Shown here in pieces: positions 1-64,000 of a DNA stretch of 64,000 nucleotides. Position numbers and translations under genes: made by a program. The notes below the pieces were generated by a model that ran no database searches, was not told the origin of the DNA, and saw only the letters and a program-made list of their open reading frames with translations. The first letter of the stretch is position 1, and the number at the start of each line of letters is the position of its first letter. The stretch comes from Granulicella paludicola (GTDB taxonomy: Bacteria > Acidobacteriota > Terriglobia > Terriglobales > Acidobacteriaceae): positions 434,001-498,000 of the forward strand of contig NZ_JAGSYC010000025.1 of NCBI RefSeq assembly GCF_025685545.1. The letters are read 5' to 3'.

Positions 1-1
1 G

Positions 2-526
2 ACCCAAGCCCTCGAACATAAGATGATCGAACCCTTCAGCGAGAAGCAGGTACGTGAGGGTGTGATCTCCTATGGACTTTCGTCTTATGGCTACGATCTG
101 CGCGTTTCGAACGAGTTCAAGATCTTTACGAATGTGAATAGCGCGATCATCGATCCGAAGGCCTTCGACGAGAAGTCGTTTGTCTCGGTCGAAGCGGACA
201 CCATCATCGTTCCTCCGAACTCTTTTGCCCTTGCACGTTCGATCGAGTACTTCCGCATTCCCCGCGATGTGCTCACGATCTGCGTGGGCAAGAGTACGTA
301 TGCGCGCTGCGGCATCATCGTCAACGTGACGCCGTTCGAACCGGAATGGGAAGGGTATGTGACCCTCGAGATCTCGAACACGACGCCGTTGCCGGCGCGC
401 ATCTACGCCAATGAAGGTCTCTGCCAGATACTCTTCTTCCAGGGCGACGAACCCTGCGAAGTCAGCTACGCGGACCGCAAGGGCAAGTATCAAAACCAGC
501 AGGGTATCGTTCTGCCAAAGCTGTAA
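2..526 (+). CDS. dcd: dCTP deaminase, 5' end cut by window edge
   Basis: Deaminates dCTP to dUTP, feeding dTMP synthesis in the cytoplasm. The reading frame is open from base 2, upstream of the first visible ATG at 23, so the true start lies outside the window and roughly ten residues are missing. Diagnostic stretches are SSYGYDLR near the N-terminus, [10 protein letters not shown] in the middle, and the active-site region [17 protein letters not shown]. The trimer-forming beta fold is intact to a natural stop at 526. The next gene follows in the same direction after about 90 bases. Known from the family: these enzymes are usually feedback-inhibited by dTTP. Identification is secure. Confidence 0.95.
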
Positions 527-614
527 GAGCCAAGCTGCGAAGTTCAAGGGCCAGGCAGTACGTTGTACACAACACAGAAAGAACAACGAACCGTATCGAC
601 GCAGGAGCGCGACG

Positions 615-1337
615 TTGACAAGAGGCTCAAGAGCACGTGTGGGTGTAATAGCAGCTGACCCCCTGCGCTCCATCGGGTTGCTGGCTATTCTGGAAGAGAC
701 CGTTTTGGTGGATGCGGTATCGCTTGGTATGTCCGAGGACCGCGAGATCCAGCGGTTGGACGCGCGGCATGGTGTCCCTTCGAGCGACCCAGCGAACTTC
801 GATGCGCTGCTGCTTGATACACGTATGCCACTCGATGAACTGTCGGACATGATTTCACGCGTGCGACGCGACTACAACGGTTTGAAGGTCGTAGTGATGG
901 GCGCGCAGATCGACCCCGAGTATGTGCAGAGCGTGATCGGCGCAGGAGCTAAGGGGTACCTTGCAGAGACCGCCAGCGAGGGTGAGATCCGCATGGCTAT
1001 GGAGGTCGTGCTCGATGGCTCGATCTGGGCACCGCGCAAGGTGCTCGCCCGTTTGATCGATGCAGGGAGGGTGAACTTCGGCGGTACGGTTGCCAGTACT
1101 GATTCCGTCGTCGGCGTGATGACGCCACGCGAACTCGAGGTGCTGCATCTTCTTATGGATGGCCGCACCAATCGAGACATCGCTTCGGCAATGGGCATCG
1201 ACGAGGTGACGGTGAAGGCGCACCTAGGCCGGATGTTGCGGAAAACGCGATCCAGTAATCGCGTCGAACTGACGTTGCGAGCGATTGAAGAGCGAGCCAC
1301 GCGCCTGCAGCCCAGCCGTGCCGGCACTCGAGCCTGA
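615..1337 (+). CDS. LuxR/NarL-type response regulator
   Basis: Two-domain DNA-binding response regulator of about 240 residues. An N-terminal receiver domain starts at RARVGVIAADPLRS and carries a likely phosphoacceptor Asp in LLLDTRMP (about residue 68). A C-terminal GerE/LuxR helix-turn-helix follows (about residues 170-227) with TPRELEVLHLL and the recognition part NRDIASAMGIDEVTVKAHL. I chose the TTG at 615 because AGGAG lies at 603-607, eight bases upstream. The longer open frame would overlap dcd and adds an Arg/Ser-rich stretch with no domain. No histidine kinase is adjacent, so the signal is unknown. The receiver is somewhat divergent: the usual acidic pair near the start is AAD, so it may be only weakly phosphorylated (inference). 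Confidence 0.85.
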   Translation: MTRGSRARVGVIAADPLRSIGLLAILEETVLVDAVSLGMSEDREIQRLDARHGVPSSDPANFDALLLDTRMPLDELSDMISRVRRDYNGLKVVVMGAQIDPEYVQSVIGAGAKGYLAETASEGEIRMAMEVVLDGSIWAPRKVLARLIDAGRVNFGGTVASTDSVVGVMTPRELEVLHLLMDGRTNRDIASAMGIDEVTVKAHLGRMLRKTRSSNRVELTLRAIEERATRLQPSRAGTRA

Positions 1338-1375
1338 TCTTGTGTCGTATTCCGTAGCTATTGGGGAATGTGGGA

Positions 1376-1463
1376 CTTAGGTCTACACCCGAAGGTATAC
1401 CACCCTCAGTACTCTTGTTTGCGCGGGCCGGATGGCTGAAAGTAACTCAAGTACAGACCTGGG
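1376..1463 (+). ncRNA. candidate structured RNA with multi-stem fold
   Basis: No gene fits the 300-base gap after the response regulator, but the sequence folds well. Bases 1376-1384 (CTTAGGTCT) pair with 1455-1463 (AGACCTGGG), counting G-U pairs. Directly inside, 1409-1417 (GTACTCTTG, small bulge) pair with 1448-1454 (CAAGTAC). A GGTATACC palindrome (1395-1402) and a GCC/GGC mini-stem (1427-1436) fill the branches. A strong terminator follows within about ten bases. This suggests either a free small RNA or the 3' part of the upstream mRNA. I cannot match it to a named riboswitch class. The fold was read by eye and may be fortuitous. Confidence 0.4.
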
Positions 1464-1469
1464 AGAAGC

Positions 1470-1523
1470 GGGGTTGTGAGCGGCGATTGGAGACAATCAC
1501 CACTTCACAACCCCCATTTTTTT
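1470..1523 (+). terminator. Rho-independent terminator, branched hairpin plus T7
   Basis: GGGGTTGTGA (1470-1479) pairs perfectly with TCACAACCCC (1505-1514). An inner GATTG/CAATC stem (1485-1489 with 1494-1498) sits in the loop, and seven T residues follow (1517-1523). It ends transcription arriving from the response regulator or from the candidate RNA just upstream. Confidence 0.85.
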
Positions 1524-1640
1524 ATCTCGCGGCATATGTGCGCGCGGTGCAACCTCATCGTGGCTCTTTCCATCAGACCAAACATAGGCGGTTGAGCGTT
1601 GCGAGACGATCCCTGCCAATTGTTCTGAAAGGTTTGAATA

Positions 1641-2333
1641 ATGAAAAAGTTGATGGGTGTTCTCTGTGCTGTGGCGATGTCTGCCTCAATGGTTCCTGCG
1701 CACGCTCAGGATGCAAAGCTGACGGATCGTTTGCAGAGTGCCACGAACGTGATCAACGAAGTGATGGCGGCTCCAGATAAGGCAATTCCGCAGTCGATCC
1801 TGGCTGACGCCAAGTGTTTGGTGGTGGTTCCGAGCTTCAAGAAGGGCGCCTTTGTTGTGGGTGCTCAGTATGGCCAAGGTGTGGCGACCTGCCGCACGCC
1901 AAAGGGTTGGAGCTCGCCAGTATTCGTACAGCTGACCGGTGGTAGCTTCGGCTTCCAGATCGGCGGACAGGCAACGGATCTGATTCTCGTTGCTATGAAC
2001 GAGGGCGGCCTGGAGCACATGCTGACGAACAAATTCAAGATCGGTGGCGATGCCGCTGCTTCGGCTGGCCCGGTAGGCCGCAATGCCCAGGCTGGTACGG
2101 ACTGGAAGCTCAATGCTGAATTCCTGACCTACTCGCGCAGCAAGGGTCTCTTCGCTGGTATCGACCTCGACGGTACGGTGCTTTCGCAGAACTCAGACGA
2201 TACACGCACTGAGTACGGTTCGGATGTACCTTTCAAGGGTGTGCTTTCTGGCCAGGTGGTGACGCCTGAAAACGCTCGTCCCTTTGTTCACACCGTTGCG
2301 AAGTACTTCGTAATTTCGAAGGACGCGCAGTAA
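1641..2333 (+). CDS. secreted SYLF (Ysc84-type) lipid-binding protein
   Basis: A 230-residue exported protein. It has a typical Sec signal peptide (MKKLMGVLCAVAMSASMVPAHA, cleaved after AHA) followed by a single SYLF/Ysc84 domain. Family hallmarks are the run of small beta-strands VVVPSFKKGAFVVGAQYGQG, GGSFGFQIGGQATDLILV, and the C-terminal LFAGIDLDGTVL. In eukaryotes this domain binds phosphoinositides and actin; the bacterial role is unknown, and a periplasmic or outer-membrane lipid-binding function is inference. It stands alone between two terminators, so it is probably monocistronic with its promoter in 1524-1640. Confidence 0.88.
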   Translation: MKKLMGVLCAVAMSASMVPAHAQDAKLTDRLQSATNVINEVMAAPDKAIPQSILADAKCLVVVPSFKKGAFVVGAQYGQGVATCRTPKGWSSPVFVQLTGGSFGFQIGGQATDLILVAMNEGGLEHMLTNKFKIGGDAAASAGPVGRNAQAGTDWKLNAEFLTYSRSKGLFAGIDLDGTVLSQNSDDTRTEYGSDVPFKGVLSGQVVTPENARPFVHTVAKYFVISKDAQ

Positions 2334-2359
2334 TCTGAGCGCAGTCAGCAATATTGCAC

Positions 2360-2392
2360 AGAGGGGCGACTTCGGTCGCCCCTCTTGCTTTT
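2360..2392 (+). terminator. Rho-independent terminator with UUCG tetraloop
   Basis: AGAGGGGCGAC (2360-2370), loop TTCG, GTCGCCCCTCT (2375-2385), then a T-rich tail to 2392. It ends the SYLF gene. Confidence 0.93.
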
Positions 2393-2492
2393 GCAGAGCA
2401 ATCCGGATTCACATGCAAGCGGACGCAGCAAGCGGATAGACTGTTCGTTGTTGGCTCATATCAAAATCAATCCGAAGGCCGCCTCTCCGGGT

Positions 2493-3395
2493 ATGCAGCA
2501 TCGCGTGGAATATTGCGCTCTACGCTTGCTGGTCGCGGCGATTGGCGTCATGCCGCGCCGAGTCGCGCGAGCGGTCGGCGCTGCACTGGGAACGTTGGTC
2601 CGTGTGACCCTGTCTCGCCTGCGTCAGACCGGACTTCAAAACCTTGCCATGGCGCTTCCGGAGACGACGGCTGAAGAGCGCGAGAGGATCCTGAACGGCG
2701 TGTATCGCTCGCTGGGCTGGGAGTTGGCCGAGTTCTGCAAGATGTCCCGCTATACCGCAACGCAGGCATCGATGTTCATTCGTTACGCCGGTCTGGAGAA
2801 CTATCTTGCGGCCCGTGATCGAGGCAAGGGGGTGCTTGTACTCACAGGCCATCTCGGCGCGTGGGAGCTTTCAAGCTTCTATCACTCGCTGGTGGGTTAT
2901 CCCATGTCGATGGTAATCCGCAAGCTAGACAATCCGTTGGTGGATGCGTATGTAAACCGGATTCGCTGTCTACATGGCAACCGTGTCATCCACAAAGATG
3001 ACTTCGCACGTGGGTTGCTGACTGCGATGAACAAGGGCGAGACTGTGGGCATCCTGATGGACACCAACATGACACCCCCGCAGGGAGTGTTTGTACCCTT
3101 CTTTGGTGTGCCTGCCTGCACGGCTACGGCTATGGCTCGCATCGCACTCAGGTCCGACGCTGCAGTGATCCCGGGCTTTCTGCTATGGGAAGCTTCCGAG
3201 CGGAAGTATGTGCTGCGCTTCGGCCCGCAGATCGAGTTAGTTCGTACCGGCGACGCGCAAGCGGACATCGTAGCTAACACGGCGTTGTTTACCGCTGTCA
3301 CTGAGTCGTATATTCGGCGTTACCCGGAGCAGTGGTTGTGGGTGCATCGTCGCTGGAAGACGCGCCCTCCGGGTGAGGAGAGATTGTATCGATGA
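2493..3395 (+). CDS. LpxL/HtrB-type lysophospholipid acyltransferase
   Basis: Predicted inner-membrane-associated acyltransferase that adds a secondary acyl chain to lipid A or a related lipid. The catalytic HX4E motif is intact in [12 protein letters not shown] (about H120 and E125 from this start). Downstream blocks typical of the family are [18 protein letters not shown] and [20 protein letters not shown]. The start is uncertain: ATG 2493 gives 300 residues, the usual length, while TTG codons at 2448/2451 or 2385 would extend the N-terminus. No convincing SD sequence decides. The stop overlaps the lpxD start (ATGA), so the two lipid A genes are translationally coupled. Confidence 0.85.
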
Positions 3396-4384
3396 AGAGC
3401 CTTACGAAAGAACAGATCACCGCGCTCGCAGGGATGGAACCTGGCAGCCCAACGCAGAATTCGGTGTCGAAGCTGCGGCAAGAGCAGCAGCCTCCCGCAA
3501 CACCGCTCACGCGCGTGGCAAGCATGGAAGACGCCGGGCCCGATGCCGTTGTCTTCGCGCAGGACGAGGCGTCGCTGGCGACAGCGCTGGCTTCAAAGGC
3601 TGGGCTGGTACTGGCCCCCCTTAAGCTTTTGAAAGGCCATACAGCGACTGAGGGTGCCGAGGCTGACGCGCGCGTCTTAGGGGTAGAGGCACCAAAGTAC
3701 GTCTTCGCGCTCGTCGCGAAGGAACTGAGCGCCGAAAGTGCCTTGGGCATCCATCCCAGCGCGTTCGTCGACGACAGCGCGCGCTGGGGCAAGCGTCTAC
3801 GCGTCGGCGCGACAGCGGTAGTCGAAGCCAATGTGCGAATGGGCGATGACGTCGTGATTGGGGCGGGTGCAAAGATCCTGCAAGGTGTGGAGCTTGGCAG
3901 TCGCGTCGTGGTGCAGGCTGGAGCGGTACTTGGCTCTACCGGCTTCGGTTACGTACGCAACCGAGAGACGGGCGAGTACCTCCTCTTTCCGCAGCAGGGG
4001 AAACTGGTGATCGAGGACGACGTTGAGATTGGTGCGAACACGACCATCGACCGTGGCGCGCTTGGCGAGACGAGGATCGGCAAAGGAACAAAGATCGATA
4101 ACCTGGTGCAGGTGGGTCACAACTGTCAGGTGGGCAAACACGTGGTAATTGCCTCGCAGGTGGGCATCTCCGGCTCATGTGTGATCGAGGATGGCGCGAT
4201 CCTTGCCGGGCAGGTGGGCCTCGGTGACCACGCCACAGTGGGCAAGGGCGTGATCCTTGGTGGTCAGGGCGGCGTTTACCCTGGCAAAACGATACGCGGG
4301 GAGGGTGAGATGTTTGCGGGCACGCCTGCGGAGCCCGTGCGCGATTTCCTGAAGACCATGGCTAAGGTACGGCGTCTGAAGTAG
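3392..4384 (+). CDS. lpxD: UDP-3-O-acylglucosamine N-acyltransferase LpxD
   Basis: Adds the N-linked 3-hydroxyacyl chain in the third step of lipid A synthesis. At 330 residues it has family length. It has an N-terminal uridine-binding region followed by a left-handed parallel beta-helix of hexapeptide repeats from about residue 120. The diagnostic block [21 protein letters not shown] and the catalytic His in VGHNCQ (about H243) are present. The N-terminus contains an extra Gln/Pro-rich stretch (about residues 25-45), longer than usual. It overlaps the preceding acyltransferase gene by four bases. The organism therefore makes lipid A and has an outer membrane. Confidence 0.93.
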
Positions 4385-4415
4385 AAGTTCTTTGGCGGAG
4401 GAGCAGGGAGGCTCA

Positions 4416-5054
4416 ATGGCGATCGTCGTCGTCGGCGGACACACGCGGAACATCGGCAAGACCAGTGTCGTCGCTGGCCTGATCGCCGCGTTGCCGGAGT
4501 TACGCTGGACAGCCATCAAGATCACGCAATTCGGACACGGCGTCTGCTCGGCGAACGGTGAGCCCTGCGACTGCGAGACAGCGGACCACACGATCGCCGT
4601 CAGCGAAGAACGAGAGCGCACCAGCGGCACAGACTCGTCGCGTTATCTCGCGGCTGGCGCGATCCGGTCCTTCTGGGTGCGCACGCGGCAGGGGCAGCTG
4701 GCAGAGGCGATGCCGCGGGTTCGGCAGTTGCTTTTTTCGGCTCAGGCCAACGAGGGCAATGTTATCGTCGAGTCCAACAGCGTTCTTCGCTTCCTGCAGC
4801 CGGACTTGTCGCTCAGTGTGCTCGATCCTGCGGTGAGCGACTTCAAGGAGTCAGCGAAGCGGTATCTGGACCGCACTGATGCCGTGATCGTGCCGGCGGG
4901 AGCCGTCTTCGATGCTGGATGGGATGGTGTCTCAGCGAAGGTGCTGGCGACCCGACGTCGCTTCGAGTTTCAGGCACCGGAGTATTGCTCCGAGATTCTG
5001 GTGCAACTTGTCCGCGAGAAGATGACGGCAGAGATCGCAACCACCAATAAGTGA
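4416..5054 (+). CDS. P-loop NTPase of unknown role, MobB-like
   Basis: A 212-residue protein opening with a Walker A loop, GGHTRNIGKTSVVAGL. This resembles the N-terminus of MobB, the GTP-binding adaptor of molybdopterin guanine dinucleotide synthesis. The middle has an unusual cysteine cluster, CSANGEPCDCETADH (about residues 44-58), and then ESNSVLRFLQPD. I chose ATG 4416 because AGGGAGG lies at about 4405-4411; a TTG at 4392 would add eight residues. It follows lpxD by 31 bases and probably shares its transcript. No molybdenum-cofactor gene is nearby, so the MobB label is only fold-level. It may be an uncharacterised nucleotide-dependent protein. Confidence 0.6.
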   Translation: MAIVVVGGHTRNIGKTSVVAGLIAALPELRWTAIKITQFGHGVCSANGEPCDCETADHTIAVSEERERTSGTDSSRYLAAGAIRSFWVRTRQGQLAEAMPRVRQLLFSAQANEGNVIVESNSVLRFLQPDLSLSVLDPAVSDFKESAKRYLDRTDAVIVPAGAVFDAGWDGVSAKVLATRRRFEFQAPEYCSEILVQLVREKMTAEIATTNK

Positions 5055-5067
5055 GCAGCAACTAAAC

Positions 5068-5098
5068 AGCAAAGCCCCGCAGATGGCGGGGCTTTGCT
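5068..5098. terminator. bidirectional terminator between convergent genes
   Basis: AGCAAAGCCCCGC (5068-5080) pairs perfectly with GCGGGGCTTTGCT (5086-5098) around a five-base loop. It lies between the P-loop gene and the convergent ferritin-like gene. Confidence 0.8.
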
Positions 5099-5115
5099 GC
5101 TGTTGCGGGTTCGAT

Positions 5116-6234
5116 CTACTTGAAGCCGTTGGCACCGGCGTTGAGGCCAGCGGGGAAGAACAGACCCGTTGCTGTCGGTGTAACCGTGCCGCCAGCCGAG
5201 ACCTTCGATCCACCGCAGACGATGTTGAGCACTTGGTTCGTAGTGCGCGCAATCGCGATGCTGTTGGTGGGGTCCGACGCCGAAAGGTCAACGTCGACCA
5301 AGCGGGTTGCGCTGACGGCGGTTGTGCCGGCAAGCGAGACGGTGGGCGGGGTCAGTGTCGTTCCACCGGCGCCGACAGCCATGAGGCCGAAGTCATCCGG
5401 GCTCGGGTCGAAGGTGCTGGCTGCCGTACCCTGCGCTGCCAGCGTGGCCCGCAGAGCCGACACCTGGTTGGTTAGCGTGAGGTAGCCGTTGGTGTTATTC
5501 GGGTCGAGGCTGTTGATCGTCGTACGCACCAGGCCTGCGTGGTACGCCTCAACCGCCAGAATGCCAGCCGCAACCGGAAGGGTCGTGGTGGTACCTGTCA
5601 GCAGGGCCGCAGCGCCGTGGTATGCCGTGACGCCTACATCCTCAAACACGTAGGCTCCGATGAGGAAGAACGGATTGCTGAGGTAGGGCGAGAACGTCGT
5701 AACAGCACCCGAGGTTGCCAGACCACCGAGGGAGTTCCAGAGCGCAGAGCTGAGGTTGATCGCAGGCTGGTTCGCAGCGAGCGTACCCAGAGCAGCCTGA
5801 AGGGCGAGTACGTGCTTGCCTTCTTCGATGGCCGTCTCCGTCGCGTAAGAGCCGACGGTCGTGCCTGTCGTGGTGGCTCCGAACGGCACCTGGTTTGCGC
5901 CGGTGGTGTTTACCGTGCCAGCCGTGCCAACGCCGCCACCGGTGATGGTGATCGGGATACCGGCCGAAGGTGCGCCTGCCGCGATGGCAGCAGCATTCGG
6001 CGTGTTGATGGTGCAACCGAAGGCCGCGAGGTAGTAGAAGTTCGCCTCGAGGTACTCGAGATTGAGAGCGAAGTTGAGGATGTCGTTATCGGTATACGTT
6101 GCCGACTGTGCCTCTGCCTTGGTTGAACCAGCGCCGACCACGAGTCCGGCGAGGGCTGCGCCGCCAAGCGAAAGCATCTTGCGGCGGCTCTTGACGATGA
6201 TGTCGTCCAGAATTTGAGTCTCTAAGGTTGCCAT
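5116..6234 (-). CDS. Tat-exported ferritin-like domain protein (copy 1)
   Basis: A 372-residue protein with a Tat-type leader, SRRKMLSLGGAALAGLVVGA (residues 16-35), followed by a ferritin-like four-helix domain of the ferritin_2/dessication-associated type. Conserved blocks are ILNFALNLEYLEANFYYLAAFG, EEGKHVLALQAALG and FEDVGVTAYHGAAALL. The Glu and His residues in these helices are plausible metal ligands. The C-terminal 110 residues are Thr/Ala-rich beta sequence. It is a close paralogue of the next upstream gene, separated by 29 bases, and they probably form one operon. Function of the family is unknown; metal binding or stress protection is inference. Confidence 0.85.
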   Translation of the reverse strand: MATLETQILDDIIVKSRRKMLSLGGAALAGLVVGAGSTKAEAQSATYTDNDILNFALNLEYLEANFYYLAAFGCTINTPNAAAIAAGAPSAGIPITITGGGVGTAGTVNTTGANQVPFGATTTGTTVGSYATETAIEEGKHVLALQAALGTLAANQPAINLSSALWNSLGGLATSGAVTTFSPYLSNPFFLIGAYVFEDVGVTAYHGAAALLTGTTTTLPVAAGILAVEAYHAGLVRTTINSLDPNNTNGYLTLTNQVSALRATLAAQGTAASTFDPSPDDFGLMAVGAGGTTLTPPTVSLAGTTAVSATRLVDVDLSASDPTNSIAIARTTNQVLNIVCGGSKVSAGGTVTPTATGLFFPAGLNAGANGFK

Positions 6235-6263
6235 GATATTTTCCGTCCTTCAGTCAGTGCCGA

Positions 6264-7301
6264 TTAAGCCGTTGTGGTCGCGAAGATGCTGTTCGTTCCG
6301 TTGGGGAAGAAGCCGCCGGACTTTACGCCGACCGTGGCAGACCCATAGACGATGTGGTGAACCTGGTTGACCGTACGCGAGAAGCCAACGGCCTTTACAG
6401 GATCCGCAGCAACGATTGCGCTGGGCGTGCTGTAGGAGGTCGGCAGCGTCAGAGCGGTCTCAACCGATCCCGAGGTGCTTGGAGCAGCTGTGTTGCCAAC
6501 CGTGAGCGAAGCGCGAAGAGCGGCCACGCTGTTCGCCAGACCAATCAGGGCGTTGGAACTGGTCGCCACCGAGATGCCAGTGATGGCTGTGCGCACATAG
6601 CCTGCGTGGTACGCCTCGACTGCCAAGATGCCGGCCGCTGCGGTGAGATACGTCTTGCCCGTCGTCGTCGTGCTGATCAGCGGGGCTGCGCCGGAGTATG
6701 CCGTGACACCTACGTCCTCAAAGATGAACGAGCCGATGAGGAAGTTATTGAAGCTGGTGTAAGGGCTGAAGGCTCCCGTGCCTGTTGCCGGTGTGCCGAT
6801 ACCCGGGGTCACATTTGCAAGTGTGCTGAAGAAAGTGAGGTCGAGTGCTGGGCAGGGTACCGCGGCCGAGCCGAGAGCCGACCGGAGAAAGCGCACATGC
6901 GACTGCTCTTCATAGGCGATCTCATTGATGATGTTCTGCTGTGCTGCGGTGAGCGCGCCAGCCGAACCTGAGGCGACGGAGGTCACCGGGATGTTGCCGC
7001 TGGTCTTGATCGTACCCTGCGTGTACGAGCCGCTGTAGCCGCTGGGCGCGGCCATGTCTGCTGCAGCGAGACCAGAGCCATTCGCAGCGTAAAGATAGAA
7101 GGACGCTTCGAGGTACTCCAGATTCAACGCGAAGTTAAGCACATCGGCATCCGTGAAGGTGCTGGTGGGCGTCGTCGTTACGGGAGCCGCGCTATCGTTG
7201 GAGCAGCCCACCATCATCGCAGCTGCCGCGGTTGTGCCTGCACCGGCGAGAAAATTACGCCGTGAAAACAGGTGATTCAGCTTGTCATCGAGTTTCTTCA
7301 C
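6264..7301 (-). CDS. Tat-exported ferritin-like lipoprotein (copy 2)
   Basis: A 345-residue paralogue of the downstream gene. I chose the GTG at 7301 because AAGGAG (7309-7314, complementary strand) stands seven bases upstream, and a longer open frame has no domain. The leader FSRRNFLAGAGTTAAAAMMVGC combines a twin-arginine motif with a lipobox-like Cys, so it is probably a Tat-exported lipoprotein. The ferritin-like domain shows ADVLNFALNLEYLEASFYLY, YEEQSHVRFLRSALG and FEDVGVTAYSGAAPL. Copy 1 lacks the lipobox, so one paralogue may be membrane-anchored and the other soluble (inference). Confidence 0.85.
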   Translation of the reverse strand: MKKLDDKLNHLFSRRNFLAGAGTTAAAAMMVGCSNDSAAPVTTTPTSTFTDADVLNFALNLEYLEASFYLYAANGSGLAAADMAAPSGYSGSYTQGTIKTSGNIPVTSVASGSAGALTAAQQNIINEIAYEEQSHVRFLRSALGSAAVPCPALDLTFFSTLANVTPGIGTPATGTGAFSPYTSFNNFLIGSFIFEDVGVTAYSGAAPLISTTTTGKTYLTAAAGILAVEAYHAGYVRTAITGISVATSSNALIGLANSVAALRASLTVGNTAAPSTSGSVETALTLPTSYSTPSAIVAADPVKAVGFSRTVNQVHHIVYGSATVGVKSGGFFPNGTNSIFATTTA

Positions 7302-7668
7302 GATACTTCTCCTTGTGAATCCGTGTGTCTTACGTTCTGGCCCAGAAAATCTTTGCTGTCGTGAGGCGTCCGCCATTTTGCGTAGGGAATCCTCGCCTCG
7401 GCAGGAAATCTCCTGCGAGTGAAGTGAAAATGGCAGAGTTACGGGTTGATTGATTCGGAGTGGCAGAAGATGGATGTCTACCGGTCGAAGCGCGCTTTCA
7501 TAGGGTGCAACGAAGTAAATATTCTTGAACTTCGTCGACCGATGAAACGCGATCATGCCTCCCAATATGGCGTTGGAACAAGCATCACGACAACGCTTGC
7601 TCTGTATCATTCACGCGAACAAGGTTCGCTTGGATTGGAAAGGATTCAAGAAAGATAGAAATGTTCGA
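7302..7668. other. intergenic region upstream of the ferritin-like pair
   Basis: About 370 bases without a convincing gene. It lies between the bshB1 stop and the ferritin-like GTG start, all read on the minus strand, so it should hold the promoter of the ferritin-like operon. I see the SD AAGGAG at 7309-7314 but no clear -35/-10 pair, hairpin or repeat. Confidence 0.5.
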
Positions 7669-8406
7669 CTAAATGCTTTGAACTGGAAGTGACATCAAAT
7701 CGCTCACCGCCGAAACTTCTCGCTGCACGAATGGCTCTGCATAGCGAACTCCTGCCAGCAGACCGTAATGACGTGCCGTCGAGTACATGCGCTCACGAAT
7801 GTCCGCTTCCGGCACAAAGAGACCCGCGCCCATTGTCTGCTCACCGTACTGCGAACGGTAGGCGAGTAGCGCCTGTTGACGTGTCTCAATGTACGGTGTG
7901 ATGTCGACCACGAAGGTAGGCCGGACATCGGAGTAGAGCGAGGCGTAGAGGATCTTGTAAGGCCGGTGCGGCGCTCCGTGCGAAGCATCGAGGTCGAGCC
8001 GCGAAAGTCCGGCAGCGAAGCAAGCTTCATAGCCCAGCGTTGCCGTGGTGTAGTGGTCTGGGTGGCGTCCCTGCCAGTAAGGCAGGATGACCACGCGCGG
8101 CCGAAGTCGTCGCAGTACAGCGGCAATCTTCAGGCGGTTCTCGAGCGTGTTCTGCACATTGCCATCTGGCAGGTCAAGCGCCTCGCGATGGCTGACTTTC
8201 AGGATCTCGGCAGCGGCATCGGCTTCGGCTTCCCGTTCGGCAGCCGAGCCACGAGTGCCTGCCTCGCCGCGGGTCAGGTCGAGGATACCTGTCCGCCAGC
8301 CGAGGGCCTGCTGCACAAGCAAAGTCCCTCCGCAAGTCTGTTCCACGTCATCGCGATGGGCTGCGATGGCAAGAACGTCGACTACGGAGGGACTTGTCTG
8401 CTGCAT
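7669..8406 (-). CDS. bshB1: bacillithiol biosynthesis deacetylase BshB1
   Basis: LmbE-family zinc deacetylase of 245 residues. It removes the acetyl group from GlcNAc-malate during bacillithiol synthesis. The metal site is visible as AHRDDVE (H17, D20) and GRHPDH (H115, H118), with the BshB-specific segments ILDLTRGEAGTRG, EALDLPDGNVQ and YASLYSDVRPTFVVDI. The first motif is AHRDD instead of the common AHPDD; the ligands themselves are kept. Bacillithiol is the known low-molecular-weight thiol of Acidobacteria. The start lies four bases from the stop of the lipoprotein gene upstream, so the two are probably co-transcribed; bshA and bshC are not in the window. Confidence 0.9.
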   Translation of the reverse strand: MQQTSPSVVDVLAIAAHRDDVEQTCGGTLLVQQALGWRTGILDLTRGEAGTRGSAAEREAEADAAAEILKVSHREALDLPDGNVQNTLENRLKIAAVLRRLRPRVVILPYWQGRHPDHYTTATLGYEACFAAGLSRLDLDASHGAPHRPYKILYASLYSDVRPTFVVDITPYIETRQQALLAYRSQYGEQTMGAGLFVPEADIRERMYSTARHYGLLAGVRYAEPFVQREVSAVSDLMSLPVQSI

Positions 8407-8410
8407 CAGG

Positions 8411-9964
8411 TTAGTTCGCGCTGTTGGTCAGCGCGTCCATGTAAGCCACGTCCAGCACGGTGCCCTGGATGGTGATGTTGTAGTTGTTGATTTCCGTACC
8501 AGCTGCCGGAGTCGTGTTGTACCCAGGATCGCGGGGATCGGTGATCGCGCCGCCGGTGTAGAAGGCGTGGATCTGACCGCCATAGGCTGTAAAGACCTTA
8601 TGGAAGCCCTGTACCCAGCAGATGCCCGTCGCGCTGCCGTAGTAATAGAGGTTGTCGTCGGTGTTGGGGTACGCAACGGTGACAGCAGAGGCGGGCGTGC
8701 CGGTGTTCTGCGTCACTGCTGGAACGATCTGCGCTGTCGGCGTGCTCGTTCCGTTCAGGGTCACCATGGTCAGGCAGTTATAGTTGCCGGCCTGGTCCGT
8801 AACGCCCTTGGCATTCAGTTCCTGGGTCGCTGTATACGCTCGCACTCCATTGGCGCACTGTGTCGATCCGACCCAGAGGGTATTGTCATCCGCGAACAAC
8901 AGGCGCGTATGTGTGCCGTCGGAGATCGAAACCGGCGAACCGGCCTTGTAGGTGGACAGATTCAGCAGGGTCAGGTTACCTGCAAACAAGCCGCTACCCT
9001 GGAGTTGTTGCCCCGCCAGATAGAGATAGTTAGAGTCCGAAAGCGCGACCGTGACTCCCCCAGGGATCAGCACCGGATTCGCCACCGGCAACGTCGCCAT
9101 CGCCGATACGTCAGGGCTCGCTGTGGGAACGTTGTTGAAGTCGAGCGTCGACATCTTCAGAAACGCCACGCTGGCAGTCGTTCCACCCGCTTCGGGACCG
9201 CTGTTCAGAACGTCAGCTGTGGTGCCGTCGAGAGAGAAATACACATCGTGCGGACGGTCAAAGGTACCGTTCACCGGTACGATGCAGAAGGTCGGCAGCA
9301 ACAGCGGTTCGCAGTCCACGGATCCGGGGGGAATCACAGGCGTCGTAGTCGCGGGTAGCTTCACCACGCGATAGAGCGTGTTGGAGTTCTTGACCATCGC
9401 CAACATCACGGTATTGCCCTGGGAGACAACGACCTTATCCACGTTCGGCAGGCTGAACGCGTAGCTGCCTCCGCCGTAGGACATCACAAACTGCCCGGTC
9501 GTTTGCGAGGCACCGAGGAAGGTGACTCCGTTTACTGAAGCAGCTGCGGAGGGGGCGTTCGCGCCGAAGCTGACCGCCGTACCGGAGCTGGTTTCCTTGC
9601 TGTAGTTGATGGTCGTCAGCGCGCCATCGTTAGAAGAGAAGACATAGCCGGTGGTCTCTTCCGGATAGTTGATGATCTGGACGGGGTCCAGTTCGGAATA
9701 GCCAGAGATCGTAAAGTGCGTGATCGTGTTCTGAACGTTGCCACGCAGATCGCGCTCGCCATCCAGCATCTCCAGACCGCCGCTAACACCGGTGGTGTAC
9801 GCAGCCATCACGCGATAAAGCAGCCCGCTGGGCGGGGTCGCACGGCCAGCAGTGTTGTACTCAGGGTAGTAATACAGCGGCGCGCGGCAGGAGGAGAGCG
9901 CCAGGGTAGACGCAGCCAAAAGGAGGCCGACATAGAGCCGGACAGAGACACTTCGAATCTTCAA
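8411..9964 (-). CDS. large lipoprotein, probable beta-propeller, unknown function
   Basis: About 517 residues. A lipoprotein signal (VGLLLAASTLALSSC) places it on the outer or inner membrane, and it is rich in short beta-strands, Gly, Thr and Asn. Segments such as YVFSSNDGALTTINY, VMLAMVKNSNTLYRVV and LLFADDNTLWVGS recur at similar spacing, suggesting a WD40/YVTN-like propeller (inference). TTG 9964 is preferred because GGAG stands nine bases upstream and it opens directly with MKIRSV; TTG 9979 is the alternative. It lies just upstream of bshB1, but nothing ties it functionally to thiol metabolism. I do not recognise a named family. Confidence 0.75.
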   Translation of the reverse strand: MKIRSVSVRLYVGLLLAASTLALSSCRAPLYYYPEYNTAGRATPPSGLLYRVMAAYTTGVSGGLEMLDGERDLRGNVQNTITHFTISGYSELDPVQIINYPEETTGYVFSSNDGALTTINYSKETSSGTAVSFGANAPSAAASVNGVTFLGASQTTGQFVMSYGGGSYAFSLPNVDKVVVSQGNTVMLAMVKNSNTLYRVVKLPATTTPVIPPGSVDCEPLLLPTFCIVPVNGTFDRPHDVYFSLDGTTADVLNSGPEAGGTTASVAFLKMSTLDFNNVPTASPDVSAMATLPVANPVLIPGGVTVALSDSNYLYLAGQQLQGSGLFAGNLTLLNLSTYKAGSPVSISDGTHTRLLFADDNTLWVGSTQCANGVRAYTATQELNAKGVTDQAGNYNCLTMVTLNGTSTPTAQIVPAVTQNTGTPASAVTVAYPNTDDNLYYYGSATGICWVQGFHKVFTAYGGQIHAFYTGGAITDPRDPGYNTTPAAGTEINNYNITIQGTVLDVAYMDALTNSAN

Positions 9965-10154
9965 CTTTAACCACTCCAAATCGGTTGCGCCGGTGCGCTG
10001 GGACTTCTACAGACTTCAGACGAGTATATCAGGCAGAGGTGAGCCAGCAGGTCGTCCGGCGGGTGTGGAGAAGGCTCCGGCAGCGGCCCGGCGTTATACG
10101 ATGGAGGTTACGTCTGGACCTTGAGGCGTTAGAAATGAGCAAGAACGGAGATCC

Positions 10155-12062
10155 ATGGCTGCTGCGGTAGAAATGCCCATCGAGGAAAGAAATGACGCGA
10201 TCGCAAAGCTCTTCGCAGGCGAAACTGTGCTCTGCGACGGCGCGATGGGCACGATGTTGTACGGCTGCGGAGTTTTCATCAACCGCTGTTATGACGAACT
10301 GAACGTGACGCAGCCGGAGATCGTCCGTGGCGTGCATGAGCATTATCTGCAGGCGGGCGCGCAGATCATCGAGACCAACACCTTTGGCGCCAACGCCTTC
10401 CGGCTGGAGCGCTTCGGTCTGCGGGACAAGGTCGCCGCCCTTAACCGCGCGGGAGCCACAGTGGCTCGGCGGTGCGTTGAGGCGCAGGCGGAAAAGCAAG
10501 GCACGCAGGCGTTCGTCGCCGGAGCCGTCGGCTCACTCGGCCTGAAGCTCGAACCGGCTGGCGAGACTACGTTGGTGGAAGCGCGCGCCGCGTTTGCAGA
10601 GCAGATCGCCGCGCTGGCTGAAGGCGGCGTCGATCTGCTGATCGCCGAGACGATGATGTCTGTTGCTGAGGCCGAGCAGGCTGTGCTCGCCGCGCGGGAG
10701 GCGGCGCCGCAGCTGAAGATCGTGGTGTTGATGACGGTGGATGAGGCAGGGAACTGTCTCGACGGCAATACGCCGGAGATGGCCGCGCAGACGCTGACTG
10801 CGGCCGGTGCGGATGCGCTAGGCTGCAACTGCAGCGTCGGTCCGGATACAGTGCTGAGCGTGATCGGTCGCATGAGGGCTGTGACGAAGCTGCCGCTTGT
10901 CGCAATGCCGAACGCGGGTATGCCGAAGACCGTTGAGGGCAGGCATATTTATTTGACCTCGCCGGAGTACATGGCGAGCTTCGCGCGTAAGGCTGTGCGT
11001 GCCGGAGCGAGCTGGGTGGGTGGTTGCTGTGGCACTACGCCCGAGCACATTCGCGCCATGCGAGGCGCCTTGCGCGCCTTGGAGGCGCAGGTGGTCGGTG
11101 AGTCTTCCGCACCCGGCATGACGCGGCAGGCAAGCGTTGAGTCAGAGCAGGGCGTTGAGCCGAAACCACTCGCTGAGCGCTCTGGCATTGGACGCCGAAT
11201 TGCTACGGGTGAGTTCGTGACAATGGTGGAGATCGTTCCGCCCAAGGGTTTCGATTCGTCGAAGGAGATTGCGGGAGCGAAGCTGCTGAAAGAGCACGGC
11301 GTCCATGCAATCAACATCCCTGACTCGCCACGAGCCAGCGCTCGAATGAGCGCGATGAGCCTCTGCCTGCAGATCGAACAGCAGGTCGGCATTGAGACGG
11401 TGCTGCACTACACCTGCCGCGACCGCAACGTGCTCGGCATGCAGGGTGACTTGCTCGGTGCAGCTTCCACCGGGCTGAAGAACATTCTGTGCCTCACCGG
11501 CGATCCGCCGAAGATGGGTAACTATCCCGATGCGACGGCAGTCTTCGACGTGGACGCGATCGGCCTGGTGAACATCGTGCGCGACCTGAACCATGGTCTC
11601 GATTTAGGACGCAATCCGATCAATGCATCGGCAGGCTTTACGATCTCGGTCGCCGCGAATCCCGGCGTGCCGGACATCGACCACGAGATCCGCCGCTTTG
11701 AACTGAAGGTCGAAGCCGGTGCCGAGTTCGGCGTTACACAGCCGGTCTTCGATTTGCGGCTGCTGGAACAGTTCCTCCGCCGCATCGAAAGCTTCCGCAT
11801 ACCTATCGTCGCTGGCATCTGGCCGCTCACAAGTTTGCGCAATGCGGAGTTCATGCGCGACCAGCTAAAGGTCTCCATGCCGGAGGAGATACTGAAGCGC
11901 ATGGCGGCGGCGACCAATAAGGAAGAGTCGCTGGAGATTGGATTACAGATCGCGCGCGAGATGCTGGCCAGCGTGCGTGGCGAGGTACAGGGCGTGCAGG
12001 TCAGCGCGCCGTTCGGCAAGTACTCGGCTGCGGTCGAAGTGCTTGAGGGCCTGGAGGGCTAA
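10155..12062 (+). CDS. bifunctional homocysteine S-methyltransferase / methylenetetrahydrofolate reductase
   Basis: A 635-residue fusion similar to YitJ-type proteins. Residues 1-310 form a homocysteine S-methyltransferase barrel with the zinc ligands in LGCNCSVGP (C224/C226 region) and GGCCGTTPEH (C291, C292). Residues 345-620 form a MetF-like flavoprotein barrel with VEIVPPKGFDSS, LHYTCRDRN and LCLTGDPPKMGNYPDA. One chain could make 5-methyl-tetrahydrofolate and pass the methyl group to homocysteine. The cobalamin domain of MetH is absent, so the methyl donor of the first half is uncertain. GGAG precedes the ATG by four bases. The stop overlaps the xseB start (TAATG). Confidence 0.93.
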   Translation: MAAAVEMPIEERNDAIAKLFAGETVLCDGAMGTMLYGCGVFINRCYDELNVTQPEIVRGVHEHYLQAGAQIIETNTFGANAFRLERFGLRDKVAALNRAGATVARRCVEAQAEKQGTQAFVAGAVGSLGLKLEPAGETTLVEARAAFAEQIAALAEGGVDLLIAETMMSVAEAEQAVLAAREAAPQLKIVVLMTVDEAGNCLDGNTPEMAAQTLTAAGADALGCNCSVGPDTVLSVIGRMRAVTKLPLVAMPNAGMPKTVEGRHIYLTSPEYMASFARKAVRAGASWVGGCCGTTPEHIRAMRGALRALEAQVVGESSAPGMTRQASVESEQGVEPKPLAERSGIGRRIATGEFVTMVEIVPPKGFDSSKEIAGAKLLKEHGVHAINIPDSPRASARMSAMSLCLQIEQQVGIETVLHYTCRDRNVLGMQGDLLGAASTGLKNILCLTGDPPKMGNYPDATAVFDVDAIGLVNIVRDLNHGLDLGRNPINASAGFTISVAANPGVPDIDHEIRRFELKVEAGAEFGVTQPVFDLRLLEQFLRRIESFRIPIVAGIWPLTSLRNAEFMRDQLKVSMPEEILKRMAAATNKEESLEIGLQIAREMLASVRGEVQGVQVSAPFGKYSAAVEVLEGLEG

Positions 12063-12322
12063 TGGCGAACTTTGAAGATCAATTGGCAGAACTGGAGAAG
12101 GTGGTCGAAAAGCTTGAGCGCGGCGACCTCTCGCTCGAGGACAACGTAAGCCTGTTCGAACGCGGGATGTCGCTCTCAGACGCCTGCAAGAAGCAGCTCG
12201 CGAACGCAGAGAGCCGCATCGAGGTCTTGCTCGAACCGAAGGAGAACGGGCCGGTGCGGGTGGCTGAGCTGGATGTCGAGGTGGAGGAAGATGATTTGGA
12301 CCTAGACGACGGACGACTTTAG
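12062..12322 (+). CDS. xseB: exodeoxyribonuclease VII small subunit
   Basis: An 86-residue partner of XseA in the single-strand-specific exonuclease VII. The family signature is clear: FEDQLAELEKVVEKLERGDLSLEDNVSLFERGMSL, a helical hairpin that wraps the large subunit. The C-terminus is a very acidic tail (EVEEDDLDLDDG). It starts one base inside the stop of the methyltransferase fusion, so it is translationally coupled, and its last four bases overlap the convergent polyprenyl synthase gene. xseA is not in the window. Confidence 0.93.
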   Translation: MANFEDQLAELEKVVEKLERGDLSLEDNVSLFERGMSLSDACKKQLANAESRIEVLLEPKENGPVRVAELDVEVEEDDLDLDDGRL

Positions 12323-13335
12323 CGGTCGCGAGTCGTAACGAACGTCGGCACCCAGAGCAGGGCACGTTTGTATTCATTCTCCGGTAGCTCGGCGATCGAT
12401 TGGCGCGCTGCTTCTGCATAGGCGCAGGCTGTGTCCATCGCGTAGGCGAGGGAGCCGTGCCGCTGCAGAATCTCCAGAATGTCCTGATGGGCGACGCGGG
12501 CGAAGCTACGGTCAGCGAGCACTGTGCGAATGGCCTCGCGGTCGGCTCCGGTGCCGCGTTCGAGAGCATGGATCACGGCGAGCGTCGCTTTGCCTTCGCG
12601 AAGATCGCTTGCTGCTGGCTTTCCAAGCACATCATCGGTCGCGGTCAGGTCGAGCACATCGTCGACGATCTGGAAGGCCAGGCCAAGGTTGCGACCGTAT
12701 TCGCCGAGTGTCTGCTCGAACGGGGAGTTCTCTTCCTTATCGTGTCCATTGGACGAAGGGTTCGCGATCACCGCGCCGAGCTTCATCGAGACCTGGAAGA
12801 GACACGCAGTCTTGCGATAAATCAGGTCGAAGTACTCTTCCTCGTTAATGAGGTGGCCGAGCTTCTCCATCTGCAGTAGCTCGCCTTCAACCATCTCCTG
12901 CGTCAGCGAGATCAGAAGATCGAGGATGCGGAAGTTCCGCTCTTCAAGGGCAGTCTGGAAGGCCTGCATGTAGAGCCAATCGCCGGCAAGAACACATTTG
13001 GCGTTGCCCCAGGTGGTGTTGGAAGAAGGTCTGCCGCGGCGCGTGCTGGCTTCGTCGATGATGTCGTCGTGGACCAGCGTGGCGGTGTGCAGCATTTCTA
13101 CCACTGCCCCGAGGCGGATGCGAGCGTCGCTCTTGCTCTCGAGCGCCTTGGCCGCGAGGATCAGCAGCAAGGGCCGGATGCGCTTGCCACCACCTGCGAT
13201 GAGGTAGTTGGCAATCTCTGTAACGACAGCGACGGGAGATGCAGACTGACCAGTGAACTCGCGCTCAATGGCGGCGAGGTCGTCCTTGAGGAGGTCGAAG
13301 ACCTCAGCAGCCGACGCGATGGAGATAGAGCTCAC
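12319..13335 (-). CDS. all-trans polyprenyl diphosphate synthase
   Basis: Class I trans-prenyltransferase of 338 residues. It extends allylic diphosphates with isopentenyl diphosphate to make the quinone side chain. Both Asp-rich motifs are present: LVHDDIIDEASTRRG (from about residue 88) and FQIVDDVLDLTATDD (about residue 223). GGGKRIRPLLLILAAKAL holds the substrate-binding Lys/Arg. Small residues precede the first motif, compatible with a long product (C35-C45), but product length cannot be read reliably. The start is GTG 13335 with AGAGGT just upstream. An inserted Ser/Asn/Lys/Glu stretch (about residues 193-205) is extra to most relatives. Confidence 0.92.
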   Translation of the reverse strand: MSSISIASAAEVFDLLKDDLAAIEREFTGQSASPVAVVTEIANYLIAGGGKRIRPLLLILAAKALESKSDARIRLGAVVEMLHTATLVHDDIIDEASTRRGRPSSNTTWGNAKCVLAGDWLYMQAFQTALEERNFRILDLLISLTQEMVEGELLQMEKLGHLINEEEYFDLIYRKTACLFQVSMKLGAVIANPSSNGHDKEENSPFEQTLGEYGRNLGLAFQIVDDVLDLTATDDVLGKPAASDLREGKATLAVIHALERGTGADREAIRTVLADRSFARVAHQDILEILQRHGSLAYAMDTACAYAEAARQSIAELPENEYKRALLWVPTFVTTRDR

Positions 13336-13425
13336 GTACCTCTAAGAGTAGCAGGGTTAGGACGAAGTCCAAAAGCGGCGGGACTGTGGGATACGAAAGT
13401 TATCTAGCTGAGTCGAGTATCCTGC

Positions 13426-13453
13426 AAAACCCATGCCCCAAACGGGACATGGG
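13426..13453 (-). terminator. Rho-independent terminator of yajQ
   Basis: On the minus strand CCCATGTCCC pairs with GGGGCATGGG around a short loop (13430-13453) and is followed by TTTT (13426-13429). It lies 17 bases after the yajQ stop. Confidence 0.75.
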
Positions 13454-13470
13454 CGCATGGATATGTGCCG

Positions 13471-13971
13471 CTAGTTACTGCGGAAGTTGGTGAACTGCAG
13501 CTCGACGCCGAGGTCTTTACCGCGTAGCAGGCCCATGATCTGTTGCAGCGTGTCGCGGTCCTTGCTGGTCACGCGGACTGTGTCGCCCTGGATGCTGGCT
13601 TGCGCCTTCATCTTCGAGTCCTTGATCATCGCGACGATCTTCTTCGCGGGCTCGGACGAGATGCCCTGCTTGAGCTTGATCTTCTGGCGGACGGAGGAGT
13701 TCGAGGCGGGTTCGATCTTCTCGTACTCGAGGTTTTTCAGCGATACGCCGCGCTTGACGAGCTTCTGGCCGAGAATTTCGGTGACCGCGTTGAGCGTGTA
13801 CTCATCCTGCGAGGCGAGTTGAATGGCCTCTTCTTTTTCGAGCACGATCGTTGACTTGGAATTCTTCAGATCGAAGCGTGCGTTGACCTCTTTGGTCGCC
13901 TGGTCGATGGCGTTCTTGACTTCCTGGATCTCTACTTTGCTGACGACGTCGAAGCTGTTATCTGCTGCCAT
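13471..13971 (-). CDS. yajQ: YajQ-family nucleotide-binding protein
   Basis: A 166-residue cytoplasmic protein with two ferredoxin-like halves. It matches the YajQ/UPF0234 family along its whole length: SFDVVSKVEIQEVKNAIDQA at the N-terminus, KKIVAMIKDSKMKAQASIQGD in the middle, and GVELQFTNFR at the C-terminus. Xanthomonas relatives bind cyclic di-GMP and act with transcription factors; whether that applies here is not shown. It ends at its own terminator and lies 45 bases downstream of tatD on the same strand. Confidence 0.95.
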   Translation of the reverse strand: MAADNSFDVVSKVEIQEVKNAIDQATKEVNARFDLKNSKSTIVLEKEEAIQLASQDEYTLNAVTEILGQKLVKRGVSLKNLEYEKIEPASNSSVRQKIKLKQGISSEPAKKIVAMIKDSKMKAQASIQGDTVRVTSKDRDTLQQIMGLLRGKDLGVELQFTNFRSN

Positions 13972-14016
13972 GATGTTTCCTCTTTTGCTTGGATGTTCAT
14001 TATGCCTGATGCGTCG

Positions 14017-14838
14017 CTACGCAGTCGCAGGGAACAGGCGGTGGAAGTTTGCGGTGGTCTGCTCGGCGAGCGATGCTGGCGAGATGCCACGAAGGTTGGC
14101 GACAAAGCTAGCGGTGAGCGCAGTATTTGCTGGCTCGTTGGGCTGGCCGCGCAGCGGGATCGGCGTCAGGAACGGAGCGTCGGTTTCGACAAGGATGCGA
14201 TCGGCGGGCGCTGACGCTGCGACCTGTTGAATCGTCACTGACTTCGGGTACGTGACGTTGCCAGCGAAGCTGAGATAGAAGCCGATGGCGAGCGAGCGCG
14301 CTGCCTGAGCTTCATTGCCGGAGAAGCAGTGCATGATGCCGGGAAGATTGTGCGGTGTCCAATGCTCGGCGAGGAGCGCGAGAAGATCTTCCCAAGCGTC
14401 TGCTGGTTCGTATTTTTGTTTTGCTGCGGGTATCGCGAGCTCCGAGGTTCGGCAGTGGATTGTGATCGGCTTGCGGACGGCAGCGGCGATCTTCAGCTGC
14501 GCGATGAAGGCAGCGTGCTGCGTCGGAATGTCCGGGTTGCCGAGATGGTAGTAATCGAGGCCGATCTCGCCGATAGCGATGCAGCGCGGGTCCTGGACGA
14601 GCGCTGCGAGCTTTGCGAGAGCTTCCGGCGTTGCGCGCTGAGCTTCCTGCGGGTGAATTCCAGCGGTCGCGAAGATTTCGGGGTGCTGGTTTGCGAGTTC
14701 CAAAGCGCGGTGCATCGTGTCTGGACCTTCTCCGATACCGATGGCGAGAAGTTTCCTGACTCCGGCTGCTTCGGCGTTGGCGAGAATCGGCGCGAGGTCT
14801 TCGTAATCGTCGAGATGGCAGTGACTATCGATCAGCAT
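14017..14838 (-). CDS. tatD: TatD-family metal-dependent DNase/hydrolase
   Basis: A 273-residue TIM-barrel hydrolase. Metal ligands are visible in MLIDSHCHLDDYED (HxH), AIGEIGLDYY (Glu), TIHCRTSE (His), MHCFSGNE (His) and LVETDAPFLTP (Asp). Relatives act as 3'-5' exonucleases in DNA repair and may remove D-amino-acid adducts. Length and order of motifs are normal apart from an inserted Lys/Tyr/Glu segment around residues 140-150. It probably precedes yajQ in one transcript. Its upstream side is a 400-base non-coding region. Confidence 0.93.
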   Translation of the reverse strand: MLIDSHCHLDDYEDLAPILANAEAAGVRKLLAIGIGEGPDTMHRALELANQHPEIFATAGIHPQEAQRATPEALAKLAALVQDPRCIAIGEIGLDYYHLGNPDIPTQHAAFIAQLKIAAAVRKPITIHCRTSELAIPAAKQKYEPADAWEDLLALLAEHWTPHNLPGIMHCFSGNEAQAARSLAIGFYLSFAGNVTYPKSVTIQQVAASAPADRILVETDAPFLTPIPLRGQPNEPANTALTASFVANLRGISPASLAEQTTANFHRLFPATA

Positions 14839-15238
14839 ATTGCGATTCCTTGGGGTACCCCCCCACCTTATGGTTCAAAGTCTTGATTGCGCTTGGTTTA
14901 AGCGTGGACTATGAGTGGAAAGTCGTGAAGTGAGTCGGCAAGATGTGGCGGGTGTGACGTGACTCTTGTTTATTCCCTACTGCTATTGTAGCGAATGGCG
15001 CACAGCAAACATCCAAAAGATATCTCTATTCAAATGTGCAGGTTAGGGTAAAAGGGGGCTTGACAGCAAAACAGGGGAAAGGGGGAGAGGAGGGTGAGTG
15101 AAAAGCAAAGGACAGGGGCTTTGAACGCGGAGGGCGGGAAGGTTCTGCGCGAAGGTCGCGAAGGGATCAGGTGGGGATGGATGGAGGACGGTGGTGCTGT
15201 CTGACAGGTATGATGCTCGCGAGTTTTGGAGGTGTGGT
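14839..15238. other. 400-base intergenic region with palindromic GGGGTACCCC and purine-rich tract
   Basis: The region lies between divergent tatD and the cupin pair. At 14853-14863 it holds a G-run/GTAC/C-run palindrome, then a pyrimidine/purine-biased stretch. At 15050-15110 there is a strongly purine-rich tract (AAAAGGGGG-like runs, GGGGGAGAGGAGGG). A TTGACA hexamer lies at 15060-15065 without a convincing -10. Promoters of both flanking genes should be here. No open frame is convincing. Confidence 0.45.
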
Positions 15239-15709
15239 GTGGATGCGATGAATCGGCGGGATGTTCTGGGAGCGTTGGCGGCGTTTGCTGCGCTGGGAGC
15301 GACAGCGGCAGAGGCGCAAACGGGTGGGGCGGGGTCGGAGGATTTGACCGTGTCGCACGTGTTTCGGTTTTCGGAGATGGTGGAGAAGCCTTCGTCGAAC
15401 GGTGGCTGGAGCCGCGCGGTGACGCACGGGACATTGGCGACAGGCGAGATCGTGGAGGTGCATGAGACGATGCTGCCTCCGGGACAGATGCCGCATCCTC
15501 CGCATCGTCATCCGAACTCGGAGTTCATTCTGATTCGCGAGGGCAAGCTGCAGCACCTGAACGAAGGCGTTGCAGATGCACGGCCGGTGGTGCCGGGTGA
15601 CATCATCTTCAATGCTTCGAACCGGCTGCATGGCCTGAAGAATATCGGGACGACCAATGCGCTCTACTTTGTGGTTTCGGTCAGCAAAGGACTGGAGGTG
15701 AAGGCGTGA
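15239..15709 (+). CDS. exported cupin-domain protein (copy 1)
   Basis: About 156 residues. The N-terminus MNRRDVLGALAAFAALGATAAEAQ is a Tat-like or Sec leader, followed by one cupin barrel. The metal-binding pattern is visible as PHPPHRHPNSEFILIREG in motif 1 and the His of NRLHGLKNI in motif 2. GGAGG (15228-15232) stands six bases before GTG 15239, which I prefer; ATG 15248 would start exactly at the leader. It overlaps copy 2 by four bases (GTGA) and is its paralogue. Substrate unknown; small exported cupins of this kind are common in Acidobacteria. Confidence 0.8.
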   Translation: MDAMNRRDVLGALAAFAALGATAAEAQTGGAGSEDLTVSHVFRFSEMVEKPSSNGGWSRAVTHGTLATGEIVEVHETMLPPGQMPHPPHRHPNSEFILIREGKLQHLNEGVADARPVVPGDIIFNASNRLHGLKNIGTTNALYFVVSVSKGLEVKA

Positions 15710-16146
15710 ACCGAAGGTCAGTGATGGTGGGGTTGGCGGCGGCTGGTGTGGCTGCTGTTGCGAGAGGGCAGGAGGCGGAGGTCACGAAGGCCAGCGGTGA
15801 CTTCGCAGGCGGGTCGAAGGTATTCAAGACTAGTTCTGCAGAGCGAACTAAGCTGCCGAATGGTGGCGAGCGGCTGAGTGCGTTTATGGGGACGCTTGCG
15901 ACGGGTGAGACGGCGTCCATGCATGAGAGCTGGATTCCGGCGGGCACACCTGCTCCTGCGCTGCACCGGATCACGCATTCGGAGATGGTCGCGGTGCTCG
16001 AAGGCGAGGTGGAGTTTGAGCACGATGGCAAGAAAGAGCGGGCGGTGGCCGGGGATGTGATCTATGTGGCATACGGGACGACCCATGCGATGCGCAATGC
16101 AGGGACGGGGATGGCGCGCTACATGGTGTTCCAGGTAGGACAATAG
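15706..16146 (+). CDS. exported cupin-domain protein (copy 2)
   Basis: A 146-residue paralogue of the preceding gene, translationally coupled through GTGA. The leader NRRSVMVGLAAAGVAAVARG again has the NRR signature of Tat-dependent export. The cupin core has HRITHSEMVAVLEGEVEFEHDG, where the first metal-binding triad is reduced (H-x-x-x-H then Glu), and GTTHAMRNAG for motif 2. The shared phrase GTLATGE in both copies supports tandem duplication. Function unknown. Confidence 0.8.
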   Translation: MNRRSVMVGLAAAGVAAVARGQEAEVTKASGDFAGGSKVFKTSSAERTKLPNGGERLSAFMGTLATGETASMHESWIPAGTPAPALHRITHSEMVAVLEGEVEFEHDGKKERAVAGDVIYVAYGTTHAMRNAGTGMARYMVFQVGQ

Positions 16147-16186
16147 GCAGCATAGATAGAAATTTCGGTGTACGGGATAGGAAGCA

Positions 16187-16957
16187 GTGCGAGTGCGTGT
16201 ACGTGTCTTTGCTTCGAAGATCAAGAGAGCTGTGCCCCTGTCTTTTCGGGTACATGTGGTGGCAGGGTTCGTTCCCCGGCGTTTCTGGTATGGCAGCGAG
16301 GTGCGGCTGAGTCTGTGGCAGGGTCGGGTGTCGAGCATTGGCTCCCGGCGCAAGGCAACATGGTTGGCGGCGGTGGCGCTGGAGTGGTGGCTTGCCGAAC
16401 TGACGCGGCGTGGCGGGTTTCCGGTGCGTTTCACGGTGGTTGGACTGGAGGCCTTGACCGAGGCGGTTGCACACTCCGGAGGGGTGCTGTTGTGCGGTGT
16501 GCATTTGCCTGGCATGCGCGTAGCTATGCGTGGGCTGATTGAGCATGGCGTGCGAGCCTCGTTTATCGTGACGGCGGAAGAGCACATTGCACCCGAGGGC
16601 GAGTGGTTGGCGACAGGCTGCACGGAGGGCTTGTATCCCGTGGTTCAGGGACCGATGGCGTTGATGCAGATGCGCGGAAGGCTGCAGGCAGGGGAGGTGG
16701 GTGCCTTGTTGATGGACCGCGATCCGCTTGGGCCGTTCTATCCGAACGGGATGCGGTTGGTGGGACGGCTGGGAGCGCAGGTGGTGTTGGTGTGGGCAGA
16801 GTTGGAGGGCGGAGGGGTGAAGGTCACCTGTAAGCGAGCTCCTCATCCGGTCCCGGACACGGAAGACAAGGTGTGGGAGAACCTGGCGGTGCTGGACGAG
16901 CAGCGGGTAAGGATTCTGGCCGATCTCGAGTATCCAGGTATACGCAGCCCCGCATGA
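16187..16957 (+). CDS. LpxL-like acyltransferase homologue with degenerate active site
   Basis: A 256-residue protein aligned by pattern with the LpxL/HtrB acyltransferases. VLLCGVHLPGMRVAMRGLIEHG occupies the HX4D/E site, YPVVQGPMALMQMRGRLQAGEVGALLMDRDP the mid-block, and FYPNGMRLVGRLGAQVV the C-terminal block. The catalytic acid is missing: the motif reads H-LPGM-R, so classic acyl transfer is doubtful. The start is GTG 16187 or GTG 16193, with AGGAAG at 16179-16184 favouring the latter. It may be a polyketide- or arylpolyene-cluster-type acyltransferase relative or an inactive homologue. It follows the cupin pair by 40 bases. Confidence 0.6.
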   Translation: MRVRVRVFASKIKRAVPLSFRVHVVAGFVPRRFWYGSEVRLSLWQGRVSSIGSRRKATWLAAVALEWWLAELTRRGGFPVRFTVVGLEALTEAVAHSGGVLLCGVHLPGMRVAMRGLIEHGVRASFIVTAEEHIAPEGEWLATGCTEGLYPVVQGPMALMQMRGRLQAGEVGALLMDRDPLGPFYPNGMRLVGRLGAQVVLVWAELEGGGVKVTCKRAPHPVPDTEDKVWENLAVLDEQRVRILADLEYPGIRSPA

Positions 16958-17045
16958 AGACATAGGTGCTGCGCGAGGAACGACAGAGCCTGTTGCTGAC
17001 GATGAAGCTTTCAGGAACGGGACGCCTCGCGTGATGGCTGCTGAT

Positions 17046-17414
17046 CTATGGCTTTGGGATGGACGGCCCGAAGGTGGTGATGGCAGCCATTTTGCCCTCC
17101 GTTGAGAAGCGGACATGGTCATGGCCTTTCGCAACGACCTTGCCGTCAGGCTGGGTGAAGACCCAGGTGAACAGGGCGATGTCGTGGTGCGTGGAGATGT
17201 CGTCGATGGTGAAGTACGAGCCGGGGAACTTCGTCTGAAAGCTGTTGATGTCGGCGAGTACGGCTTCGCGACCTCCCTGGAAATCAGCGGTGAAGTAGAG
17301 GAGATCGTCGGCAAAAACTTCATCGAGGATGCTGGTGCGCTGGTCGTCGGTGATCGGTTTCCAAGCCTCTACGTACGTTTCATAGAGTTTCCACGCCTTC
17401 TGATTCTGAGTCAT
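17046..17414 (-). CDS. NTF2-like / SnoaL-like small protein
   Basis: A 122-residue alpha-beta cone protein of the NTF2 superfamily. It has an N-terminal helix with KLYETYVEAWKPITDDQRTSILDEVFADDLLYFTADFQ, then the family's conserved turn GGREAVLADINSF and the strands ALFTWVFTQPDGKVVAKGHDHVRF. Members range from isomerases and hydrolases to simple binding domains, so no reaction can be assigned. It lies downstream of the omega-like gene, separated by two hairpins, so it probably has its own promoter. Confidence 0.75.
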   Translation of the reverse strand: MTQNQKAWKLYETYVEAWKPITDDQRTSILDEVFADDLLYFTADFQGGREAVLADINSFQTKFPGSYFTIDDISTHHDIALFTWVFTQPDGKVVAKGHDHVRFSTEGKMAAITTFGPSIPKP

Positions 17415-17450
17415 TTCGTTTCTCCCTAATGCTGCTGAGAACAGCAGAGA

Positions 17451-17482
17451 GAGCCTGCTGACAGCGATGTGTCAGCAGGCTC
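17451..17482 (-). terminator. perfect 13-bp hairpin downstream of the omega-like gene
   Basis: GAGCCTGCTGACA (17451-17463) pairs with TGTCAGCAGGCTC (17470-17482) around a six-base loop. On the minus strand a T/C-rich tail follows, then a second hairpin, CTGCTG/CAGCAG (17432-17447). It likely terminates the gene ending at 17504. Confidence 0.65.
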
Positions 17483-17503
17483 GGTGGTGCTTGAACGATG
17501 TTG

Positions 17504-17689
17504 CTACGCTACTTCGGGGATCACACGCACAGGGGCTTCGGCTGCGATGCGGAGGAAGGCGTTGTTGATAGTCTGGTTCATTTCCTGCGAGCCGATGTGG
17601 AGACGGCGCGTAGCTTTGGCTACGGTCTGGCAGAGTTTGTACTTGTTGTCGATGGCTTCGCTTGCACGAAAGATGATTTCTGAACGCAT
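17504..17689 (-). CDS. omega-like RNA polymerase subunit (short acidobacterial form)
   Basis: A 61-residue protein starting MRSEIIFRASEAIDNKYKLC, then AKATRRLH and MNQTINNAFLRIA. This pattern (an N-terminal region, a conserved Asn-Lys/Arg-Tyr/Phe, a basic Ala-Lys-Ala-Thr-Arg helix, then a Thr-Asn-x-x-hydrophobic helix) matches the short omega subunits (RpoZ) of Acidobacteria that I remember; no alignment was run. Omega wraps the beta-prime C-terminus and helps polymerase assembly. ATG 17689 is chosen because GAGGT lies four to five bases upstream. Unlike the usual gmk-rpoZ arrangement, it is a solitary gene with its own terminator. It could be a second omega or an unrelated small protein. Confidence 0.6.
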   Translation of the reverse strand: MRSEIIFRASEAIDNKYKLCQTVAKATRRLHIGSQEMNQTINNAFLRIAAEAPVRVIPEVA

Positions 17690-17847
17690 AGGACCTCGTC
17701 GTGCGGCCGCCAATGACAGCAGGATTACTGTTTTGTGGGGGAGATCTAAGGCTATACCCTGCGAGGGGCTTGTGCCGGATTGTGGGGTTTATCTTTCTGG
17801 GGTCGTCTCCGTGGGGATTGAAATGCCGCCGTTCTGGGAGCGTGCGA

Positions 17848-18879
17848 TTAGTCGGTGAAGGCGAGGGGCAGCGTGCGCTGCTCCTTTGCCGACTGGAAGG
17901 AGGCGTCGAGGACGGTCATGACGGCGATGGCCTCCTGTAAAGAGATGGGAGGGAGCGCGCCGTGCAGGATGGCGTCGCGCACCGCGGCGTAGAAGGCGAA
18001 CTGATTGCCCGGGACGGAGTCGAGTTCGGTCACGGCGCCATCGCCGGAGTAGAAGGTGGTCTTTGTGGGGTCGATGCCGAATTGAGGATCGAGCGGAGAG
18101 ATTTTCTGCTGAAGCTGCGTCTCCTGCACGTCGGCACCGTACTTGACCCAGGTGCCCTGCGTTCCGTAGAGCACGGAGCGCGGCAGAGGGGCTGCGGCGA
18201 GGAGCGAGGCTTCGAGCGTTACGCGCATTTGCGGGTAGGTGAGGACGACGTGGGCCCAGTCGTCGGTGAGGCTACCTTCGCGGAAGGCGGCGAGGTCCGC
18301 GGTGACGGCGCTGGGCAGTCCGAAGAGATGCACGGTCAGGTCGATGAGGTGAGGGCCGAGATCTAACCAGAGGCCAGCGCCGGGGCCGGGGTTTTCGCGC
18401 CAGCGGTCACGGACGTTGGGGCGATAGCGGTGCATGCGGCAGTCGAACTGGGTGACACGGCCAACAAGGCCACGGTCAAGGGCGTCCTTGACGGAGCGGA
18501 CTTCGCTGTCCCAGCGACGGTTCTGGAAGACGGTGAGCAAGCGGTGGTTGGCTTCAGCGAAGGTGCGAAGTTGCTGGGCTTCGGCGAGGTTCAGGGTGAA
18601 GGGCTTGTCGACGACGACATCTTTGCCGGCCTGCATCGCGGCGAGCGCGAGCGGAAGGTGCTCGGTGTTGGGGGTGACGATGACGACGAGGTCGACGTCG
18701 TCGGAGGCGATGAGGTCGTGGGGCGTACAAACTCGCACATCACCAAGGTCGGCGCGGACCTCTTCAGGCTTGCTGGACGCGACAGTAGTGAGTTGCAATC
18801 CGGGCACTGCTCGGATCAGCGGCGCGTGAAGCACCTTTCCTGCATAGCCGTAGCCGATGAGACCAACGCGCACGTTCAT
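17848..18879 (-). CDS. Gfo/Idh/MocA-family NAD(P)-dependent oxidoreductase
   Basis: A 343-residue sugar or inositol dehydrogenase-type enzyme. An N-terminal Rossmann fold shows VGLIGYGYAGKVLHAPL (GxGxxG) and VVVDKPFTLN with the catalytic Lys. The C-terminal alpha/beta domain follows, with GLWLDLGPHLIDLTVHLFG carrying the Asp and His of the active site. The overall pattern is closest to the YvaA/YdgJ scyllo-inositol dehydrogenase group, but the substrate cannot be read. It is divergently arranged with the Tat-exported epimerase gene, and the two might share regulation and a sugar pathway (inference). Confidence 0.88.
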   Translation of the reverse strand: MNVRVGLIGYGYAGKVLHAPLIRAVPGLQLTTVASSKPEEVRADLGDVRVCTPHDLIASDDVDLVVIVTPNTEHLPLALAAMQAGKDVVVDKPFTLNLAEAQQLRTFAEANHRLLTVFQNRRWDSEVRSVKDALDRGLVGRVTQFDCRMHRYRPNVRDRWRENPGPGAGLWLDLGPHLIDLTVHLFGLPSAVTADLAAFREGSLTDDWAHVVLTYPQMRVTLEASLLAAAPLPRSVLYGTQGTWVKYGADVQETQLQQKISPLDPQFGIDPTKTTFYSGDGAVTELDSVPGNQFAFYAAVRDAILHGALPPISLQEAIAVMTVLDASFQSAKEQRTLPLAFTD

Positions 18880-18997
18880 GCTTGGATTTTAATAGGTAAG
18901 GCGTGAAGGCGCGGCCTGATGGACAGAGATTGGTGGCGATCTGCTAGTCTTTCTGCGCTTGGGATGGAAACGATTCCGTCGAGCTGGAGGTTTGGCC

Positions 18998-19876
18998 TTG
19001 GAGCAGATGACGCGGCGTGGTTTTGTGCAGTTTGCAGGCATGGGAGTTATAGGTGCGACGATAGCGGGGCGCAGCGCGCTGGCGGCACCGTGGGGCAGGC
19101 CGGTGGGGTTGCAGTTGTACTCTGTGCGGGAGCAGCTGGCGAAGGACTATGAGGGCACGCTGAAGCAGGTAGGGGCGATCGGGTATCGCGATGTGGAGGC
19201 GGCGGGCTTCTATAACCGAACGGCGGAGCAGGTGAAGCAGGCGATGGCGGACGCGCAGGTGAAGTGTGTCGGAGCGCACTATGCGTACACGGCGCTGGCT
19301 CCGAATGTGGACAAGATCATCGAGTTCCACAAGACGCTGGGCTGTCCGTCGGTGGTGTGCGCGTATTCGTCGCATCGAGAGGCTGCGGCGAAGGGAGAGT
19401 TCACCATCGATGATCTGAGGTGGACGATCGAGCAGTTGAATGGAATTGGCGAGAAGCTGCGGAAGGAAGGGTTGCAGCTGGGGTATCACAATCACACGCC
19501 GGAGTTCGTGCGGGAGAACGGTGTGCTGGCGTATGACGCGATGATGGCTGCGGCGGACCCGAAGCTGATCACGTTCGAGATGGACTGTGGTTGGGTGAAG
19601 GTCGGTGGCGGCGATCCGGTGGAGCTGTTGAAGAAGTATCCGACGCGGATCTCGCTGCTGCATGTGAAGGACTTCAAGCCGAAGGCTGATCCAAGTGCGA
19701 AGGGCACGCCTCCGCCGGCGGAGCTGGGACGAGGAACGATCGACTACAGGCCGATCTTTGCGGCGGCGAAGGCTTCGAACATCAAACACATCTTTGTGGA
19801 GCAGGAAGGGTTTGATATGCCGCCGATGGAGGCTCTGAAGGTGGACTATGACTATGTGAATGGGTTGAAGGGGTGA
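18998..19876 (+). CDS. Tat-exported sugar phosphate isomerase/epimerase-like TIM barrel
   Basis: About 292 residues. The leader MTRRGFVQFAGMGVIGATIAG is a twin-arginine type signal. The rest is a xylose-isomerase-like TIM barrel with VGLQLYSVREQLAKDYEGTL, GLQLGYHNHTPEF, FEMDCGWVKVGG, LLHVKDFK and FVEQEGFD. Metal ligands Glu/His/Asp/His/Glu are visible in these strands. TTG 18998 is favoured by GGAGG at 18986-18990, seven bases upstream; ATG 19007 begins exactly at the Tat leader. The substrate is probably a periplasmic sugar or sugar derivative. It ends near a bidirectional terminator shared with metG. Confidence 0.85.
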   Translation: MEQMTRRGFVQFAGMGVIGATIAGRSALAAPWGRPVGLQLYSVREQLAKDYEGTLKQVGAIGYRDVEAAGFYNRTAEQVKQAMADAQVKCVGAHYAYTALAPNVDKIIEFHKTLGCPSVVCAYSSHREAAAKGEFTIDDLRWTIEQLNGIGEKLRKEGLQLGYHNHTPEFVRENGVLAYDAMMAAADPKLITFEMDCGWVKVGGGDPVELLKKYPTRISLLHVKDFKPKADPSAKGTPPPAELGRGTIDYRPIFAAAKASNIKHIFVEQEGFDMPPMEALKVDYDYVNGLKG

Positions 19877-19918
19877 GACCGGGGCTGGCGGGGACGGGTG
19901 CCGGGGCTTGAGACAAAA

Positions 19919-19943
19919 GCAGATTCCCTTCGGGAATGACAAA
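19919..19943. repeat. small REP-like palindrome
   Basis: GATTCCCTTCGGGAATGACAA forms a hairpin (ATTCCC/GGGAAT around TTC). It resembles the element inside uvrA at 38334-38361, sharing GAT-CCC-T-CG-GG-ATGACAA. I take both as degraded copies of one dispersed palindromic repeat. Confidence 0.5.
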
Positions 19944-19980
19944 AAGAAGAGGAAGACGAGGCGGTGGGATAGCAAGCAGG

Positions 19981-20011
19981 AAACACCCTTCACTCAACGT
20001 GAAGGGTGTTT
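19981..20011. terminator. bidirectional terminator between epimerase gene and metG
   Basis: AAACACCCTTCAC (19981-19993) pairs perfectly with GTGAAGGGTGTTT (19999-20011). A T-run follows on the plus strand, and an A-rich flank gives U residues on the minus strand. Confidence 0.9.
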
Positions 20012-20027
20012 TCGTTATGGGTGCGGG

Positions 20028-22460
20028 CTACTTGAGGCGGGTGCCTACGGGGACGCCTTCGGGGACGGTGGCGAGGAAGGGCTTGCCGCCTTCTTCGCTG
20101 GCAGCAAGGAGCATGCCGTGCGATTCGAGGCCGCGCATCTTTCGAGGGGCGAGGTTGGTGATGACGATGATGCGTTTGCCGACCATCTCTTCTGGGGTGT
20201 AGTGCTCGGCGATGCCGGAGAGGATCTGGCGGGTGCCGAGGGGCCCGAGGTCGACCTCGAGGCGGAGCAGCTTGTCGGCCTTGGGGATGCGCTCGCAGAC
20301 CTTGACCTCGGCGATGCGGAGCTCGACCTTGACGAAGTCGTCGATGGTGATCTCGGGCGAGGCATCGGAGACGGCAGGCGCGGCAGGTGGCGTGGCGAAG
20401 ATGCCTGAGGCGGGGGCTTCGGTGTGCGAGGGCGTGGTGCTGGGGCCGGTGGTGTGCGCTGCGCTGCCGCCGACGGTGAGGGTGCCCGAGGGCTCGTCGA
20501 GTGAGGCGGTGCGCGGCGGGGCGGCGGGGTCGGTGGTGGCGGGAGTTTTCAGTTTTCCGTTCTCAATTGTCAGGGGTGTGGGGTTTTCCAGGTCGATCAT
20601 GATTTGTGCAAGTCCTTTGTCGGCGCGGGGGAAGATGGGGCCGAGGGTGCCGAGTTGCGTTCCGGGTTTGAGGCCGCCCCAGATGAGGTGGGCGAGTTCG
20701 CCGTCGGTGGCGGCGAGGTTGATGTCGCCGAGGCCAAGCTGCTGCCACACCTTGGCGGTGATGGTCGGGCAGATGGGGAAGAGCGTGCCGGAGATCCAGC
20801 GGATGGCTTCGGCGGAGACGTAGAGAACGGTGGCAAGCTGGTCGGCCTTGGTGGGGTCCTTGGCGAGCTTCCATGGTGCGGCGGCGGAGATGAAGCCGTC
20901 GACCACGGTGATGAAGGCTGCGACTTCGGTGAGGAAGGTGGAGAAGTCGGTGTCGCGGAGAGTGGCGAGCTTCTTCTGGAAGGCGATGGCGGCGGCGCCA
21001 ACGACGGAGGTGTCGATGGCATCGGTGCCGGGGACTTCGAAGATGGGCGAGGGCACGGCTCCGGCGAAGTACTGCTGGATCATGTTGAGCGTGCGGCTGA
21101 CGAGGTTGCCGTAGCCGTTGGCGAGGTCGGCGTTGTAGCGCGTGATCATCGCGTCGAAGCTGAAGCTGCCATCCTGGCCGAAGGGGATCTCGCGGAGCAG
21201 GAAATAGCGAAGGACGTCGGTGGCGAAGAGGTCGCGGTCGCGTTGATTCGCCTCAGGGGCTAAAGCCCCTTCTTCTCTTATGGGGCTTGTGACGGACGGG
21301 CTGAAGCCCGTCCCCTTCAAAGCGAGAGGCGGAGGGCAGAGGCGACCGAAGCCTTCGAGGATGGTTTCGCTGCGGACGACGTTGCCCTTTGACTTGGACA
21401 TCTTCGCGTTGTCGAAAAGGAGCCAGCCGTTGGCGGTGATGGCTTTAGGGGTGGCGATGTCGGCGGCCATGAGGAAGGCGGGCCAGTAGACGCAGTGGAA
21501 GCGCGTGATCTCCTTGCCGACGAGATGAAGGTCGGCGGGCCAGAACTTCTGCCAGAGGGAGTCGTCGTCGCTGCCGTAGCCGAGGGCGGTCATGTAGTTG
21601 GCGAGGGCGTCGAGCCAGACATAGACGACGTGCGGCTTGGTCGCGCCTGCGGCCTTCTGAATGTCTTCAGGGACGGGGATGCCCCAGGAGAAGCTGCTGC
21701 GGGAGATGCTTAGGTCTTTGAGGGCACCGGGAATGTAGTAGAGATCTTCGCCGAACTTCTCTAAGAGCCCCTTCTGATGCGCGAGATCGAAGGCTTCGAA
21801 CACTTCGAGAGGCTCGCTATGCTCAGCGCCTAACTCTTCATTAGAGAGTTCCAGAATAGAGTTCCAATCTCCACGAACAAAACTTAGAACTTCGTTACGC
21901 GCAGATGGAGGTGTTATTGCAAGTTTGTTTGATTCGATAAGGTCTAGCAGAGGCTTCTGAAACGCGCTCAGCTTGAAGAAGAAGTTTTCTTCGGTGACCT
22001 CTTCGAGGAGCTTGCCGCAGTCGGGGCAGGGGGTGCCGACGGGGGCGTCGACGAAGGCCTCGTCGGAGACGCAGTAGGCGCCGGTGTAGCTGTCGAGGTA
22101 GATGAAGCCGTTCTCGTAGAGCTTGCGGAAGAGCTGCTGCACGCCCTGCTTGTGGCGGGGCTCGGTGGTGCGGATGTAGTCGTTGTAGGTGATGCCCATG
22201 CGGTCCCACAGGGTGCGGAACTGGGCGGAGACCTTGTCCGTGAACTGCTGCGGCGGGATGCCGGCTGCTGCGGCGCTGCGCTCGATTTTCTGGCCGTGCT
22301 CGTCGGTGCCGGTAAGAAAGAAGGTTTCTTCACCGAGAAGGCGGTGGCGGCGCGCGAGGACGTCGCCGACGATGGTGGTGTAGGCGTGGCCGATGTGCGG
22401 GCGGGCGTTGACGTAGTAGATCGGCGTGGTGAGGTAGTAGGTTTTTGGCTGGTCTGGCAT
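20028..22460 (-). CDS. metG: methionyl-tRNA synthetase with two in-frame insertions
   Basis: Charges initiator and elongator tRNA(Met). The 810 residues are well above the usual 500-680. Class I signatures are present: TPIYYVNARPHIGHAYTT (HIGH-type) and the KMSKSKGNVV loop. A C-terminal EMAPII/Trbp111-like tRNA-binding domain (from about residue 700, VELRIAEVKVCERIPKADKLL) follows a long Pro/Thr/Ala-rich linker. Two stretches are extra. About residues 190-243 interrupt the join that normally runs SFVRG-LKDLSISR, and part of it is AT-rich. About residues 375-412, just after the KMSKS loop, are the translation of a palindromic repeat doublet. Both keep the frame, so the enzyme is probably functional. 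Confidence 0.95.
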   Translation of the reverse strand: MPDQPKTYYLTTPIYYVNARPHIGHAYTTIVGDVLARRHRLLGEETFFLTGTDEHGQKIERSAAAAGIPPQQFTDKVSAQFRTLWDRMGITYNDYIRTTEPRHKQGVQQLFRKLYENGFIYLDSYTGAYCVSDEAFVDAPVGTPCPDCGKLLEEVTEENFFFKLSAFQKPLLDLIESNKLAITPPSARNEVLSFVRGDWNSILELSNEELGAEHSEPLEVFEAFDLAHQKGLLEKFGEDLYYIPGALKDLSISRSSFSWGIPVPEDIQKAAGATKPHVVYVWLDALANYMTALGYGSDDDSLWQKFWPADLHLVGKEITRFHCVYWPAFLMAADIATPKAITANGWLLFDNAKMSKSKGNVVRSETILEGFGRLCPPPLALKGTGFSPSVTSPIREEGALAPEANQRDRDLFATDVLRYFLLREIPFGQDGSFSFDAMITRYNADLANGYGNLVSRTLNMIQQYFAGAVPSPIFEVPGTDAIDTSVVGAAAIAFQKKLATLRDTDFSTFLTEVAAFITVVDGFISAAAPWKLAKDPTKADQLATVLYVSAEAIRWISGTLFPICPTITAKVWQQLGLGDINLAATDGELAHLIWGGLKPGTQLGTLGPIFPRADKGLAQIMIDLENPTPLTIENGKLKTPATTDPAAPPRTASLDEPSGTLTVGGSAAHTTGPSTTPSHTEAPASGIFATPPAAPAVSDASPEITIDDFVKVELRIAEVKVCERIPKADKLLRLEVDLGPLGTRQILSGIAEHYTPEEMVGKRIIVITNLAPRKMRGLESHGMLLAASEEGGKPFLATVPEGVPVGTRLK
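21255..21313. repeat. REP-like hairpin doublet inside metG
   Basis: Hairpin 1 is AGGGGC-TAAA-GCCCCT (21255-21270). Hairpin 2 is GGACGGGC-TGAA-GCCCGTCC (21294-21313). A 23-base spacer joins them. Both have the AGCCC/GGGCT arms with a short A-rich loop, typical of paired REP elements. The doublet reads through in frame as part of MetG (residues about 383-402). Confidence 0.75.
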
Positions 22461-22491
22461 GTTTCGCTCAGTCCACAGTTTACAGGGGAAG

Positions 22492-22561
22492 GGAGACAGG
22501 AGTGAGAAGACCGTAGACAGGAAAAGAATCCTGCCAATCTGGTCTGCTCACTCCTGTCTCC
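22492..22561. repeat. long inverted repeat with nested hairpin upstream of metG
   Basis: The arm at 22492-22512 and the arm at 22541-22561 are complementary at 20 of 21 positions (core GGAGACAGGAGTGAG). The 28-base loop itself holds CAGGA/TCCTG (22519-22534). It sits between the MFS stop and the metG start on the minus strand. It could be a terminator without a U-run, a leader-RNA structure for metG, or a small mobile repeat. Confidence 0.7.
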
Positions 22562-22579
22562 TCACCGCTGTTTGCCGCC

Positions 22580-23953
22580 TTAGATGTCTTCGCCTTCGGC
22601 TTCGAGTTCGGCGGTGAGCGTTGGGTCGATCGGAGCTCCGAGGCGGGGAACGAGGAGTTGGAAGATCAGCAGCGCAAGCAGGTAGGCTCCTGCGGCCATG
22701 GAGAAGACGAGCAGCTGGTGGAGCGAGAGGTTGCGCTTGACGATCCAGGTGAAGCAGGCACCGCCGACCGCTCCGGCTGCTCCGCCAATGCCGACGACGG
22801 TGGAGATGGCGGTGGAGGGGAACATGTCGCCGGGAGTTGAGAAGATGTTGGCGGACCAGCCCTGGTGGGCGGCGGCGGCGATGGCGATGAGCAGCGTCGC
22901 GGGCCAGGCGTTTGAGGGGAAGAGGTGTGCCATCTGCGGTACGAAGATGACGGGAAGCACGAGGATTGCCATGGCGAGCATGGCGAGCTTGCGGCCGGCG
23001 TTGACGGTGTAGCCGCGGCTCATGAGGAAGCCGGAGAGCGAGCCGCCGAAGATGGAGCCGACCGACGACACCATGTAAACGGCGACGATGTACCAGTAGG
23101 CGTCCTTGAGCGAGAGGCCGTAGTTGCGGTTGAGGAACTGGGGGAGATAGAAGAGGTAGAACCACCAGACGCCATCGGTAAGGCCCTTGCCGATGGCGAA
23201 GGCATAGAGGCCGGGGCGGGCGAGGAGGGCGGAGAGCGGCAGGACGCCGTGGGCCTTCTGCGAGGCGAAGTCGGCTTCGAGGTTGACCTGAGTCTGCGTG
23301 GCTCCGCGACGGAGCTTGTTGTAGGGGAAGAGCAGCCAGAGGACGAGCCAGATCATGCCCATGGAGCCGGTGGTGAGGAAGGCGGCGCGCCAGCCGTAGC
23401 GAATGGTGACGAAGGGGATGAGCGCGGGGGCGATGAGCGCAGAGGCGTTCGCGCCGGAGTTGAAGAGGCCGACGGCCTTGGCGCGCTCGCGGGTGGGGAA
23501 CCACTCGGAGACAGCCTTGATGGCGGCGGGGAAGTTGCCGGATTCGCCGAGGCCGAGGAAGATGCGCGCGACGCAGAAGCCGGCGACCGAGGTGACGAGC
23601 GAGTGCGACATCGAGGACAGGCCCCAGATGCCGATGGCGAGGGCGTAGCCGGTCTTGGTGCCGAGCTTGTCGATGACGCGGCCTGCGACGAGGAAACCAA
23701 TGCCGTAGGCGAGCTGGAAGTAGATGAGGACGTTGCCGAAGTTGTTATCGAAGACAGGTTGATGGAACTTGTCGGCGGCGGCGTTCCAGCCCATGAAGGA
23801 GACGTTGTGCAGCAGCGGCTCGACCAGACCGAAGACGTTGCGGTCCATGTAGTTGATGGTCGTGGCGAGGAAGAGCAGGAAGCAGACGACCCAGCGGATA
23901 TTGTTGGACTGCTCGGGTGCGTTTGCGGTGAACTCTTGGGAGGCTGCGGACAT
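22580..23953 (-). CDS. MFS transporter, hexuronate/anion:cation symporter type
   Basis: A 457-residue, twelve-helix inner-membrane transporter. The first helix reads WVVCFLLFLATTINYMDRNVFGL with the RxxIN-like NYMDR motif of the anion:cation symporter (ExuT/GudP) group. The loop motif GRVIDKLGTKTGYA and the segment LGLGESGNFPAAIKAVSEWFPTRERAKAVG are typical of hexuronate transporters. I start at ATG 23953 (GGAG nine bases upstream); the upstream open frame is Arg/Pro-rich and not part of the family. It has a large insertion between helices 1 and 2 (MGWNAAADKFHQPVFDNNF). No uronate catabolic genes are adjacent, so the substrate is inferred only. Confidence 0.88.
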   Translation of the reverse strand: MSAASQEFTANAPEQSNNIRWVVCFLLFLATTINYMDRNVFGLVEPLLHNVSFMGWNAAADKFHQPVFDNNFGNVLIYFQLAYGIGFLVAGRVIDKLGTKTGYALAIGIWGLSSMSHSLVTSVAGFCVARIFLGLGESGNFPAAIKAVSEWFPTRERAKAVGLFNSGANASALIAPALIPFVTIRYGWRAAFLTTGSMGMIWLVLWLLFPYNKLRRGATQTQVNLEADFASQKAHGVLPLSALLARPGLYAFAIGKGLTDGVWWFYLFYLPQFLNRNYGLSLKDAYWYIVAVYMVSSVGSIFGGSLSGFLMSRGYTVNAGRKLAMLAMAILVLPVIFVPQMAHLFPSNAWPATLLIAIAAAAHQGWSANIFSTPGDMFPSTAISTVVGIGGAAGAVGGACFTWIVKRNLSLHQLLVFSMAAGAYLLALLIFQLLVPRLGAPIDPTLTAELEAEGEDI

Positions 23954-24121
23954 GCTTGGGGGCTCCGGGTGCGGCTGAATGGGTGCAGCGGGCTGCGCCC
24001 GGCGGGTCTGTACCCGGTGCTCAGGGCGGTATGACAGCTGTGTCGACTTGCCAGATGAGGATAGCTTGCCGGAGGCGATGGCTGTCAAGACGCAGGGCTG
24101 GCGATCGGTCGTGGGGAGCGA

Positions 24122-25525
24122 CTAGGCAGCTAGTTCGAGCGGGGCGTAGGGATCGCTTTGACTCAAAGATGCGGCGTGCAGCGCAAATTGTTCCGTACGG
24201 ATGCGCTTGGCTTCGACGGCGAGGCCGCAGCACGCGACGATGTAGAGGATCGAGAGCAGATCGTTAGGCCACATGACTGTCTCTTCATCCACGTTGTAGA
24301 GCAGTGAGAGGACAAGCACGCCGAAGTACCACTCGATGCCTGCGGTGCGGCCGTATTTGAAGCAGAACCAGGCGTTTTTTAGCGCCATGACCAGCGTCGC
24401 GAGGAAGATGGTGGTGCCGAACAGGCCGAGCTGCAGAACGATCTCAAGCAGGCCGTTGTGCGCGTAGCCGAAGAACCAGTGGGCGGCGGTAATGACGTTG
24501 CCGGATTCGCCTTCCATGCCCTGCCAGAAGGCGTAGTAGCCGTAGCCGAGGGTAGGATGCTTGGCGATGGAGTCGAAGAGCAGCGCCCAGATCTCGGTGC
24601 GTCCGGTGAGGCTCATGTCTCGGCCGAACAGGGCGAGGACGGGAGCGATAAGCGTGTCTCCGAAGAGAAAGAAGGTGACGGCCACGACGCCCACGATCGA
24701 CCCGAAGAACAGTGCTGTTTTGCGTTCGAGCCTGCGCGAGAGTTGCACCATGGTCATGATTGCCGCGAAGGCAAAGACTACGCCGAGGGCCGTGACGGCC
24801 TTCGCCATGACGATGACGGCGAGCAGCGCGATTGCATAGATCACGTTGCGCCAGCGGCTGCGCGCGGCGGTGAAGATCAATGCGGGACTTAGAAGGAAGA
24901 CAGTGGTCTTCGCCGAGGTGACGCGGTCCTCAAAGATGCCGTTCCACGCACCGAGCGTACGCGGGTCGGAGTTCGAAACGCCCCAGTGTGGGAACACGAA
25001 CACCATGACGAGATCCAGCAGGACGACGAGGACGCCTAGACGCATCATCAGTCCCATAATCTCTTCAGATGAAAACCGCAGGACGAGATAGTAGGCGAAC
25101 AGCGTGCCGATAAGGTAGAAGCCACCGCTGTAGAAGGACCTGACAGGATCCTGGGACCAGAGTGCGGAGGCCATGGTCAGAAACGCGAGGAAGGTGAAGA
25201 GCTTGCGTTCCACCGTCATCTGCAGCACGCCGCGGTAGTTCGTCAGGAGCGCCCACAGTACGACCCCATAGGCGATGCCCGGCAGGATGACTGCACCGAA
25301 GATGCCTCTCTGGTGCGAGGTCGCCTTCATGACGGTGGCCTGGCTCATCGCTACGCTCTGATCGCCGTCTCCCATGAGCGAGAAGAAGCCATGTACCGCA
25401 AAGAAAAGCAGAGGTAGCAGAAGCATAGCCGTGAAGAGACGGCGCTTCGAGGCAGAGTCGTCGCTTGCGTTCACAGGCAGCGATGCCGTCTCCAACTCGA
25501 TCTCTTCAGCTACGGCAACCGTCAT
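24122..25525 (-). CDS. O-antigen ligase/polymerase-like membrane protein
   Basis: A 467-residue polytopic protein with about eleven hydrophobic segments, of the Wzy_C/WaaL type. The Wzy_C signature is visible in DMSLTGRTEIWALLFDSIAKHPTLGYGYYAFW followed by a periplasmic loop with HWFFGYAHNGLLEIVLQLGL, where the His is a conserved feature of ligases. GAWNGIFEDRVTSAKTTVFLLSPAL is another family stretch. ATG 25525 is chosen because GAGGAG lies six bases upstream. No glycosyltransferase genes surround it, so it is an orphan. It may act in O-antigen, exopolysaccharide or glycoprotein ligation. Confidence 0.85.
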   Translation of the reverse strand: MTVAVAEEIELETASLPVNASDDSASKRRLFTAMLLLPLLFFAVHGFFSLMGDGDQSVAMSQATVMKATSHQRGIFGAVILPGIAYGVVLWALLTNYRGVLQMTVERKLFTFLAFLTMASALWSQDPVRSFYSGGFYLIGTLFAYYLVLRFSSEEIMGLMMRLGVLVVLLDLVMVFVFPHWGVSNSDPRTLGAWNGIFEDRVTSAKTTVFLLSPALIFTAARSRWRNVIYAIALLAVIVMAKAVTALGVVFAFAAIMTMVQLSRRLERKTALFFGSIVGVVAVTFFLFGDTLIAPVLALFGRDMSLTGRTEIWALLFDSIAKHPTLGYGYYAFWQGMEGESGNVITAAHWFFGYAHNGLLEIVLQLGLFGTTIFLATLVMALKNAWFCFKYGRTAGIEWYFGVLVLSLLYNVDEETVMWPNDLLSILYIVACCGLAVEAKRIRTEQFALHAASLSQSDPYAPLELAA

Positions 25526-25742
25526 GCTTCTCCTCATGTGAATTACGGATCGGACTTGTCGCACTCCACAGAATCGAGTGTCGGGGATTTTAGGCTCCGA
25601 TACATCGGCGATGATCGACAAACAGAGAAAAGACGATTTCGGGGGCTTCTACGGCAGGATAGTGTAAGTCCTGTGTGGCACAGCTAAAATCAGTGCGGGG
25701 AATGACATACACCCAATCGTCGCCAAGGTGGATCACACACTT

Positions 25743-26216
25743 ATGAAGAAGAAAGATAGTGGGCTGCTTCGCCTGATTGCGCTGTTCAAGCTGGTCAAGG
25801 CGCTCTCGTTGATCGCGGTTGGGGTGGGCGCTCTGAAGCTGTTCCATAACAACAATGCTGCCGAGGCCGTGACCGGATGGGCAGCGAAGTTCGGGTTCAA
25901 TCCGGGTGGGCCGCTGGTCGACCATGCGTTGGGCAAGATCGCGAACCTGCCACCGAAGGACTTCAAGGAGCTCGGCATTGGGAGCTTTGTGTATGCTGCG
26001 CTGTTTCTGACCGAGGGGTTCGGGTTGTGGCTGGCGAAGCCCTGGGCGGAGTGGTTCACGGCGATTATTACGGGCTCGCTGGTGCCGCTGGAGATCTATG
26101 AGATCTATCGGCATCCCACGGCGGTGAAGGTCATCGTGCTGCTGCTCAACATTGCCATCGTTGTGTATCTGGTGGTGCGGATTCGCAGGGAACGGACGGA
26201 GAAGTCGGAGGGCTAA
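25743..26216 (+). CDS. DUF2127-family membrane protein
   Basis: A 157-residue protein with about four hydrophobic segments. It matches the DUF2127 pattern: GLLRLIALFKLVKALSLIAVGVGALKLF at the start, FKELGIGSFVYAALFLTEGFGLWLAKPWAEWFT in the middle, and LEIYEIYRHPTAVKVIVLLLNIAIVVYL at the end. Function is unknown. ATG 25743 is preferred; GTG 25728 is in frame, but its only SD-like bases would directly abut it. It is divergent from the ligase gene. Confidence 0.85.
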   Translation: MKKKDSGLLRLIALFKLVKALSLIAVGVGALKLFHNNNAAEAVTGWAAKFGFNPGGPLVDHALGKIANLPPKDFKELGIGSFVYAALFLTEGFGLWLAKPWAEWFTAIITGSLVPLEIYEIYRHPTAVKVIVLLLNIAIVVYLVVRIRRERTEKSEG

Positions 26217-26347
26217 AGAGGCCGTACTGGCGGCATTTCTGGTTTGACAGCGAACGGATAGCCCGATAGTTTGAACTCGAAGACCTCCATCGCCTTGTTG
26301 TTCCTACTTCTCTCACTCCGCGGAACCCGGAAGGTGCCTGCCTGGAC

Positions 26348-27490
26348 ATGGACCACAAAAGCACGGAGTCTCCGCACGAACACAAACGAATCGGAAGGTT
26401 TCGCCGCTATGTGCTGGCGCCTGCGTCGATCCTGCTGACGATCGCCTATGTGCTCTCGTTTGTCGGTGAGGTGCGCGAGACGATGCACAAGCGGCACGAG
26501 GAACACCCTGCGGAGTCGGAGCCTTCGGTGTGGGCGGGAATGCGTGACAGCGTGGATCGTCAGCTGCAGCAGATACGCGGCGTCGATGCTAGGTCGTTGG
26601 CTGGCAGCTTCAGCCGCGATCTGGACACACACGATTGCAGCTGGAGGTTCCAGTGCAAAGAGCGGCCGGTCCGCTGGGTGCTCCCCAGTCTGCCCGCGCA
26701 GCGGCCTGTCGACCTGAAGGCGTTTGGCGTTGACACGACTCTTAGAAGTGCATCGGCTGCTCTTGCGGGCCAGCCTGCGGCTTCGCAGGTCTCGAAGGTT
26801 TATTCGCTACCCACTCCTGCAGGGCCGCACAAGGACCTGTCCAACGCGTTCGATACGGTGCAGCCGAAGCAGGTGTTTAGCGATGAGGACCTGCATGCGC
26901 TGCTTGTGGAGAAGCCGAAGGGAACTGTTCTTCAGCAGATCCCAACAAAAGAAGAGGCTCTGCCTGCTCCGAGCGCGTTCAACCTGCAAAACAACGCTCC
27001 TACGCTGGCGCAGTTGAACCAGCAGGATTCGGGTGCTCAGAAGCTCCTGCTCGAACAAGATATGCCACCCGCGGCCGTTATCCGGTTCGGGGTGATCCCT
27101 ATTCCGACGTTCCATACGATCTTCGGTACACCGCGTGCGCTTCGAGTCACTTTGAGCAGGATTGGGTCGGCGGGTGGATGGGCAGTCGCTATGTTTTTGA
27201 TCTGCACCTTCTTCTATGCGGTGATCTTGAAGAGCCTGAGTACAGGTCGCGACGGTAACCCCCTGGTTGCGCTGATTATGGCCGTGGGTGCGCCGGTGGG
27301 GATTCCGCTGATGGTGCAGTGTGTGCAGTGGGTGGCGGGTGGCCTGTTCTATGGGGTTTCGTGGGTGCTTGGCGAGATCGTTTTGCTCGCGGCGTACGCA
27401 GGCGGTATCGGGCTGATCGCTGCGCTACCGCATATCTACAAAGCGCCGCGCGAGGTCATCGAAGCGGCTGAGGTGATACGGAACGTCTAG
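26348..27490 (+). CDS. unrecognised membrane protein
   Basis: A 380-residue protein I do not recognise. It has one hydrophobic segment near the N-terminus (APASILLTIAYVLSFVG, about residues 24-40) and then about 230 polar, Pro/Gln/Ala-rich residues with two Cys (CSWRFQC). Three hydrophobic segments follow at the C-terminus (about 277-300, 306-330, 335-358). The topology suggests a periplasmic middle domain of about 230 residues held by membrane helices. AAGGTG stands about 12 bases before the ATG. It converges with a small membrane-protein gene 21 bases downstream. Confidence 0.65.
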   Translation: MDHKSTESPHEHKRIGRFRRYVLAPASILLTIAYVLSFVGEVRETMHKRHEEHPAESEPSVWAGMRDSVDRQLQQIRGVDARSLAGSFSRDLDTHDCSWRFQCKERPVRWVLPSLPAQRPVDLKAFGVDTTLRSASAALAGQPAASQVSKVYSLPTPAGPHKDLSNAFDTVQPKQVFSDEDLHALLVEKPKGTVLQQIPTKEEALPAPSAFNLQNNAPTLAQLNQQDSGAQKLLLEQDMPPAAVIRFGVIPIPTFHTIFGTPRALRVTLSRIGSAGGWAVAMFLICTFFYAVILKSLSTGRDGNPLVALIMAVGAPVGIPLMVQCVQWVAGGLFYGVSWVLGEIVLLAAYAGGIGLIAALPHIYKAPREVIEAAEVIRNV

Positions 27491-27511
27491 CGGCTCGCTG
27501 GTTTGTGGCGG

Positions 27512-27817
27512 CTAATGCGAGCTGCTGAACCAGTAAAAATAGGGGTAGAGCAGGAAGAAGGCGATGAGGGTGATCGCCATGAGGTCTGCGTAGAGGCAGA
27601 GGATGACGCCCGCGTGATAGAAGTTCCAGCGACGCTGGATACAGCGCAGGGTGTCGGCTGTGCCGACGAAGCTGGTGATCAGCGGCAGAGCGATCCAGGG
27701 GTTGGCCTGGATGCGGGGAGCATGCGAGAGAAGGATCGCGAGCACGAAGCTGCCGCCGACGAGAAGATTGCCTCGGAGGAGGGACTTGTGGCGGGGATGG
27801 AGTGTTGCGATGTGCAA
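27512..27817 (-). CDS. small membrane protein, unknown function
   Basis: A 101-residue protein with three likely membrane helices: GNLLVGGSFVLAILLSHAP, ALPLITSFVGTADTLRCI and ILCLYADLMAITLIAFFLLYPYFYWF. It starts with TTG 27817 and has only a weak SD. No family is recognised. Clear hydrophobic periodicity over the whole length is the main support that it is coding. Confidence 0.5.
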   Translation of the reverse strand: MHIATLHPRHKSLLRGNLLVGGSFVLAILLSHAPRIQANPWIALPLITSFVGTADTLRCIQRRWNFYHAGVILCLYADLMAITLIAFFLLYPYFYWFSSSH

Positions 27818-27987
27818 AGCGCTACCACGGCGGATTTCGGCCTGGGGTAAGTCTAGCGCGTGGGAGAAGGTGCGGTGGCTAGAGCGTGCCAGTTATCGAC
27901 CAGCGTTTTGATGGGAGTCTGGGAATGGTGCGGACATTCCACTTCTGGTGATACGGGTGCCGGGACAGATTCTGAAAGAGGATGAGT

Positions 27988-29565
27988 TCAATGGTTTGGC
28001 GTGGGGGCTGGAGGGAGCTGGGCGACTGAAGAGGCTGGGAGTTCGACTACGCCGACGCGGTTGCTGTTGGCGTCGTTGATGGCGATGCGAAGGAAGCTTT
28101 CCTGACGCAGAGGGACGCTGACCTCGAGGTGCATGGAGATAGGGGCGGTCGTGAACTTCTGTGCCTGGTCGGGTGAAAGGTTTACGGCGATGCCTTTTCC
28201 TTCGGAGTTGAGGAGGCGTCCGTTCATGTCGTAGACGTAGGCGAAGAACTGGACCTTGATGGCGCGTCTGCCGTCGGGCTGGGGAAGCTGGGTGAACTGG
28301 TTGCCGAGGGCGATGTAGTCGATGGCATAGCGTTGCCAGGGGCCAGGAACCTTATAGCTGGGGTTTTCGGTGTTGGTGGGCGCGACCTTGGGCTCGGGTG
28401 GGGTGGAGGCGGGCAGCACGCGGACTTTGAAGAAGATGTCGGAGGGAGCGGGCGCACCGCGCGTAATCGCAGCTTGCAGGTAGGCGTCCGAGGGCTTGCC
28501 GGGCGCGGCGTAGAGGAAGCGTGGATAGGCGAGCTTCTCGCCAGCGTTTGTGGTCGCGATCTGTATCGGTTGAGCCGCCTTCGCTTCCGGCGGGTTTGTA
28601 GGCGTGAAGGTAAGCGTGTAAGCGGTGGCGCCTGCGCGGATCGCAGCGGCGACGGTAGCCGGCAGGTCGGTGGTGTCAAAGAATGGCTCGCCGCTGGTGG
28701 CTTCGGCCAGCTGCGTCATGATGGCATGCTGCGTAGAGTCGGAGATGTCTTTTGTGGCGCTGGCGGGGAGCAGACCGCGAGCGTCGATCGGGAAGACGGC
28801 CACGTGCGCGTCGGCAAGCAGGGCGCGGGTTTCGTAGAGCTCGTCGGCATTGAGAGTGGAGGGTTTGGCTGGGTCGGCGAGCAGGCCCTCAGGGAAGGAT
28901 GCCGAGAGCCAGAGAAGATTCTTGCGACCGGGCAGTCCGGCGAAAAAGTGAGCGAGAATGTTTAGCGCGTCGAGCGTCTTCTGCGGGCGTAGTTGGGTGT
29001 CGACCGAGGCGGCCTGAGCGATGAACTGCTGCAGGTTCGCGGCAAGGAGAGCTTCGGATGGCGAGGCGCCATCGTTGGCGCGGTCGGTGGCGGCGCGCGG
29101 AATGAGCTTGTGCTCGACGGCGTCCTTCAGCGGCTGCGGGCTGGTGAAGCCTTGCAGCAGGATGACGTGATCCGCGAGTCCGAAGATCGCCAGCGGCGTC
29201 GCAGGATTGTCATGCGCGGTAAGTTGCTGCAGCTGGGTGCGAAGGTAGGCGGGGGACTTCGAGGGGGTGTTAAGTGCGTCGATGAGGAGGATGTTGAGCG
29301 TGGCGTTCGGAGCGACCGGCGCGACGTCGGTCAGTGTGCCAGGCGGAAGATCGAAGGGCCGGGGAGAGGCGGCGGTCGCTGGCTGAGGTTCCAGCTTGAG
29401 GATCGTCTGCGGTTGGTTCGCAAGAGAAAGATGCAGGTCGTCGGCCTTGAGGGGCTGGGCTGCGCGAACGGTGATCGTCCGTGGCGTTGCCGGTGCCGTC
29501 TGGGCGTGCGCGCACAGAGGGACGAGCGCGAGAAGAGCCAGGGATTTGTAAAGCGAACGGACCAA
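27988..29565 (-). CDS. secreted VWFA-related acidobacterial protein (paralogue 1)
   Basis: A 525-residue exported protein of the acidobacterial VWFA-related family. A Sec signal peptide (SLALLALVPLCAHA) comes first. The start is TTG 29565, six bases after a perfect AGGAGG. The VWA-like core runs from about residue 85: NILLIDALNTPSKSPAYL stands where MIDAS would have DxSxS, so metal binding is doubtful. The core continues with IFGLADHVILLQGFTS, LPGRKNLLWLSASFP, VAVFPIDARGL and AEATSGEPFFDTTDL. A C-terminal beta region shows KVQFFAYVYDMNGRLLNSEG. It lacks the N-terminal VVDVVVRDA block of the two neighbouring copies. The role, perhaps adhesion or extracellular binding, is unknown. Confidence 0.88.
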   Translation of the reverse strand: MVRSLYKSLALLALVPLCAHAQTAPATPRTITVRAAQPLKADDLHLSLANQPQTILKLEPQPATAASPRPFDLPPGTLTDVAPVAPNATLNILLIDALNTPSKSPAYLRTQLQQLTAHDNPATPLAIFGLADHVILLQGFTSPQPLKDAVEHKLIPRAATDRANDGASPSEALLAANLQQFIAQAASVDTQLRPQKTLDALNILAHFFAGLPGRKNLLWLSASFPEGLLADPAKPSTLNADELYETRALLADAHVAVFPIDARGLLPASATKDISDSTQHAIMTQLAEATSGEPFFDTTDLPATVAAAIRAGATAYTLTFTPTNPPEAKAAQPIQIATTNAGEKLAYPRFLYAAPGKPSDAYLQAAITRGAPAPSDIFFKVRVLPASTPPEPKVAPTNTENPSYKVPGPWQRYAIDYIALGNQFTQLPQPDGRRAIKVQFFAYVYDMNGRLLNSEGKGIAVNLSPDQAQKFTTAPISMHLEVSVPLRQESFLRIAINDANSNRVGVVELPASSVAQLPPAPTPNH

Positions 29566-29691
29566 CAGCAACCTCCTGATGATGCTTGGATGCAAGGCGA
29601 AGGGCCTCGGACGATGGGATCATCCGAGGTCGCGAAAGAACATCTGGAGGGTTGACGGGATTGGTGTGGCGAGAGTTGCGGAAGTGCGCGT

Positions 29692-31497
29692 TTAGTGGGT
29701 CGGAGCCGGTGCTCTGGGGGCTGGCGGCGGAAGGTGGCTGACCGAGGCTACGGGAACTTCAACGGCTCCGTAATGATCGGCGGGGACGTCTTCAACACCG
29801 ATGCGCAGGTAGGTCTCGGTGGAATCGGGGACGCTGATCTCCATGTGGTTTTGGACGGCGGCCTTCATAAAACGCTCGTAGAGGTCGGGTTTGAGGTTGA
29901 GGGTGTAGTTCTTGTGCGCGGCGACGAGGAGCTTGCCGTCGCGGTCATAGGCGAAGACCGTGAACTTGAGCTGGCCCACGTGATTGCCGTTGGGCTGCGC
30001 GGTGAAGGTTATCGCCGTCGGAAGGAGAGCGTAGTCGACGTTGTAACGATGGAAGGGGCCGGGTGCGGGGTGCGCCGGGTCGAGAGCATTGTCGCGGGCG
30101 AGCGTGGTTTCAGACGCAGAGGAGGCTGGTAGGACGCGGACCTTGAAGAGGATGTCCTCGGGCTGCGGAGCACCACGGGCCATGGCAGCGCGGTCGTAGG
30201 TGAGAGCTCCGTGCTGCATGTAAGCGGCGGCTTCGATCTCCGATGCCGTTGCGGTCGGGTCGACGGGCTTGAGGCGGTTAGGCGGATCGGCAAAGTAGCC
30301 CGGCCGATAGCTCAGCTTTGTATCGTGCGCAGCCGAAGCGAGATCGACGTGGATGGAGCGGTAGGAGTGGTTCCAGTTGCGATCGGTGGGAACGTAGGTG
30401 AGCGTGTAGTAGTTCGAGCCGATGTCGATCGCTTCGCGCGTGGCTTCGGTAAGACCGTTGGTGTTGTAGAAGGCCTTGCCGCCGGTGGCTTCGGCGAGGG
30501 TCTCCATGGAGGTGTGGTCCTGGAACCGGGAGTCGGCAAAGCTCGCGTGTGCTGCGGCTGTGGGTCTCGCACTGCGCGACGCGAGCGCTGCGTTGGCGCC
30601 TGCGTCTGCGGGGTTCCACATGGGGTCCACCTCAAGCTGGCGCGCGTCGATGGGATACACGGCGATCTGAGCGCGGGAGAGAAGGACAGCCGAGCGGTGG
30701 AACACATTTTGATTGACAGGGTTGACGGGGAAGCCGGCGGAGAACCAGAGCAGATTTTTACGCCCCGAGAAGCTGGAGAGGTAGCGGGCGATGCTGTTGA
30801 AGGCGTCGAGTGTGCTTTGCAGCCGCTCGGTGTTCTGAATGTCGCTGGTCATTCTGTCGAACGCGGCCATGTTAGCCATGAATTCAGGAGTGTAGGAGTC
30901 GCTCATCTCTTCGGTGAGGGTCTGGCTGTCAGCGCCATCGCCCACCGGGCGATTCAGCTTGGTGGAGCTGTGTGGCGTTACCTTGTGATCTATGACGGCT
31001 TTGAGGGTTGCGATGTCGGAGGTGAAGCCCTGGAGCAGGATCAGGCGATCGGTGAGGCCGAAGATGGCGATGCGGTCTCCAGGATGCGCCTGGTCGATGA
31101 ACTTCTTGAGCTGCTGATGAAGAACAGCCTGATTGACCATGGGCGTATTGAGGCTATCGACAAGCAGGACATTCAGTGCGCCGCCAGCAGGGACAGGCGT
31201 GAAGTTGGTGAAGGTCCCAGGCAGCATGCTGCCCGCTGTGGTTGTGGTGGCAGGTGCGGTGACGGGGGTGTGCTCTTCGAAGCTGCGGATTGCTTGAGCG
31301 TTTTTGTCTTCTGTGAGGTTGAAGTCTGCGGCTTTGAGTCCATGGACAGGTTTCCCGTTGGCGTCCCGCACGACGACGTCCACGACGACGAGCTGGATGC
31401 CCGCACCCTGGAGGACCGTGGGTTCTTCAGGAGATTGAGCCACACAGGTAGAGGCGAAGGACAGTGCAGCGGCGAGCAGGGCAAGTGTTCGGAGCAT
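29692..31497 (-). CDS. secreted VWFA-related acidobacterial protein (paralogue 2)
   Basis: The 601-residue middle member of the trio. The signal peptide is LALLAAALSFASTCVAQ. It carries the full N-terminal block IQLVVVDVVVRDANGKPVHGLKAADF (an Ig/carboxypeptidase-like strand pattern), then the VWA core with NVLLVDSLNTPMVNQAV, IFGLTDRLILLQGFTSD, FSGRKNLLWFSAGFP and IAVYPIDARQLEV. The C-terminal region has GQLKFTVFAYDRDGKLLVAAHKNYTLNLKPDLYE. GAGG stands eight bases before ATG 31497. Spacers of about 125-140 bases separate it from the neighbouring copies, so each could have its own promoter. Confidence 0.9.
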   Translation of the reverse strand: MLRTLALLAAALSFASTCVAQSPEEPTVLQGAGIQLVVVDVVVRDANGKPVHGLKAADFNLTEDKNAQAIRSFEEHTPVTAPATTTTAGSMLPGTFTNFTPVPAGGALNVLLVDSLNTPMVNQAVLHQQLKKFIDQAHPGDRIAIFGLTDRLILLQGFTSDIATLKAVIDHKVTPHSSTKLNRPVGDGADSQTLTEEMSDSYTPEFMANMAAFDRMTSDIQNTERLQSTLDAFNSIARYLSSFSGRKNLLWFSAGFPVNPVNQNVFHRSAVLLSRAQIAVYPIDARQLEVDPMWNPADAGANAALASRSARPTAAAHASFADSRFQDHTSMETLAEATGGKAFYNTNGLTEATREAIDIGSNYYTLTYVPTDRNWNHSYRSIHVDLASAAHDTKLSYRPGYFADPPNRLKPVDPTATASEIEAAAYMQHGALTYDRAAMARGAPQPEDILFKVRVLPASSASETTLARDNALDPAHPAPGPFHRYNVDYALLPTAITFTAQPNGNHVGQLKFTVFAYDRDGKLLVAAHKNYTLNLKPDLYERFMKAAVQNHMEISVPDSTETYLRIGVEDVPADHYGAVEVPVASVSHLPPPAPRAPAPTH

Positions 31498-31635
31498 GGT
31501 GCGGCCTCAATTAGGGAATGCTGGATTAGAGGGTACGCGGGAAGCTGTATCGAGGCAAGACGAAAAGCATAGAGAAAGAAAGGCTCCAGCCTGTGGCTGG
31601 GCCTTCGGGGTGCTGCGAATCTCTAAGAGAGCCCG

Positions 31636-33465
31636 TCACGGAAGTGAATTGCTGACCGGAGCTTTGGCTGGAGCTTTCTCGGCACTGAGAGCGGCGCTGC
31701 TCGGCACTTCGATGACGCCGAAGCGGTTGTCGGTCAGGTCATGAAATCCAAGTCGAAGGAAAGTTGCCTGTTTCGCTGGGGCGCTGACAACCATGTGGAA
31801 GCGAAGAGGAGACTTTCGTACTTTTTCGAACTGCTCAGGTGTGAGCGAGAGTTGGAGGCTTTTTGACTGAGAGTTCAGAACGCGTCCTGTTGCATCGTAG
31901 ACAAAGACGACCGCTTCAACGGCACCGGTACGTTTTCCGCTCGCCCCGACAGGCAAACTGAAGGCGTCTACAGGGGTGACCATATCGATGTCGTACGCCT
32001 GCCATTGTCCATGGATATCAGTGCCAGCGTTCGCGGTATTGCCAGGTGCGGGCGATGCCTGAGGAGGTTCGGAGGAAACAGCGAGCCGCGCCTTGAAGAG
32101 GATCTCCTGCGGAGCCGGACCGCCGCGCGTCATCGCTGCGCGTGCGTAAAGGGCGGTCGCTTCGCGTCGCGGATCTGACTGCTTGTCGGTATTGGGCTGT
32201 GATGCATCCGTCTTGCGGGGGGCGTCGGTGAGGTATCCACGTCGATAGGAAAGCTGTGCTCCATTGACGGGATTCGAGAGGCTTACATGGATGTCACGGT
32301 AGGTGCTGAAAGGAGGTGTCGTTGTCGGGTAATAGGCGAGCGTGTAGTAATCGGAGCCCTTAGCCAAGGCTTGCGCGGCTGCTGCAGCGAGATCGTTTGT
32401 GTCCAGAATGGCCTCGCCGCCGGTATCGCGAGCCATGGAGTACATGGTGCCTCGCTCCTCGCCTGCCGTCTGGGCGGATTGCACGATTCCCTGCGTGAGG
32501 GTCTGTGAGGTGAAGCTGCCGGTGTTCGGTGTAGCCACATCGAGTGAGCCCATGGGTACAGCTAAGCCGCGAGCATCGACGGGATAGACGGCTACCCGGG
32601 CACGAGAGAGCAAACTGAGTGTTTCGCGGAACTCGGCATCATTGATGTGAACCGTTCGCGACGACTCTTTGATGTCGGGGTCAGGCGCGAGATCGATGGG
32701 AAATGAGCCTGAGAACCACACAACATTCTTGCGGCCTGGAAACGCAGACAGATAATGTGCCAGATCGTTGAAGGCATCGAGGGTGTAGCCAATGCGGGAC
32801 TCGGTCTGTGCGGCTTTGGCTTCGGCCTCCGCTTGGCTAATGGCTGCAGCTGTCTCAGCAGCGCCGTTTACCTCCGAAAGTGCCTGGGAAAGCGACTCTC
32901 CTTGCGAGACGTTTTGCTGGGCGGGTGAACGTGCCGAGAGCTGGTACTCCACGACATTCCGAAGAATGGCAGGATCGGAGGTAAAGCTCTGTAGAAGCAG
33001 GAGATGTGAGCCAAGCAGGAAGATCGCCGTTCGTTTTGTGGGATCGGCATGTTGTACATATTTCAGGAGCTGCTTGCGCACGTAGGTCTGGTCGGCGTTG
33101 GGTGTGTTCAGAGCGTCGATAAGAAGCACGTTCAGGGTGCCATCCGGCGGTACGGGCGTGTAGTTGGTGAAGGTACCGGGCGGCAGTTCGAGTGCTTTGG
33201 GGCTCGTGACAGGTCTTGCGGGAGAGTGCTCTTCAAAGCTGCTCAGAGTCTGGGGATGTTTCTCTTCGGTGAGAACGAAATCGTTGGCCTTTAGCCCTTG
33301 AATGGGATGCCCTGCGGCATCACGCACAACGACGTCGACAAGGACGAGCCGCGTGACGACGGTGAGCGATGGAGCAGGACTCTGTGTTGTGGAAGTCGAC
33401 TGTGCAACAGTTGCAGCACACAGAGTGAAAGAAACGATTGCAATGCAGCGGCTGGTCCAGAGCAC
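31636..33465 (-). CDS. secreted VWFA-related acidobacterial protein (paralogue 3)
   Basis: The 609-residue first member of the trio. GTG 33465 is preceded by AGGAGA at seven bases. It has a signal peptide (CIAIVSFTLCAATVAQS), then TRLVLVDVVVRDAAGHPIQGLKANDF, the VWA core NVLLIDALNTPNADQTYV, LSAFPGRKNVVWFSGSFP, VAVYPVDARGLAV and ARDTGGEAILDTNDL, and a C-terminal beta region ending FHDLTDNRFGVIEVPSS. An extra Ala/Glu-rich helix (about residues 205-230) is unique to this copy. Confidence 0.9.
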   Translation of the reverse strand: MLWTSRCIAIVSFTLCAATVAQSTSTTQSPAPSLTVVTRLVLVDVVVRDAAGHPIQGLKANDFVLTEEKHPQTLSSFEEHSPARPVTSPKALELPPGTFTNYTPVPPDGTLNVLLIDALNTPNADQTYVRKQLLKYVQHADPTKRTAIFLLGSHLLLLQSFTSDPAILRNVVEYQLSARSPAQQNVSQGESLSQALSEVNGAAETAAAISQAEAEAKAAQTESRIGYTLDAFNDLAHYLSAFPGRKNVVWFSGSFPIDLAPDPDIKESSRTVHINDAEFRETLSLLSRARVAVYPVDARGLAVPMGSLDVATPNTGSFTSQTLTQGIVQSAQTAGEERGTMYSMARDTGGEAILDTNDLAAAAAQALAKGSDYYTLAYYPTTTPPFSTYRDIHVSLSNPVNGAQLSYRRGYLTDAPRKTDASQPNTDKQSDPRREATALYARAAMTRGGPAPQEILFKARLAVSSEPPQASPAPGNTANAGTDIHGQWQAYDIDMVTPVDAFSLPVGASGKRTGAVEAVVFVYDATGRVLNSQSKSLQLSLTPEQFEKVRKSPLRFHMVVSAPAKQATFLRLGFHDLTDNRFGVIEVPSSAALSAEKAPAKAPVSNSLP

Positions 33466-33531
33466 AGAGTATCTCCTGGCGACAATATTACCTTCCGTGC
33501 ATTCTTATGTGGTTCGCGAATTGAATCAGAG

Positions 33532-33565
33532 CCCCGCCTCGTTCGAAGAGACCGTTGAGACGGGG
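33532..33565 (-). terminator. stem-loop after mtnA
   Basis: GCCCCGCCTC (33532-33541) pairs with GAGACGGGGC (33556-33565) with one mismatch. It lies directly after the mtnA stop on the minus strand, without a clear U-run. Confidence 0.45.
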
Positions 33566-33571
33566 CCCGAG

Positions 33572-34618
33572 CTAGGCTTTGTGGGCCATGGCTGCAATGG
33601 ATTCAGTGAACGGTGCGCGAAGAACGCCGCGTTCGGTGATGATCGCGGTGATGTATTTGGCGGGGGTGACGTCGAAGGCGGGGTTTTCGATGTTGACGCC
33701 ATCGGGCGTGACCTGGACTCCGTTGACGTGCGTGACCTCGCGGGCGGCGCGCTGCTCGATCGGGATCAAGCTACCGGCTGCGGTTTCAGGGTCGATGGTG
33801 TTGAAGGGAGCGGCGACGTAGAAGGGGATGCCGTGCTCCTTCGCGAGGATCGAGACGGAGTAGGTGCCGATCTTGTTGGCGGTGTCTCCGTTGGCGGCGA
33901 TGCGGTCTGCGCCGACGATGACGGCTTGGATGCGCCCCTGGCCCATGAAGTAGCCGGCCATGTTGTCGCAGATGAGCGTGGTGGGGATGTTGTCTTTGGT
34001 GAGCTCCCAGGCGGTGAGGCGTGTGCCCTGGTTGAAGGGGCGAGTCTCATCTGCGAAAACGTCGATCTTCTTGCCAGCCTCGATGGCTGCACGGATGACA
34101 CCGAGAGCGGAGCCATAGCCGCAGGCAGCGAGCGCGCCCGCGTTGCAGTGGGTGAGCACGGTGGCTTCATCCGGCAGCAGGGCTGCGCCGTTGGCTCCGA
34201 GGATGCGGAGGTTGGCGATGTCCTCGTCGTAAAGACAATTGGCGAGGGCTACGACCTGCTGCTTGATTTCGGGGATAGGCGTGTTGGCTGCGGCGAGCTG
34301 GTTGTAAAGCTCACGCACCTGCGCGATGCCCCAGAAGAGATTCACTGCTGTGGGGCGGGTCTCGGCAAGCGTCTTGCAGATGATGTCGACTTCTGCGGTC
34401 AACTCAGGGATTGAGGTAGCGGTCGAGCGGTCGATGCCAATGGCTACGCCCATGGCGGCGGAGACGCCGATGGCCATGGCTCCGCGCACGATCATGTCAC
34501 TGATGACGGTGGCCACCTGCTTGTAGTCGGTTGCCAGAACGTAGGTTTCGGTGTGAGGGAGCTTGGTCTGGTCGAGGAAGTTGACGCCCGCAGGCGTCCA
34601 TTCGAGGGTAGGAATCAT
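33572..34618 (-). CDS. mtnA: S-methyl-5-thioribose-1-phosphate isomerase
   Basis: Converts methylthioribose-1-phosphate to methylthioribulose-1-phosphate in methionine salvage. The 348 residues fit the family and eIF2B-like fold. Diagnostic blocks are [41 protein letters not shown] with the catalytic Cys, [39 protein letters not shown] with the catalytic Asp, and [11 protein letters not shown]. No other salvage gene is nearby; in many bacteria MtnA alone serves a shortened salvage or 5-deoxyribose-disposal route. Confidence 0.95.
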
Positions 34619-34678
34619 ATCTCTACCAGTTTAGAGGATGCGGGCGTTGCGTGGACAGCGCGTTTGGACGCACGGGAG

Positions 34679-34858
34679 CTACTCGACGGAGGCGTTGACG
34701 TTCTGTTTTCGACTATGAGCGCGGAAGGTGATGAAGCGGTGTTGGCAGATTTCGCAGCGGTAGGGACGGATGAGGAAGAGAATGCGTTCAAGGGGCCGCC
34801 GATGGGATCGGACAGTATCTTCGGAGCCACAATGAGGACATTTCGGTGGATTTGGCAT
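34679..34858 (-). CDS. small zinc-ribbon protein
   Basis: A 59-residue protein with two Cys pairs: CPHCGS near the start and CEICQHRF later, separated by RSHRRPLERILFLIRPYR. This is a compact zinc ribbon followed by a basic tail. I start at ATG 34858; no SD is visible, and the open frame continues upstream without domain content. Short proteins with this layout occur widely in Acidobacteria, to my knowledge without assigned function. Confidence 0.6.
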   Translation of the reverse strand: MPNPPKCPHCGSEDTVRSHRRPLERILFLIRPYRCEICQHRFITFRAHSRKQNVNASVE

Positions 34859-34914
34859 AGTTGGGGACCCAAGTACTGCAGTGTCGAACTGACTGAACTG
34901 TATCCCAAGTAAAA

Positions 34915-35820
34915 CTAGTGCGCAATCTTTTCGAGATGACGAAAGCCATCTGAAGATACGAACAATAAGGCGAAGATGATGAAGTTGTAGCAGCCGTGCA
35001 TCAGGGTGGAGCACGCAAGTGATTGAGTCCTAATGCGAACGAAGCTAAGAGCCAGGCTGACAGCGTACAAGATGCCGACGACGCCCCAGGCGTATCCGAT
35101 CTGGGCGGCGTGCATCAGGGCGAAGGGCAGACTGGAGAGCATCGCTGCCACGATGAGCGCTGGCGTGGAATGTGCGGTGGTCTGTTCCCAGCGCTGCAGT
35201 CCGGCAGGTGTGCGGTCGAGCGAGAGCCAATCGTAGGCCGTGGCGATAGCTGGTAGAAGAAACCCGCGGAAGGCCAGCTCTTCCATAAACGGACCAAGAA
35301 CGATAGCGAAGGCGGCCATGTACCAGATCAGGTGTTTGTTGAGGATAAGCGAGTCGATGGGCGCGTCCTGCGGTGCAGAGACGAAGTGCATCGCGGCCTG
35401 CGAGACAAAGCTGACGAGCAGGCCGAGGAGCAGAATCTTCTTCCAGTGACGTATAGCGACGAGGCCGTTCCAGTGGACTCCGCTGAAGAAGCTGCGGTGC
35501 CACATCAGGGGAAAGACCGCCATGGAGATGGCGAGGGTGGCGAGATAGGCTGCGGCCTGTGCGCCGATCGCGTAACCCGGATGCACGAGGGCGTCCGCCT
35601 GTGTGCGGATATGTGCTGCCGTGAGGATGATCAGGACGCCGAGGATGACACAGAAGCCTGCGATGATGAAGAAAATCGCGGCGTGGCCCATGTGCGGGAT
35701 GCGCCGAGCCCTGCCATGATCGTCTGCCGGGTCAGTGTCGTGCTGAATATCGAGCACCAGCGGGAGCGCGGTGGGCAGCGCTTCAGAGGATGGCGGGAAC
35801 GGGATGGGGAGGTCGCTCAT
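34915..35820 (-). CDS. CPBP-family intramembrane glutamic endopeptidase
   Basis: A 301-residue polytopic membrane protein of the CAAX protease/bacteriocin-processing (CPBP) family. Motif 1 is EELAFRGFLLP (E180, E181, R185). Motif 2 is the Phe/His pair in FALMHAAQIG, and motif 3 the His in STLMHGCYNFI. Known relatives cleave prenylated or membrane peptides; the substrate here is unknown. An N-terminal polar region of about 45 residues precedes the first helix. It lies 59 bases downstream of uvrA on the same strand. Confidence 0.9.
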   Translation of the reverse strand: MSDLPIPFPPSSEALPTALPLVLDIQHDTDPADDHGRARRIPHMGHAAIFFIIAGFCVILGVLIILTAAHIRTQADALVHPGYAIGAQAAAYLATLAISMAVFPLMWHRSFFSGVHWNGLVAIRHWKKILLLGLLVSFVSQAAMHFVSAPQDAPIDSLILNKHLIWYMAAFAIVLGPFMEELAFRGFLLPAIATAYDWLSLDRTPAGLQRWEQTTAHSTPALIVAAMLSSLPFALMHAAQIGYAWGVVGILYAVSLALSFVRIRTQSLACSTLMHGCYNFIIFALLFVSSDGFRHLEKIAH

Positions 35821-35879
35821 GGCTGGGATTCGGAAACGGGGGTTAGGGATTAGAACGGCCTGTGACTACTTCGATTGGG

Positions 35880-38800
35880 TTACTTTCTTCGAAGCTGACT
35901 TCTTCGTTGCGGACTTTTTGCTGTTGGTTCGGGTTTGATCTTTGACGCAGTGGGCACGCCCATCTTCTTTTCCGGCTTGATGAACTTCGGCTTGGGAGCT
36001 TTCTTTTCGAGGTCCGGCAGCTCGGCAGGCGGCAGGTGTTTGCTGGCTGCGAGTGTACCTGTTCCTTCGTAGTAACGTGCGAGGAAGCTGCCGGTATGCG
36101 ATTCGGGTGCGTGCGCGACGAGCTCGGGCGGGCCCTGCGCTACGATGCGACCGCCGCCCTCGCCTCCTTCGGGCCCCATGTCGATGAGGTAGTCGGCGTT
36201 GCGGATCATGTCGAAGTTGTGCTCGATGATAATGACCGTATTGCCGAGATCGGTGAGGCGATGCAACACTTCGAGCAGCTTGCGTACGTCGTCGAAGTGC
36301 AGGCCGGTGGTGGGTTCGTCGAGCAGGTACAGCGTCTTGCCGGTCTGGCGCTTGGAGAGCTCGCGGGCGAGCTTCATGCGTTGCGCTTCGCCGCCGGAGA
36401 GCGTCGTCGCGGACTGCCCAAGATGGATATAGCCGAGGCCGACGTCGACGAGGGTCTGCAGCTTCTGGTGCACTGCGGGGATGTCCTTCAGGACAGGCAC
36501 GGCGTCTTCGATCGGCAGGTCGAGGATGTCGGCGATGGAGTAGCCATTGAACTTTACGGCGAGCGTTTCCTGGTTGTAGCGGCGTCCGTTGCAGATCTCG
36601 CAGAGCACGTAGACGTCGGGCAGGAAGTTCATCTCGATGCGGCGCTGGCCGTCGCCCTGACAGGCCTCGCAGCGACCACCCTGGACGTTGAAACTGAAGC
36701 GGCCGGGCTTGTAGCCGCGCTCGCGCGAGTCCGGCAGCATGGCAAAGAGGTCGCGGATCTGTGTGAAGACGCCGGTGTAGGTGGCCGGGTTTGAGCGCGG
36801 GGTGCGACCGATGGGCGACTGGTCGATCTGAATCACCTTGTCGAGCTGCGCTGCGCCGTGGATCGCCTTGTGCCGTCCGGGTTCTTCGCGCGAGCCGTAG
36901 AGCTCCTTCGCGAGCGAGCGATAGAGGATATCGTTGACGAGCGTCGACTTGCCGGAGCCACTGACGCCGGTCACGACCGTCATGACACCAAGAGGGAAGT
37001 GCGCGGTGACGTTCTGCAGGTTGTGCGAGGTTGCGTCTTCGACGGAGAGCCAATTCCCGGTCAGCTGGCGTGGCGCTTTATCGGGTGTCGGGCGCGTCAC
37101 GATGTCGATCTTGCCGGAGAGGTACTGGCCGGTGATGCTGTTGGGGTTGGCCATCACCTCGGCAGGCGTGCCTTCGGCCATAACGATGCCGCCGTTCTTG
37201 CCGGCGCCGGGACCGAGGTCGAGCAGGTAGTCGGCGGCGCGCATCGTGTCTTCGTCGTGCTCGACGACGAGGACGGTGTTGCCGAGATCGCGCAGGCTGG
37301 AGAGCGAGGCGATGAGGCGCTGGTTGTCGCGCTGATGCAGGCCGATGGAGGGCTCGTCGAGGACGTAGAGCACGCCGCGTAAACGCGAACCAATTTGGGT
37401 GGCGAGGCGAATGCGCTGACCTTCGCCGCCGCTGAGGGTTGCAGCGGAGCGATCGAGAGAGAGATAGCCGAGACCGACGGCGTTGAGGAACTCGAGGCGT
37501 TCCACGATTTCGCGCTGCAGGCGGTCGGCGATGATGCGATCGCGGCCGGTGAAGTGCATGGAGCGCGAGCCGTTGAGCGCGCGCTCGAGCGAGAGGCCGG
37601 TGAAGTCGGCGATGGAGAAGTCTTTGCGCGCGTTCGACGCGCCGATGGACTCGGTGTCGTTGTCTTCAAGCAGCGTGGGCGGATGCGCGATCGCGTCGGC
37701 CAACGGGATGGTGACGGCGAGAGATTCAGGCCGCAGACGCTTGCCGTCGCACTTGGGGCAGACGGTGGCGGACATGAACTGCATCATGTACTCGCGGTAG
37801 CCTTCGCTCTTGGTGTCTTCGAGCGTGTCGCGCAGCCAGTTGAGGATGCCGTGGAAGCCGGTGCGACCGACCTCGCTGCGTGGCGGACCGTAGAGCAGCA
37901 GGTTCTGTTGCTCTTTCGTGAGCGCGCTGAATGGATGCTTGAGGTTGATCTTGTACTTGTCTGCGGCAACCTTGATGAGTTTGAGCAGATACTGCGAGGT
38001 GCCGCCGGGCCCCATGGCTCCATCGAGCAACGGCTTCGACCAGTCGGTGATGGTCTTGGCAGGATCAAAGTCGTAGATGCTGCCAAGGCCGTGGCACTCA
38101 GGGCAGGCACCGTAGTTGGAGTTGAAGCTGAAGCTGCGGGGCTCGAGCTTAGGCACGTTGATGCCGCAGTCGGGGCAGGCCATCGACGAGCTGTAGAGTG
38201 TCTCGGCGTATGCGCCTCCCGGAGGCTGCTGGCCGATGAGCACTAGGCCGTTGGCTAGTTGCAGCGCGGTCGTGACGGCGGTGGCGAGTCTTCTTGTGTC
38301 GAACTCGGGAGGATCGGGGGTGATTCCAGATGCAGATCCCTCCGCTTCGCTGCGGGATGACAAGTCTGACGGGGGGACAGGCTTCAGAATGATGCGGTCG
38401 ACGATGGCTTCGAGGGTGTGGTTCTTGCGCTTCTCCAGGCGCATGCCTTCTTCGACCTCGGTGATCTCGCCGTCGATGCGGATGCGGTAGCCCTTCTTGT
38501 CGAGAGCTTCGATCTCTTCGCGGAACTCGCCTTTGCGGCCGCGAACGACGGGAGCGAGTACCGTGATGCGCTCTTGCGCTTGTCCTGCGGCGGCGCGCTC
38601 GGTGGCCTGCGCCACGATCTGCGCGACGATCTGGTCGGCGGTCTGCCGTGCGATGGGGCGATGGCAGTTCGGGCAGTGCGGCTGGCCGACAGAGGCCCAG
38701 AGCAGGCGCAGGTAATCGTAGATCTCGGTGATGGTGCCGACAGTTGAACGCGGGCTGCGCGAGGTCGTCTTCTGCTCGATGGAGATGGCGGGCGAGAGGC

Positions 38801-39065
38801 CGTCGATCGAGTCGACGTCGGGGCGTTCCATCTGGTCGAGGAACTGGCGAGCGTATGCCGACAGCGTCTCAACGTAGCGACGCTGACCTTCGGCGTAGAT
38901 CGTGTCGAAGGCAAGGGAGGACTTGCCTGAACCAGATAGACCGGTGACGACCGTGAGCGTGTTGCGGGGAATGGATACGGAGACGTCGCGCAGATTGTGC
39001 TGACGAGCTCCACGCACATTGATGTGCGTGAGGTTCCGACGCGGGGTGGGAGTCGAAGTAGCCAA
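35880..39065 (-). CDS. uvrA: excinuclease ABC subunit A
   Basis: The DNA damage sensor of nucleotide excision repair, a tandem ABC ATPase. At 1061 residues it exceeds the usual 940-960. It has two Walker A loops ([14 protein letters not shown] near residue 45; [13 protein letters not shown] in the second half) and two signature motifs ([12 protein letters not shown] and [12 protein letters not shown]). Zinc-finger cysteines lie in CPNCHRP, CPDCGIN, CPKCDGK and [12 protein letters not shown] loops. About 25 extra residues (near 230-255) correspond to an inserted repeat, and a Lys/Pro-rich tail of about 60 residues follows the second ATPase. The tail may be frameshifted. TTG 39065 is the first possible start after an in-frame stop. 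Confidence 0.96.
38332..38361. repeat. palindromic repeat inserted in frame in uvrA
   Basis: The core GATCCCTCCGCTTCGC-TGCGGGATGACAA (38334-38361) pairs ATCCC with GGGAT around a GC-TTC-GC inner stem. It reads in UvrA as a Ser/Glu/Ala-rich loop at about residues 235-246, between VDRIILKP and [11 protein letters not shown]. It resembles the palindrome at 19919-19943. Confidence 0.65.
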
Positions 39066-39358
39066 GGGTTAAGTTTACTTGAAGAAAGGCAGCGAGTAGG
39101 AATCGGGCAGCGGAGTGGACGAGGCTGCCGGTCTGAATCGTGAATAGAAGGTGACGGCAGGTGGTTTTGCGGACATGTTTTTCACTGCGTAAACAGGGGA
39201 CGCATAAGTCGTTGTGGATATAGGGAACCGCCTTCGTAACTAGTGTCGACAGATTTTGATGTTGGATTGGCAGCGGGATCGGTGAAACTAACATCCGAAG
39301 TACCACAGCGGAGATACGAATTCCGCGCGTGGACAAGTTTGAGGAGCGTACTCGGGTG

Positions 39359-39529
39359 ATGGCTAGTTTGATGCTGGTAGCGGCTGTGATGGTGTCACTG
39401 GCGAGTGGTGTGCTGGTGGCTTATGGCGTTTGCTATGGGATGTTCCAAGTGTTTCGCATCCATAGCCTCTCGGTAAAGGCAGCACGCGAACGGGCCACGG
39501 TGCAGACCGCGGTTCTCGCCGAACAGTAG
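39359..39529 (+). CDS. small single-pass membrane protein
   Basis: A 56-residue protein with one hydrophobic segment (LMLVAAVMVSLASGVLVAYGVCYGMF) and a basic C-terminal tail (KAARERA). ATG 39359 has GAGGAG about 12 bases upstream; a GTG at 39329 would add ten charged residues. It is divergent from uvrA and lies directly upstream, on the same strand, of the six-unit hairpin array. It could be co-transcribed with that array. No family is assigned. Confidence 0.5.
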   Translation: MASLMLVAAVMVSLASGVLVAYGVCYGMFQVFRIHSLSVKAARERATVQTAVLAEQ

Positions 39530-39604
39530 TTTCCTCTCAACTGGTCTCTGCTTCAGCAGAGGCGAATACTTCCGTTGTTCTTTGATTCTGTGCTGGAGCC
39601 AGCA

Positions 39605-40034
39605 GGGTGCCTGTGGATTAGGGTGCCTGACCTTTCTGCGTCTGTTTGAGCGGCGGCTCCGGTGTTCCCTTGATTGGGTGAGCTTGTGAACGGTGCCTGT
39701 GGAACAGGCAGCCCGACCAAACTGCGCCCGCAGCTTGACGACTGAGTTCTTCTGATCGCATGCAAACGCTGAACAGCCCCTGTGGAATGGTGGGCTTCAG
39801 GCAAGTGCGTTGGTAGGGCGATTGTTTCAAGGTTTTTTTGATGAAGAGGCGTGATCTGGGCGGTCCCTGTGGAACAGGGGACATCAGTTCAGTGCGTCTG
39901 TAGAGCGGCTTGGCGAGGTCAGACGGGTGCCTGTGGAACGGGTGGCTCGACCTTGCTGCGTCTCTAGCTGCTCAACCTGTTCGCAAACGCGAAAAGGTGC
40001 CTGTGGATCAGGCACCTTCACTTCGCTGCGTCCG
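39605..40034 (+). repeat. array of six hairpin units with fixed internal spacing; candidate ncRNA
   Basis: Each unit has CTGTGGA (at 39611, 39697, 39780, 39867, 39931, 40001) within a hairpin, followed by a conserved [CG]TGCG motif that begins exactly 25 bases later in all six (39636, 39722, 39805, 39892, 39956, 40026). Hairpin arms differ but stay paired: TGCCTGT-GGA-ACAGGCA in unit 2, CCCTGT-GGA-ACAGGG in unit 4, a 10-bp arm in unit 6. Units 1 and 5 need G-U pairs that exist only in a plus-strand RNA. Units start 64-87 bases apart and spacer sequence is unrelated. No open frame covers the region, which lies between convergent genes. The unit geometry is directly seen; an RNA role is inferred. 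Confidence 0.8.
39990..40018 (-). terminator. Rho-independent terminator of the STN gene, formed by array unit 6
   Basis: AAGGTGCCTG (39994-40003) pairs perfectly with CAGGCACCTT (40009-40018). On the minus strand the stem is followed by a U-run (bases 39992-39995). It lies 33 bases after the stop of the gene at 40051-40977. Confidence 0.7.
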
Positions 40035-40050
40035 AATTCGTTGCGCTTGA

Positions 40051-40977
40051 CTACTGGGGCGGAGGGGTAGTTGTCGTGCTGTTGGACTGGGCCGCTTTGG
40101 CAGCCTGCATCTTCAGAAGCTGTTGGTAGACCTGGTCTGCCGTGAGGGGGCTGGTGTTGCTGGGAGTCTGATTGGGTGTGTCGACGATGCCCTGAGCGGG
40201 TTGCTGCGCGGTGGAGGGTGTGGGCAGGGAGTCGGTCGGGACGGAGTTCGTCGTCGGAATCTGTGAGGCCGTCGGTGTGACGTTGTTGGGATCGCCGAGC
40301 GGGTTGTTCAGAGGTTGCGGCATACTGGGCGGGCCACCTGCGTTGGGCTGCTGCGATGAGGGTTGACCTGCCTGCACCGAGGGGCTGGTACGGACGGCCT
40401 CGGGCAGCGGCGTCGTCCGCAGGTTCGCAGGCGCGACTGGCAGATCCATGCCGAGGTCGGCCTCCTGCGCGGTGACGGGAGGTGCTGCGCCGCCGGCGCG
40501 GGGGCTGAGTGCGAGTTCGGTCGGGCGGTGGTTGTCGTCTTCGCGGATGAGCATGTTGACGCCAGTGCCGTCGAGCAGCGTGGCAAGGATGGTGGAGGCG
40601 TTGCCCGGACCGTAGCTGCCGAATACGCGCTGTTCTTCTACGCCGCCGGTGATCTTCATGCCGGTGATGTGGGCGATGCTGCTGAGAATCTGATGAAGGC
40701 TGGAGTCGTTGGCTCGGACGGTGAGCTGCTCGTTGACGAAGACGACCTCGGCATGGTGCGGCCGCGTGGCGACGACGGCGGGCGCAGTGCCGTTGATAGG
40801 CGCTGTCATGTTGGCTTCAGGCGTACCGGTAGCCGGCAGACTGGTGGGCGCGGTGGCTGGAAGCGTCTGGGCCGCTGCCGCCAGAGGGACGAGCGAGAAG
40901 AGTAGAGACGCGGCGAAGGTGATGGGGCGGTACATGCTGACGTTGGGACGTATGGCGGCGGCGGAGGGTAGCCTCAT
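40051..40977 (-). CDS. exported STN-domain protein with Pro/Thr/Gln-rich tail
   Basis: A 308-residue protein. A signal peptide lies in FAASLLFSLVPLAAAAQ (ATG 40977 or the inner ATG 40935; no SD decides). Residues 75-150 form one STN domain (secretin/TonB short N-terminal fold): VFVNEQLTVRANDSSLHQIL, then ITGMKITGGVEEQRVFGSYG and LLDGTGVNMLI. The remaining 160 residues are a low-complexity tail rich in Pro, Thr, Gln and Asn. There is no secretin or TonB barrel. It may be a periplasmic accessory of a type II/IV system or of a transporter (inference). Confidence 0.75.
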   Translation of the reverse strand: MRLPSAAAIRPNVSMYRPITFAASLLFSLVPLAAAAQTLPATAPTSLPATGTPEANMTAPINGTAPAVVATRPHHAEVVFVNEQLTVRANDSSLHQILSSIAHITGMKITGGVEEQRVFGSYGPGNASTILATLLDGTGVNMLIREDDNHRPTELALSPRAGGAAPPVTAQEADLGMDLPVAPANLRTTPLPEAVRTSPSVQAGQPSSQQPNAGGPPSMPQPLNNPLGDPNNVTPTASQIPTTNSVPTDSLPTPSTAQQPAQGIVDTPNQTPSNTSPLTADQVYQQLLKMQAAKAAQSNSTTTTPPPQ

Positions 40978-41153
40978 GCGTCAAGGATAGACCGGATTGT
41001 GCGGAGAGGGAGGGTTGTATGGCGGTTTGGGTTTCGGTCCGACCCTGGAGGCAAGAGACAGGCGAGGGTGAGGGGACAGGGGTGCTTGCTGGAAAGAGGT
41101 AGTGTCCGTATGCTGAGGCTCGGGCAATTTATGAGAGCGACGGTAGGAATGCG

Positions 41154-42179
41154 ATGCGCTTAGGGTTGGCAACAATTGGAGTCTGGAGCGAAGTGGCTGT
41201 CTGCGTGGCGCTATTTGCGCCAGCCGGCATGGGTGCGCAGAGTTGCACAACTCAGGCGAAGATGACCGGCCAGGTGCGCGGCAGTCTGGCGGATGCGGCC
41301 TTTGCCTTTGCGACGGATGTGAAGGCGGGCAATGCCGCAAAGCTGCAGACTGAGGCAATCGCTGAATATGCGCAGAACTTCGCCGCCGCCACCACTCTGA
41401 TCTCGGACACGTCGGAGAGGATCAAGGGCGATCAGCTGCATGTGTCGCAGGTGTACCTTCTGGATGCGAGTGGGCGGAAGGCCACGGACACGGGCGATAC
41501 GGACTTCAGCTGTCCGCTGGCGGGTTCGGCGGGAGAGACGGACTTTTCAATCGCTGATCTGCCGCCGGGGATGTACGGTTTTGCGATGGTGGAGGCGATG
41601 GGCGACCGGGCCTGGCTGGTGTCTATGCTGGTGAGACAGGATGCCGGCCGTTGGAAGTTAGCGGGGCTCTATCCGCGGGCAAGGTCCGCCGCGGGGCGCG
41701 ACGGTCTCTGGTACTGGAGTGCGGCACGCGATCAGGCGAAGGCGAAGCAGTTGTGGCGCAGCTGGGTTCTGTATGGGCAGGCGGACAAGCTGCTCCGCCC
41801 GGCAAACTTCGTCAGCACATCGAACCTGGACAAGCTGGGTGCGGAGCGCACGGCGGCAACGCCTCCGGAGCTGGCAGGCGGCATCAGCGCCGAAAGTCCG
41901 CTGGTGTTGAAGTCCTCCACCGGAGCGGCAGTGAAGTTATCTTCTCTGGGTAGCGAGGGTTCGGACGACGGCAAACGACTGAATCTGGTACTGCACCTGC
42001 AGGGGGATCCATCGGTTACGGCATCGGCGGCAGAGATGGCGGAGAACTCAGCCGCTGCTTCGGCGTTGCTGACCGCTCATCCGGAGTTGCGGCAGGGTTT
42101 CGATGGCGTGACGGTGATCGCCGAGGTGGCTGGGCGGACCCCGTTTGTGACCGAGCAGAAGATCGGCGAGATTCATTAG
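41154..42179 (+). CDS. exported protein of unknown function
   Basis: A 341-residue protein with a signal peptide (residues 1-28, cleaved near GMGAQ), one Cys just after it (SCTTQ) and another in TDFSCPL. The mature part has a helical first half (MTGQVRGSLADAAFAFATDVKAGNAAKLQ) and a beta-rich second half with MLVRQDAGRWKLAGLYP, which resembles an SH3- or cystatin-like strand pair. The SD AGGA precedes ATG by about seven bases. I recognise no family. It is divergent from the STN gene. Confidence 0.65.
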   Translation: MRLGLATIGVWSEVAVCVALFAPAGMGAQSCTTQAKMTGQVRGSLADAAFAFATDVKAGNAAKLQTEAIAEYAQNFAAATTLISDTSERIKGDQLHVSQVYLLDASGRKATDTGDTDFSCPLAGSAGETDFSIADLPPGMYGFAMVEAMGDRAWLVSMLVRQDAGRWKLAGLYPRARSAAGRDGLWYWSAARDQAKAKQLWRSWVLYGQADKLLRPANFVSTSNLDKLGAERTAATPPELAGGISAESPLVLKSSTGAAVKLSSLGSEGSDDGKRLNLVLHLQGDPSVTASAAEMAENSAAASALLTAHPELRQGFDGVTVIAEVAGRTPFVTEQKIGEIH

Positions 42180-42383
42180 AGTGAAGTGGGGACGGCGATC
42201 AAGGTTTCCTGTGAAATTGATTGCAGGAACGTTTGCGTCGTAAAGCGAAATTCTTGCCTAGAATGACTGGTATTGCATCGTAGCTTAGATTGAGTGTGGA
42301 ACCCTTATGCAGGGACATACGCCTTTACGCGAGAGCACCGGAGTCCGGAATCGGGTCCGGTATGAGGTTTGGAGAGACAATCG

Positions 42384-43031
42384 ATGGCAAGCGAGAAGAA
42401 GTCATTATCCCAGGTCATTCGCGAACGCCGCTCGACGCCGAGCTTTGATGGAGAGCCCATCCCGGCGCACGACGTTCGCAAGATCCTGGAGGCGGGGCTC
42501 TCCGCGCCAAGTGGATACAACATTCAACCCTGGCGCTTTGTGGTGGTGCAAGAGCCAGAGCAGAAGCGGCGCCTGAGGGGAGCGAGCTACAACCAGGCAA
42601 AGGTGGAAGAGGCTTCAGTGGTCATTGTGGCCTGTGGGGATCGCGACGGCTGGCGCAAGGACCTCGATGAGATGTTGCGCATGGGTCGTGAAGGTGGAAT
42701 GCCCGAGAGCTACGCCGCGCAGGCTGCGCAGTCCGTGCCGGGGTATTTATCGGCTTTCAGCGATGATCAGATGAAGGCATGGCTGAACAAACAGGTGATG
42801 GTAGCGACGACGCACATGATGCTAATGGCGGAGGCCCTGGAGTACGACACAGCCATGATGGAAGGCTTCGAGCAGGACAAGGTGTGCGAGACATTGCGCC
42901 TACCCATGAGTTATTGGGTTGTATCTTTGCTCGGCATAGGACATCTTAAAGGACAAGACAAGTTTCATGGTGGACGGTTCGACCTGGCACATACGGTGTT
43001 CGGTGAAGAGTACGGCAAGCCGCTTAAGTAG
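42384..43031 (+). CDS. nitroreductase-family flavoprotein
   Basis: A 215-residue FMN-dependent NAD(P)H oxidoreductase. FMN-binding residues are visible in IRERRSTPSFDGEPI and GLSAPSGYNIQPWRFVVV, and the C-terminal loop LRLPMSYWVVSLLGIGHLK closes the fold. ATG 42384 is chosen because GGAGAG stands eight bases upstream; a TTG at 42369 is in frame. Natural substrates of this family vary (quinones, nitroaromatics, flavins). It is followed by the alpha/beta hydrolase gene after 35 bases, probably in one operon. Confidence 0.9.
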   Translation: MASEKKSLSQVIRERRSTPSFDGEPIPAHDVRKILEAGLSAPSGYNIQPWRFVVVQEPEQKRRLRGASYNQAKVEEASVVIVACGDRDGWRKDLDEMLRMGREGGMPESYAAQAAQSVPGYLSAFSDDQMKAWLNKQVMVATTHMMLMAEALEYDTAMMEGFEQDKVCETLRLPMSYWVVSLLGIGHLKGQDKFHGGRFDLAHTVFGEEYGKPLK

Positions 43032-43066
43032 CGGCTGCCGTGAGAAGGATCGAGGGTATAAACACG

Positions 43067-44026
43067 GTGCGGCGTTTATTGTTTTGGCTGATGGTGCTGG
43101 TGGTGGTGGGTGGGACAGCGATGTACCTGCGGCCTGTGTGGGTGAGCCTGCAGCTTACACACCTTACGTTCGCGCTCAAGGGCGTACAGAGCGATTACGT
43201 GGAGACACCGGAAGGGCGCATCCACTACTACGATGCTGAGGCAAGGATTTCGGGGGGCGGTACGCCGATCGTGTTGGTACATGGTCTGGGTGATCGCAGC
43301 GAGGCGTGGGCACCGATGATCTACAAGCTGCGCAGCCAGGGCTTCCACGTGTATGCGCTGGACCTGCTCGGCTACGGTCGTTCGCCAAAGCCTGCGGATG
43401 CGGATTACTCCATGGCGCTGCAGGCGAAGGTGGTGGCAGATTTTATCCACGGGCTTGGTCTGGAGAGGACAGACGTTGCTGGCTGGTCGATGGGCGGCTG
43501 GGCGTCGATCCTGCTGGCGCTGGATCACCCCGAGATGGTGGATCGACTGGTCGTCTTTGACTCGGCCGGGGTGGATTACCCGCGGACTTATCCCGATACT
43601 GTATTCCATCCGACCAACGAGGCTGAGCTGGATCGGCTGGTGCATCTGCTGGAGCCGAGTGCGAAACCGCTGTCGCACTTTATCGCGAAGGATGCGCTTC
43701 GGAAGTTCGCCGGGCAGCAGTGGGTGATCGATCGCGGGATCGCGGCGATGTTGACGAAGAAGGACGCACTGGAGACTCGACTGCCGACGCTGCAAGCACC
43801 TCTGCTGATTGTGTGGGGCGAGGACGACCGGCTGCTGCCGCTAGCGACCGTGGGTGAGAAGATGCACGAGCTCGATCCGAAGTCGGAGCTGGATGTCATG
43901 CAGGGTTGCGGGCATCTGGTGCCGGCTGTCTGTACGACTCAGGCAGCGAGCGCAACGGTAGATTTTCTAAAAGCCATGCCTGCGAAGCAAGGTGGAATGC
44001 GGACGTGGGGACCTAGCTCGCAGTAG
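43067..44026 (+). CDS. membrane-anchored alpha/beta hydrolase
   Basis: A 319-residue enzyme. An N-terminal anchor (LLFWLMVLVVVGGTAMYL) is followed by an alpha/beta hydrolase core. The oxyanion region is PIVLVHGLGDRSEAW, the nucleophile elbow GWSMGGWAS, the acid lies in LIVWGEDDRLLP and the catalytic His in GCGHLVP. GTG 43067 is preferred because GAGGG lies ten bases upstream and it opens at the anchor; GTG 43040 is an alternative. Substrate unknown. Its last 14 bases overlap the convergent ubiX gene. Confidence 0.88.
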   Translation: MRRLLFWLMVLVVVGGTAMYLRPVWVSLQLTHLTFALKGVQSDYVETPEGRIHYYDAEARISGGGTPIVLVHGLGDRSEAWAPMIYKLRSQGFHVYALDLLGYGRSPKPADADYSMALQAKVVADFIHGLGLERTDVAGWSMGGWASILLALDHPEMVDRLVVFDSAGVDYPRTYPDTVFHPTNEAELDRLVHLLEPSAKPLSHFIAKDALRKFAGQQWVIDRGIAAMLTKKDALETRLPTLQAPLLIVWGEDDRLLPLATVGEKMHELDPKSELDVMQGCGHLVPAVCTTQAASATVDFLKAMPAKQGGMRTWGPSSQ

Positions 44027-44630
44027 TTTCGCCCCAGGCGTAGGCGTTTGGCTGTGGCAGATCGATATGCTGCAGCACCCTGTGTACGTAGTTCCGCGCG
44101 ATGTCCTCGATCGTCTGAGGATGGTTGTAGAAGGTGGGGATCACCGGGTAAACCGTTGCGCCAGCCTCTGTGACCGAGGCCATGTTGCGGATGTGGATGA
44201 GGTTGAAGGGCGTCTCGCGCACGCAGAGAATGAGGCGGCGGCGTTCCTTCAGGCAGACGTCCGCGGCGCGCTCGATCAGGTTGCCCGCCATGCCGTGCGC
44301 GATCCCTGCCAAGGTGCCCATGGAACAGGGAAGTACGATCATCGCATCCACATGATGGGACCCCGACGCGATTGAAGCGCCGATGTCTTCATGTGCGAGC
44401 GGAATGATCTTTGTAGATGGCTCGCCAAGGAGTCGCTCCACGAGATTGGCGCGACCTGCGAGTTTGAGCTCTTCAGCCAGAACCCGCAATGCGCTCGGCG
44501 ACAGCACAAGGTGCACTCGCCCCACGCGGGCATCCTGCTCAAGGGCGCGAAGCATCTCAACTGCAAAGACAGAACCGCTGGCGCCTGTAATTGCGAGGGT
44601 AATCGTGAGTGGATGTACTTCAAAACTCAT
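44013..44630 (-). CDS. ubiX: flavin prenyltransferase UbiX
   Basis: Makes prenylated FMN, the cofactor of UbiD-type decarboxylases, from dimethylallyl phosphate and FMNH2. The 205 residues show ITLAITGASGSVFAVEML (flavin site), MIVLPCSMGTLAGIAHGMAGNLIERAADVCLKERRRLILCVRETPF and the C-terminal IPTFYNHPQTIEDIARNYVHRVLQ. All are family signatures. The partner ubiD is not in the window. Converges with and slightly overlaps the hydrolase gene. Confidence 0.95.
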   Translation of the reverse strand: MSFEVHPLTITLAITGASGSVFAVEMLRALEQDARVGRVHLVLSPSALRVLAEELKLAGRANLVERLLGEPSTKIIPLAHEDIGASIASGSHHVDAMIVLPCSMGTLAGIAHGMAGNLIERAADVCLKERRRLILCVRETPFNLIHIRNMASVTEAGATVYPVIPTFYNHPQTIEDIARNYVHRVLQHIDLPQPNAYAWGETTAS

Positions 44631-44713
44631 GAGACCTCATTATCTCGCAATGCCCGACACGCGTTTGTCCTCTTAGGTGAAACCCTTCGATTTTCGCGAG
44701 ACATTTGCGACAG

Positions 44714-44777
44714 ACTTCGGTTCAATACAACTATGTGCTACTTCGGTTCAGGCACTGAAGTTTCGGTTTTGAACCTC
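44714..44777. repeat. short direct and inverted repeats in the ubiX upstream region
   Basis: ACTTCGGTTCA occurs at 44714-44724 and 44740-44750, a 26-base step. GGTTCA of the second copy can pair with TGAACC at 44770-44775. It sits in the 230-base gap between divergent ubiX and the next gene and might be an operator. Confidence 0.4.
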
Positions 44778-44864
44778 GTTTTTGCTACGGCTCGTCCATA
44801 AAGGAAAGATACAAAGGTCCACTCCGCATCTGGCTTCAACAAGTCTCTACGGAGCGTGAAACGA

Positions 44865-45953
44865 ATGAAGACGTACAAGCACAATTGGCGTTCAGCCGTG
44901 AGGGCTGGAATAGTGGGGCTGGCGACGTGGATGGTGGCTGGTTCGGCGCATGGCTCGATGACGCTGCTGGTGGAGCAGCCGTACGGTAAGCTGGGACACT
45001 TCAACCCGGGCGGACACTCCGCCATTTACCTGGACCGCGTCTGCGCCGAAACTCCGATCAAGCTCCGGCCCTGCGGAGCTGGCGAGATGGGAGTCGTTCT
45101 CAGCCGCTACGACGGCGTCAATGGTCTGGACTGGGTTGCTGTGCCGCTCATTCCGTACCTGTACGCCGTAGAGTCCGCGGACGAGATTCCAGACACCATG
45201 GACAAGGATACGGAAGAGCAGCTGCGCGATGTTTATCGTCGCCAGCATCTGGAAAGCGTTGCCAAAGATGAGGAAGACGGCTCGACGCCCGACGGCAACT
45301 GGTATGAACTGATCGGTTCGGCGTACGACCGCACAATCTACGGCTTTCGCGTCGCGACGAATGCGGAGCAGGATGCGATGCTGATCGCGGTCTACAACGA
45401 CCAGAAAAATACCGAACGGTACAATGGGATCTGGCGGAACTGTGCAGACTTCGTCCGTGTGGCGATAAACCGGGTTTACCCGCATGCGATTCGGCGGAAC
45501 TATATCGCCGATCTGGGGGTAAGTTCTCCAAAGGCGGCTGCACGGGGGCTTACGCACTACGCGCAAAAGCATCCCGAGGCTCAGCTGGATGTCTTCGTGA
45601 TTCCACAGGTGCCGGGGAGTCTGCCTCGTTCGCATGGAAATACCGGGGTGCTGGAAGGGGTGGTGAAGCGGTACAGTGTGCCGCTGGTGCTGCTGTCTCC
45701 GCACATCGAAGGCGTTGCACTGGTGGCCTACGTGGCGCATGGGCGGTTTTCGATGCCGAAGGATGCCCCGAAGCTGGATATAGCCCAGTTACAGCAGCAG
45801 TTGGCGATCGTGAGGCCATTCGCGATGGGAATGCCGCAGATGCCGGAGCCGCCTCAGCCCGTGGTGAGTCCGCCAAGTGGAGGCGTGTCGTTAGCGGAGG
45901 GAGGCGGACCCGTAGTTGTAACACCGGGAACACTCCCGGCGCTGCTTCAGTAA
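44865..45953 (+). CDS. exported protein with papain-like (NlpC/P60 or DUF4105-like) His/Cys pattern
   Basis: About 362 residues with a signal peptide (AGIVGLATWMVAGSAHG). The mature N-terminus reads LVEQPYGKLGHFNPGGHSAIYLDRVC, and about 180 residues later comes YNGIWRNCADFVRVAINRVYPHAIRRNYIADLG. A GHSA His followed by an NCADF Cys is the order seen in permuted papain-fold enzymes (DUF4105, LRAT-like, some NlpC/P60). This assignment is inference from two motifs. The C-terminus is Pro/Gln/Gly-rich. GGAG lies ten bases before ATG 44865; GTG 44856 is in frame but too close. Confidence 0.6.
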   Translation: MKTYKHNWRSAVRAGIVGLATWMVAGSAHGSMTLLVEQPYGKLGHFNPGGHSAIYLDRVCAETPIKLRPCGAGEMGVVLSRYDGVNGLDWVAVPLIPYLYAVESADEIPDTMDKDTEEQLRDVYRRQHLESVAKDEEDGSTPDGNWYELIGSAYDRTIYGFRVATNAEQDAMLIAVYNDQKNTERYNGIWRNCADFVRVAINRVYPHAIRRNYIADLGVSSPKAAARGLTHYAQKHPEAQLDVFVIPQVPGSLPRSHGNTGVLEGVVKRYSVPLVLLSPHIEGVALVAYVAHGRFSMPKDAPKLDIAQLQQQLAIVRPFAMGMPQMPEPPQPVVSPPSGGVSLAEGGGPVVVTPGTLPALLQ

Positions 45954-45967
45954 TTCTCCAAACCTTT

Positions 45968-46552
45968 CTAACGAAGGGCGAAGGCAATCAGCGTCGGGGC
46001 GGATCTGCCTGTGCGTCGCTCAGCTTCCTCGATGAGCTTGTCTTCCAGCGGACGCCAGGACTGGTCCATCTCGCAGCGGGCGACCTCCTCGGTTGGTGCT
46101 TCGACGAAGCAGAGTTCGCAGACGGTCAGGTGGTCATCTTCGTCGCGGACAGGGGGCCCAAAGGTCCGGCATTGGATGGGCCGGGTGGTGTACAGATCGC
46201 AGGTAGCCGTAATCGGGTCCAGGATGGGGCAGACTTCGTCGTTAGCGAAGTCTTCGAAGAGATCTTCGTGCTGGGGCTGAGTGAAGAGATCGCCCGAGAC
46301 GGGATCGCCGGGGAAGTCTGGGGCGAGGCGGGCGCGGGAGTCGGCGAGGCGGCCGCGGATACGGTCGGCGAGGTCGGGCTCGGCCGCGTTGAGTGCGGTC
46401 TGCAGGGATTCGGCGTCAAGCGGCGAGATAGGGAAGACGCCGACGCAGCACTGGTGGCAGCCGGGCTTGCAAACCAGCCAGTCGCCTGAGCGTTGCGCCG
46501 CTGAAGTCAAAGCGGCATCGACCATAGGGAAAAGCTGAATTGAGCCTGACAT
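45968..46552 (-). CDS. YkgJ-family cysteine-cluster protein
   Basis: A 194-residue member of the YkgJ/UPF0153 group, thought to bind zinc or an iron-sulfur cluster. Cysteines fall in CKPGCHQCC near the N-terminus, CPILDPITATCDLYTTRPIQCRTFGPP in the middle, and CELCF later, the classic order for the family. GGAA stands about six bases before ATG 46552. An upstream extension to 46684 is open but has lower GC and no domain. Function is unknown. It converges with the preceding gene. Confidence 0.83.
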   Translation of the reverse strand: MSGSIQLFPMVDAALTSAAQRSGDWLVCKPGCHQCCVGVFPISPLDAESLQTALNAAEPDLADRIRGRLADSRARLAPDFPGDPVSGDLFTQPQHEDLFEDFANDEVCPILDPITATCDLYTTRPIQCRTFGPPVRDEDDHLTVCELCFVEAPTEEVARCEMDQSWRPLEDKLIEEAERRTGRSAPTLIAFALR

Positions 46553-47026
46553 TTTCTGTTCCGCATTCATCAAGTCGTTTATGTAATCCGATGAAGTGCT
46601 TGTAAAAAAGACATTTGGGAGAATGTATATCTCTTTCGCGAACTCATAATCTTCCGAGTTTTTCAGATTGAGAGTGCCGTTCAACCTTTGTCCGGCTTCG
46701 TGCGCCCTTCATTCCAAACAGAGCAATTTTTATACAGACACCCTATGTCGGCTATGGGACAGTTGTGGGACTGAAGCCAACAAACCACTTCCTCATAAAG
46801 AAAGAGTACGTGATGGCTGAAGTTGTGTGCACCAGAAAAATGCCGCTGGGCGTTGGATGCCATCTGTACTACCTGCTATTGGACAGCATCCACTTCTACC
46901 TAATAAGTCAGAGCTATGGAGAATCGGGATGCTCTACCGTTGCCAGGCTCGATACCATCATCGCAATCAGGTTATCAACCTCTTGTGGATGAATGCGAAG
47001 TAGTTTTCTTTTCTTTGGGAGGCGAG
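46553..47026. other. AT-richer intergenic region between ykgJ-like and crp-like genes
   Basis: About 470 bases of visibly lower GC than the window average, with A- and T-runs. Open frames in it (for example 46765-46992) have no SD and no domain. It should contain the divergent promoters. I see no clear CRP-type palindrome or terminator. Confidence 0.5.
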
Positions 47027-47134
47027 ATGATCAAAAAAGAACAGACGTCGCCTCGCCGCGGAGTCATTCTAGAAGTAATGTCGGGTAGGCGACTCATAGG
47101 TTTTCGCTTCAACTCTTTCGATCGCCGACGATAG
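47027..47134 (+). CDS. possible 35-residue leader peptide or small protein
   Basis: ATG 47027 is preceded by GGGAGG at 47017-47022 and opens a 35-codon frame (MIKKEQTSPRRG..., ending FDRRR) that stops 11 bases before the Crp/Fnr start. The very good SD is the main support. It is basic and has no recognisable domain. It might couple translation of the regulator gene or be a small protein in its own right. Confidence 0.35.
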   Translation: MIKKEQTSPRRGVILEVMSGRRLIGFRFNSFDRRR

Positions 47135-47145
47135 GAGATTACTGC

Positions 47146-47907
47146 ATGGGCGTTGCCGAAGCTGACAAATTCGATCCGAGCGTCTTTTTGAGAACGCCGG
47201 GACTCGGACGAAAATTAGTGCAGATTCGAGCAAAGTCGGTTTTTTTCAGCCAGGGCGATGCGGCCAATTGCGTCTACTACCTGCACAGCGGGCGAGCGAA
47301 GCTGACGGTAGTCTCCAATCGCGGCAAAGAAGCCACGATCACGCTGCTTTCGGCAGGCGATTTTGTGGGGGAAGAGGCTATAGCGGGGTCGGCGGGACTG
47401 CGGCTGGCAACGGCGACGGCGATCACTGTTTGCACGGGGCTGTGGATACAACGGGACGAGATGTGCCGTGTGCTTCAGGACGAGCCTGAGTTTTCTGCGC
47501 TATTCCTGAAGTTTCTTTTAGCGCGCAGTATGCGGACGCAGGCTGATCTGGTAGATCAACTCTTCAACTCCAGTGAGAAGCGGCTGGCACGGATTCTGCT
47601 CCTGATGGCAGAGTTCGGGATGCCAGGCGAACCCGAGACGCTGATACCGCCGATCACCCAGGAGACTTTGGCAGAGATGATAGGCACGACCCGGTCGCGC
47701 GTAAGTTTCTTTATGAATCGGTTTCGGAAGCTGGGATTCATCGAATATAACGGGCGGATTCGGGTGCATAAATCGCTGTTGAATGTGATCCTCCACGACC
47801 ATCTTCCCGATCAGAATGCGATGAGGCCTAAAGATGACGACATCCCGATGGCTCGAAAGAAACTCAGGGCGAGACGCACAAGCCTGGTAAAGGAAACAGG
47901 CAAATGA
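47146..47907 (+). CDS. Crp/Fnr-family transcription regulator
   Basis: A 253-residue regulator. An N-terminal cyclic-nucleotide-binding-like beta barrel shows VFFSQGDAANCVYYLHSGRAKLTVVS and LSAGDFVGEEAIAG. A dimer helix follows, then a winged helix with ITQETLAEMIGTTRSRVSFFMNRFRKLGFIEYNGRIRV. The cAMP-contacting Arg/Ser-Thr pair of true CRP is not evident, and there is no N-terminal Fnr Cys cluster, so the effector is unknown. A 30-residue basic tail follows the DNA-binding domain. AGGAG stands eight bases before the ATG. Confidence 0.92.
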   Translation: MGVAEADKFDPSVFLRTPGLGRKLVQIRAKSVFFSQGDAANCVYYLHSGRAKLTVVSNRGKEATITLLSAGDFVGEEAIAGSAGLRLATATAITVCTGLWIQRDEMCRVLQDEPEFSALFLKFLLARSMRTQADLVDQLFNSSEKRLARILLLMAEFGMPGEPETLIPPITQETLAEMIGTTRSRVSFFMNRFRKLGFIEYNGRIRVHKSLLNVILHDHLPDQNAMRPKDDDIPMARKKLRARRTSLVKETGK

Positions 47908-47978
47908 GCAATCCGAGACAGAAGCCGGCTTAGCGCTGCGAGATACTTTGGAGCGTGGTACGCAGTTCTGGAGGTGAA

Positions 47979-48608
47979 ATGGTGCCGAACACGATCAGCA
48001 AACTGCTTGTCGTCGATGACGAGCCGCAGATACGCACAGTCATGGAGCAGGTTTTTACACAGCTGGGTTACAGTGTGCGGACGGCTTCAGATGGGTTCTC
48101 TGCGCTCCGTCAGCTACGGGAGTGGATGCCGAATGTGATCGTCTCGGATCTGAACATGCCCGGAATGTCGGGATTTGAACTATTGTCTGTCATACGCAGG
48201 CGGCTGGCCTCCATCTACGTGGTGGCGAGCAGCGGCGCCTACACCAGCAATGAATTGCCGCCTGGCGTAGCGGCGGATGCGTTCCATCCCAAGGGGACGA
48301 GTATGCACTCCCTGGTGAAACAGGTAGAGGTCTGGATTGACGAGGACCTGCGCGCCTCCCGCAAGCAGAATGGAGCGCCGCCGATCTGGACTTCACGATG
48401 CAGGAAGACACCGGCAGGGGAGCGGCCCTCAGGAGCTTTATACGCGATGATCAGCTGCCCGGAGTGCTTGCGGGCGCTCCCTCAGCTTCTTCGCGAAGAC
48501 GAAAGAACGATGCATAAGACCGAATGTACGCATTGCCAGACGCCGATAGAGTACGCCATTGTGCAGGAGCTGGACCCGGCAACATCTCAGCCGTATGCAA
48601 CGGCCTGA
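47979..48608 (+). CDS. response regulator with C-terminal Cys-rich ribbon
   Basis: A 209-residue protein with a receiver domain at residues 8-120: LLVVDDEPQIRTVMEQVF with the acidic pair, VIVSDLNMPGMSGFELL with the phosphoacceptor Asp, and Lys in FHPKGTS. The last 60 residues hold two Cys pairs, CPECLRAL and CTHCQTPIEY, a probable zinc ribbon. There is no classical output domain. ATG 47979 has GGAGG four bases upstream. It lies 71 bases after the Crp/Fnr gene and may share its transcript. The output is perhaps protein-protein contact (inference). Confidence 0.85.
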   Translation: MVPNTISKLLVVDDEPQIRTVMEQVFTQLGYSVRTASDGFSALRQLREWMPNVIVSDLNMPGMSGFELLSVIRRRLASIYVVASSGAYTSNELPPGVAADAFHPKGTSMHSLVKQVEVWIDEDLRASRKQNGAPPIWTSRCRKTPAGERPSGALYAMISCPECLRALPQLLREDERTMHKTECTHCQTPIEYAIVQELDPATSQPYATA

Positions 48609-48711
48609 AGCTATCCATCCCTTTGCTTATTAGATGGTTGAAAGGATAACCTCAGGCGTTGGTTGGATTTTAGGTTCGATCTCCGGTATCAGCGCAGTCC
48701 GGCCTTCCGCC

Positions 48712-50010
48712 TTAGCCAGCAGCCAATACGCGGTCGAAGATCTCATCGATATTTGTGAGCTGACGGTTGACGTCGAAGGCAGCGGCGACCTTATCGGCCC
48801 CAAGTAACTTCTCGATGTTCGGATCGCCTTCAATCAACTCGCGGAAGTTCTTATCGTTCTCCCAAGCATCCATAGCATGCGTCTGGACGGTCTTATAGGC
48901 GTCTTCGCGGCTCATGCCTGCGGCGGCGAGGTCAACCAGGAGCTGTCCGGAGAAGACCAGGCCATGAGTGGATTCGAGGTTCTTCTTCATCCGCTCCGGG
49001 TAAACCAGCAGCTTTTCGATCAGGGTGGCCGTCTTGTCGAGGAGGTAATCGGCAAGGATGCAGGTGTCGGGGAAGATGACTCGCTCGGCGGAGGAGTGTG
49101 AGATGTCGCGCTCGTGCCAGAGCGCCACATTCTCAAGTGCTGCTTGAGCATTACCGCGTATCACGCGGGCAAGACCGCAGATATTCTCGCAGGTGATGGG
49201 GTTGCGCTTGTGTGGCATGGCACTCGAACCCTTCTGGCCCTTCGAGAAGAACTCCTCGGCCTCGCGGACTTCGGTCCGCTGGAGGTGGCGGATCTCAAGG
49301 GCGATCTTGTCGAGGGTGGAGGCCATTACAGCCAAGGTGGTAATGAAGGCGGCATGGCGGTCACGCTGCAACACCTGGGTGGAGATGAGAGCAGGCTCAA
49401 GGTTCAAATCGGAGAGGATCGCGGCTTCATGTGCGGGTTTAAGTTTGCCGAAGGCACCGACTGCTCCGGAGAGTTTTCCTACTCGAAGATCCTCCGCTGC
49501 CGCATTGAAGCGCTTGAGGTTACGGCCCATCTCGGAGTACCAGAGTAGGAGTTTGGCGCCGAAGGTTGTGGGTTCGGCGTGCACGCCATGGGTGCGACCG
49601 ATGGTGGGGGTATTTTTAAATTCGACGGCGCGCTTGCGTAATACGTCACGAAGCCGCACAATTCCTGTACGAATCAATTCTGAGGCTTGCGTAATCGCTA
49701 ACGCCTGGGCGGTGTCGACCACGTCCGTGGAGGTTAGGCCGTAATGCAGCCACCGCGCTTCGGGTCCGACGGCCTCGGCGACGGCAGTGGTAAAGGCCAG
49801 GACGTCGTGGCGGGTTTCTGCTTCGATCTCATGGATGCGCTCGATAGTGAATGACGCCTTCTGCTGGAGAACCTCAGCAGCGGAGGCGGGCACGACGCCA
49901 GCACGTGCAAGAGCGGCAGTGGCGGCGAGCTCGACACGCAACCAATTATTGAACTTCTGCTGCTCTGACCAGATGGCGGCCATGGCGGGACGGGTATAGC
50001 GGGCGATCAT
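48712..50010 (-). CDS. purB: adenylosuccinate lyase
   Basis: Catalyses two beta-eliminations in purine synthesis (SAICAR to AICAR and adenylosuccinate to AMP). The 432 residues carry the superfamily signature GQKGSSAMPHKRNP with the catalytic Ser loop, GLTSTDVVDTAQAL, and TIGRTHGVHAEPTTFG with the catalytic His. The start IARYTRPAMAAIWSEQQKF is typical. The gene stands alone between regulators, not in a pur operon. Confidence 0.97.
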   Translation of the reverse strand: MIARYTRPAMAAIWSEQQKFNNWLRVELAATAALARAGVVPASAAEVLQQKASFTIERIHEIEAETRHDVLAFTTAVAEAVGPEARWLHYGLTSTDVVDTAQALAITQASELIRTGIVRLRDVLRKRAVEFKNTPTIGRTHGVHAEPTTFGAKLLLWYSEMGRNLKRFNAAAEDLRVGKLSGAVGAFGKLKPAHEAAILSDLNLEPALISTQVLQRDRHAAFITTLAVMASTLDKIALEIRHLQRTEVREAEEFFSKGQKGSSAMPHKRNPITCENICGLARVIRGNAQAALENVALWHERDISHSSAERVIFPDTCILADYLLDKTATLIEKLLVYPERMKKNLESTHGLVFSGQLLVDLAAAGMSREDAYKTVQTHAMDAWENDKNFRELIEGDPNIEKLLGADKVAAAFDVNRQLTNIDEIFDRVLAAG

Positions 50011-50190
50011 GCGAACTCCAGTGCGTTTGGGGACGTAAAGATTTCGTAAAGTTTATGGAAAGGCTAACGTATTACAAGTTGGCTCTTCTAATAAGAAACA
50101 AGTAGGACCGATCATTAGTGTAGCGAGTTCCGAAGCTTGAGTGGTATGGTTCAGTGGCTCGACACCACCGGGCACGCCGTCGGGTTGCGA

Positions 50191-50196
50191 TATAAT
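50191..50196 (+). promoter_or_regulatory. TATAAT, candidate -10 element of the MarR-type gene
   Basis: A perfect TATAAT lies 17 bases before ATG 50214. No good -35 hexamer stands at the right distance. Transcription from it would begin close to or within the SD (GAGGGAG, 50199-50205), so the transcript would have almost no leader. Confidence 0.4.
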
Positions 50197-50213
50197 ACGA
50201 GGGAGTGGTATCT

Positions 50214-50684
50214 ATGACAACGGAAAATACAGTGCCGGCGAAGGATCAGCGGCTTAAGAGCCTGGCTGAGTTTCGCTACCAGATGCGTAAGTTTCTCAGC
50301 TTTAGCGAGACGGCGGCCGAACGCTGTGGCATTGCGACGCAGCAGTATCAGTTGATGCAGGTGATCGCAGCGATGGCACCGGGGCAGGATGCATCGATCA
50401 GCTACCTAGCTGACCGTATGGTGTTGAAGCATAACAGCATGGTGGAGCTTGTGGACCGCGCCGAGCGCGCCGGTCTGGTAAAGCGTGAGCATGACGAGCG
50501 CGATCTGCGCCGCTCGCTGGTTCGCCTTACGGTTGAAGGTCAGACCGTTCTGGGCAAGCTGGTGGACGAGCACATGGACGAGCTCGCTCCGAAGTGTGAG
50601 CCTCTGATCGAAGCTCTCAAGCAGTTACAGGACATCACACGGACCGGCATGCAGGGTCTCACCGAGGGCGAAGGCTCCGTGTAA
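50214..50684 (+). CDS. MarR-family transcription regulator
   Basis: A 156-residue winged-helix regulator. The DNA-binding part reads ISYLADRMVLKHNSMVELVDRAERAGLVKREHDERDLRRSLVRLT, with the wing hairpin HDERDLRRS typical of MarR. Flanking helices form the dimer interface. ATG 50214 is preferred because GAGGGAG lies eight bases upstream; GTG 50205 overlaps the SD. It lies 41 bases upstream of the chloride channel gene in the same direction and may control it (inference). Ligand unknown. Confidence 0.92.
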   Translation: MTTENTVPAKDQRLKSLAEFRYQMRKFLSFSETAAERCGIATQQYQLMQVIAAMAPGQDASISYLADRMVLKHNSMVELVDRAERAGLVKREHDERDLRRSLVRLTVEGQTVLGKLVDEHMDELAPKCEPLIEALKQLQDITRTGMQGLTEGEGSV

Positions 50685-50725
50685 TGAGCACGCCGCCGCG
50701 ATCGTTCGGCGGGGAATGAGGAAGA

Positions 50726-52564
50726 TTGGGTAGGGGTAGCACGTTACGGGACTATTCGGCAGACAGCCGGATTCTTTACACCAGTGCGCTGGCTTCAGTA
50801 CTGGGTGCAATTAGCGCAGTAGCAGCATGGGTGCTGCTTGAGTTGATTGCACTCTGTACGAACCTGTTCTACTTCCACTCCTGGAGCTTCAAGGATCGCG
50901 ACCCATGGCAGGCGCCTCAGCACTGGTGGCTGGTCTTTATGCCCGTGCTGGGCGGCCTGATTGTGGGCTTGATCGCGCGGTTCCTCTCTCCAAAGGTTCG
51001 CGGTCACGGTATGCCCGAGGCCGTGGAGACGATCGTCTTTGGCAAGGGCCGGGTGCAGCCGAGGGTAGCTGTGCTGAAGCCCATTGCGACGGCGATCTCG
51101 ATCGGTTCGGGTGGACCGTTCGGTGCAGAAGGCCCGGTGATCATTACGGGTGGTGCAATCGGCAGTGTGGTGGGACAGCTGCTTCCGGTAACAGATTCCG
51201 AACGAACGGTACTGATGGTAGCTGGCGCCTCCGCAGGCATGGCCGCTACCTTCAACTGCCCCATGAGCGCGACCCTGCTCGCGGTGGAGATTCTGCTGTT
51301 CGAGTGGAAGCCCCGCTCGCTTGTTCCCGTCGCGATCGCATGCGTTACGGCAGGAGCCGTGCGCCGTCTGCTGCTTGGGCCCGATAGCTTGATGTCCATG
51401 CCTGCCACGCAGGGGCCGGTGTATCACTCCGCCATGATCGGCGCGCTGCTGGTCGGCATCATCGCCGCCTTTGTCGCGGCGGGGCTGGGCAAGGCCATCC
51501 ACACCATGGAGCATTGGTTCGAAAAGCTGACAGATCTGGGCGTTCACTGGATGTGGTGGCCGGCCATCGGCGGCCTTGGTATCGGACTTGGAGGCCTGAT
51601 CTTCCCGCGAGCGCTCGGCGTGGGCTACAGCGTTATTCAGCAGATGATCACGGGTAGTGATGTGACCTGGAAGCTGCTGGCCGGGGTCCTTATCGTCAAG
51701 ACCGGAATCTGGATCTTCTCGCTGGGGTCGAACACGGCCGGCGGTATCCTGGCTCCCTTGCTCATGATTGGCGGCGCGCTCGGTGCCACGCTGGGACACT
51801 TTATGCCGTTCATGCCGATCGGTGCCTGGGTGCTGGTCGGCATGACGGCGGTGCTTTCGGCGGCGATTGGAGCTCCGCTGACCTCGGCGATGCTGGCGCT
51901 GGAGCTGACGCATAACGGCGGGCTTATGCTACCGGTGTTGCTGAGCTGCGTGGCAGCGTATGCGGTAAGCGTTCTGGTGCAGCCGCGGTCGATGCTGACC
52001 GAGGGCCTGAGCCGCAGGGGCTTCCACCTGAGCCGCGAATACGGAGTCGATCCCTTAGAGACGATGCTCGTGGGACAGGCGATGCATACGAGCGTCTTCG
52101 CGCTGCCAACAACGGCTACAAGGCAGAACGCTCTGGACTGGTTGCGGGCAACAGAAGAGCGTGGAGCAGCTGGCTGGTCACATTGGCAGCGCGTGTTTCC
52201 GCTGGTGGATGAGGAAGGCAAGCTGCAGGGAGTGCTGACGCGAGCGAAGATGATCGTTGCGGCGGGGCAGTCGGACGCGGAGAAGGATCGGCCTCTGCTG
52301 GATGATGCGAATCTGGAGCCGGCGACGGTGTCTCCAGGAGATACGCTTAGGAGCTGCGCTGAGGCAATGGCGGAGAGCAAGCTGACCGCATACCCGGTGG
52401 TCGCGACGGATGGGAAACTGGTCGGTGTGATGACGCTGGAGGATGTGCTGAAAGGTCGCAGCGAGCAGGCTCACCGCGAATCAGACCGCGAGCGCGTGCT
52501 TCGGTTGCGGTGGCCATTCTCCACCCGGAAACCCGTCACAAAAGTAGAGACGGTTACGGAATGA
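50726..52564 (+). CDS. CLC chloride channel/transporter with CBS pair
   Basis: A 612-residue protein with a CLC membrane core (residues 15-430) and a C-terminal CBS pair (about 455-590). Selectivity motifs are GHGMPEAV (93-100), GPFGAEGPVI with the gating Glu (E135), and NTAGGILAPLL. At the position of the internal proton-transfer Glu of CLC-ec1 (E203) this protein has Ile (NCPMSATLLAVEILLFEW, about I189). By analogy this suggests a channel or uncoupled transporter, not an H+/Cl- antiporter. The start is TTG 50726 with GAGGAAG just upstream. CBS domains usually bind adenine nucleotides. Confidence 0.92.
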   Translation: MGRGSTLRDYSADSRILYTSALASVLGAISAVAAWVLLELIALCTNLFYFHSWSFKDRDPWQAPQHWWLVFMPVLGGLIVGLIARFLSPKVRGHGMPEAVETIVFGKGRVQPRVAVLKPIATAISIGSGGPFGAEGPVIITGGAIGSVVGQLLPVTDSERTVLMVAGASAGMAATFNCPMSATLLAVEILLFEWKPRSLVPVAIACVTAGAVRRLLLGPDSLMSMPATQGPVYHSAMIGALLVGIIAAFVAAGLGKAIHTMEHWFEKLTDLGVHWMWWPAIGGLGIGLGGLIFPRALGVGYSVIQQMITGSDVTWKLLAGVLIVKTGIWIFSLGSNTAGGILAPLLMIGGALGATLGHFMPFMPIGAWVLVGMTAVLSAAIGAPLTSAMLALELTHNGGLMLPVLLSCVAAYAVSVLVQPRSMLTEGLSRRGFHLSREYGVDPLETMLVGQAMHTSVFALPTTATRQNALDWLRATEERGAAGWSHWQRVFPLVDEEGKLQGVLTRAKMIVAAGQSDAEKDRPLLDDANLEPATVSPGDTLRSCAEAMAESKLTAYPVVATDGKLVGVMTLEDVLKGRSEQAHRESDRERVLRLRWPFSTRKPVTKVETVTE

Positions 52565-52576
52565 CAATTCACTGAA

Positions 52577-52619
52577 GCAAAGAGAGGTCCTCAGCCACCG
52601 GCTGAGGACCTCTCTTTGC
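52577..52619. terminator. perfect 20-bp bidirectional terminator
   Basis: GCAAAGAGAGGTCCTCAGCC (52577-52596) pairs without mismatch with 52600-52619 around a three-base loop. A/T-rich ends serve both strands. It separates the convergent CLC and glutaredoxin genes. Confidence 0.95.
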
Positions 52620-52631
52620 CTTATGCGAAAA

Positions 52632-52883
52632 CTAGGCGACGCCGAAGAGCTCGGACATCTCTGCGTGCAGGAAACCCTGTCCAGGCTTATAGGGCTGAAT
52701 CCACTTGCCGTCGAGGACGAGCTGCGGAATAGCGCGCTTGCCGGTGTGAGCGATGACCTCGTCGGCAGCGCCGGGCGTGGTCTCGATGTTGATCTCGATG
52801 AAGGGGATCGAGTGGGTATTGAGGAAACGCTTGGCCTCTCGGCAGTCGCGGCACCAGTCGGCGGAGTAGAGCTTCAAGTCCAT
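52632..52883 (-). CDS. glutaredoxin-like / NrdH-like thiol oxidoreductase
   Basis: An 83-residue thioredoxin-fold protein. The redox motif is WCRDC (C11, C14), followed by REAKRFLNTHSIPFIEINIE, the cis-Pro loop RAIPQLVLDG and the C-terminal helix FLHAEMSELFG. Length and motif suit glutaredoxin/NrdH-type proteins. Given bshB1 in the same window, a bacilliredoxin-like role is possible, but CRDC is not the classic bacilliredoxin CGC. Monocistronic. Confidence 0.9.
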   Translation of the reverse strand: MDLKLYSADWCRDCREAKRFLNTHSIPFIEINIETTPGAADEVIAHTGKRAIPQLVLDGKWIQPYKPGQGFLHAEMSELFGVA

Positions 52884-53011
52884 CCCATCATTTTCGCTGA
52901 TTTACCGCGCAGAAGAAAGCGCATTCCGTCGAATGGCGATGTAAAGTTTTGATTGCATTGAGGTTGCAGGAAGGATAGATTCGCCGCATCGGGCTCGTTC
53001 TACGGAGTGAT

Positions 53012-54085
53012 ATGCGTAAATTCTGGCGAGCGTTCATGTTGGCAGCGGTGGTGGGAATAGCCGCAGGTGCGGAAAGCTACGCGGGTGGCCAGGCGGCAAA
53101 CCCCGGAGGGTACGGCGGAAATCCCGCGATGATGGTCGTGCAGACGGTCGCCGCGCCCGATTTCCAAGGGATGACCCTGCAGGAGGCGCAGGCGGCCAAC
53201 GTCGTCGTGTCCACCAAGGCCGGTGTCGCGTCGAGGCCGATCTTCTCAAAGCTAAACATGACAGGGCCGCCAGACGGCGTTGTAGGCGCACAGACGCCCA
53301 CAGCAGGCACCAGGGTCTATCCGGGAAGTCAGACTGCGACGCTGACGATGAAGTTCGCGCAGATAACTGTGCCTGTTCTGCAAGGGATGAGCGTCGCCGA
53401 CGCCCGGTCCCGCCTCTCGCAGAGCTCGCTGATCCTGGGACAGGTCTCCGGGGATGCGAGGCTGAAGATCGCAACCCAAACACCGGCGGCAGGAACAACG
53501 GTGCTGCCGCTCTCCATTGTGGACGTAGTAATGGCAGCCCCCGCAGGCGTTGTTGGGGCGACCGGTGCGATCGGCAAGCCTCCGGCTGAGATCAAGGTGA
53601 CTGTGCCAAAGGTGCTCACGCTGAGCGAAGCCGCCGCGGCTGCGAAGCTGTACGCCGCCGGGCTGGGCAAGCCGCTCGTACTCGGCCCTGGAAGCGGAGT
53701 GGTCGTGCGGCAAACCCCCGCAGCCGGGACGATCGTAGCGAAGGGTAGTCAGGTGCGGCTGGTGATGGGCACGCAGAAGAACGACATCATCGTAGTCCAG
53801 CAGAAGAGCAATCCGTGGGGCTGGTACGCCGCTGGAGGAGTCGTGCTGTTGGGAGCGATTGGGGCCTTTGTGGCTGCGAAGAAAACACCGACGCCGTATC
53901 CGAAGTCGCCGGCCCTTGCCGAAGCTACCGAAACGATGGTGACCAGACCGAATGCTGCCAGCGGAAAGATCACAATGTCCGCTGACCCCGCTTTACGATG
54001 GACGATCCAGCTGCGAGACTGGCCCGCAGCGGGTGCGCTTGCAGTCAAAGGGGACGGAGAGATCAAGGGCGAGCGAAAGGAGTGA
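53012..54085 (+). CDS. exported three-PASTA-domain protein
   Basis: A 357-residue protein. After a signal peptide (FMLAAVVGIAAGAESYA) come three PASTA repeats: about residues 47-113 (PDFQGMTLQEAQAAN), 117-174 (VPVLQGMSVADARSRLSQSSL) and 196-252 (VPKVLTLSEAAAAAKLYAAGL). Each ends in the QTPAAGT-type strand. A membrane segment (WGWYAAGGVVLLGAIGAFVAA, about 270-290) and an 65-residue tail follow. PASTA domains in kinases and PBPs bind peptidoglycan, but no kinase or PBP domain is present. The SD of the next gene (AAGGAG) lies inside its end, so the two are coupled. Confidence 0.85.
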   Translation: MRKFWRAFMLAAVVGIAAGAESYAGGQAANPGGYGGNPAMMVVQTVAAPDFQGMTLQEAQAANVVVSTKAGVASRPIFSKLNMTGPPDGVVGAQTPTAGTRVYPGSQTATLTMKFAQITVPVLQGMSVADARSRLSQSSLILGQVSGDARLKIATQTPAAGTTVLPLSIVDVVMAAPAGVVGATGAIGKPPAEIKVTVPKVLTLSEAAAAAKLYAAGLGKPLVLGPGSGVVVRQTPAAGTIVAKGSQVRLVMGTQKNDIIVVQQKSNPWGWYAAGGVVLLGAIGAFVAAKKTPTPYPKSPALAEATETMVTRPNAASGKITMSADPALRWTIQLRDWPAAGALAVKGDGEIKGERKE

Positions 54086-54088
54086 GCA

Positions 54089-54679
54089 ATGGCGTTGGTA
54101 GAGACACAGATAGATGGAGCTTCGCTGCAACAGTTCATCGGCGCGACTGCGTCGGAGATCGCGGCTGGGCTGACGAAATCGCGGATCGAGGGAGCGGCGC
54201 GCGAGGACTCCTCAGCGTTTCAGGCCTGGGTTAGCAAGTCCGACGCAGGTGGAACACGCACGGAGCTGGCAGAGCACGTGGTGGGTTTTTTGCAAGGCGA
54301 TGCAGGCGAGATCTTCGCTGGGGCCTGGGCTCGCTGTGCCGAGCTGCGAAAAGCTGCCGCCGAGACGAAGGACAAGAGAGGCGTCACCGAACTCGTGGCC
54401 CTAGCGGATCATGAATTCACCTATTCCGTCGAACCCGAGGTGGACGTGCTCGTGGATGGCATAAAGCTCGGTGGCTTCAAGTTCAGCGTGGAGCTGGCGT
54501 GCGCGGTAAAAGGTCTCGAGCTGCAGGTACGCGAAGGCGGCATCGGCGGCGTGCGCTGCGGAGAGTGTGAAGGCGACGCGACCATCTCGCTGTGTGGTGT
54601 TGAGCTTTGGAGCAAACCACTGTTGCATGCCGATCTGCCAGGAGCGTTGCGGTGGAATCGCGTGCTGAAGATCGCGTGA
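54089..54679 (+). CDS. unknown protein coupled to the PASTA gene
   Basis: A 196-residue protein I do not recognise. The N-terminal half is helical (LQQFIGATASEIAAGLTKSRIEGAAREDSSAF), and the C-terminal half is beta-rich with VDVLVDGIKLGGFKFSVELACAVKGLELQVREGGIGGVRCGECEGDATISLCGVELW. Short strands end in a small Cys-containing turn (RCGECEG). It begins three bases after the PASTA stop with AAGGAG upstream, so it is clearly in the same operon. There is no signal peptide, so it is probably cytoplasmic. Confidence 0.7.
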   Translation: MALVETQIDGASLQQFIGATASEIAAGLTKSRIEGAAREDSSAFQAWVSKSDAGGTRTELAEHVVGFLQGDAGEIFAGAWARCAELRKAAAETKDKRGVTELVALADHEFTYSVEPEVDVLVDGIKLGGFKFSVELACAVKGLELQVREGGIGGVRCGECEGDATISLCGVELWSKPLLHADLPGALRWNRVLKIA

Positions 54680-54710
54680 TGCCCGCTCCGGCTGGCACAA
54701 TAGATGGATT

Positions 54711-55937
54711 GTGACCGATCCGCAACGGAACGAAGAGCGAACAAGTTTTGTGCGCCTGTGGGCGCCGTGTGTAAGCATGCTGCTGCTGTCTCTGCTGAGC
54801 TACGCCGACCGCAGCGTGCTGGCGATTCTCAGCCCGACCATCCTCGGGCAACTGCATATGTCTGCGCAGCAGTATGGCTATGCGGTCTCCGCGTTCAGCG
54901 TCTGCTACATGGTGTCGAACCCAGTGTGGGGCTTCTGGATCGACCGCAAGGGTGTTTGGATCACGATTCTCGTGGCCGTCGCGATTTGGTCAGTGGCGTC
55001 TGGCGCTCATGCTTTGATGACGGGTTTGTTTGGGATGTGCCTGGCGCGCGGCGTGCTCGGGTTTGGCGAGGGAGCTACGTTCCCGGCAGGTCTCGCAACC
55101 GTCGCAGAGACGATGCCCCCCGAGAAGCGATCTTTTGCACTGGGGCTGGCTTATAGCGGCGGATCGCTGGGCGTGATGCTGGCCGCGCTGCTCATCACAC
55201 CGGTCGGAGTGAAGTACGGCTGGCGGGCAACGTTTCTGCTGACGATGGTTCTCGGATTGGTGTGGGTAGTGCTCTGGATTGTGATTCGAGCGACGGGGCT
55301 GTATCGAGCCAGCGCCATTGTCAGGACGGAGAAGCGAGTCGGCCAATGGAACCGGAATCTGTTTGCAACGGCTGCTGTCTACGGGCTGGGTGCGGCTCCG
55401 CTGGCGTTCGGGCTTTATGCCGCGCCACTGTACCTGTCGCGGGTGCTGCATGTCGGCCAAGCGTCGCTGGGGCATTTGCTCTGGATTCCACCGGCGGGCT
55501 GGGAGACGGGGTATCTCTTCTGGGGATGGCTTTCAGATCGCCGGCAGCGGCGCGGCGCAGGCCAGCCTTCAGGGCTGTTCGTCGCGTTCGTGATAGCAGG
55601 TTTCGTCATGCTGCTGGAGCCGCTGGCGATCCGCAGCGCGCATCCGGTGATGCTCACTATGGTCCTGTTTTATGTGCAGATGTTTATCGCGGGCGGGTTT
55701 GTCGTGCTCTCGCTGGCCGACGGGATGAACGCGCAGCGCAAGGAGAACTCAGGATTTCTGGCTGGTATTGCGATCTCGTCGTGGGCGCTGGTGACGGGGA
55801 TTCTGACGCCGGTGCTGGGACGCTTCTTCGACCATGGAGCGTACACGCAGGGGCTGTGGCTGGTGGTCTCGCTGCCAGTGGCTGGCGTGCTGTTGTGGAG
55901 GCTCCTGCGTCGCGAGGCCACGGCGACAGCGCCGTAG
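54711..55937 (+). CDS. MFS transporter
   Basis: A 408-residue, twelve-helix transporter of the major facilitator superfamily. Helix 1 reads CVSMLLLSLLSYADRSVLAIL, and the helix 2-3 loop GFWIDRKGVWITI is the usual motif A. LARGVLGFGEGATFPAGLATVAETMPPEKRSFALGLAYSGGSLG resembles the anion:cation symporter group. GTG 54711 follows the previous gene by 31 bases. The substrate cannot be assigned. It converges with the barrel gene ten bases downstream. Confidence 0.85.
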   Translation: MTDPQRNEERTSFVRLWAPCVSMLLLSLLSYADRSVLAILSPTILGQLHMSAQQYGYAVSAFSVCYMVSNPVWGFWIDRKGVWITILVAVAIWSVASGAHALMTGLFGMCLARGVLGFGEGATFPAGLATVAETMPPEKRSFALGLAYSGGSLGVMLAALLITPVGVKYGWRATFLLTMVLGLVWVVLWIVIRATGLYRASAIVRTEKRVGQWNRNLFATAAVYGLGAAPLAFGLYAAPLYLSRVLHVGQASLGHLLWIPPAGWETGYLFWGWLSDRRQRRGAGQPSGLFVAFVIAGFVMLLEPLAIRSAHPVMLTMVLFYVQMFIAGGFVVLSLADGMNAQRKENSGFLAGIAISSWALVTGILTPVLGRFFDHGAYTQGLWLVVSLPVAGVLLWRLLRREATATAP

Positions 55938-55947
55938 CCTCACTCAG

Positions 55948-56571
55948 CTAGTAATGGAAGGCTACGCCGACTGCGGGTTCCACCATCGCATACCACCGCG
56001 AGCTGGAAAGGATCGGCTGATTGAAGTTGGGCGCGCGATAGAAGAGCGAGCGTCCCTGCAAGCGGTACGTTATATGCGGGTTGCGGGTGGGAATGTCAAC
56101 ACCGACATCAACCAGTCCTGTAGCCCGCAATTGCGTGCGGACGTCGACAATGGACGGATTGAAGTACAGCGCTCCACCGCCGATACCGACGAAGTAGCGT
56201 GGACGGAAGGGCGTTGCGTCAGATACATGATTGCGGATCACATAAGCAGCCGTTGCCTCGTGGAAGGCCAGGGGAACTCGCACATCGAAGGAGTTGTTCG
56301 GCGCAATGAAGCGCTCAGTGAAGCTGCTGTACTGGTAGTTCAGCTCGACGTCGAGCTTTGTGATGGGATGGTCGCGGAAGGTGAGAAGAAAGCCCAGTGA
56401 ACCGGTCGTGGACTGGTGCGGAAGTCCGGCATTCTGATTCGTGATCGACGAGGTGAACTGTCCCGCGCCTGAGAAAGCGAGATCGGTTCCTCGCAGGTTA
56501 TAGACCTGTGCCGAAAGGGTGGTGGCAATAGAGAGCAAAACGAGTGGCAGGATGAGACGAAGATGCTTCAA
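55948..56571 (-). CDS. outer-membrane beta-barrel protein (paralogue A)
   Basis: A 207-residue exported barrel. TTG 56571 is chosen because AGAGGAG stands about eight bases upstream; it opens at KHLRLILPLVLLSIATTLSAQ, a signal peptide. The mature part has alternating strands: LDVELNYQYSSFTERF, VPLAFHEATAAYVIRN, PRYFVGIGGGALYF and a C-terminal strand ending VEPAVGVAFHY, with the terminal aromatic typical of outer-membrane proteins. The last 85 residues align clearly with the protein at 57845-58996. Function unknown. Confidence 0.75.
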   Translation of the reverse strand: MKHLRLILPLVLLSIATTLSAQVYNLRGTDLAFSGAGQFTSSITNQNAGLPHQSTTGSLGFLLTFRDHPITKLDVELNYQYSSFTERFIAPNNSFDVRVPLAFHEATAAYVIRNHVSDATPFRPRYFVGIGGGALYFNPSIVDVRTQLRATGLVDVGVDIPTRNPHITYRLQGRSLFYRAPNFNQPILSSSRWYAMVEPAVGVAFHY

Positions 56572-56764
56572 GGAAAGAGCTCCTCTGCGGAGTGAATTGG
56601 TGAGGCAAAAGCCCTTTTGCCAGCGGCCTTTTTTGAAGCGTGAGACGTCTTGCTGGAAAGCTAAACCGAGGATACAGGCATCCTCAGCTGCCGCGTATGC
56701 ACCAAAAGGGGCAGACCCGCGAGCGCAAGCTCTTATTTTTGCTTGAGTTCCGGCGAGTTGACTC

Positions 56765-57802
56765 TTACGGCTTGGGTACGCCGTGGGTGACATGCCGCAG
56801 CAGAAACTCCTGTAACAGCGTACCGATCGAGCCTTCGCCGATGCCGATAAAGATGTTGTCGACTGAGGTCTGCACATCATGGCGCGCGCTGTTGGGGTAA
56901 TACAGTGTGGAGATTGCACCCGAGGTCAGGTTGCCGAGCACGTTCGAATAGTTCGGCTGCCACTTGCCGTTATCGCCCTTGCAGATCACCACGGTCGACA
57001 TGGCATAGAGCGCGCGAGTGATGATGCGACCATGACCTCGATAAAAATAACGCGGATCCTGATGAAAGAGCGACGGGTAGATCGCCGCGCCGAAGAAGGT
57101 CGCGCTCAGTCGGTCACCATACCCAGCGGCGTAACGCGATGCGTACCCTGTATAGCCGTATCCGTACCCGGAGAACGCGCCTGTCGCCTGCTCAATGCCC
57201 GCGTTGACCCCGGTGGTAAAGAACGTGAGCGGGTCGCGGCTGACAACCACGGCGAGCTTGAACTTCTGCCGCGCGGTGAGTGGCTGCGCGTTGGGGACGT
57301 AGCTGACGAAGAAGTTCGGGAGGACACCCAGGATGCGCTGGTGCTCTTCGGCGGTGATCTGCAGCTCGGCGAGATCTTCCACTGTAATGGCGTCGACGGC
57401 TGAGTCGATGGCTTCCACGCCTAGCTCGACTGTCGTGAGCGTGACCGTCTTCGCCGGGGGAACGATTACATCCTCGACCTTCCATGCAGAGAAGCCGGGA
57501 GCTTTGATGCGCACGCGATAGGTGCCCGGGACTATGGGCGAGAGTGTGAAGGAGCCGGTGGCATCCGAATTTGTTGTGAGGATGGAAGTTTTGCCGCCGG
57601 GCTCTTCGAGGTCGACCTTGGCGTTGGGGATGGCGGCCTGGTCCGTATCGGTAACAACACCGTTGATAACGCCGATACTGGGAGCGTTCGGCAGCGGCGT
57701 AGTGGTCTCCTGGGCAGCCGCAAAAGAGAACATGCTGATTGCTATCGCGAAAAAAATCGCGATTCGTAAGCTCACGCGTAGGCTCACAATCCGGGTTCCC
57801 AT
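56765..57802 (-). CDS. exported carboxypeptidase-regulatory-like domain protein
   Basis: A 345-residue protein with a signal peptide (IAIFFAIAISMFSFAAA). A CarboxypepD_reg-like beta sandwich at about residues 45-125 shows INGVVTDTDQAAIPNAKVDL and GSFTLSPIVPGTYRVRIKAPGF. A 200-residue region follows without a named domain, with a Tyr/Gly-rich stretch (SGYGYGYTGYASRYAAGYG) and LFHQDPRYFYRGHGRI. It resembles the N-terminal part of acidobacterial TonB-dependent receptors but lacks plug and barrel. It lies between two paralogous barrel genes on the same strand, so the three may act together at the outer membrane (inference). Confidence 0.78.
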   Translation of the reverse strand: MGTRIVSLRVSLRIAIFFAIAISMFSFAAAQETTTPLPNAPSIGVINGVVTDTDQAAIPNAKVDLEEPGGKTSILTTNSDATGSFTLSPIVPGTYRVRIKAPGFSAWKVEDVIVPPAKTVTLTTVELGVEAIDSAVDAITVEDLAELQITAEEHQRILGVLPNFFVSYVPNAQPLTARQKFKLAVVVSRDPLTFFTTGVNAGIEQATGAFSGYGYGYTGYASRYAAGYGDRLSATFFGAAIYPSLFHQDPRYFYRGHGRIITRALYAMSTVVICKGDNGKWQPNYSNVLGNLTSGAISTLYYPNSARHDVQTSVDNIFIGIGEGSIGTLLQEFLLRHVTHGVPKP

Positions 57803-57844
57803 CAGCTTTGTTTATACAGCAAAGCTGATGGGGAGCTGTCATGA

Positions 57845-58996
57845 TCAAAAGCGGAAGTTCAGGCCCACAACGGGTTCTGTGGAAACGACCCAACGATTGT
57901 TGGAGAGTGCACTGCTGTTGAAGTCGGGAGCCTTGTATGCGAGCGTGTGGCTGCTGATGCGCAGGGAGACTCGCTCGCCGTGCAAGGGGATATCTGCTCC
58001 GAGATCGACGAGGCCTGTAGCGCGCGTCTGCGTGTTGAACTGTGCGGTGTTCGTAGGAGTGAAGAGCAGCGCACCGCCGCCTAGGCCGACGAACGGACGG
58101 ATGCGATGGGTGGAAAGCCCGTCATCCCACCAGGTATGGAGATACTCTGCCGAGATCTCCTGAAAGGTGAGGGGGACGTTGGTGAGCGAAGTCTGGTTGA
58201 TCGCGGCGTAGCTTTCGGTAAAGCGACTGAACTGATAGTTGATGTTGAAGTCAAGCCAATTGGCGGAACGCCTGCCGAAGCTGACCAGACCGCCGGGAGT
58301 GTTATCGGTGGATTGATGTGCGGGCGGGCTGTTGAGGGTCGTGGTGATGACTCCGGTGACCGCAGCGGCGAGGTGGAAGTTGTGCGCGGCGTCGGCGGTT
58401 AGCGGGCCCTTGCCGCCGGTATTGATGCTGTTCGCGATCTGGAGCTCCAACGCGAGAGGGAGAACGTGATTGGGAAGCATAAAGGGTGCAGGTTTGATTG
58501 CAGGCGCTAGAGCCGCCTCGTGCGGAGGTGTGAGCAGGCGGCGTGCTGGTGGGGCAACGACCTCAGCGGCGGGTTGAACCTCTGCCAAGTGGATGGGCGT
58601 TGGCGCGGGTGTTGATAGCGTTGTGGCTGGCGCCATTATCTCTACGTGCGGCTTCTCGATCTGGCGGGGCTGCTGTGCCGGCTCTGCACTCGCGACTTCA
58701 TCGGGTGGCAACGGGAGGGACAGGATGGCGTGGACGCCTGGTGTTGGCTTCGTCGATGTCTGATGTGCAGGAGGCACGCCGGGCTTATTGCGCAGCAAAT
58801 GGCGGTGGGGAGGCACACGATAGCGGACGCGCAGCAGCAGTTGTGCTCTATGCACGCTGCGATGGGTCAAAGCGGCGTGCGAGCCGGCATGCAGGGTTGA
58901 GCGGGGATGGCGAGCCTGGGGACGCCTTGCCGCAGCAGGCAGAGAGGATAGACACAGGCAAAACAGTACTGCTGGAAGGTAGAGAAAAGCTTTCAA
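57845..58996 (-). CDS. outer-membrane beta-barrel protein with His/Pro-rich extension (paralogue B)
   Basis: A 383-residue protein. TTG 58996 follows AGGAGA by seven to eight bases, and the signal peptide is FLYLPAVLFCLCLSSLPAAA. About 140 residues rich in His, Arg and Pro come next, then a barrel of about 200 residues: LDFNINYQFSRFTESY, VPLTFQEISAEYLHTW, RPFVGLGGGALLF, and a C-terminus ending VVGLNFRF. The barrel matches paralogue A in strand order and in the phrase QTRATGLVDLGADIP. The extension is absent from paralogue A and may face the periplasm. Confidence 0.75.
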   Translation of the reverse strand: MKAFLYLPAVLFCLCLSSLPAAARRPQARHPRSTLHAGSHAALTHRSVHRAQLLLRVRYRVPPHRHLLRNKPGVPPAHQTSTKPTPGVHAILSLPLPPDEVASAEPAQQPRQIEKPHVEIMAPATTLSTPAPTPIHLAEVQPAAEVVAPPARRLLTPPHEAALAPAIKPAPFMLPNHVLPLALELQIANSINTGGKGPLTADAAHNFHLAAAVTGVITTTLNSPPAHQSTDNTPGGLVSFGRRSANWLDFNINYQFSRFTESYAAINQTSLTNVPLTFQEISAEYLHTWWDDGLSTHRIRPFVGLGGGALLFTPTNTAQFNTQTRATGLVDLGADIPLHGERVSLRISSHTLAYKAPDFNSSALSNNRWVVSTEPVVGLNFRF

Positions 58997-59110
58997 CGGG
59001 CATCTCCTGAAGCTGCCTATACGCAGATGCCTATTGTGTTTGCTCTTCCGGCTCTTGCATGAGGTTACGGTGAGCGTAAAGGCAGGATCCTACGCACACA
59101 AGAACTATCC

Positions 59111-59143
59111 GGAGAGGGGAACCTTGCCAGGTTCTCCCTCTCC
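59111..59143. repeat. strong hairpin upstream of the barrel trio
   Basis: GGAGAGGGGAACC (59111-59123) pairs with 59130-59143 with one bulged base around a six-base loop. It lies downstream of the SDR gene and could be its terminator, though no U-run follows. Confidence 0.55.
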
Positions 59144-59211
59144 CTGAAAGGGGTATCGCTTTCGGCGTTACTGTCAGGGACTTAGATGGGGGTGCCGGCA
59201 GGGCGCGCCCG

Positions 59212-59985
59212 TTACTGCTCGTGATAGTTGCGGATGAGACCGCCGTCGAGGAAGTAGGTGCTGCCGGTAACATAAGCTCCGTCCTCGGACGCGAGGAACG
59301 CAGCCACTCCTGCCACCTCTTCTGGCTTGCCGAGACGGCCCAGCGGAATATTCGCAAGCAGTGCATCCAGCTTCGGCTTATCTTCCAGCAAAGACGTATT
59401 GATCGGGGTATTGATCGCACCGGGGGCGATATTGTTGACCGTAATGCCGAGTGGCCCCAGCTCGACCGCGAGATCGCGCATCAGCATCCGCATACCGCCC
59501 TTGCTGGCGCAGTAGGTCGAAAAATGCGGGAAAACCATGTCTTCATGGACGGACGAGATGTTGATGACGCGACCCGGCTGCTTGGCTGCGGTCAACTTGC
59601 GCACGAAGGCCTGCGTCAAGAAGAACGCGCCCTTGAGATTCACGTTAAGTACGGCGTCGTAGTCGGCTTCAGTGACGTCGACGAAGCTGGCAGACTTCTC
59701 GATACCCGCGTTATTCACAAGAATGTCGCAGCCGCCGAGCTGCTGCCACGCCTGCTCGATGAGGTTGGTCCCGTCGGTGATCACGGAGACATCTGCCTTC
59801 ACCAGGATCGACTTACCGCCGGCAGCGGCTATTTTCTGCTGCGTCTCCTGCGCCTGTTCGATGTGGTTGCGGTAGTCGACCACCAGCGACGCGCCTTCCT
59901 GCGCGAGGCGCTCTGCAATGGCTTGTCCGATACCCGAACCTGAACCTGTGACGACGGCAACTTTTCCTTCGAGACGACCTGGCAT
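59212..59985 (-). CDS. short-chain dehydrogenase/reductase (glucose 1-dehydrogenase type)
   Basis: A 257-residue classical SDR. NAD(P) binding is shown by VVTGSGSGIGQAIAERL and the NNAG of ILVNNAGIEKS. The catalytic Ser lies in INISSVHEDMVFP and the YxxxK in YCASKGG. The C-terminus GAYVTGSTYFLDGGLIRNY is typical of glucose/sugar 1-dehydrogenases. Substrate is not assignable from sequence. It precedes the barrel genes on the same strand but is separated from them by a hairpin. Confidence 0.9.
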   Translation of the reverse strand: MPGRLEGKVAVVTGSGSGIGQAIAERLAQEGASLVVDYRNHIEQAQETQQKIAAAGGKSILVKADVSVITDGTNLIEQAWQQLGGCDILVNNAGIEKSASFVDVTEADYDAVLNVNLKGAFFLTQAFVRKLTAAKQPGRVINISSVHEDMVFPHFSTYCASKGGMRMLMRDLAVELGPLGITVNNIAPGAINTPINTSLLEDKPKLDALLANIPLGRLGKPEEVAGVAAFLASEDGAYVTGSTYFLDGGLIRNYHEQ

Positions 59986-60027
59986 GCTAACTCTCTTTCT
60001 TGCTGACTCAATAGTTTGATGCGGCGA

Positions 60028-60543
60028 TTAGGAGGAAGTTTGTGTGGCGGAGGTGCGGCGGGCGCGAAAGAAGTTGGTAAGCATTGCGCTGGCCTCGTCT
60101 GCGAGGACGGCGGAGATCACTTCGACGCGATGATTCAGTGCCTCGTGGTTCATCACCGAAAGCACCGAGCCGCAGGCCCCGGCCTTCGGATCGACAGCTG
60201 CGTAGACGAGGCGACCGATCCGTGCGTGGAGAATGGCCCCGGCGCACATGGCGCACGGCTCGAGCGTGACGTAAAGCGTGCAGCCACTCTGCTTGCCGTC
60301 GCGGTCCGCAAGTATGCGATAGTTCGAAAGTGCCTGTCCAGCCGCGCGAAGCGCCACGACCTCCGCATGCGCCGTGGGGTCATGGTCGCGAAGCACCCGA
60401 TTATTGCCGGTCGCGATCACCTCACCTGCTGGAGTCACAACGACCGCGCCGACAGGGACCTCGCCATCAGCCTCGGCAGCGCGAGCCTCAGCGATTGCCA
60501 GCCGCATAAAGTGGAGATCGAGTTCGTTGGACGCGTCGGACAT
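60028..60543 (-). CDS. tadA: tRNA-specific adenosine deaminase
   Basis: Converts adenosine-34 to inosine in tRNA(Arg), enlarging codon reading. The 171 residues show the zinc site HAE (H59, E61) and PCAMC (C96, C99), with GEVPVGAVVV upstream and ILHARIGRLVYAAVDPKAGACGSV downstream, the TadA-specific pattern. The C-terminal helix has NFFRARR. It follows the HD-domain gene by 12 bases and likely shares an operon with it. Confidence 0.93.
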   Translation of the reverse strand: MSDASNELDLHFMRLAIAEARAAEADGEVPVGAVVVTPAGEVIATGNNRVLRDHDPTAHAEVVALRAAGQALSNYRILADRDGKQSGCTLYVTLEPCAMCAGAILHARIGRLVYAAVDPKAGACGSVLSVMNHEALNHRVEVISAVLADEASAMLTNFFRARRTSATQTSS

Positions 60544-60555
60544 GCTGCTTCGAGT

Positions 60556-61170
60556 TTAGTGGAGATGCTCGCCAGACTCCTGCTCAACCGCAAGCATGAA
60601 CTCCCGTAGTATCTGAATGCGCGGCAGCGCGAGTTCGCGCGTGGCGTCCAGCCGAATCTGTGCGGGCAGGGTATCGAGCGCGCGCCGCAGAGAGTTGCAA
60701 GCATCGCTCAGCGTATGAAAGCGGGTGTCGCTGCCTAGTTTTGCCGCCGTGCGCAGGATGCCGATGGCTCCCAATTGTTCCAGGATGTCAGCATCGCGAA
60801 GAAGCGTAGCCTCAAAGCTTTGTGGAGAATCCTGCGGCTGGTGCTCGCGGATACAAGCCAGCACCGCGTCGATCTTTTCGGCAGGGAAGCCAAAGCTTAG
60901 AAGCAGCTCCGGCGCGCGATCACAGACATACGTGACGTGGTTCCACTGCTGGAGCGCGGCTGCGTCTTCCGGGCGGTGTCCGATGAAAACGCCGAGATCA
61001 TGCAGCCAGGCCGCCGCGAACACCACATCCTCGTCGTACGCCGGGGCAGGCTTCGTGCGCGCCACGATCTTCTGCGCCAGCGCAAACAGCCGCGGTTGAT
61101 GGCCGTACTTGTACACAGGGCTGGCTTCGCGCTGCAGATATTGCTCGAGCTGGAGTCGAAAGTCTTGCAT
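60556..61170 (-). CDS. HD-domain phosphohydrolase-like protein
   Basis: A 204-residue protein. The HD motif lies in VVFAAAWLHDLGVFIGH (H57, D58), an earlier His in VYKYGHQPRLF, and a later Asp in LLRDADILEQLGAIGI. The layout resembles small HD hydrolases such as YedJ/YpgQ, which act on nucleotides or similar phosphates. It is followed by tadA and preceded by a small unknown gene with six bases between, so three genes probably form one transcript. Confidence 0.85.
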   Translation of the reverse strand: MQDFRLQLEQYLQREASPVYKYGHQPRLFALAQKIVARTKPAPAYDEDVVFAAAWLHDLGVFIGHRPEDAAALQQWNHVTYVCDRAPELLLSFGFPAEKIDAVLACIREHQPQDSPQSFEATLLRDADILEQLGAIGILRTAAKLGSDTRFHTLSDACNSLRRALDTLPAQIRLDATRELALPRIQILREFMLAVEQESGEHLH

Positions 61171-61176
61171 AGCGGA

Positions 61177-61503
61177 TCAGGCGTTTCGAACCTGCGGCGT
61201 AGCTTCTGGCCCGAAGAACCGTTCGATCTCGGCTGCGAGCGATTGCAGCTTCGGTTCGCGCTCCGCCAGGGCATGTTCATCGAGCGCGAAGCTGTTTGTC
61301 CAGATGTCCGTCACGATCGGCAGGAGATTTTCGCTCGTCAGTTCGGACGTGGGCAAGTGAGCTATGGCGGCGAAAAGTTCATCCTCCTCCGGCTCGTACT
61401 CGTCGGCGGGTGCACCCTCGGCGAGATGGCCTTCGACGTCTGCCTCGCGCACAAGCTGCTGGATGGATTCGAGATCAGGGGGTGGTGGCCAGGGTGCGGA
61501 CAT
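61177..61503 (-). CDS. small acidic protein of unknown function
   Basis: A 108-residue acidic, largely helical protein with no signal peptide (DLESIQQLVREADVEGHLAEG, DELFAAIAHLPTSEL, LAEREPKLQSLAAEIERFFGP). No family is recognised. Tight spacing with the HD gene (six bases) and the P460 gene (17 bases) supports it as a real operon member. Confidence 0.65.
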   Translation of the reverse strand: MSAPWPPPPDLESIQQLVREADVEGHLAEGAPADEYEPEEDELFAAIAHLPTSELTSENLLPIVTDIWTNSFALDEHALAEREPKLQSLAAEIERFFGPEATPQVRNA

Positions 61504-61520
61504 TGTTCTGTGAGCTCCAG

Positions 61521-62105
61521 TTACTTAGTGGGCGCTGCCATCTCTTTCAGAAACGCCGGGCTGATCGTATTCTTGCTCTTCGCAATCGGCAGCAGCGTCG
61601 GATAAAACTGCACAAAGGTTGTATCGACAGCCGCATGCTGCTCGTGGCAGGTGTAGCAGGTCGCCGGAGGAGGAATGAGTTTGGCCTCCTTCGCTCCGCC
61701 GGGCAGATCGTAGAAGCTCCATTTGCCATTGTCCTTCACATGAAGCTCTTCGCCCATCACCTCGGTGGACTGCGTGTGGCCGCGCTTGTTGATCGAGATC
61801 GGACTCTCGGCACCGCGGATCTCAAGAACGAAGGTCGTCTTGTCGGGCCAGGTGCCGGTTGCAAGAAACGCGCGATAGGACTCCGGGTTGACGAACACAT
61901 TGTCGAATACATGATGGTCCGGGTCCGTCGTCGCGCTGTAAGACATATCGACTCCGGAGGTCAGGTAGACCCATTCGCGATAGTTGCCGGGTGCGACCAG
62001 ACTGCCACTCGCGGTGTAAGCCGGTGCGTCCTGCACAACGGCAGGCGGCAGCGCAGGCGTCAAGGACAACAGCAGCGCGGAGACGAACAGCACAGGCTTG
62101 ATCAT
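61521..62105 (-). CDS. cytochrome P460-family protein
   Basis: A 194-residue exported haem protein. It has a signal peptide (LFVSALLLSLTPALPPAVV), then the P460 fold with YREWVYLTSGVDMSY, HHVFDNVFVNPESYRAFLATG and TTFVLEIRGAES, and a CxxCH haem c motif (CYTCH, 150-154). Cytochromes P460 in nitrifiers oxidise hydroxylamine through a Lys-haem crosslink; homologues elsewhere often lack proven activity. The isolated setting suggests detoxification or electron transfer (inference). Confidence 0.88.
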   Translation of the reverse strand: MIKPVLFVSALLLSLTPALPPAVVQDAPAYTASGSLVAPGNYREWVYLTSGVDMSYSATTDPDHHVFDNVFVNPESYRAFLATGTWPDKTTFVLEIRGAESPISINKRGHTQSTEVMGEELHVKDNGKWSFYDLPGGAKEAKLIPPPATCYTCHEQHAAVDTTFVQFYPTLLPIAKSKNTISPAFLKEMAAPTK

Positions 62106-62182
62106 GTCAGGGAACTCCCAGAGCGAAGATGCGAATGATTACGCTGAGTGTAGCGCGGAAGTTCCGTTCGCCGGCTTTCTCA

Positions 62183-63253
62183 TCATGCAGGTTCCTGCTG
62201 CGTGCAGCAGTGCAGTGCGCCCAGGCCCCAGATGAAGTCCGTGCAGTGAATCCCCGCAACCTTACGCTTCGGAAAGCACTCCGCCAGCGTATTCAACGCC
62301 ACGCGGTCGTTAGGATCGTTGAAAGTCGGCACCAGCACCAGGTCATTCGCAATATAGAAGTTTGCATAGCTCGCGGGCAGGCGCTGTCCATCGAACACCA
62401 TAGGCGCAGGCATCGGCAACGTCTTGATCGTGAACGGTTTCTTCTTCAGGTTGCGCGCAGACTTCAAGCGGTCAAGGTTCTCGGCAAGCGGCTCATGATT
62501 TTCATCCCGCTTGTTTGGCTCGATAGCAGTGAGGATCGTATTTTCGCCGACGAAGCGCGAGATGTCGTCGACGTGGCCATGCGTATCGTCGCCCGCACAG
62601 CCACGGTTCAGCCATAACACCTGCTCTGTGCCGAGATAGTCGTGAAACGCCTTTTCCAGCTGCTCTTTGCTCACGCCCGGGTTGCGCTGCTGCACGTCGG
62701 AAAGCAGGCACTCTTCCGTCGTCATCAGGACGCCCGCTCCGTTCGTGTCGATGCTGCCGCCCTCGAGCACCAGTCGCTGCTGCTTGCCGTTCGCCAACGT
62801 GACGCTCGGCTCGAAGCTCTGCATTTTCTTCTTGTAGAGCTTGGCGATGTGCGCGGGAATCTTATCGTCGTTCTTCCAGTTGTCGTACTTCGCCCACGCG
62901 TTGAACTTCCAGTTGGTGATGGCAGTCTCGCCCTTGGGATCCTTCACAAAGATCGGACCCGAGTCGCGCAGCCAGACACGATCCGTGGGCCAGCGATGGA
63001 AATGCACGCGCGCCAGCTCCGCGCCCTGCTTGCGAAGGATCGAGCCAGCGCGCCTTTCGGCGGACTCATCGTTCACCAGGATATGCACATCTTCCACCTG
63101 CGACAGGTGACGAACAAGTTCGGCATACGCCCACGGAATAGGCTGGAACTTGCCCGGCCAATCCTCGGGGTTATGCGGCCACGCGATCCACGTAGCGGCA
63201 TGCTGAGCCCATTCGGCGGGCATACGGAAGTGCTGTTGTGCTGGAGTACTCAT
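62183..63253 (-). CDS. agmatine deiminase family protein
   Basis: A 356-residue member of the peptidyl-arginine/agmatine deiminase family (beta/alpha propeller). Substrate-binding acids are seen in WLRDSGPIFV, LEGGSIDTNG and GDDTHGHVDDISRF, and the nucleophilic Cys in GALHCCTQQ (C349). It would hydrolyse agmatine to N-carbamoylputrescine. No ptcA or aguB gene is in the window, so the role in polyamine synthesis is only inferred. A Lys/Asp/Asn-rich insert (WAKYDNWKNDDKI) is normal for this branch. Confidence 0.9.
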   Translation of the reverse strand: MSTPAQQHFRMPAEWAQHAATWIAWPHNPEDWPGKFQPIPWAYAELVRHLSQVEDVHILVNDESAERRAGSILRKQGAELARVHFHRWPTDRVWLRDSGPIFVKDPKGETAITNWKFNAWAKYDNWKNDDKIPAHIAKLYKKKMQSFEPSVTLANGKQQRLVLEGGSIDTNGAGVLMTTEECLLSDVQQRNPGVSKEQLEKAFHDYLGTEQVLWLNRGCAGDDTHGHVDDISRFVGENTILTAIEPNKRDENHEPLAENLDRLKSARNLKKKPFTIKTLPMPAPMVFDGQRLPASYANFYIANDLVLVPTFNDPNDRVALNTLAECFPKRKVAGIHCTDFIWGLGALHCCTQQEPA

Positions 63254-63348
63254 CTCTTTCAGTTTATGGGAGTCAGCCGTGCAGAGCGCGGCGGAGTGAT
63301 ACAGTTTTGTAAATCCCGAACAAGTTTCGCATCGCAGGAGCCCCGCCG

Positions 63349-64000
63349 ATGAGCCTTCGTCCCTCGCGTATCCTTCGCACTTTGGCCGTAGCTGCCGCAG
63401 TCGCTATCCCTTCTGCCGCGTTCTCTGCATTCGCACAGAAGCCCTACCAGACGCAGAAGGGCACGGAAATCCTCTGGGACACCTGGGGCGTCCCGCACGT
63501 CTATGCGAAGTCCGTGCCTGATATGTTTTACTGCTTCGGCTGGGCGCAGGCCGAAGCCCATGGCGATCTGCTGCTGCATGTGATGGGCGGCTCGCGTGGT
63601 CGGGGTGCGGAATACTTCGGCCCCGGCATCGCGGACAACAATCTCAAGACTGATCGCTGGATCTGGACCAACGAGGTGCCCAAGCGCGCCGCCGTATGGC
63701 TCGCCGCACAGACGCCGGAGTTTCGCAGCTATCTGGAGGCCTTCGCCGCTGGCATCAATGGTTATGCCGCAAAGCATCCTGAGGCGCTCTCGCCTGAGGT
63801 GAAGCAGGTTCTCCCCATCACAGCTCTCAATGTGATCGAGCACGAGCAGCACTTCTACAACTTCGAGTTCACCGCGAATAAGAACCTGATGAGCTCGCCG
63901 CGTTCCACGGAGACGGCCGAACTCACCACACCTGTCGCTCCAGGACTTAAGAACACGCAGCTCGACAGCGAAGACGGCTCGAACGGCTGGGCCATCGGAC
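63349..64000 (+). CDS. penicillin/AHL acylase family protein, 3' end cut by window edge
   Basis: The first 217 residues of an N-terminal-nucleophile acylase. A signal peptide (TLAVAAAVAIPSAAFSAFA) opens it. The alpha-chain follows with ILWDTWGVPHVYAKS, DMFYCFGWAQAEAHGDLLL and FAAGINGYAAKHPEAL. At the window end comes GSNGWAIG, whose Ser becomes the catalytic N-terminus after self-cleavage. GGAG stands eight bases before ATG 63349. Family members open beta-lactams, acyl-homoserine lactones or related amides. It is divergent from the agmatine deiminase gene. The rest lies outside the window. Confidence 0.9.
   Translation, partial: MSLRPSRILRTLAVAAAVAIPSAAFSAFAQKPYQTQKGTEILWDTWGVPHVYAKSVPDMFYCFGWAQAEAHGDLLLHVMGGSRGRGAEYFGPGIADNNLKTDRWIWTNEVPKRAAVWLAAQTPEFRSYLEAFAAGINGYAAKHPEALSPEVKQVLPITALNVIEHEQHFYNFEFTANKNLMSSPRSTETAELTTPVAPGLKNTQLDSEDGSNGWAIG

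Follow-up and report, generated by a model that had tools for sequence, protein, structure and literature searches.

A six-unit hairpin array between convergent genes of Granulicella paludicola, possibly a lineage-specific multi-hairpin RNA

A noncoding stretch between two genes of Granulicella paludicola holds six units of 42 nt at 39605-40036 (positions in the 64-kb window, the whole stretch of DNA that was analysed), which we tentatively read as a lineage-specific, plus-strand multi-hairpin RNA that may bind a candidate partner repeatedly. The units lie on the plus strand at 39605-39646, 39691-39732, 39774-39815, 39861-39902, 39925-39966 and 39995-40036. CTGTGGA starts at 39611, 39697, 39780, 39867, 39931 and 40001, and a [CG]TGCG motif begins exactly 25 nt past each of them, placing TGCG at 39637-39640, 39723-39726, 39806-39809, 39893-39896, 39957-39960 and 40027-40030. 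These positions agree with the first-pass annotation, as does its statement that the spacing of the units is variable (64-87 nt; successive distances of 86, 83, 87, 64 and 70 nt). The array is not a chance occurrence. With at most one mismatch, the spaced motif was found 9 times in the window, compared with a mean of 2.05 and a largest count of 7 in 100 dinucleotide shuffles, and the six exact copies in the window are the array itself.

The units are 71-78% alike (mean column identity), and the columns identical in all six lie at offsets -3, 0-7, 11, 16, 20 and 27-30 from CCTGTGGA. Outside the unit, column identity was mostly 0.13-0.4, with a few higher columns; the sole invariant flank column, at -31, is probably due to chance. 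Conservation is a property of the unit. The spacers (44, 41, 45, 22 and 28 nt if the unit is taken as 42 nt) had been described as unrelated, which is nearly so: 3 of 15 pairs, leader included, showed weak similarity at p 0.011-0.024, uncorrected, in 1000 shuffles, for example GCAAACGC, common to spacers 2 and 5. The proposal that selection acts on the unit is moderately supported, as the invariant columns are confined to the unit and the spacers differ. If a palindromic stretch was duplicated in tandem and its copies then drifted without function, this would explain the weak residual similarity among some spacers, the presence of the array in only one of the genomes searched and an intergenic gap wider than in the genus loci measured. 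We regard this explanation as rather unlikely, since invariant columns persist inside the unit while the spacers have drifted nearly to background, and neutral drift would not be expected to leave an 8-mer and TGCG intact in all six copies.

Placing the units side by side gave a refined hairpin model, with a pair between offsets -3 and 16 and a single bulged base in every 3' arm. This hairpin of 7 pairs has a UGGAN loop and fits all six units, with cores at 39607-39626, 39693-39712, 39776-39795, 39863-39882, 39927-39946 and 39997-40016. GGA is thus present in every apical loop of the refined model, as the first-pass annotation had proposed; the arms that it named are also present, including the perfect 10-bp arms of unit 6 (39994-40003 and 40009-40018). 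As plus-strand RNA the refined model forms 42 of 42 standard pairs; the count falls to 34 of 42 if G-U pairs are disallowed, and likewise if the wobbles permitted are those of a minus-strand RNA. The argument for the plus strand rests on the eight pairs that depart from Watson-Crick pairing, every one of which is G-U in plus-strand RNA. Units 1 and 5 indeed depend on plus-strand G-U pairs, as had been noticed, and unit 3, missing from that earlier list, needs them too.

When the columns of the 3' arm were shuffled, 144 of 20000 trials reached the 42 pairs; among exact permutations of whole arms 48 of 720 did so, a borderline result. The summed hairpin energy was -62.3 kcal/mol on the plus strand and -43.5 kcal/mol on the minus strand. 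Column shuffling gave energies as low as that of the plus strand in 10 of 3000 cases, and permuting the arms did so in 24 of 720; the minus strand gave an equally strong column-shuffling result (12 of 3000), so that shuffling alone does not pick the strand. A drift simulation, with the choice of bulge free and uncorrected, returned 0.00005, 0.0004 and 0.0018 at transition fractions of 0.5, 0.67 and 0.8. An unbulged model with 8 pairs gave a non-significant count of paired cells (68 of 500) and a weak covariation score (49 of 500). Folding energy of single units was ordinary in five of the six (z -0.50 to +0.77) and low in unit 6 (z -3.55), and the z value of the whole 521 nt was -1.43 on the plus strand and -0.72 on the minus strand. 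Plus-strand hairpins are therefore moderately supported, by the 42 of 42 pairs and by energies below those of column shuffles, the other tests being borderline or negative. The support is only moderate because the bulge model was fitted after the six related units had been seen and because units 3 and 4 share changes.

In a fold of 520 nt, five of the six plus-strand units had a hairpin core-pair probability of at least 0.87, and three of the six minus-strand units one of at least 0.9. The same fold speaks against the earlier description of TGCG as a free single-stranded tail, because 19 of its 24 bases are predicted to be paired more often than not. This predicted pairing, together with the fixed offset of TGCG, is the best argument for a different explanation, in which the array consists of six bipartite GGTGCCTGTGGA + TGCG sites in duplex DNA, clustered at one chromosomal place for a DNA-binding protein. 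Such sites would fit the motif offset, which is fixed to the base in six of six units although the stems differ, and the nearly invariant 5' arm. They leave all eight one-strand G-U departures of the 3' arm unexplained, however, and the motif is without excess elsewhere in the genome. The exact 31-nt motif has six copies in the 4.96-Mb genome, all within the array; one-mismatch places elsewhere numbered 10, compared with 6 for a reversed-pattern control, and looser-pattern places 6, compared with 6. We consider the DNA-site explanation unlikely, but one to be taken seriously. The array also does not read as a REP or other dispersed repeat, since its exact copies are all in one place and near copies are not above the control. 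Elsewhere in its own genome, the array had no DNA match better than E 0.049. A match to R1, the model of the array unit that was used for genome searches, was seen at C19:366782 of the same genome, within a 727-aa ORF. At another place in this genome (C17:619655-619706; 9656-9707 of the locus around dnaA, L171), a terminator-like hairpin beyond the end of a yidC-like gene lies between CCTGTGG and TGCGTC; as the pattern count equals that of the control, this site is probably a chance occurrence.

The array lies in a gap of 521 nt (39530-40050) between convergent genes, in agreement with the first-pass annotation. Upstream of it, on the same strand, is a 56-aa ORF (39359-39529, plus strand), and beyond this ORF lies uvrA on the minus strand. 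On the other side is the convergent gene of a 308-aa protein (40051-40977, minus strand), which belongs to no Pfam family and had a match in each of the 28 genus genomes, among them the own one; we take the first half of this protein, judged by eye, to resemble an STN-type domain. The 56-aa ORF encodes a probable membrane protein, with a sub-threshold MMPL match as its only Pfam hit, and was matched by tblastn (E < 1e-7) at 23 of 27 other genus loci. The uvrA start motif was found beside the 308-aa gene at 22 of 28 loci, own included. If the array is cotranscribed with the 56-aa ORF, it would be the 3' UTR of that ORF. The gap to the end of the ORF match was about 12 to about 432 nt at the 23 loci, values that partial matches inflate, compared with 525 nt in the own genome. 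It was about 15 nt in G023 and G007, the two genomes with the most similar 308-aa homologues (61% identity in G023 and, over part of the protein, 60% in G007); their uvrA starts are 87.8% identical to the own one over 304 aa and 90.8% over 239 aa, respectively.

The convergent position and the strong hairpin of unit 6 would also suit hairpins that end or protect transcripts at the junction, as terminators or 3'-end stabilisers. We find this role improbable: no intrinsic-terminator-like site was found at 39300-40200, the fixed loop and TGCG exceed the needs of such a role, and the sister loci manage without an array. A scan of 39300-40200 for sigma-70-type promoter-like sites likewise found none (these two types were the ones scanned). 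There is no coding signal in the array. Several of its reading frames are tempting by eye, and the lowest count for a single frame was 93 of 500 column shuffles. However, 233 of 500 such shuffles did as well as the best of the six frames, and the spacings are not all multiples of three; we therefore do not read the array as a coding repeat.

Several hairpins in one stretch with GGA in their loops are also a feature of CsrB, CsrC and RsmZ, and possible titration through many sites would be a further likeness. A true CsrB/RsmZ-type RNA that titrates CsrA, the link proposed in the first-pass annotation, would account for the GGA in each loop of the refined hairpin. It is nevertheless largely refuted and very improbable, because none of 21 genomes, including the own, 100%-complete genome that carries the array, yielded CsrA (PF02599), while the PF02599 control was positive in 3 of 14 named genomes (Escherichia coli, Bacillus subtilis and Thermotoga maritima). 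The array also had no Rfam match, either at the gathering cut-off in the window or at E up to 5 over 39300-40200. We know of no CsrB RNA that combines a fixed 5' arm with TGCG at a fixed offset. By analogy, the array may work like CsrB without being a member of that group.

The array was compared with other known repeat systems. Like CRISPR arrays, it alternates palindromic repeats with unrelated spacers, but CRISPR repeats are near-identical and their spacers even, whereas the units here are 71-78% alike and the spacers uneven (22-45 nt). RNAs of type III toxin-antitoxin systems (ToxI-like) consist of contiguous, near-identical repeats adjoining a ToxN-type toxin gene. The repeats of the array do not fit this description, with units 71-78% alike and 22-45 nt apart. 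A Pfam scan of the five neighbouring proteins found no toxin family. Clusters of DnaA boxes (datA/DARS-like) resemble the array in that its minus strand has six TCCACA cores, and origin-like CTGTGGA clusters occur in some genomes of the phylum. In contrast to such boxes, none of the six units has T at the second position of the box, as judged by eye. The consensus TTWTNCACA, which may differ from the box of this host, had 2 matches in the window, none of them in the array, and 0 in 12 kb around the own dnaA. We therefore do not read the units as DnaA boxes, although this is not final. The own dnaA lies near ORFs that look like rpmH and yidC.

Searches with R1 found no second array in 119 other relatives, 396 other genomes of the order or 395 other genomes of the phylum; these sets overlap, and weak matches may have been lost where more than 40 genomes were searched, because the filters were then stricter. 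Single matches were present in 76 of the 119 relatives at E up to 1, and where several were listed for a genome they were on separate contigs or widely spaced. With the limit set at E 0.01, 10 of the 396 order genomes had a match, and with E 0.003, 5 of the 395 phylum genomes, always one per genome. The best unit-like match outside the own genome (32.4 bits; 1501-1542 of locus L147, genome G686) has a hairpin and CTGCGTCTG in a single copy. This match and one of 27.2 bits (L044, genome G011) are unexplained single matches that we took as chance, and two others (L148 and L149) sit in what reads as infB coding sequence. Without filters, R1 found no array at 29 other loci, the best match (18.4 bits) being at a gene end of G023. 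By blastn at E 1e-5, the array was unmatched in 72,556 plasmid and 50,697 phage records.

A two-unit pattern, a weak test because it demands exact letters, was found in 7 stretches of the genome_contigs collection and 8 of IMG/VR; R1 gave 3 weak matches in 2 of these 15 loci and no array. A genome_contigs scan with the 308-aa protein confirmed 0 of 49 stretches despite the match in 28 of 28 genus genomes, so that this collection or the method may cover the genus poorly. Scanning IMG/VR for uvrA yielded 7 loci, which were left out of the analysis. Within 1100 nt beyond the 308-aa gene, a 9-mer was present three times at four of 28 loci, namely the own locus, L094, where the repeat is a 7-bp tandem, and L077 and L078, where the words are GC-rich and mostly within uvrA. 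Among the other genomes, three CTGTGGA motifs at array-like spacing occurred in 2 of 396 from the order and 26 of 395 from the phylum. The places listed resemble clusters of origin-like appearance, tandem or coding repeats and, in one case, a CRISPR. Over 19 loci taken from these searches, R1 gave one weak match (12.7 bits, L169). One locus (L182 1408-1995, genome G617) holds a 69-bp tandem repeat of 8.5 copies, 93% alike, that contains CTGTGGAT and TGCGG and has no R1 match. The array thus appears specific to this lineage, as far as sampled. The first-pass annotation had itself named absence of the unit from relatives as a result against its reading, and the lack of an array there does count against it. 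A limited literature search turned up no such array.

The G023 match lies at 2342-2385 of locus L074, inside the 3' end of the homologous gene and on an array-like strand and side, with an E value of 0.18 in its genome and 0.0027 over 57.7 kb. By eye, the own 308-aa gene holds a similar stretch in phase. Codon-shuffled controls were as good in 168 of 200 cases for the own gene and 20 of 200 for G023; the best of 28 loci (L082) gave 3 of 200. We reject an origin of the array from the 3' end of the neighbouring gene, which these controls do not support, although G023 is still suggestive.

Returning to the multi-hairpin RNA, which we propose tentatively, it would be a small RNA of its own or else form the 3' UTR of the 56-aa ORF. 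A binding module would correspond to one unit of 42 nt, in which a 7-pair bulged hairpin with a UGGAN loop and a 5' arm that hardly varies is followed, at a fixed offset, by TGCG. The 3' arm drifts within wobble pairing while the 5' arm and the loop stay nearly constant, which suggests that the latter two are what is read. With six such modules, one RNA could engage a protein or RNA partner at several sites and thereby titrate it, as CsrB does with CsrA, the partner here being other than CsrA. Transcription, strand, partner and titration are what we infer here, from the invariant columns in the unit beside differing spacers, the complete plus-strand pairing, hairpin energies below shuffles, the G-U departures, the 520-nt fold, the missing coding signal and the lack of motif excess in the genome. 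Counted against this RNA are the failure to find promoter- or terminator-like sites at 39300-40200, the ordinary energies of five units and of the 521 nt as a whole, the non-significant unbulged model, the borderline arm permutation, the post hoc bulge model, the equally strong shuffling result of the minus strand, the lack of a homologous array and the predicted pairing of most TGCG bases. That the array represents an undescribed class of multivalent regulatory RNA, with UGGA-loop hairpins and fixed-offset TGCG for a non-CsrA partner, expanded in a convergent junction of one lineage, is a bolder and doubtful proposal.

If the units are DNA sites or a decayed duplication, the array would be of local interest only. 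If it is a titrating RNA, a CsrB-like design would have arisen without CsrA, and the array would be a ready bait for its partner. Its restriction to one genome would then mean that a regulatory RNA has been caught early.
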